Shown one piece after another: positions 1 to 20,108 of a stretch of 20,108 nucleotides of DNA (within the stretch, counting starts at the first letter, position 1; each line of letters opens with the position of its first letter). The notes under the pieces were generated by a model. The model had not been told where the DNA came from. It saw nothing but the letters and a program-made list of their open reading frames with translations, and ran no database searches. Source of the stretch: a virus; IMG/VR virus record IMGVR_UViG_3300043446_000422, positions 1 to 20,108 of that record, one strand, 5' to 3'. The position numbers and the translations under genes were made by a program.

Positions 1-2
1 TA

Positions 3-194
3 GATTTAGGAAACTTAGATCAGGGTTCACAACAAGTAAATTTAGGTGATGTTGTTGTGTATGTTGAGATTGCTGTTCCTCCAGCATCTGCAAATGCATC
101 AGGCAAAATAAATCAAATTGCATATGATAGCAACTATCTTTATGTTTGTGTTGCTACCAATACATGGAAAAGAATAGCACTATCTTCTTGGTAA
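3..194 (+). CDS. C-terminal fragment of a virion structural protein
   Basis: An open frame enters from the left edge and ends at TAA 192-194, giving 63 residues with no stop (begins DLGNLDQGSQQ, ends TWKRIALSSW). The start lies outside the window. The tail, with a YLYVCVATNTWKRIALSSW-type ending, is a kind of C-terminus I associate with large tail-fibre or other structural proteins of marine T4-like phages; this is recollection, not a search. Its position just before neck gene 13 fits a virion protein. It is followed within two bases by a late promoter, so gene 13 can be transcribed separately. The specific product cannot be named from this fragment. Confidence 0.6.
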   Translation, partial: DLGNLDQGSQQVNLGDVVVYVEIAVPPASANASGKINQIAYDSNYLYVCVATNTWKRIALSSW

Positions 195-195
195 T

Positions 196-203
196 TATAA
201 ATA
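196..203 (+). promoter_or_regulatory. T4-type late promoter upstream of gene 13
   Basis: Exact TATAAATA, the -10-like element recognised by the phage sigma factor gp55. It lies right after the upstream stop codon and 33 bases before the gene 13 ATG. Transcription would start near 209, just ahead of the ribosome site AAGAGGA at 213-219. Confidence 0.85.
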
Positions 204-228
204 GTCCTAAAGAAGAGGACATAATACC

Positions 229-1194
229 ATGGCTATTTCTACAAGACAAGGACTGGCAGATTACTGTCTACGAAGACTAGGATTTCCAGTAATTGAAATT
301 AATATTGACGAAGATCAGGTATCTGATCGTATCGATGACGCACTACAATACTTTAGGGAATATCACTTTGATGGTGTAGAGAGAGTGTATCTCCATCATC
401 AACTTACTGGTGCTTCCTTAAAATTTGCTGGACTGTCTGCCCCTAGTTTTACTGTGGGGGAAATTCTTACTGGACAAACTTCCGGGGCCACATGCAAAGT
501 AGTTGCAATTTCTGGCACAGAGCTTGACGTTTCAAACGTTAAGGGAGAATTTGAGGCCAGCGAAAATGTAGTTGGACAAACTTCAGGATTTAGTCGAGCA
601 TTAGCTCCAGCAAATTTCTATATTCCAGGAAATATTCAGAATGGGTATATAGAAATACCAGATTCGATAATTGGAATTATTCGTGTGCTTCCCACAAATG
701 GTCAAGGTGGAACTGGCAATACTAGAAACATGTTTGATGTGATGTATCAATTTCGTTTGAATGATATGTACAATCTTCTTTCAGCGGATATGGTTTATTA
801 TACTCAAATGAAACAATACTTGTCGATGTTAGACATGCTCTTTGTTGGAGATAGATCATTTCAGTTTAATAGAAAAACAAACAAACTAGTTATTGATTGT
901 AACTGGGAAGACACCTTCAATAACGGAGATTATATTATAGTCGAGTGCTATCGAATTTTAGATCCCGCTGAATATACCAAAGTATATGATGATATGTTTT
1001 TAAAACGTTATACCACGGCGCTAATCAAACGTCAGTGGGGTGAAAACATGAAGAAGTTTGGAGGCATGCAACTTCCTGGTGGTGTTGTTATGAACGGACA
1101 GCAAATCTATGATGAGGCTGTGACCGAAATTAATTCCATTGAAGATGAGATGCAATTGAAGTCTGAACTTCCTGTCGATTTTATGGTAGGATAA
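229..1194 (+). CDS. 13: Neck (head completion) protein gp13
   Basis: 321 residues; T4 gp13 is about 309. In T4, gp13 joins gp14 in the neck collar that seals the filled head and connects it to the tail. The N-terminus (TRQGLADYCLRRLGFP, then INIDEDQVSDRIDDALQYF) is the typical start of this family in T4-like phages, and gp14, gp15 and terminase follow in the standard order. ATG 229 has ribosome site AAGAGGA (213-219) and a late promoter at 196-203. Residues about 70-127 look like an insertion: a beta-rich stretch with two related units (VGEILTGQTSGA and ENVVGQTSGFSRA), similar to repeat domains decorating many phage structural proteins. Identity is firm; the function of the insert is unknown. 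Confidence 0.92.
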   Translation: MAISTRQGLADYCLRRLGFPVIEINIDEDQVSDRIDDALQYFREYHFDGVERVYLHHQLTGASLKFAGLSAPSFTVGEILTGQTSGATCKVVAISGTELDVSNVKGEFEASENVVGQTSGFSRALAPANFYIPGNIQNGYIEIPDSIIGIIRVLPTNGQGGTGNTRNMFDVMYQFRLNDMYNLLSADMVYYTQMKQYLSMLDMLFVGDRSFQFNRKTNKLVIDCNWEDTFNNGDYIIVECYRILDPAEYTKVYDDMFLKRYTTALIKRQWGENMKKFGGMQLPGGVVMNGQQIYDEAVTEINSIEDEMQLKSELPVDFMVG

Positions 1195-1197
1195 GAT

Positions 1198-1947
1198 ATG
1201 CCTACCAACTTCTACTTTCAATCCGGTAATACCTCAGGTACTACAAACGAACAACGTTTGCTGGAAGACCTGGTTATTGAGAGTATGAAAATTTATGGGC
1301 ATGATGTTTATTATATGCCCAGAACAATTATTAATCAAGATCCAATTTTTAACCAGGATCCTATTGGATATTTCAATCAGTATTATCCATTGGAAATGTA
1401 TTTAGAAAATACCGAAGGATTTGAAGGGCAAGGCGAACTTCTAACAAAGTTTGGATATGAATTTAAATCTACGGCAACATTTGTTGTTGCTAAACGTAGA
1501 TGGGAAGAATCTGTTGGAAGAAACGCAGACAATTTAACTTTGCCTGAAAGACCTGCAGAAGGTGATGTTTTATTTTTTCCTAAAACTAAAACTTTCTTTG
1601 TTATTAATTATGTGGATTTTCTAAATCCATTTTATCAACTAGGTAAAATATATACATTCAAATTGGTATGTGAAGTTTGGGATTATTCGTCTGAACTTGT
1701 TGATACTAATAATTCAGAAATAGATTCTTCTATCCAAGGATTAACGCAAGATCAATTACAATACAGATTGCTGACACAAGAGAATGATAATCTGGTTGAT
1801 AATTATGGTCATGCTATTATATTGGAACAATATGGTCATCAAACAAATTCAACAGTAATTGATGATACAGACGCGATTGAAGCTGAAGCCGCAGGTATTC
1901 TAGACTTTACGGCATTTAATCCGTTTGGAGAGGTTCAGGTAAAATAA
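1198..1947 (+). CDS. 14: Neck protein gp14
   Basis: 249 residues, close to T4 gp14 (256). In T4 it forms the neck with gp13, closing the portal vertex after packaging. Family landmarks seen are the LEDLVIESMKIYGHDVYYMPR segment near the N-terminus, EMYLENTEGFEGQGELLTKFG, and the conserved TFVVAKRRWEES. A short tandem NQDPI...NQDPI lies at about residues 46-57. The ATG comes three bases after the gene 13 stop with GGATAAG as a modest ribosome site, and its stop overlaps the gene 15 start (TAATG), so 13-14-15 are likely co-transcribed and translationally coupled. Identification is from motifs and gene order. Confidence 0.92.
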   Translation: MPTNFYFQSGNTSGTTNEQRLLEDLVIESMKIYGHDVYYMPRTIINQDPIFNQDPIGYFNQYYPLEMYLENTEGFEGQGELLTKFGYEFKSTATFVVAKRRWEESVGRNADNLTLPERPAEGDVLFFPKTKTFFVINYVDFLNPFYQLGKIYTFKLVCEVWDYSSELVDTNNSEIDSSIQGLTQDQLQYRLLTQENDNLVDNYGHAIILEQYGHQTNSTVIDDTDAIEAEAAGILDFTAFNPFGEVQVK

Positions 1948-2735
1948 TGTTTTTGAAACAGCACTTCTATCATCAGCATATCAGAAAAGCGATTATTGCT
2001 TTCGGTACTATTTTTAATCAGATTACTGTGGAACGTAAAAATTCCGCAGGCGAAGTTGCACAATCTGTTAGAGTGCCGCTTGCATATGCGCCAAAAGATA
2101 AACTATTAACTAGGGTACAAGCCGTTCCTGGTACTAATCAAGGTGCGGTTGCCACAATTCTTCCTAGAATTGGATTCGAGATTACAGGATTACGTCACTC
2201 ACCAGAAAGAAGAGTTAGTTTTATTCAACAGAATAAAGCGGTAGGAAATTTGGCGTCTGATATTTCAAATACTATGAGAGCGCAATACGTTAGTGCGCCC
2301 TACGATTTGACAATTAGTTTGTACATCGCTGCAAAAAATCAAGATGATGGTCTGCAAATACTAGAACAAATTTTACCGTTCTTTAATCCAAATTTTGCAG
2401 TACAGATAAATGATATTCCTGAAATGGGAATAAAAAGAACTTTAGAAATTAATTTGGATAACATCTCTTATCAAGATGTGTATGAAGGAAATTATACTGA
2501 AAGAACTTCTTTGATTTGGGAATTGTCATTTACTCTAGCCTTGAATTTCTATGGACCAGTAAGTCAACAGGGAATTATTAAAACGGCAATTGCAACTACT
2601 TACGAAACTATGGATACAGATCAAGCAGCTGGGTCAAAAAGTACAAAATATAGTGTAACCGTTACACCAGAAGATGCAACGGTTGTTGATGACTGGAATT
2701 ATGTGGAGCAATTTGATGAACTCTTCCAACAATAA
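1947..2735 (+). CDS. 15: Tail sheath stabiliser / completion protein gp15
   Basis: 262 residues (T4 gp15 272). In T4, gp15 forms a hexameric ring capping the tail tube and sheath and docks the finished tail to the neck. The start MFLKQHFYHQHIRKAIIAFG, the PRIGFEITGL segment and the C-terminal NLDNISYQDVYEGNYTERT region with an aromatic core fit this family. The ATG overlaps the gene 14 stop by one base; a purine-rich GGAGAGG at 1926-1932 is the likely ribosome site. The 3' end overlaps gene 16 by 20 bases. Order 13-14-15-16-17 matches T4. Confidence 0.92.
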   Translation: MFLKQHFYHQHIRKAIIAFGTIFNQITVERKNSAGEVAQSVRVPLAYAPKDKLLTRVQAVPGTNQGAVATILPRIGFEITGLRHSPERRVSFIQQNKAVGNLASDISNTMRAQYVSAPYDLTISLYIAAKNQDDGLQILEQILPFFNPNFAVQINDIPEMGIKRTLEINLDNISYQDVYEGNYTERTSLIWELSFTLALNFYGPVSQQGIIKTAIATTYETMDTDQAAGSKSTKYSVTVTPEDATVVDDWNYVEQFDELFQQ

Positions 2736-3180
2736 TCAATATGATAAGCTAGATGCAATTTTTGGAACGCATATGCATGATGCGTTAAATAAAAAAGAAG
2801 AAAATTTGCCTGCGGTAACTGAACCTCCTGCTCTGCCTATTGTTTCCACCGGAGATGATATCGAAGATGATTATCAGGTGGCTCGCAAAAAATTAAATGC
2901 CCTTGTTGATAAAAGTCAACAGGCACTTGATGGTATGTTGAATGTGGCTCTTGCTAGTGATAGTCCTCGCGCATACGAAGTTGTTGGTCAGCTAATCAAG
3001 ACCACCGGAGATGCCGCAAAAGACCTTCTTGCACTACAACAAGCTAAAAAGAAACTTCGTGAAGAAGAGCCTAAGAAGCAGAACATTGATACGCAGAACA
3101 ATATTATCTTTTCTGGTTCCACAGCAGATTTACTTAAGGCTCTGAAAGCAGAAAAAGCTAAAGTCATAGATCATGAGTGA
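2716..3180 (+). CDS. 16: Small terminase subunit gp16
   Basis: 154 residues from ATG 2716 (begins MNSSNNNQYDKLDAIFG); T4 gp16 is 164. It recognises viral DNA and stimulates the ATPase and nuclease of gp17 during packaging. The middle (about residues 50-120) is helical and probably the oligomerising core, followed by a Lys/Glu-rich stretch and a C-terminal STADLLKALKAEK helix. The open frame extends upstream to 2674, but GGAG at 2705-2708 sits seven bases before ATG 2716, so I prefer this start. It overlaps gene 15 by 20 bases and gene 17 by 8, as expected for coupled terminase genes. Confidence 0.9.
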   Translation: MNSSNNNQYDKLDAIFGTHMHDALNKKEENLPAVTEPPALPIVSTGDDIEDDYQVARKKLNALVDKSQQALDGMLNVALASDSPRAYEVVGQLIKTTGDAAKDLLALQQAKKKLREEEPKKQNIDTQNNIIFSGSTADLLKALKAEKAKVIDHE

Positions 3181-4789
3181 TGAATCCTCATACCACGGTA
3201 ATATTAATTTAAAACCGGCTGGTCATAAACATAACTTCACATTAGAACAACTGGCAGAAATTGAAAAGTGCCAGGAAGACCCCATTTACTTTATTGAGAA
3301 CTATTGCTACATTGTTACCCTTGACCACGGTCTACAACTGTTTAAATTATATGATTGTCAGAAAGAAAAAGTACATCATATTCTAAACAATCGTAAAGCA
3401 ATTCTCATGGAAGGTCGCCAGCAGGGTAAGACGATTACTTCGGCTGCATGTATTCTTTGGTACACCTTGTTCCAGGAATCTAAAACTGTTGCCATCATGG
3501 CTAACAAGACCGCGGCCGCTAGAGAAGTTATGTCTCGTTATCAGGGCATGTATGAAAATCTGCCGCTGTGGATGCAACAGGGTGTAAAGACTTGGAACAA
3601 AGGCGACATTGAGTTAGAAAACGGATCTAAGATTTTTACCGCTGCTACTACTGCTTCTGGTATTCGTGGTAGGTCTGTTAACTGGCTATATATTGACGAA
3701 GCCGCGATCATTCCAAACACCGTTGCAGAACAATTCTTCGCTTCTGTTTATCCTACAATTTCTGCTGGTCAGACAACAAAAATTCTATTGACTTCTACGC
3801 CACTCGGATACAACCACTTCTGGAAATTCTGGAACGAGGCAGAGAAGGGTCACAACGGCTTCGTGCCTATGTTTATTCCTTACCACAGAATTCCTGGTAG
3901 AGATGAAGCATGGGCAGAAGAACAACTCCGCTTGCTTGGAGAACTAAAGTTTAACCAAGAAGTTCTTTGCGAGTTTCTTGGATCAAGCAACACACTTATT
4001 AATGCTAAAACGCTTGGCTCTATGAGTTCGGTTGAGCCTATTCACACAAAAGATGGCTTAGCAATTTACGAAGAGCCTATTGCCGGACACATTTATTGCA
4101 TGGGCGTAGATACTGCTAGGGGTGTTGGAGGTGATTACTCTGCATTTAGTGTAGTTGATGTTACAGAGGCACCCTATAGATTAGTGGCTAGATATAGAGA
4201 TAACAAAATAGCACCACTAATTTATCCAAATATTGTGGCTAAAGTTGGTACTGATTATAACAAGGCATATATTTTGGTGGAAATTAATGATATCGGACAA
4301 CAGATTGCCGATATTCTACATATGGAATTAGAGTATGATAATATTCTAACTACAGTGAAAACACAAACAAAACAATGGCTAACTCCTGGGTTCTCATCCA
4401 AAACCCACCGTGGAGTTAGGATGACTAAACAAGTAAAGAGACAAGGCTGTTTTGCGCTGAAGTCGTTATTGGAAGAAAAGAAACTTCTGGTATTTGATGC
4501 GGAAACTATTTCTGAGTTTTCAACCTTCATTGAAAAGCAGCAATCTTGGATGGCAGACGAGGGCTACTTTGACGATATTGTAATGAGTCTAGTATTGTTT
4601 GCATGGACAACTACCAATCCGTATTTTAGAGATATGACAAACGTGGATATTCGCAAGAAGATGTACGGAGAACAGATGGAACAAATTCAGGAAGAACTAA
4701 CTCCATTCGGTCTTATAAATAATGGGGAAGATGATGATTATTTTGTAGAATCTGGCGATTTGTGGAAAGTAGCAGCAGGTTCACTGTAA
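3173..4789 (+). CDS. 17: Terminase large subunit gp17 (packaging ATPase and nuclease)
   Basis: 538 residues; T4 gp17 is 610. This is the motor that pumps DNA into the prohead and cuts concatemers. The N-terminal ATPase has a Walker A GRQQGKT at residues 81-87, Walker B LYIDE with D175/E176, and a coupling motif LLTSTP at 205-210. The C-terminal RNase H-fold nuclease shows its acidic triad: D313 (GVDTARG), E370 (ILVEIND) and D467/D468 (GYFDDIVMS). All key residues are intact. The start overlaps the gene 16 stop (ATGAGTGA), and no strong ribosome site is visible, suggesting coupling. The 3' end contains a late promoter (4714-4721) used for the next operon. Confidence 0.97.
   Translation: MSDESSYHGNINLKPAGHKHNFTLEQLAEIEKCQEDPIYFIENYCYIVTLDHGLQLFKLYDCQKEKVHHILNNRKAILMEGRQQGKTITSAACILWYTLFQESKTVAIMANKTAAAREVMSRYQGMYENLPLWMQQGVKTWNKGDIELENGSKIFTAATTASGIRGRSVNWLYIDEAAIIPNTVAEQFFASVYPTISAGQTTKILLTSTPLGYNHFWKFWNEAEKGHNGFVPMFIPYHRIPGRDEAWAEEQLRLLGELKFNQEVLCEFLGSSNTLINAKTLGSMSSVEPIHTKDGLAIYEEPIAGHIYCMGVDTARGVGGDYSAFSVVDVTEAPYRLVARYRDNKIAPLIYPNIVAKVGTDYNKAYILVEINDIGQQIADILHMELEYDNILTTVKTQTKQWLTPGFSSKTHRGVRMTKQVKRQGCFALKSLLEEKKLLVFDAETISEFSTFIEKQQSWMADEGYFDDIVMSLVLFAWTTTNPYFRDMTNVDIRKKMYGEQMEQIQEELTPFGLINNGEDDDYFVESGDLWKVAAGSL
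4714..4721 (+). promoter_or_regulatory. Intragenic T4-type late promoter in the 3' end of gene 17
   Basis: Exact TATAAATA inside gene 17, about 160 bases before the gene 18 start. It forms a series with the copies at 4793-4808. It could be chance, but its position just ahead of a highly expressed gene supports use. Confidence 0.55.
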
Positions 4790-4792
4790 AAT

Positions 4793-4808
4793 TATAAATT
4801 TATAAATA
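4793..4808 (+). promoter_or_regulatory. Late promoter pair upstream of gene 18
   Basis: TATAAATT (4793-4800, one mismatch) abuts an exact TATAAATA (4801-4808). With T4-like spacing the exact copy would start RNA near 4814, at the foot of a long stem-loop in the gene 18 leader. Confidence 0.85.
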
Positions 4809-4811
4809 ACT

Positions 4812-4858
4812 GTATAAACGTTTCAATAGGCAAAATAGGTTTTGTCGTTAGTTTATAT
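4812..4858 (+). promoter_or_regulatory. Leader stem-loop of tail sheath mRNA
   Basis: Two nested inverted repeats. The outer stem is TATAAAC (4813-4819) with GTTTATA (4851-4857). The inner stem is GGCAAAA (4829-4835) with TTTTGTC (4840-4846; one G-U pair), loop TAGG. The internal loop is 9 and 4 bases. The structure ends five bases before the gene 18 ribosome site (GAGGAG from 4863). The predicted late transcript starts at about 4814, so the hairpin would sit at the 5' end. A role in mRNA stability or translation is inference. Confidence 0.55.
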
Positions 4859-4875
4859 CAAACGAGGAGAAGAAT

Positions 4876-6555
4876 ATGGCTTTTCAATTATCGCCAGGCG
4901 TTCAAGTAACTGAAAAGGACCTAACAAATATTGTTCCTGCGGTGTCAAGCTCCGCTGGTGCATTTGTTGGCGCTTTTGCTTGGGGTCCTGTACTGGATGT
5001 TAAGACGATGTCCAACGAGAGTAACCTTGTCAAGTATTTCGGCAAGCCAACTCCTGGATACAATTTAGTAGATTTCTTTACCGCAGCAAACTTCTTAGGT
5101 TACGGTAATAACCTTCAGATAGTTCGTGTTGTCGATGCAGATACAGCAAAAAATGCAACCGCAAATGGTGCAGGTCTTTTAATTAAAAACGAAACTCACT
5201 ATGATAATTCATATTCGAGTGGCGAAGGATCGGTAGGCATTGTTGCAGCTAAGTATCCAGGCACACTTGCTAATGGAATTGTTGTTTCGATGGCAGATTC
5301 GGCATCTTTTGCCGATTGGGATTATAAGGATTATTTTGATTCTGCTCCAGGCACATCAGCATGGGCAGATGATAAGGGATCAGAAGACGATGAACTTCAC
5401 ATCATCGTAGTCGATGCCGGAGGCAATGCTTCAGGTACTAGAGGCACAGTTCTAGAAAAGTTTGCTTACGTCTCAAAGGGCGGACAAGCAAAACTATCTG
5501 ACGGGTCATCAAACTACTATAAAGATGTTCTAAATCAGCAGTCTCAGTGGATCTGGTGGATGGATCATCCTACAGGAAAAGCAAACTGGGGTAGCTCAAT
5601 TGCTACAACTTCATATGCAACACTAGCTGATCCAGAAACTGTGCTGCTCCTAGGTGGTGCGCATGGTAATGCGCCAGCTGATGCCGATGTTCAAGCTGGA
5701 TATGCAGTTATTGCAAATAAAGATAAGTACGATGTTTCTCTGGTTCTAACTGGCGGACACAGTGCATCAACAGTGCAGTATGCAATCGATAACGTTGCTC
5801 ATGTAAGACTTGATTGTATGGTATTCTTCTCACCACCTCTCGCAGCAGTAAAAAATAATGCTGGTTCAGAGGCAGATGATGTTGTAGCATATCGTAATGA
5901 AGATGTCAATAAGTCAACTTCATATGCTGTAATGGATTCTGGTTGGAAAGTCCAATACGACACATACAACGATGCATATGTAAATGTTCCTCTGAACGCG
6001 GACGTTGCTGGTCTGTGCGCCCGTACAGATAATACAAATGATCCTTGGTGGTCACCAGCAGGTTACAATCGTGGTCAGATCAAGAATGTTGTAAAACTTC
6101 TTTGGTCGCCAGATCAGACCGAGCGCGATACTCTGTACAAAGCAAACGTTAACCCAGTTGTTTCGTTCTCCGGTCAAGGAACAATCCTGTACGGCGATAA
6201 AACACAGCTATCAAAGCCATCGGCATTTGATCGCATCAACGTTCGCCGTCTATTCATTGTTCTTGAGAAGGCAATTGCCACGGCTGCGAAGTATCAACTG
6301 TTCGAGTTCAACGATGTGTTTACCCGCGCACAGTTCCGTTCAATGGTAGAGCCTTTCCTTCGCGATATCCAGGGACGCCGCGGTATCTATGATTTCCGTG
6401 TTGTATGTAATGAAACAAACAACACAGGTGAAGTCATTGATCGCAATGAGTTCGTAGCAGATATCTACATCAAGCCTGCTCGTTCGATTAACTTCATCTA
6501 TCTGAACTTTGTTGCGGTTCGTACCTCAGTATCGTTCGAAGAAGTTGGCGCCTAA
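4876..6555 (+). CDS. 18: Tail sheath protein gp18
   Basis: 559 residues; T4 gp18 is 659, and marine relatives are usually shorter. Many copies surround the tail tube and contract during injection. The N-terminus (MAFQLSPGVQVTEKDLTNIVPAV, then GAFAWGPV) is the standard sheath start. The C-terminal part (residues about 455-559: FDRINVRRLFIVLEKAI, FLRDIQGRRGIYDFRVVCNE, ADIYIKPARSINFIYLNFVA) is the conserved sheath domain. Ribosome site GAGGAG at 4863-4868 is strong. Codon use changes along the gene: the final third is richer in G+C and uses CGN arginine codons, the middle is A+T-rich. It is transcribed from up to three late promoters. Confidence 0.97.
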   Translation: MAFQLSPGVQVTEKDLTNIVPAVSSSAGAFVGAFAWGPVLDVKTMSNESNLVKYFGKPTPGYNLVDFFTAANFLGYGNNLQIVRVVDADTAKNATANGAGLLIKNETHYDNSYSSGEGSVGIVAAKYPGTLANGIVVSMADSASFADWDYKDYFDSAPGTSAWADDKGSEDDELHIIVVDAGGNASGTRGTVLEKFAYVSKGGQAKLSDGSSNYYKDVLNQQSQWIWWMDHPTGKANWGSSIATTSYATLADPETVLLLGGAHGNAPADADVQAGYAVIANKDKYDVSLVLTGGHSASTVQYAIDNVAHVRLDCMVFFSPPLAAVKNNAGSEADDVVAYRNEDVNKSTSYAVMDSGWKVQYDTYNDAYVNVPLNADVAGLCARTDNTNDPWWSPAGYNRGQIKNVVKLLWSPDQTERDTLYKANVNPVVSFSGQGTILYGDKTQLSKPSAFDRINVRRLFIVLEKAIATAAKYQLFEFNDVFTRAQFRSMVEPFLRDIQGRRGIYDFRVVCNETNNTGEVIDRNEFVADIYIKPARSINFIYLNFVAVRTSVSFEEVGA

Positions 6556-6562
6556 TAACCCG

Positions 6563-6570
6563 AATAAATA
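6563..6570 (+). promoter_or_regulatory. Possible late promoter upstream of gene 19
   Basis: AATAAATA differs from the late consensus TATAAATA only at the first base. It lies between genes 18 and 19, 22 bases before the gene 19 ATG, leaving a leader of about 16 bases. Probably weaker than the exact copies. Confidence 0.4.
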
Positions 6571-6591
6571 AAAGAAACATAGGAGACTATC

Positions 6592-7125
6592 ATGCAGATT
6601 GATACATTTAAGGGGTTACTAGGAAATGGTGGTGCAAGACCAAACCAATTTAGAGTTACTCTAAACACACCAGATGGTACATTAGGCGACTATAACCTTC
6701 TGGTAACTGGTGCATCTTTGCCATCATCCAATATTAATCCAACAATTCTTCAGTATCGCGGTCGCGAAATCAAGTTTGCTGGTGAGCGCACATTTGATCC
6801 ATTCACAGTTACAATCGTCAATGATACCAACTTTACGGTACATGGCGCACTGATGACTTGGATGGACATGATCAATGGCGCACAGTCAAACGAAGGTGTT
6901 ACCGATTGGCAGTCATACACACAGCAACTTGTTGTTGAGCAACTTACCAGAGAAGCTGGTGATTCTGAGACAGCAATTGCTACATACATTCTAGAAGGTG
7001 CATTCCCAATCAACGTTTCTGAAATTGCACTAAACTATGGACAGAATGATGTTATTGAAGAGTTTTCTGTAACTTTCCAATATCAATATTATACATATCA
7101 GAGCGCCAGCGGTCAAGCTGGTTAA
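6592..7125 (+). CDS. 19: Tail tube protein gp19
   Basis: 177 residues; T4 gp19 is 163. It polymerises into the inner tail tube through which DNA passes, under the gp18 sheath. Landmarks: N-terminal FKGLLGNGGARPNQFRVTL, LLVTGASLPSSNI, YRGREIKFAGERTFDPFTVTIVNDTNF, and the C-terminal strand EEFSVTFQYQYYTYQ, all typical of the T4 tube fold. The ATG has ribosome site AGGAG just upstream. The gene follows sheath gene 18 after a 36-base gap with a possible weak late promoter, and a hairpin directly follows its stop. Codon use is fairly strong-expression type, as expected of a multi-copy tail part. Confidence 0.95.
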   Translation: MQIDTFKGLLGNGGARPNQFRVTLNTPDGTLGDYNLLVTGASLPSSNINPTILQYRGREIKFAGERTFDPFTVTIVNDTNFTVHGALMTWMDMINGAQSNEGVTDWQSYTQQLVVEQLTREAGDSETAIATYILEGAFPINVSEIALNYGQNDVIEEFSVTFQYQYYTYQSASGQAG

Positions 7126-7142
7126 TATCACCTCTGGTGATA
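7126..7142 (+). other. Perfect hairpin between genes 19 and 20
   Basis: TATCACC-TCT-GGTGATA, a 7-bp stem with 3-base loop beginning right after the gene 19 stop codon and ending 13 bases before the gene 20 ATG. There is no T-run after it, so it is not a standard intrinsic terminator. It could protect the 19 message 3' end, or limit portal translation. Function is inferred. Confidence 0.5.
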
Positions 7143-7155
7143 GATTGGATATTTG

Positions 7156-8739
7156 ATGAAAATTTTTGGATATACTATTGAGAAGTCTACGGCGCCACAA
7201 ACTGAAAAATCGTTTGTGGCGCCTACGGACGATGGCGGTGTAGAAACCATCCGAGCTGGAGGTTACTACGGTACATATATTGACATTGATGGAATTGCAA
7301 ATAATGAAGTTGAATTAATTCGTAAATATAGAGAAATCTCACAACAAGCAGATATTGATACTGCAATTGATGATATTGTTAATGATTCAATTGCCAATTT
7401 GGACGATGAAGTTCCAATTACAATCAATTTAGATAATGTTAAGTATTCCGCATCAATCAAAAAAGACATCGAACGAGAATTTGATTATCTTCTTCGAATG
7501 TTAGATTTTAATTTGAGAGCGCAAGATTACTTTAGACATTGGTATATTGATGGAAGACTTTACTTTCATAAAGTCATCGATACTGCTGCGCCTAAAGACG
7601 GCATTAAAGATGTTAGATACATCGATCCTCGCAAGATCAAAAAGATGCGAGAGATCCATAAAGAAAAAGATCCTACATCTGGCGTAGAGTTCATTAAAGA
7701 TATCAAAGAATATTTTGTATATAATGATCGCGGTCTAGTTCCAGGTAAAACTTTTCAACCAGCATCTCAAGCTGGTATGAATATGGGCGGAACATTACGC
7801 ATTGAGAAAGATTCCATCTGTTTTGTTCCTTCTGGCTTGAAGGACATGGACAGAAATATACCACTATCTTATTTGCACAAGGCTATTCGTCCAGCAAATC
7901 AGTTGCGTATGATGGAAAATGCCGCAGTCATCTATCGTATCACAAGAGCGCCAGAGCGCCGTGTATTCTACGTTGACGTTGGCAATCTTCCTAAAATTAA
8001 AGCCGAACAATATCTCAAGGGTATTATGAATCAGTATCGTAACAAGATTGTTTACGATTCAAATACTGGTGAAATCCGTGACGATAAAAAGTTTATGTCA
8101 ATGCTTGAAGACTTCTGGTTGCCGCGCCGTGAAGGTGGTAGAGGCACTCAGATTGAAACTTTACCTGGCGGGCAAGGTCTTGGTGAAATGGGAGACATTG
8201 AATACTTCCAGACCAAGTTATACCAATCATTGAACGTTCCAATTTCTCGTCTACAACAAGTTACTGGTTTAAATTTTGGTCGTGCTGCTGAAATTAATAG
8301 AGACGAATGGAAATTTGCAAAGTTTATTGCTAAATTGCGCCGCCGTTTCACGTTGCTATTTGATGATCTATTAAAGACCCAGCTTATCCTTAAAGGTATT
8401 ATTACTGAAGAAGATTGGCTTACAATCAAAGATCAAATTGAGTATAGATATGCAACCGATGCATTCTATACAGAATCGAAGCAACAACAGATCATGCAGT
8501 CTAGATTAGAAATTCTTGGTGCGGCTGCACCATTTATTGGCACGCTATATAGTAAGTCTTATGTACAAAAAGAAATTCTAAAGCTGACGGATGATGAAAT
8601 AGCAGAAATTAAGGATGAGAATGATTCTGAGGTTCCAGAGGTTTCTCCTCCAGACTATTCACCTCTAGAAGGTCAGCCGCCCCAACAAGGTGAGCAACCA
8701 GTAAATCAAACTATGCAAAAAGACTTGGAGAAATATTAA
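7156..8739 (+). CDS. 20: Portal vertex protein gp20
   Basis: 527 residues from ATG 7156 (T4 gp20 524). It forms the dodecameric portal at one head vertex, nucleates prohead assembly and is the channel for DNA. The central region is highly typical: RPANQLRMMENAAVIYRITR, APERRVFYVDVGNLPK, DFWLPRREGGRGTQIETLPG, LYQSLNVPISRLQ. The C-terminus is Pro/Gln-rich. The frame could start three bases earlier at TTG, but ATG 7156 is the natural start. The ribosome site is weak and a hairpin lies just upstream, which may help keep portal amounts far below tube protein. No late promoter directly precedes it, so it probably depends on read-through from 18/19. Confidence 0.97.
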   Translation: MKIFGYTIEKSTAPQTEKSFVAPTDDGGVETIRAGGYYGTYIDIDGIANNEVELIRKYREISQQADIDTAIDDIVNDSIANLDDEVPITINLDNVKYSASIKKDIEREFDYLLRMLDFNLRAQDYFRHWYIDGRLYFHKVIDTAAPKDGIKDVRYIDPRKIKKMREIHKEKDPTSGVEFIKDIKEYFVYNDRGLVPGKTFQPASQAGMNMGGTLRIEKDSICFVPSGLKDMDRNIPLSYLHKAIRPANQLRMMENAAVIYRITRAPERRVFYVDVGNLPKIKAEQYLKGIMNQYRNKIVYDSNTGEIRDDKKFMSMLEDFWLPRREGGRGTQIETLPGGQGLGEMGDIEYFQTKLYQSLNVPISRLQQVTGLNFGRAAEINRDEWKFAKFIAKLRRRFTLLFDDLLKTQLILKGIITEEDWLTIKDQIEYRYATDAFYTESKQQQIMQSRLEILGAAAPFIGTLYSKSYVQKEILKLTDDEIAEIKDENDSEVPEVSPPDYSPLEGQPPQQGEQPVNQTMQKDLEKY

Positions 8740-8740
8740 A

Positions 8741-9010
8741 ATGAGCGACATTGATACACCTGAAGTTGAAAATACAGTAAATCCCAGCTTTAATGTTGCG
8801 GATCTTATAAATAGTATTCAAGATGGTAATCTTTCTGATTCAGAAGATATGTTCAATAATATAATGGATATTAAAGTTGGTGAAAAACTGGACGCACTTC
8901 GAACAGAATATGCCTCAGATTTATTCGATGACGGAGATAAAACTAGCGACATGGATAGTTCTGAAGAAACTTTAGATTTGAATGCCGGAGAAGTAGATGA
9001 TCAAGTATAA
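8741..9010 (+). CDS. 67: Small acidic prohead core protein, gp67-like
   Basis: 89 residues, very acidic, especially the C-terminal third (DDGDKTSDMDSSEETLDLNAGEVDD). T4 gp67 (80 residues) is likewise small with an acidic tail, is part of the prohead core and is cut by the gp21 protease. The segment ADLINSIQDGNLSDSEDMFNNIM followed by KVGEKLDALRTEYASDLF matches the helix-turn pattern of that family as I know it. Position between portal and protease is the expected one. GGAG at 8727-8730 provides the ribosome site. The 3' end overlaps the next gene by 14 bases. An exact late promoter sequence lies inside it. Assignment rests on composition, size and order. Confidence 0.75.
   Translation: MSDIDTPEVENTVNPSFNVADLINSIQDGNLSDSEDMFNNIMDIKVGEKLDALRTEYASDLFDDGDKTSDMDSSEETLDLNAGEVDDQV
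8806..8813 (+). promoter_or_regulatory. T4-type late promoter inside the gp67-like gene
   Basis: Exact TATAAATA within coding sequence (codons for Leu-Ile-Asn). It lies about 190 bases ahead of the 68-like gene and could drive the core-protein/protease cassette 8997-10846, which has no other visible promoter. Chance occurrence cannot be excluded. Confidence 0.5.
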
Positions 9011-9782
9011 ACAACTTTTAGAACGCATCGATGTAAAAAGAGCATCGATGGGTACTGTCATCAAGGATTTCCAAAAGTCTGATGCTCCTCAATTTGCTGG
9101 CAAGTCTGACGAAAAGCGCCGCGAAATGGCAATTGCAGCCAAGCTGGCAAAAGAAGAAGTTGAGCTTGAAGAAGGTCGCATGAAGGACCTTGCGATGGAT
9201 ATGGAAACTCTTGGTGATAAAGAGTTTAAAACCAAGCACAAGAAATCAAAGCAAGAAATGAAGGACTCCCTAAAGTCGGAAGAACTAAAGGGTAATCAAC
9301 ATAAGATTGATGCCAATAAAAATGGTAAGATCGATGGTCACGATTTCAAACTTCTTCGTTCAAAGAAGAAAGTTGAAGAAGAAGTTGAACAGATTGATGA
9401 ACTTTCAAAAGGTATGCTATCTAGATATCAAGCTGCCAGCAAGGAAGAAGGTCGTAAGAACAGACTATCTCCGTCTGGCGCATCTAGCAAAGTGACTAAA
9501 AGAACACAAGGCTCGGATCTAGCAATGCGTAAATCTCTTTCTGCGGTTACAGGAAAGAAACTTGCAAAAGTTCCTGCAACAAACGAAGAAGTAGAACTTG
9601 AAGAATCTGAACTAAAGCCTTTCATCGTAGTTCATGCCAAGCATGGTAAGTTTGAAACACATGCGGCATCAACATATGAAGCGGCAAAAAATGCCGCTGC
9701 ACACTGGAAAACTAAAAAAGGTACCGCTGGAATGGATGTGCATCGCGCAGATATTAAGCACTCAACCCAGCATGTCGGTTAA
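8997..9782 (+). CDS. Prohead core-type protein with EF-hand-like loop (gp68 position)
   Basis: 261 residues, Lys/Glu-rich and low in hydrophobics. It occupies the place of T4 gene 68 (prohead core, 141 residues) but is longer and I see no clear similarity to T4 gp68. Residues about 22-55 (SDAPQFAGKSDEKRREMAIAAKL) and 127-145 (VEEEVEQIDELSKGMLSRY) are motifs I recognise from marine T4-like phage proteins. Residues 105-116 (DANKNGKIDGHD) match a canonical EF-hand calcium loop. Three acidic blocks (VELEEG at 55-60, QIDEL at 132-136, VELEES at 199-204) resemble prohead protease sites of the L/I-x-E type. Residues 206-255 form a compact C-terminal domain. ATG 8997 has GGAG seven bases upstream and overlaps the gp67-like gene. 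Confidence 0.65.
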   Translation: MIKYKQLLERIDVKRASMGTVIKDFQKSDAPQFAGKSDEKRREMAIAAKLAKEEVELEEGRMKDLAMDMETLGDKEFKTKHKKSKQEMKDSLKSEELKGNQHKIDANKNGKIDGHDFKLLRSKKKVEEEVEQIDELSKGMLSRYQAASKEEGRKNRLSPSGASSKVTKRTQGSDLAMRKSLSAVTGKKLAKVPATNEEVELEESELKPFIVVHAKHGKFETHAASTYEAAKNAAAHWKTKKGTAGMDVHRADIKHSTQHVG

Positions 9783-9803
9783 TAAGTAAAGGTAGAACCA
9801 AAC

Positions 9804-10190
9804 ATGGCTGCAACAGTATCAGTATTAAAGCTAACTCAAGTACACGGTGTTGTAAAGGTGCGTGGCACTGGTGCTGGAACAATTGCACTTTCCACAACTC
9901 TGAAAAAGTCAACGGAAACTGTTTCTAGTCCTGTAGTCCATATTAAGTCAATCACTGTTTCTCTTGCTTCTGGTACAGGCGCAACAATCGTTAGAAACGG
10001 ACAAACACTTTGGACATTAAACGATCAGGGATGTTCGTTTTTGGACTTTGCTGGCTTCTCAGACAATGAAGAAGCATCTTCTGATATCGTAGTCACATTT
10101 ACAGGTGGCGATGGCACTGTAGTATTAGAACTAATGAAAGTTTCTGGCTATGGTCCTCAGCAACATCAGAATCAAGGGGACTTAGGCTAA
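9804..10190 (+). CDS. Small all-beta protein in the head cassette, probably structural
   Basis: 128 residues, rich in Gly, Thr, Val and Ser with alternating hydrophobics (VHGVVKVRGTGAGTIAL, VHIKSITVSLASGTGATIV, DIVVTFTGGDGTVVLELMKV), which predicts a beta sandwich, ending in a flexible Gln/Gly tail. There is no signal peptide or membrane segment. I recall similar proteins at this place in other marine T4-like phages but with no assigned role. It lies between the core protein and the prohead protease, and its stop overlaps the gene 21 start (TAATG), so it is made with the head proteins. A capsid accessory or decoration role is a guess. Ribosome site AAAGG lies about 10 bases before the ATG. 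Confidence 0.6.
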   Translation: MAATVSVLKLTQVHGVVKVRGTGAGTIALSTTLKKSTETVSSPVVHIKSITVSLASGTGATIVRNGQTLWTLNDQGCSFLDFAGFSDNEEASSDIVVTFTGGDGTVVLELMKVSGYGPQQHQNQGDLG

Positions 10191-10846
10191 TGAAACTTAT
10201 TACCGAAGTAAACGAAGAAGTTCGTTATATCACCGAAGAAAAAAACGGTAAGAAGGCTCTTTATATTGAAGGTATTTTCTTACAATCAAATTTACCAAAC
10301 CGCAATGGACGTAAATATCCTTCTCATGTTATGGAGAAGGAAGTTAATCGCTATATGAAAGAAGCGGTAGAAAATCGTAGAGCGTTTGGTGAACTAGGCC
10401 ATCCAGATGGTCCATCTATTAATCTAGACCGTGTTTCGCATATCATTACCGAACTAAAACGTGATGGTGATAACTGGGTAGGTCGTGCAAAGATCACTGA
10501 AACTCCAATGGGTAATATTGCTAGAGGCTTAATTGAGTCTGGCGGTCAACTCGGTGTTTCATCAAGAGGTCTAGGCACACTTAAAGAAGACAGAGACGGT
10601 GTTCAAATTGTTCAAGATGATTTCCATCTTGCTACAGCGGCAGACATCGTTGCTGATCCTTCTGCTCCAGATGCATTCGTTAGAGGCATCATGGAAAACA
10701 AAGAGTGGGTAGTTGTGAATGGTGTTTGGACAGAACAGCATTGCGACATGGCCAAAAAGTATATTAATAAGACATCTAAGAAGAACCTCGAAGAAGCCAA
10801 GCTGGCTATATTTGAAAAGTTCTTACATAAGTTGTCTGTAAAATAA
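10190..10846 (+). CDS. 21: Prohead core scaffold protease gp21
   Basis: 218 residues; T4 gp21 is 212. After prohead assembly it is activated and cuts scaffold, core proteins and capsid protein at L/I-x-E sites, clearing space for DNA. Visible landmarks: LQSNLPNRNGRKYPSHVM near residues 31-48, the catalytic His region GELGHPDGPSINLDRVSHI (His71), and the serine region GGQLGVSSRGLG (Ser124/Ser125), followed by DFHLATAADIVADPSAP. The family is the serine prohead protease fold shared with herpesvirus assemblins. ATG 10190 overlaps the previous stop, with AGGGG as ribosome site. It is followed by scaffold gene 22 under its own late promoter. Confidence 0.95.
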   Translation: MKLITEVNEEVRYITEEKNGKKALYIEGIFLQSNLPNRNGRKYPSHVMEKEVNRYMKEAVENRRAFGELGHPDGPSINLDRVSHIITELKRDGDNWVGRAKITETPMGNIARGLIESGGQLGVSSRGLGTLKEDRDGVQIVQDDFHLATAADIVADPSAPDAFVRGIMENKEWVVVNGVWTEQHCDMAKKYINKTSKKNLEEAKLAIFEKFLHKLSVK

Positions 10847-10852
10847 AACTTT

Positions 10853-10860
10853 TATAAATA
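10853..10860 (+). promoter_or_regulatory. T4-type late promoter upstream of gene 22
   Basis: Exact TATAAATA immediately after the gene 21 stop and 38 bases before the gene 22 ATG; an RNA start near 10866 leaves a short leader with AGGAG. Confidence 0.85.
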
Positions 10861-10890
10861 AAGCATAGAATCCGTAATTAGGAGAAAACA

Positions 10891-12045
10891 ATGAGTGTAG
10901 AGAGCAAAATCAGAGAACTGCTTGAAGGTAGAAAGCAGGAAACTTTGGTTGTGGAAACAACAGCTGGTGATTCGTCAAATCCTAAGCAGGGAAGTTCAGA
11001 GTCTTCTCCTTCTGCTGGTCCTATGGGAGCAGATAAGGGTAAAGATACTTCTATTCCTGCCAAGGTAGCTGGCGATTCAGCACCTCCACATCAAGGCGAC
11101 TCAAAAGACGCCACTATTTCCAGTGAGCGCGATGAGAAGACAGAAAACCCCGGAGCAAAAGAAGCAGCACCTGTTTCTAGCAATCAGGGTACTGTTTCTC
11201 AGGGCGGCCCTGGCGATGCACCTAATTTTACCACAAAAGAAGATCCTACTTCAGTAGTCAACATGTCTTCTTCTAAGGGCAACGTTGCTAAAGAAGAAAC
11301 TGAAACTGAAGGAGAAGTTCTTGATACTGAAGAATTAGACGCCGACATTTCGGCTCTGTTTGACGGCAACACAGATTTAACCGAAGAGTTCCGTAATAAG
11401 GCCACTTCTTTATTTGAAGCTGTTGTCACTGCAAGAGTTAATGATAAGGTTGCTAAGATTGAAGAGCAATTAATTTCTGAATCCGCAACTCTTATCGAAG
11501 AGTTTAAGTCTGAACTGACTGATAAGGTCGATTCGTATCTAAATTATGTTGTTGAAAAGTGGGTCGAAGATAATTCGGTTGCTGTTGAAGCAGGTCTTCG
11601 TTCCGATATTACTGAGTCGTTTATTAACGGACTCAAGAAATTATTCTCTGAGCATTATATCGATGTTCCAGAGGAAAAATATGATGTGCTGGGTGAAATG
11701 CAAAGCCAACTTGACGCCGTTCAGGCTAAGTTGGACGAGCAAATCTCTGCAAATGTAGAACTGCATAATAATAACATTGAGCTATTGAAGAACAACGTTT
11801 TTTCTGTTGTTGCCGAAGGTCTTGCCAAGACTGATGCGGAAAAGTTCAAGTCATTAATTACTGATGTAGAATTCGAGAATGCAGAAATTTTTGAAGAGAA
11901 ACTTAACGTTATTAAAGAAAACTATTTTCCAAAGAAAACATTCGTTTCAGAGGATAAGCTAGTTGACGGCGATAATGAAGGGTTACTAGACGAATCTACA
12001 GTCAATAAGTATGTTGATGCACTCAACAAAATGACTAAAGTTTAA
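10891..12045 (+). CDS. 22: Major prohead scaffold protein gp22
   Basis: 384 residues, longer than T4 gp22 (269). It forms the internal core around which gp23 assembles and is then degraded by gp21. Three parts are visible. Residues 1-20 are a short helix (SVESKIRELLEGRK) with an LLEG protease-type site. Residues about 20-130 are a low-complexity Ser/Pro/Gly/Asp linker with repeated QG and GDS units (PKQGSS, PHQGDS, SNQGTVSQGG). Residues about 130-384 are acidic, strongly helical and coiled-coil forming (FRNKATSLFEAVVTARVNDKV, MQSQLDAVQAKLDEQISANVE). The C-terminus NKYVDALNKMTK is typical for the family. Ribosome site AGGAG is strong; the late promoter is at 10853-10860. The linker accounts for the extra length. 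Confidence 0.9.
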   Translation: MSVESKIRELLEGRKQETLVVETTAGDSSNPKQGSSESSPSAGPMGADKGKDTSIPAKVAGDSAPPHQGDSKDATISSERDEKTENPGAKEAAPVSSNQGTVSQGGPGDAPNFTTKEDPTSVVNMSSSKGNVAKEETETEGEVLDTEELDADISALFDGNTDLTEEFRNKATSLFEAVVTARVNDKVAKIEEQLISESATLIEEFKSELTDKVDSYLNYVVEKWVEDNSVAVEAGLRSDITESFINGLKKLFSEHYIDVPEEKYDVLGEMQSQLDAVQAKLDEQISANVELHNNNIELLKNNVFSVVAEGLAKTDAEKFKSLITDVEFENAEIFEEKLNVIKENYFPKKTFVSEDKLVDGDNEGLLDESTVNKYVDALNKMTKV

Positions 12046-12050
12046 GTTTG

Positions 12051-12058
12051 TATAAATA
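12051..12058 (+). promoter_or_regulatory. T4-type late promoter upstream of gene 23
   Basis: Exact TATAAATA six bases after the gene 22 stop and 44 bases before the gene 23 ATG. The ribosome site AAAGGAG follows. This gives the major capsid gene its own promoter in addition to read-through from gene 22. Confidence 0.88.
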
Positions 12059-12094
12059 AGTTGTATTGATAAACACCGTAAAGGAGAAAACTAA

Positions 12095-13381
12095 ATGTTT
12101 CTTTCAGAGCAATTACAGAAAAAGTGGGAACCCGTTCTAAACCATTCCGGTCTAGGCGAGATCAAGGACCCTTACAAGAGAGCCGTTACTGCGGTTGTTC
12201 TTGAGAACCAGGAAAAGGCTCTTCGCGAAGAGAAGGCCGCCCTGTTTGAGGCAGTCCCAGCAAACAACATCGCAGGTTCGGGCGCTTCGGCAATCGACCG
12301 CTATGATCCAATCCTCATTTCGCTAGTACGCCGTTCGCTGCCAAATCTTATGGCATATGACGTTGCTGGCGTTCAGCCAATGACTGGCCCAACTGGCTTG
12401 ATCTTCGCTATGAAGTCACGCTATGGTTCACAGACTGGCGATGAAGCACTCTTCAACGAAGCCGATACAGACTTCTCGGGTACTGGCACACACGCCGGTT
12501 CGAACCCAGTCAACGGCACATACACAACTGGTACTGGCCTGGACACTTCTGATGCAGAAGCCCTCGGCACAGACGGTGGTGGTTCGTTCGGCGAGATGGC
12601 ATTCAGCATCGAAAAGACAACTGTAACTGCTAAGAGCCGCGCGCTCAAGGCTGAGTACACTGTCGAACTGGCACAGGATCTTAAGGCTATTCACGGTCTT
12701 GATGCTGAGTCGGAACTGTCGAACATTCTTTCGCAGGAAATTCTAAACGAAATCAACCGCGAAGTCATTCGTACAATCTACAAGGTTGCTAAGACTGGTG
12801 CTGCTTCAACAGCTACACCTGGCACATTCGACCTTGACGTTGACTCGAACGGCCGTTGGTCAGTTGAGCGTTTCAAGGGTCTGCTGTTCAACATCGAACG
12901 TGATGCCAACGTAATCGCACAAGATACACGCCGCGGCAAGGGTAACTTCATCATCTGTTCGTCAGATGTTGCTGCTGCTCTCGCAATGGCTGGTGTTCTT
13001 GACACAGGCCGCGCTCTGCAGGGTTCACCTGCTCTTGAGTCGGACGACACAGGCAATACCTTCGTTGGTACAATCAGCGGTAAGAAGGTTTACATCGATC
13101 CTTACTCAGCTAACACTGGCGCTGCATCGCAGTTCTACGTTGTTGGTTATAAGGGCGCTTCGGCATACGATGCTGGTCTCTTCTACTGCCCATACGTTCC
13201 ACTCCAGATGGTTCGCGCAATCGATCCTTCGAGCTTCCAGCCAAAGATCGGCTTCAAGACTCGCTACGGCATGATTGCTAACCCATTCGTAGTAGACGGT
13301 TCAGGCAACACTGATGCGGATAACTTCACAGCTAACCGCAACCAGTACTACCGCCGCGTCAAGGTTACAAACCTGATGTAA
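12095..13381 (+). CDS. 23: Major capsid protein gp23
   Basis: 428 residues; T4 gp23 is 521 and exoT-even versions are shorter. It builds the hexamers of the HK97-fold head. The N-terminus (MFLSEQLQKKWEPVLNH ... YKRAVTAVVLENQEKAL) is the assembly domain removed by gp21; LFEA at residues 50-53 fits the L-x-E|A cleavage rule, giving a mature start at A53 and 376 residues. Core landmarks: LVRRSLPNLMAYDVAGVQPMTGPTG, AEYTVELAQDLKAIHGLDAE, FIICSSDVAAALAMAG, and the C-terminal RNQYYRRVKVTNLM. Codon use is distinct from neighbours (almost all CGC/CGT arginines, many TCG serines, higher G+C), a sign of very high expression. A strong terminator follows. Confidence 0.98.
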   Translation: MFLSEQLQKKWEPVLNHSGLGEIKDPYKRAVTAVVLENQEKALREEKAALFEAVPANNIAGSGASAIDRYDPILISLVRRSLPNLMAYDVAGVQPMTGPTGLIFAMKSRYGSQTGDEALFNEADTDFSGTGTHAGSNPVNGTYTTGTGLDTSDAEALGTDGGGSFGEMAFSIEKTTVTAKSRALKAEYTVELAQDLKAIHGLDAESELSNILSQEILNEINREVIRTIYKVAKTGAASTATPGTFDLDVDSNGRWSVERFKGLLFNIERDANVIAQDTRRGKGNFIICSSDVAAALAMAGVLDTGRALQGSPALESDDTGNTFVGTISGKKVYIDPYSANTGAASQFYVVGYKGASAYDAGLFYCPYVPLQMVRAIDPSSFQPKIGFKTRYGMIANPFVVDGSGNTDADNFTANRNQYYRRVKVTNLM

Positions 13382-13382
13382 T

Positions 13383-13414
13383 AAGAACAAGAGTAGAGTT
13401 AATCTACCGTTCTT
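13383..13414 (+). other. Hairpin upstream of the gene 23 terminator
   Basis: An imperfect two-part stem: outer AAGAAC (13383-13388) with GTTCTT (13409-13414), inner GTAGA (13393-13397) with TCTAC (13403-13407), loop GTTAA. It directly abuts the terminator hairpin and may stabilise the capsid mRNA 3' end. Role inferred. Confidence 0.45.
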
Positions 13415-13443
13415 GGGGGAGCAGAAATGCTCCCCCTTTTTTT
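13415..13443 (+). terminator. Intrinsic terminator after gene 23
   Basis: Perfect 8-bp stem GGGGGAGC / GCTCCCCC with loop AGAAAT, followed by seven T (13437-13443). This is the only clear rho-independent terminator in the window and it closes the capsid operon before the next late promoter. Confidence 0.95.
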
Positions 13444-13448
13444 GTGCT

Positions 13449-13456
13449 TATAAATA
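13449..13456 (+). promoter_or_regulatory. T4-type late promoter upstream of the 13483 gene
   Basis: Exact TATAAATA starting six bases after the terminator T-run and 34 bases before the ATG. It restarts late transcription after the capsid terminator and can also read into uvsY and uvsW, as no terminator is seen between. Confidence 0.87.
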
Positions 13457-13482
13457 GTGCTATATAACTTAGGAATAAACAA

Positions 13483-14076
13483 ATGACATTGAATACAAAA
13501 TTAGGTATAGAAGAAGGCAACTGGGAAAACAGGCAACCTTCTAACTTGAATTATCTAAAGCCAAATGGATTTAAATTTCAAGTACATAATCTACCTAACG
13601 TATCATACTTCTGTCAAGCAGCAAACATTCCATCTATTAGTTTAGGTGACGCTGTTGCTCCTACTCCATTGTCCGATCTACACTTTCCTGGTGAAAAATT
13701 AATTTATGGTGAGATACTATTAAGATTTCTAGTTCAAGAAAATATGGCAAACTTTATTGAGCTATATAAATGGTTAATTGGACTTGGATTTCCAAATGAT
13801 AGAAAAGAATATACTGATTACAATAGTAAACAAAATTATAGATTTCCATATTCTAGACCTAGCAGAGCTTTGGGATTAGCAAACTTTTCTGATGCCGATC
13901 TATTCATTCTAGATTCCAATAATACTCCTGTGGTAAAATTCACATTCTACGATATCTTTCCAACAAACCTACAATCTTTAGAATTTGATGTCCAAATGCA
14001 GTCTGCGGACGAGTACCTCATAGGAATGGCCACATTTAAATATAGACATTATACAATAGAACTCTTGACAACATAG
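13483..14076 (+). CDS. Tail-tube-fold protein, probably tail completion protein gp3
   Basis: 197 residues. The central part (KFQVHNLPNVSYFCQAANIP, GDAVAPTPLSDLHFPGEKL, YGEILLRFLVQENMANFIEL, YKWLIGLGFP) and the C-terminal strand pair (FPTNLQSLEFDVQMQSADE, ATFKYRHYTIEL) follow the pattern of tail-tube-like proteins. In marine T4-like phages the gene between 23 and uvsY is, as I recall, annotated as gp3, the tail completion and sheath-stabilising protein that ends the tube; T4 gp3 is about 176 residues. I could not verify this by alignment; an alternative is another tube-fold baseplate component. The late promoter at 13449 agrees with a virion role. Ribosome site AGGA lies before the ATG. Confidence 0.7.
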   Translation: MTLNTKLGIEEGNWENRQPSNLNYLKPNGFKFQVHNLPNVSYFCQAANIPSISLGDAVAPTPLSDLHFPGEKLIYGEILLRFLVQENMANFIELYKWLIGLGFPNDRKEYTDYNSKQNYRFPYSRPSRALGLANFSDADLFILDSNNTPVVKFTFYDIFPTNLQSLEFDVQMQSADEYLIGMATFKYRHYTIELLTT

Positions 14077-14093
14077 AAAAAGTGTGTTATGAT
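14065..14093 (+). promoter_or_regulatory. Consensus host sigma70 promoter upstream of uvsY
   Basis: -35 TTGACA (14065-14070), 17-base spacer, -10 TATGAT (14088-14093) with an extended TGT just before it. The -35 overlaps the end of the preceding gene. RNA would start near 14100, leaving a leader of about 20 bases with the GGTGGAG ribosome site. Confidence 0.85.
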
Positions 14094-14120
14094 TATATTA
14101 TTTTATTGGTGGAGTGTTAA

Positions 14121-14561
14121 ATGAAATTGACCGAAATACAAGATGAGTGGCAGAAAGACTGCAAAATTAATGAATTGGATCTCGGTAAGTCTGCAATTAA
14201 GACTGCCGAACTTCACGCAAAGTATCTAAGTGTACTATCAAATACCAAACTTCAATTGCGCAAAGCTGAAGCCGACTACTATCGTCTTCGTAGGGACAAG
14301 ACTAAATATCTACGCGGAGAGATGACTCAAGAAGAGTTGGAAGAAAGAGGATGGGATCAATATCAAGGTCTCAAGCCACTAAAAAATGATATGGAAGACA
14401 GATTGAATTGTGATGAAGACATCATTAGATCAATTGACAAAGTTGAGTATCTTAAAACAATGCTTCTACAGGTAGAATATATTATGAAATCACTTAATAG
14501 CAGAACTTGGGATATCAAGAATGCAATTGAGTGGACAAAGTTTACGAATGGATTAATGTGA
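14121..14561 (+). CDS. uvsY: Recombination mediator UvsY
   Basis: 146 residues; T4 UvsY is 137. UvsY hexamers bind single-stranded DNA, displace gp32 and load the UvsX recombinase during recombination-dependent replication. The sequence is almost entirely helical and charged: MKLTEIQDEWQKDCKINELD, LHAKYLSVLSNTKLQLRKAE and the C-terminal KTMLLQVEYIMKSLNSRTWD with NAIEWTKFTNG, all typical of this family. The ribosome site GGTGGAG is strong. It has its own sigma70-type promoter and also receives late read-through. Its stop overlaps the uvsW start, so the two are coupled as in many T4-like phages. Confidence 0.93.
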   Translation: MKLTEIQDEWQKDCKINELDLGKSAIKTAELHAKYLSVLSNTKLQLRKAEADYYRLRRDKTKYLRGEMTQEELEERGWDQYQGLKPLKNDMEDRLNCDEDIIRSIDKVEYLKTMLLQVEYIMKSLNSRTWDIKNAIEWTKFTNGLM

Positions 14562-16045
14562 CCACACTAACAGTAACCAAAAAGAATGAAGTGTATCTTA
14601 CAGTAGATTGTGACCCAGGTACGGCACAAGAACTGTCGGACCATTTCACATTTGAAGTTCCTGGTGCCCGCTTTATGCCTACCTATCGTGCAAAACTTTG
14701 GGATGGTAAAGCAAGACTATATAACATATGGACAAAAGAATTGTATGTAGGTCTTTTGCCATATCTTAGAGAATTTTGTAAGACTTTAGAATATACCCTA
14801 GAAGAAAATATTGTTCCCGTAGGTCATCCTATTACGATTGAAGATGTACGAGACTTTGCACATAGATTAAATTTACACAGTCAAGGTAAACCAATTTACC
14901 CTAAAGACTATCAGTTAAGTGCCGTAAGACATGCTATTAGAACTGGGAGAACTTTGCTACTTTCTCCTACTGCATCCGGCAAATCTCTAATGATCTATAT
15001 GCTGATGAGATACCATCAACTACATAAAAGAAAACAACTCATTGTGGTACCTACCACATCTCTAGTTGAACAGATGTATAAAGACTTTCAAGACTATTCT
15101 TCTGAAGACAACTGGGTAGCATCTGAAAATTGTTCCAGAATTTATTCTGGACACGAAAAAACAAATGATGCAAATATAGTTATTTCAACATGGCAATCTA
15201 TCTACAAACTACCAAAAAAGTTTTTTGACGCCTTCGATGTCATCTATGGAGATGAGGCACATTTATTTAAGGCAAAAAGTCTAACAACAATTTTTAATAA
15301 ATGCACCACAACAAAATTTAGAATAGGTACCACAGGTACACTAGACGGTACCAAAACTCATAAGCTAATACTTGAGGGTTTATTTGGTACTGTACTGAAG
15401 GTAACATCTACGAAACAACTTATGGATCAAGGTGATGTTGCCGACTTAGATATCTCTTGCTTGATTTTAGATTACTCAGATGAAAGTAAAAAGCTGGTAA
15501 GCAAGATGACATATCAAGAAGAAATGGATTGGTTGATAAGCAATCCAAAAAGAAACAATGTTATTAAAAATCTAGCTACAACACAAAAAGGTAATACTCT
15601 AGTGCTGTTTCAGTATGTGGAAAAGCACGGTGAAGTATTGTACAATTTAATAGATAAAAAGGTTGGAGAAACTAGAAAAGTATTTTTTGTTCACGGTGGA
15701 ACAGATACCGAACAAAGAGAAAACATTCGAGCAATCACAGAGAATGAGCAAGATGCAATCATCATTGCTTCATATGGCACGTTTTCAACTGGTATAAATA
15801 TTAGAAACCTACACAATGTTATATTTGCGTCATCAAGTAAAAGCAGAATTCGTAATCTTCAAAGTATTGGTAGGGGTTTAAGAAAAGGTACAGAAAAAAC
15901 TAAATGTAATCTTTTTGATATTGGCGATGACTTATCGTGGAAGTCTAAAAAGAATTACACACTTCAACATATGGTTGAACGCATCAAGATATATAATGAA
16001 GAAGGTTTCACTTACAAACTAGTTAGGATAAACATAAATGACTGA
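14558..16045 (+). CDS. uvsW: UvsW DNA/RNA-DNA helicase
   Basis: 495 residues from GTG 14558 (T4 UvsW about 500). It is a superfamily 2 helicase that unwinds R-loops and branched DNA, shifting T4 replication from origin- to recombination-dependent mode. Motifs in this numbering: Q-like YPKDYQ about 114-119, Walker A SPTASGKS at 136-143, DEAH at 232-235, TTGT about 258-261, and motif VI QSIGRGLRKG at 435-444. The small N-terminal domain (residues about 1-85, with FTFEVPGARFMP and LWDGKARLY) is typical. The open frame continues to a GTG at 14531, but GTG 14558 aligns better with relatives and overlaps the uvsY stop. Its 3' end overlaps the next gene by 8 bases. Confidence 0.95.
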   Translation: MTTLTVTKKNEVYLTVDCDPGTAQELSDHFTFEVPGARFMPTYRAKLWDGKARLYNIWTKELYVGLLPYLREFCKTLEYTLEENIVPVGHPITIEDVRDFAHRLNLHSQGKPIYPKDYQLSAVRHAIRTGRTLLLSPTASGKSLMIYMLMRYHQLHKRKQLIVVPTTSLVEQMYKDFQDYSSEDNWVASENCSRIYSGHEKTNDANIVISTWQSIYKLPKKFFDAFDVIYGDEAHLFKAKSLTTIFNKCTTTKFRIGTTGTLDGTKTHKLILEGLFGTVLKVTSTKQLMDQGDVADLDISCLILDYSDESKKLVSKMTYQEEMDWLISNPKRNNVIKNLATTQKGNTLVLFQYVEKHGEVLYNLIDKKVGETRKVFFVHGGTDTEQRENIRAITENEQDAIIIASYGTFSTGINIRNLHNVIFASSSKSRIRNLQSIGRGLRKGTEKTKCNLFDIGDDLSWKSKKNYTLQHMVERIKIYNEEGFTYKLVRININD

Positions 16046-16403
16046 TGCTAAAGTTGTACTTTTAAAACAGGGAATTTGCCTTCTAGGACAATTAGAAGAA
16101 GAAACTAAAGGTACGGGTCTTGTTTGGATTATTCAACCCGTGGAAATAGAGAAGATCCCAGTAGTCAACGGCAATCAAGTGGGAGAAACATTCTCGTTTA
16201 AACCTTGGATGGCATTATCCTCAGATGAAAAATTCATTCTCTCTAAGAGAGACATTCTTACATTCTGTAATCCAGATGCCAAGATTTTAAACCACTATAA
16301 AAATTTTGTAGCTGAGTATTACGAATCAAATAGAGAAGTTGCAGTTTCTAGAGAAGAACAAGAAGAACAACTAGAGAGTCTTTACTCAGAGACAGTTCAC
16401 TAA
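16038..16403 (+). CDS. Small conserved-looking protein after uvsW, possibly Sm-like fold
   Basis: 121 residues, no recognised enzyme motif. The N-terminal strand pattern (KVVLLKQGICLLGQLEEE, LVWIIQPVEIEKIP, then FSFKPWMALSSDEKFILSKRDILTF) resembles the five-strand Sm/LSm fold, where a K-x-G-x-x-L-x-G turn is usual; the C-terminal 40 residues are helical and acidic. I recall similar proteins in this position, between uvsW and 55, in cyanophages, without an assigned function. RNA binding is only a guess. ATG overlaps the uvsW stop (ATGACTGA), with AGGATAA as ribosome site. Two short inverted repeats cover its stop codon and the bases after. Confidence 0.6.
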   Translation: MTDAKVVLLKQGICLLGQLEEETKGTGLVWIIQPVEIEKIPVVNGNQVGETFSFKPWMALSSDEKFILSKRDILTFCNPDAKILNHYKNFVAEYYESNREVAVSREEQEEQLESLYSETVH

Positions 16404-16440
16404 TGAACTTTAAAGGTATTCTTTAAGCTGCTACACAGCC

Positions 16441-16469
16441 ATTGTACCATAAAAAACACACCTTGTCAA
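16441..16469 (-). promoter_or_regulatory. Leftward sigma70-like promoter, antisense to the uvsW end
   Basis: Read on the - strand: TTGACA (16469-16464), 17-base spacer, TACAAT (16446-16441) preceded by TGG, an extended -10. The -35 is perfect and the -10 has one mismatch. RNA would start near 16434 and run antisense into the 121-residue gene and uvsW. No - strand gene is visible downstream. Confidence 0.5.
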
Positions 16470-16480
16470 GTAAGTTTTTG

Positions 16481-16509
16481 TTGACAAACGAAAAAAATTT
16501 TAGTATGAT
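16481..16509 (+). promoter_or_regulatory. Consensus host sigma70 promoter of gene 55
   Basis: TTGACA (16481-16486), 17-base spacer, TATGAT (16504-16509): the same hexamers and spacing as the uvsY promoter. RNA would start near 16516, leaving an 18-base leader with TTGGAG before ATG 16534. Confidence 0.87.
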
Positions 16510-16533
16510 CACATCATGAATCTTGGAGAAAAA

Positions 16534-17097
16534 ATGAAATCTATTCCTAAAAATGCGCACTATGTAAGCAATAGTGACTTTCTGAAAGCAATGATTGAGT
16601 ATAAGGCAAAGGTTAACGCTGCTAAAGCAGAGGGTAAACCTAAGCCTCCGGTCACGAACTATATTGGCGAGTGCTTCCTTAAGATTGCAAATCACTTGGC
16701 ATACAAGTCAAACTTTATAAACTATACATATCGCGATGAGATGATTCTTGATGGAATAGAAAATTGTATTACATATATTGACAATTTTGACCCAGATAAG
16801 TCGAGCAATCCTTTTGCTTACTTTACACAGATTACCTATTATGCATTCATTCGAAGAATTCAGAAAGAAAAGAAGCAACAGGTAATCAAGTCGAAGTACA
16901 TCAAGAGCTTAGATTTTAGTGATCTTATCACACAAGACCATGACGGATCAGATTATAGCAATGAGTTTATCGAATTCATTAAAAAGCAGTTAGACACTGC
17001 CGAAATGGATAAAGATGTGGAGCCAGAAAAGAAAAAAGTTACTAGGCGACCAAAATATTTTGATAAACCTCTTGACCCAGGCTTAGATATCGACTAA
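16534..17097 (+). CDS. 55: Late-transcription sigma factor gp55
   Basis: 187 residues; T4 gp55 is 185. It replaces host sigma70 on RNA polymerase and recognises TATAAATA late promoters, such as those in this window. Family landmarks: NAHYVSNSDFLKAMIEYK, a TNYIGECFLKIANHLAYKSNF helix, EMILDGIENCITYIDNFDP, and the core-binding/DNA-binding stretch NPFAYFTQITYYAFIRRIQKEKK. I chose ATG 16534 because GGAG lies five bases before it and the promoter start site falls at about 16516, where another in-frame ATG would be leaderless. The C-terminus ends PLDPGLDID rather than the SLDFLYE-like clamp-binding end of T4 gp55. A sigma70 promoter drives it. Confidence 0.94.
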   Translation: MKSIPKNAHYVSNSDFLKAMIEYKAKVNAAKAEGKPKPPVTNYIGECFLKIANHLAYKSNFINYTYRDEMILDGIENCITYIDNFDPDKSSNPFAYFTQITYYAFIRRIQKEKKQQVIKSKYIKSLDFSDLITQDHDGSDYSNEFIEFIKKQLDTAEMDKDVEPEKKKVTRRPKYFDKPLDPGLDID

Positions 17098-17100
17098 GAT
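17072..17100 (+). promoter_or_regulatory. Possible sigma70 promoter upstream of the exonuclease gene
   Basis: TTGACC (17072-17077), 17-base spacer, TAAGAT (17095-17100), five of six and four of six matches. It overlaps the last codons and stop of gene 55, with an RNA start near 17107 and AGAGG before ATG 17127. Weaker evidence than for uvsY and 55. Confidence 0.35.
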
Positions 17101-17126
17101 GATCTTTACTCTATAAGAGGTATATT

Positions 17127-17672
17127 ATGTCCAAAGCCACAGATCCAACTCAAACACATATCATGGTCGACCTCGAGACGTTGAGTACGAGGGCTAATGC
17201 TACCATCGTATCTATTGGTGCTGTAAAGTTCAATCTTCAAGATGGTGTCTTAGATACGTTCTACATTAACGTAGATGCAAAATCTTGTAAAGAATTTGGT
17301 TTACATGTTTCTAAAGATACTGTCAAGTGGTGGTCTGAACAAAAGCCCGAGGCTCTAAAGGCCCTTATGGTAGATCCAAAACCTCTTGATGTTGCCCTAG
17401 AAAAATTTATCGAATGGATTGGACCCAAAGAAATCATGATTTGGGGTAATGGCGCATCATTTGACGTAACCATTCTAGAGGAAGCCATGTCTGCTATCGG
17501 TATTAAAAAGTATCCGTGGTTTCATTGGAACATCATGTGTTTCAGAACAGTGATGAATCTTATGGGACTAAGAAATTCCGATATTCGTAAAGCAGAAAAT
17601 GACTTGCATCACCATGCACTTGATGATGCCATGAGCCAGACAAACACACTCTTGAGGATTCTAAAGTCTTGA
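17127..17672 (+). CDS. DEDDh 3'-5' exonuclease, DexA / Rv2179c-like
   Basis: 181 residues. Exo motifs are clear: VDLET with D15 and E17, WGNGASFDVTIL with D113, and HHHALDDA with H162 and D167. The segment after motif I (IVSIGAVKF) and the VSKDTVKWWSEQKPEA stretch match the Rv2179c-like family, which includes T4 DexA (227 residues), a DNA exonuclease; other members act on RNA. The substrate here is not decided by sequence. It is cytosolic with no signal. Ribosome site AGAGG precedes the ATG. It lies between 55 and 47 and its TGA overlaps the TTG start of 47, so it probably works with the recombination nucleases in DNA processing or host DNA degradation. Confidence 0.85.
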   Translation: MSKATDPTQTHIMVDLETLSTRANATIVSIGAVKFNLQDGVLDTFYINVDAKSCKEFGLHVSKDTVKWWSEQKPEALKALMVDPKPLDVALEKFIEWIGPKEIMIWGNGASFDVTILEEAMSAIGIKKYPWFHWNIMCFRTVMNLMGLRNSDIRKAENDLHHHALDDAMSQTNTLLRILKS

Positions 17673-18724
17673 AAATTGCGCTAATTACAGACACCCACTT
17701 TGGAGCTAGATCAGACTCCATTCCAATAGACAACTTCTTTGCGAAGTTTTACACAGAAACTTTCTTTCCACATCTTGAAAGGGAAGGAGTAAAAACTATC
17801 ATTCATCTTGGAGATGTATTTGATAGACGGAAATATATCAACTACAACACACTAAAAAATTGTAGGGAGTATTTCTTTGATCGCACAAGCAATCTGGGCA
17901 TAGATGTCCATATGATTGCTGGTAACCACGATACCTTCTTTAAGAACACCAATGATGTTAATTCATTGGATCTTTTGCTTCGTGAATATGAAAACGTAAT
18001 TACATATTCTGAAGCAGAAGAGATTATTCTTGCAGGTAAAAAACTGTTGCTTGTTCCTTGGATCTGTTCAGGCAACTATGATAAGACTATGGAGACGGTC
18101 AATGCATCCAACGCGCAAGCAGTTTTTGGACATTTCGAATTCGCGGGGTTCGAAATGTATCGCGGACATAAGAATGATCATGGCATGGATACGAAATGCT
18201 TCAATAAGTTCCCTCTGGTTTGTAGTGGGCATTTTCATCATCGTAGCCGGTCTGGCAATATTGTGTATCTGGGTAACACTTATGAGTTTACTTGGAATGA
18301 TTATAATGACCCTAGAGGGTATCACATCTATGATACGGAAACTAATGAGATAGAATTTTATGAAAACCCTAATCGTATCTTTCATAAAATATACTACGAT
18401 GATACTACTATTGATCCCAATACTGTGGACCTTAGTGGTCTTGACGGAAGTTGTCTTCGTTTGGTAGTAGTTAAGAAGACAGACTTCTATAAGTTTGACC
18501 GATTTGTTGACAGATTATATGCACTAAATCTTATAGAACTTAAAATCATCGAAGACTTTTCGGAGTTTGAATCTGAAAGTGAAGATGATGAACACCTGAA
18601 TATTGAAGATACGATGTCGGTACTTGACGATTATGTGGAAGCAATTACTACCGATTTAGATAAGACTAAGATTAAATCTCTTCTTCGGACCCTATATGTA
18701 GAAGCGCAGAATATTACAGTATGA
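17669..18724 (+). CDS. 47: Recombination endonuclease subunit gp47 (Mre11/SbcD-like)
   Basis: 351 residues; T4 gp47 is 339. It is the nuclease subunit of the gp46/47 complex that resects DNA ends for recombination-dependent replication and takes part in host DNA breakdown. The calcineurin-like phosphoesterase motifs are all present: DTH (D8, H10), HLGDVFDRR (D49), AGNHD (N86, H87), then GHFEF and SGHFHHRS. The start is TTG 17669, overlapping the exonuclease stop, with GAGGA at 17654-17658 ten bases before; the MKIALITDTHFG beginning leaves no room for a later start. The C-terminal end is acidic (SESEDDEHLNIED). It overlaps gene 46 by ATGA. Confidence 0.95.
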   Translation: MKIALITDTHFGARSDSIPIDNFFAKFYTETFFPHLEREGVKTIIHLGDVFDRRKYINYNTLKNCREYFFDRTSNLGIDVHMIAGNHDTFFKNTNDVNSLDLLLREYENVITYSEAEEIILAGKKLLLVPWICSGNYDKTMETVNASNAQAVFGHFEFAGFEMYRGHKNDHGMDTKCFNKFPLVCSGHFHHRSRSGNIVYLGNTYEFTWNDYNDPRGYHIYDTETNEIEFYENPNRIFHKIYYDDTTIDPNTVDLSGLDGSCLRLVVVKKTDFYKFDRFVDRLYALNLIELKIIEDFSEFESESEDDEHLNIEDTMSVLDDYVEAITTDLDKTKIKSLLRTLYVEAQNITV

Positions 18725-20108
18725 TAAAATTCAAGAGCGTAAAGTGGAAAAATTTTCTTTCCACTGGCAACCAATTCACAGAAATAAAACTTGATCGATC
18801 ACCAAGCACCTTAGTTGTTGGCGAAAACGGCAGTGGTAAGTCTACTTTCCTGGATGCAATATGTTTTGCCTTGTTTGGTAAACCATTTAGAAACATCAAT
18901 AAGCCACAGTTAGTCAATAGCATAAACGATAAGCAACTTGAGGTGCATGTTGAGTTTAGTCTGTTATCCAAGAACTATAAGATTGTGCGAGGCATCAAGC
19001 CAACAATTTTTGAAATCTATGTTGATGGCGACCTGATCAATCAGGATGCCGCAGCTAGAGACTATCAGAAGTATCTTGAAGAATCCATTCTCAAGTTAAA
19101 TTTTAAATCATTCACGCAAATTGTTATTCTTGGTTCGGCATCTTTCACGCCGTTTATGCAGTTGCCTGCTGCTACTAGGCGTGAGATTATCGAAGATATT
19201 CTTGACATTCAAATTTTCACAACAATGAATGTTGTTCTTAAAGATAAAGCTGCCGATTTAAAAAATCGGATACAACTTGCAGAAAATAATCTAGACTTGC
19301 TGAAGCAAAAGGTTATACTACAAAAAGAGTTTGTAGAAAATCTAGAGACTAACAAGGAGAAAAGAGTTGACGAGATTTTGGCTCGTATCCGCAACGGGGA
19401 ATCGCAGATTGCACACCTTTCCACTCTCGTTACGGGCCTGGAAAGCGAGAAGGCAGAAAGTGAAGAAGCGCGTGCCGCTCTCGGAGACCTTGCCGCCAAG
19501 CAAAAGAAACTTGAACAATTCAAAACCAAATTTTCCAATCAGATCCGTGATCTTCAAAAAGAGGTGGCGTTCTATGTGGACAACGAGGAATGTCCAACGT
19601 GCCAGCAAGGCATTAGTCACGATCATAAAGAGACCATCGTATCATCCAAGCAAGAGAAAATCGAAGAACTCACTGCTGGAATGGAAAAACTCCAGACGGA
19701 ATTTACAAAACTTGAAGAACTTCTCCAGAAAGATGATGAAATATCCAAACAAATTCAAACTTTAAACAGCAACATCATTGCCAATAACAACGAAATAATT
19801 GTTGAACAGAGAGTTATTCAGGCTTTGAACTTAGAGTTGAATGATATTCAAACTAAGACTGCGGATATAGAAACTGAAAAAAGTAAACTGAAAGTTTATG
19901 CTAAAGAAGTCGTAACTCAGAATGAAGAAAAAGCAAAACTAAATGAAGAAAAGCATTATCTAGATGCGGCGGCTTCTTTGCTTAAAGATACAGGTATCAA
20001 GACCAAGATTGTTAGACAATATTTGCCTGTTATAAATAAGCTAGTAAATAAATATCTTCAGGCAATGGACTTCTTCGTACAGTTTAATCTGGACGAAAAG
20101 TTTGATGA
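18721..20108 (+). CDS. 46: Recombination endonuclease subunit gp46 (Rad50/SbcC-like), 3' truncated by window
   Basis: 462 codons are visible without a stop; T4 gp46 is 560, so the C-terminal Walker B/signature half is cut off. It is the ATPase partner of gp47. Visible parts: N-terminal KFKSVKWKNFLSTG, Walker A GENGSGKST at residues 34-42, a Q-loop region around ILGSASFTPFMQLPAATRRE, then a long antiparallel coiled coil broken by a zinc hook CPTC (C291, C294). The second coil arm ends near residue 425, before TGIKTKIVRQYLPVINKLV. ATG overlaps the gene 47 stop. Bases about 19380-19500 are about 59% G+C, much above neighbours. Confidence 0.95.
   Translation, partial: MIKFKSVKWKNFLSTGNQFTEIKLDRSPSTLVVGENGSGKSTFLDAICFALFGKPFRNINKPQLVNSINDKQLEVHVEFSLLSKNYKIVRGIKPTIFEIYVDGDLINQDAAARDYQKYLEESILKLNFKSFTQIVILGSASFTPFMQLPAATRREIIEDILDIQIFTTMNVVLKDKAADLKNRIQLAENNLDLLKQKVILQKEFVENLETNKEKRVDEILARIRNGESQIAHLSTLVTGLESEKAESEEARAALGDLAAKQKKLEQFKTKFSNQIRDLQKEVAFYVDNEECPTCQQGISHDHKETIVSSKQEKIEELTAGMEKLQTEFTKLEELLQKDDEISKQIQTLNSNIIANNNEIIVEQRVIQALNLELNDIQTKTADIETEKSKLKVYAKEVVTQNEEKAKLNEEKHYLDAAASLLKDTGIKTKIVRQYLPVINKLVNKYLQAMDFFVQFNLDEKFD

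Follow-up and report, generated by a model that had tools for sequence, protein, structure and literature searches.

The window, the whole 20,108-base stretch of a virus record that was analysed, carries uvsY, uvsW, a gene for a 121-residue Sm/LSm-like protein, gp55, gp47 and gp46 in that order. Kyanoviridae such as HTVC008M and Syn9 share the order from uvsY to gp46, small extra genes in those phages excepted. Relative to them the window has an insert of its own between gp55 and gp47, an Rv2179c-like 3′–5′ exonuclease gene (17127–17672; Pfam E 5e-46), which is unannotated there in HTVC008M and Syn9. The features around the boundary between the Sm-like gene and gp55 are:

14531–16045, plus strand: uvsW helicase gene; overlaps the start of the Sm-like gene and lies in the path of any long leftward RNA
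16038–16403, plus strand: gene for the 121-residue Sm/LSm-like protein, the putative antisense target; profile match to PDB 3by7
16404–16434, minus strand: stretch where the predicted antisense RNA would begin, ahead of the Sm-like gene; placed from the −10 element
16427–16439, no strand assigned: short palindrome around the predicted leftward start, plus strand GCTG-CTACA-CAGC, holding a conserved TGT
16441–16469, minus strand: leftward sigma70-type promoter TTGACA-N17-TACAAT with extended TG, 11/12 match to consensus; predicted +1 at G 16434
16481–16509, plus strand: rightward promoter TTGACA-N17-TATGAT, 11/12 match to consensus; predicted +1 at about 16516
16534–17097, plus strand: gp55 late sigma factor gene, 187 amino acids; PHROG 234, E 7.4e-61; GGAG at 16525–16528

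The leftward hexamers lie on the plus strand as TGTCAA at 16464–16469 (−35) and at 16441–16446 (−10). The rightward promoter consists of TTGACA (16481–16486), a 17-nt spacer and TATGAT (16504–16509). The preliminary description of this DNA had reported two back-to-back promoters; these are real and far above chance, but its word "perfect" was an overstatement, as each matches 11 of the 12 consensus positions. Six sites of at least 11/12 are observed in the window against a mean of 0.9 in 60 dinucleotide shuffles. No shuffle contained a back-to-back pair with both members at 11/12 or better and −35 boxes at most 40 nt apart; at 10/12, four back-to-back pairs arose. The inverted repeat TTGTCAA-N11-TTGACAA noted earlier is indeed present (16463–16469 and 16481–16487), and consists of the two facing −35 boxes with a spacing that is not conserved. 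The leftward promoter is, as first proposed, oriented antisense to the 121-residue gene and toward uvsW. Its predicted start sits 31 nt beyond the Sm-like stop and about 82 nt from the rightward one. We note that a second pair of 11/12 promoters is found upstream of uvsY, with a rightward TTGACA-17-TATGAT (14065–14093) and a leftward TTAACA-17-TATAAT (14120–14092) whose −10 elements overlap.

The rightward promoter probably starts the gp55 mRNA. An initial placement of the gp55 start at 16516 is probably wrong; this position practically coincides with the predicted start of transcription. The ATG at 16534 is favoured and is probably the true start, because of the GGAG at 16525–16528 and of where the homologue alignments begin: in most of the best 80 loci, homologues align from residues 5–15 of the longer gp55 frame.

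Relatives were collected by three scans with gp55 proteins, the best 80 matches being listed per scan. These 240 loci, five named phages and the window give 246 sequences. Counts refer to distinct sequences unless stated; some contigs were matched by more than one query. L081, which is the window itself, was left out as a locus from the first count of 37 gaps and from the 166-gap and later counts. Among the first 37 distinct gaps (window included), 31 contain a leftward and 29 a rightward promoter at 10/12, where shuffled copies average 2.5 and 2.0. Disappearance of the leftward hexamers from relatives had been named as an observation that would speak against the promoter; they are instead kept at 10/12 or better in 145 of 166 distinct gaps of 40–230 nt upstream of gp55 among the matches listed. 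The rightward promoter reaches at least 10/12 in 143 of these 166 gaps and both promoters do so in 127, again among the matches listed; the count leaves out 13 loci with no detectable upstream gene end and 33 with a gap below 40 nt. The leftward spacer, in 147 distinct sequences, is 17 nt (98), 16 nt (48) or 18 nt (1).

A profile of the Sm-like gene matched 242 of the 246 sequences; the four loci with no detected Sm-like gene are left out of the counts anchored on it, and the genome pieces L247–L253 from the profile counts onward. When the region following the Sm-like stop was searched, a leftward promoter of at least 10/12 was found in 174 of 183 distinct regions (shuffled mean 13.5, maximum 19). 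At 11/12 the count is 138 against 0.9 shuffled, and at 12/12 it is 52 against 0.0. Nine of the 183 regions, a set that leaves out loci where the Sm-like gene abuts gp55, have no leftward promoter. As controls, the region after the gp55 stop has a leftward-type promoter in 13 of 209 cases, and that upstream of uvsY in 10 of 60 distinct regions, so the leftward promoter is not generally conserved there. The position of the promoter follows the Sm-like gene. Of 148 distinct loci with a simple gap (40–230 nt to gp55), 141 have it past the Sm-like stop, and it is still at that stop in 28 of 29 distinct loci where that gene lies more than 230 nt from gp55. A rightward open reading frame of at least 40 codons intervenes in all 29 of the latter, and one of at least 60 codons in 28. 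Of 22 distinct loci whose Sm-like gene adjoins gp55 directly, 1 has the leftward promoter; both promoters are missing in 20 of these 22 and both are present in 144 of the 177 others. The predicted leftward start falls at a median of 24 nt from the Sm-like stop (10–90%: 7–38 nt; 147 distinct sequences), while the spacing of the two −35 boxes varies between −47 and +121 nt (127 gaps). As the start-to-stop distance is anchored and the −35 spacing variable, we assign the leftward promoter to the 3′ end of the Sm-like gene rather than to gp55. The earlier assignment of the pair to gp55 is therefore not borne out, given the 28 of 29 separated loci. Chance does not account for the leftward promoter, nor is it paired with gp55.

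The Sm-like gene abuts or overlaps gp55 in 24 loci (L001–L008, L011–L013, L015, L016, L021, L022, L025, L027, L039, L044, L057, L059, L062, L063 and L074), which usually have neither intergenic promoter and are possibly a different lineage.

The result was replicated with two scans that used Sm-like proteins and were independent of gp55, yielding 121 new loci among the matches listed. Removal of 54 duplicates and of 7 regions too near a contig end left 60 distinct loci; the leftward promoter was found in 60 of 60 and the TGT in 60 of 60. Both queries came from loci that bear the element, so this sample covers clades other than the abutting ones. The cultured set comprised 13 phages; S-RSM4 (match not beside gp55) and S-TIM4 (coordinates unset) were left out. 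Eleven of the 13 have a leftward promoter of at least 10/12: S-PM2, P-SSM3, Bellamy, S-WAM1, S-B43, ACG-2014d, P-RSM1, HTVC008M, Mosig, Syn9 and S-SRM01. ME01 has 9/12, and in Melnitz-2 nothing is found at 9/12 or better. Taken as a sequence signature, the leftward element is very probably a conserved promoter.

The neighbouring protein is only weakly similar to 3by7 when its single 121-residue sequence is compared (E 0.038). In Pfam it passes the cut-off for DUF6561 (34 bits, cut-off 27) and falls just under that for Sm_like (28.6 bits, cut-off 29.4). A profile of 40 sequences matches 3by7 with E 1.7e-14, with entries of the designed TIP60 particle ranking higher. An AlphaFold model built from a 36-sequence alignment has a pLDDT of 90. 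Foldseek with this model returned 3by7 at the top, with TIP60 entries among the next hits and then LSm and Sm proteins. The title of 3by7 describes it as Sm/LSm-like; we take its protein to be of cyanophage origin. Judged by profile and model, the 121-residue protein has an Sm fold, and from this fold it is presumed to bind RNA. Phage records mostly call it "methylamine utilization" (cyanophage relatives) or hypothetical. As a known relative by profile and fold, 3by7 bears on the neighbouring gene and not on the promoter element. The portions of the literature examined contain no mention of an antisense promoter of the 3by7 gene.

A second conserved feature sits at the predicted leftward start. 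Of 83 nonredundant loci, 80 have a TGT within the 3–11 nt past the leftward −10, compared to 1–19 of 83 for stretches of equal width further on. It often lies within a palindrome, and does so in the window, where the palindrome reads GCTG-TGTAG-CAGC leftward. The arms of the palindrome vary from phage to phage yet match each other within a locus: own arms have a mean stem score of 8.65 against 4.22 for hybrids of different loci (maximum 5.88 in 500). A score of at least 10 is reached by 42 of 77 nonredundant loci, and by 11.4 on average and at most 20 for the hybrids. Paired changes in the arms are seen, such as CGACTA/TAGTCG (L060), AGACTA/TAGTCT (L052) and GGACTA/TAGTCC (L245). The stem is weak in 35 of the 77 loci, and many Syn9-like loci have an imperfect palindrome only. 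The loop varies in length, which would be expected of a hairpin in nucleic acid more than of a fixed binding site for a protein. Wobble pairs in the arms favour neither strand. With a start 7 nt past the −10, only RNA that reads rightward through the region would contain the whole hairpin. Promoters at 10/12 or better that precede a TGT number 5 in HTVC008M, 12 in Syn9 and 1 in the window. Among these, only the element at the Sm-like end combines strong hexamers with a strong palindrome in HTVC008M and the window; in Syn9 the palindrome of this element has a score of zero, and better ones are at 58660 (minus strand, 10/12) and 163318 (plus strand, 12/12). Rfam searches of the window and of 16 selected loci found nothing.

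Marine T4-like phages are very abundant, and we found little on gene regulation in them. The reading we put forward is that the leftward element is an antisense promoter, used early by host sigma70 polymerase, which counteracts the uvsW/Sm-like unit or marks its boundary; we consider the chances for and against it to be even. Host sigma70 RNA polymerase would fire the promoter early, some 20–40 nt beyond the Sm-like stop, and the leftward RNA would read back through the Sm-like gene toward uvsW. Collision of polymerases, pairing of sense and antisense RNA, or both, would restrain or delimit the uvsW/Sm-like unit during host-type transcription and separate it from the gp55 replication unit, which has its own promoter. 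The brake would fade once gp55-directed late transcription dominates. That this RNA is made, and its timing, length and effect, we infer from the promoter sequence. In T4, a late promoter drives production of UvsW, which clears R-loops from origins (PMC3016281), so it would make sense for the homologous unit to be braked early. In the window, uvsY, which lies upstream of uvsW, has a sigma70-like promoter of its own (14065–14093), so the unit may not be purely late. Synthetic antisense transcription has been studied in E. coli as a means to change gene expression (PMC4731013), and host antisense RNAs are discussed in a P-HM2 infection study (PMC5082946).

Some observations count against this proposal. 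A leftward intrinsic terminator within 500 nt is seen in 11 of 79 loci (5 of 79 on the other strand) and none is conserved. Simple polymerase collision needs neither the palindrome nor the near-invariant TGT. Codon identity near the 3′ end of the Sm-like gene is raised in some blocks but not in others, which gives no clear sign of added constraint on the coding sequence. In the open-licence literature, searched with limited terms, nothing was recognised as an antisense promoter at the end of an Sm-like gene. The signature suggests an antisense RNA or operon boundary, so far unrecognised, in many marine T4-like phages. A conserved, backward-facing signature tied to an Sm-fold gene would offer a specific and cheap test for family-wide antisense control, and gives a starting point for working out what the phage Sm-like protein does.

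The nearest alternative to antisense opposition is that the leftward transcript acts as a small regulatory RNA together with the Sm-like protein, and not through polymerase collision. It could be a ligand of that protein, or an antisense regulator of a 3′ UTR hairpin (ACA loop on the plus strand). The promoter does lie at the end of a gene for an Sm-fold protein, the near-invariant TGT and covarying palindrome suggest a nucleic-acid structure, and the combination of strong hexamers and strong palindrome is unique to this element in HTVC008M and the window. With +1 at 7 nt after the −10, however, the leftward RNA begins inside the palindrome and cannot fold it; the wobble pairs are neutral between strands, and no terminator bounds a small RNA. 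The lack of an Rfam match, the zero score of the Syn9 palindrome and the weak stem in 35 of 77 nonredundant loci also weigh against this alternative, which we judge unlikely. Slightly less doubtful, and still tentative, is a broader form: an old regulatory RNA module of Kyanoviridae in which the Sm/LSm-like protein and an antisense RNA arising at the 3′ end of its gene would together make an early-to-late switch. The antisense start would then sit in the covarying hairpin and the switch would govern the uvsW/Sm-like unit beside the late sigma gene. Next comes a role in replication, in which the leftward promoter primes DNA synthesis at an R-loop origin like T4 oriF (uvsY) or oriG. These T4 origins likewise have a promoter near recombination genes, and the element is close to uvsY and uvsW. 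Both oriF and oriG depend on a promoter and an unwinding element, their R-loops are substrates that UvsW unwinds, and early T4 synthesis starts mostly in late-transcribed regions (PMC3016281). Unlike at the T4 origins, neither an AT-rich unwinding element nor a skew switch is found at the Sm-like end. The AT fraction is 0.651 in the 100 nt past the start and 0.658 in the 300 nt further upstream in the gene (n = 203), and the minima of detrended cumulative GC- and AT-skew fall 11–25 kb left of gp55 in HTVC008M and Syn9, with no switch at gp55. An origin appears quite improbable.

Three further explanations were rejected. Generic divergent transcription, where polymerase enters a symmetric promoter the wrong way, has a precedent in bidirectional promoters, which are known from all prokaryotes, their starts commonly lying 10, 18 or 23 bp apart (PMC12825309). 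The likeness is that two sigma70 promoters face away from one short region, and in Syn9-like phages the leftward and rightward promoters overlap. In the window the starts are about 82 nt apart, however, and the pair at the Sm-like end has no fixed geometry, its leftward member being tied to the 3′ end of another gene and staying beside the Sm-like gene where gp55 is more distant; we regard this explanation as very improbable. The preliminary description had suggested that the inverted repeat might be an operator timing gp55 production. TTGTCAA-N11-TTGACAA in the window would fit a dimeric regulator, and the 7-nt flanks upstream of the −35 boxes are more alike than in shuffled pairs (3.47 against a mean of 2.23 and a maximum of 2.78 over 500 shuffles; n = 55 distinct pairs with 14 nt or more between them), a likeness that the antisense proposal does not fully account for. 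The half-site spacing of −47 to +121 nt, unconserved among 127 gaps, is incompatible with a fixed operator, and this reading has very little chance of being correct. Least credible of all is that the leftward promoter makes a small mRNA. A purine-rich stretch some 11–19 nt past the TGT start is visible in the column profile of many loci, but leftward open reading frames of at least 40 codons that begin from +8 to +70 occur in 33 of 171 loci against 32 of 171 for the control stretch (+150 to +212), and are no longer than in that control.

A precedent for the proposed antisense promoter is CfrI, the antisense RNA of cyanophage S-PM2 at psbA, which connects psbA with a homing endonuclease gene and whose expression was demonstrated (PMC2984593). 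Both would be antisense transcription in a marine T4-like phage, the element at the Sm-like end being known as promoter sequence only. They differ in locus, psbA in one case and the Sm-like/gp55 boundary in the other, and the promoter form at the latter is conserved in many Kyanoviridae.

Several other features of the window were recorded. The major capsid gene (12095–13381; PHROG 138) is followed at 13415–13436 by a strong hairpin and T run resembling an intrinsic terminator. Two tail-tube-like proteins, both PHROG 45, are encoded at 6592–7125 (E 8e-48) and 13483–14076 (E 9e-33); the second comes after the capsid gene, where HTVC008M is annotated with a tail completion protein. The sequence TATAAATA, which we take to be the T4-type late promoter core, has nine exact sites, at 196, 4714, 4801, 8806, 10853, 12051, 13449, 15793 and 20031. 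All nine are on the plus strand, and shuffles average 1.66 over both strands.
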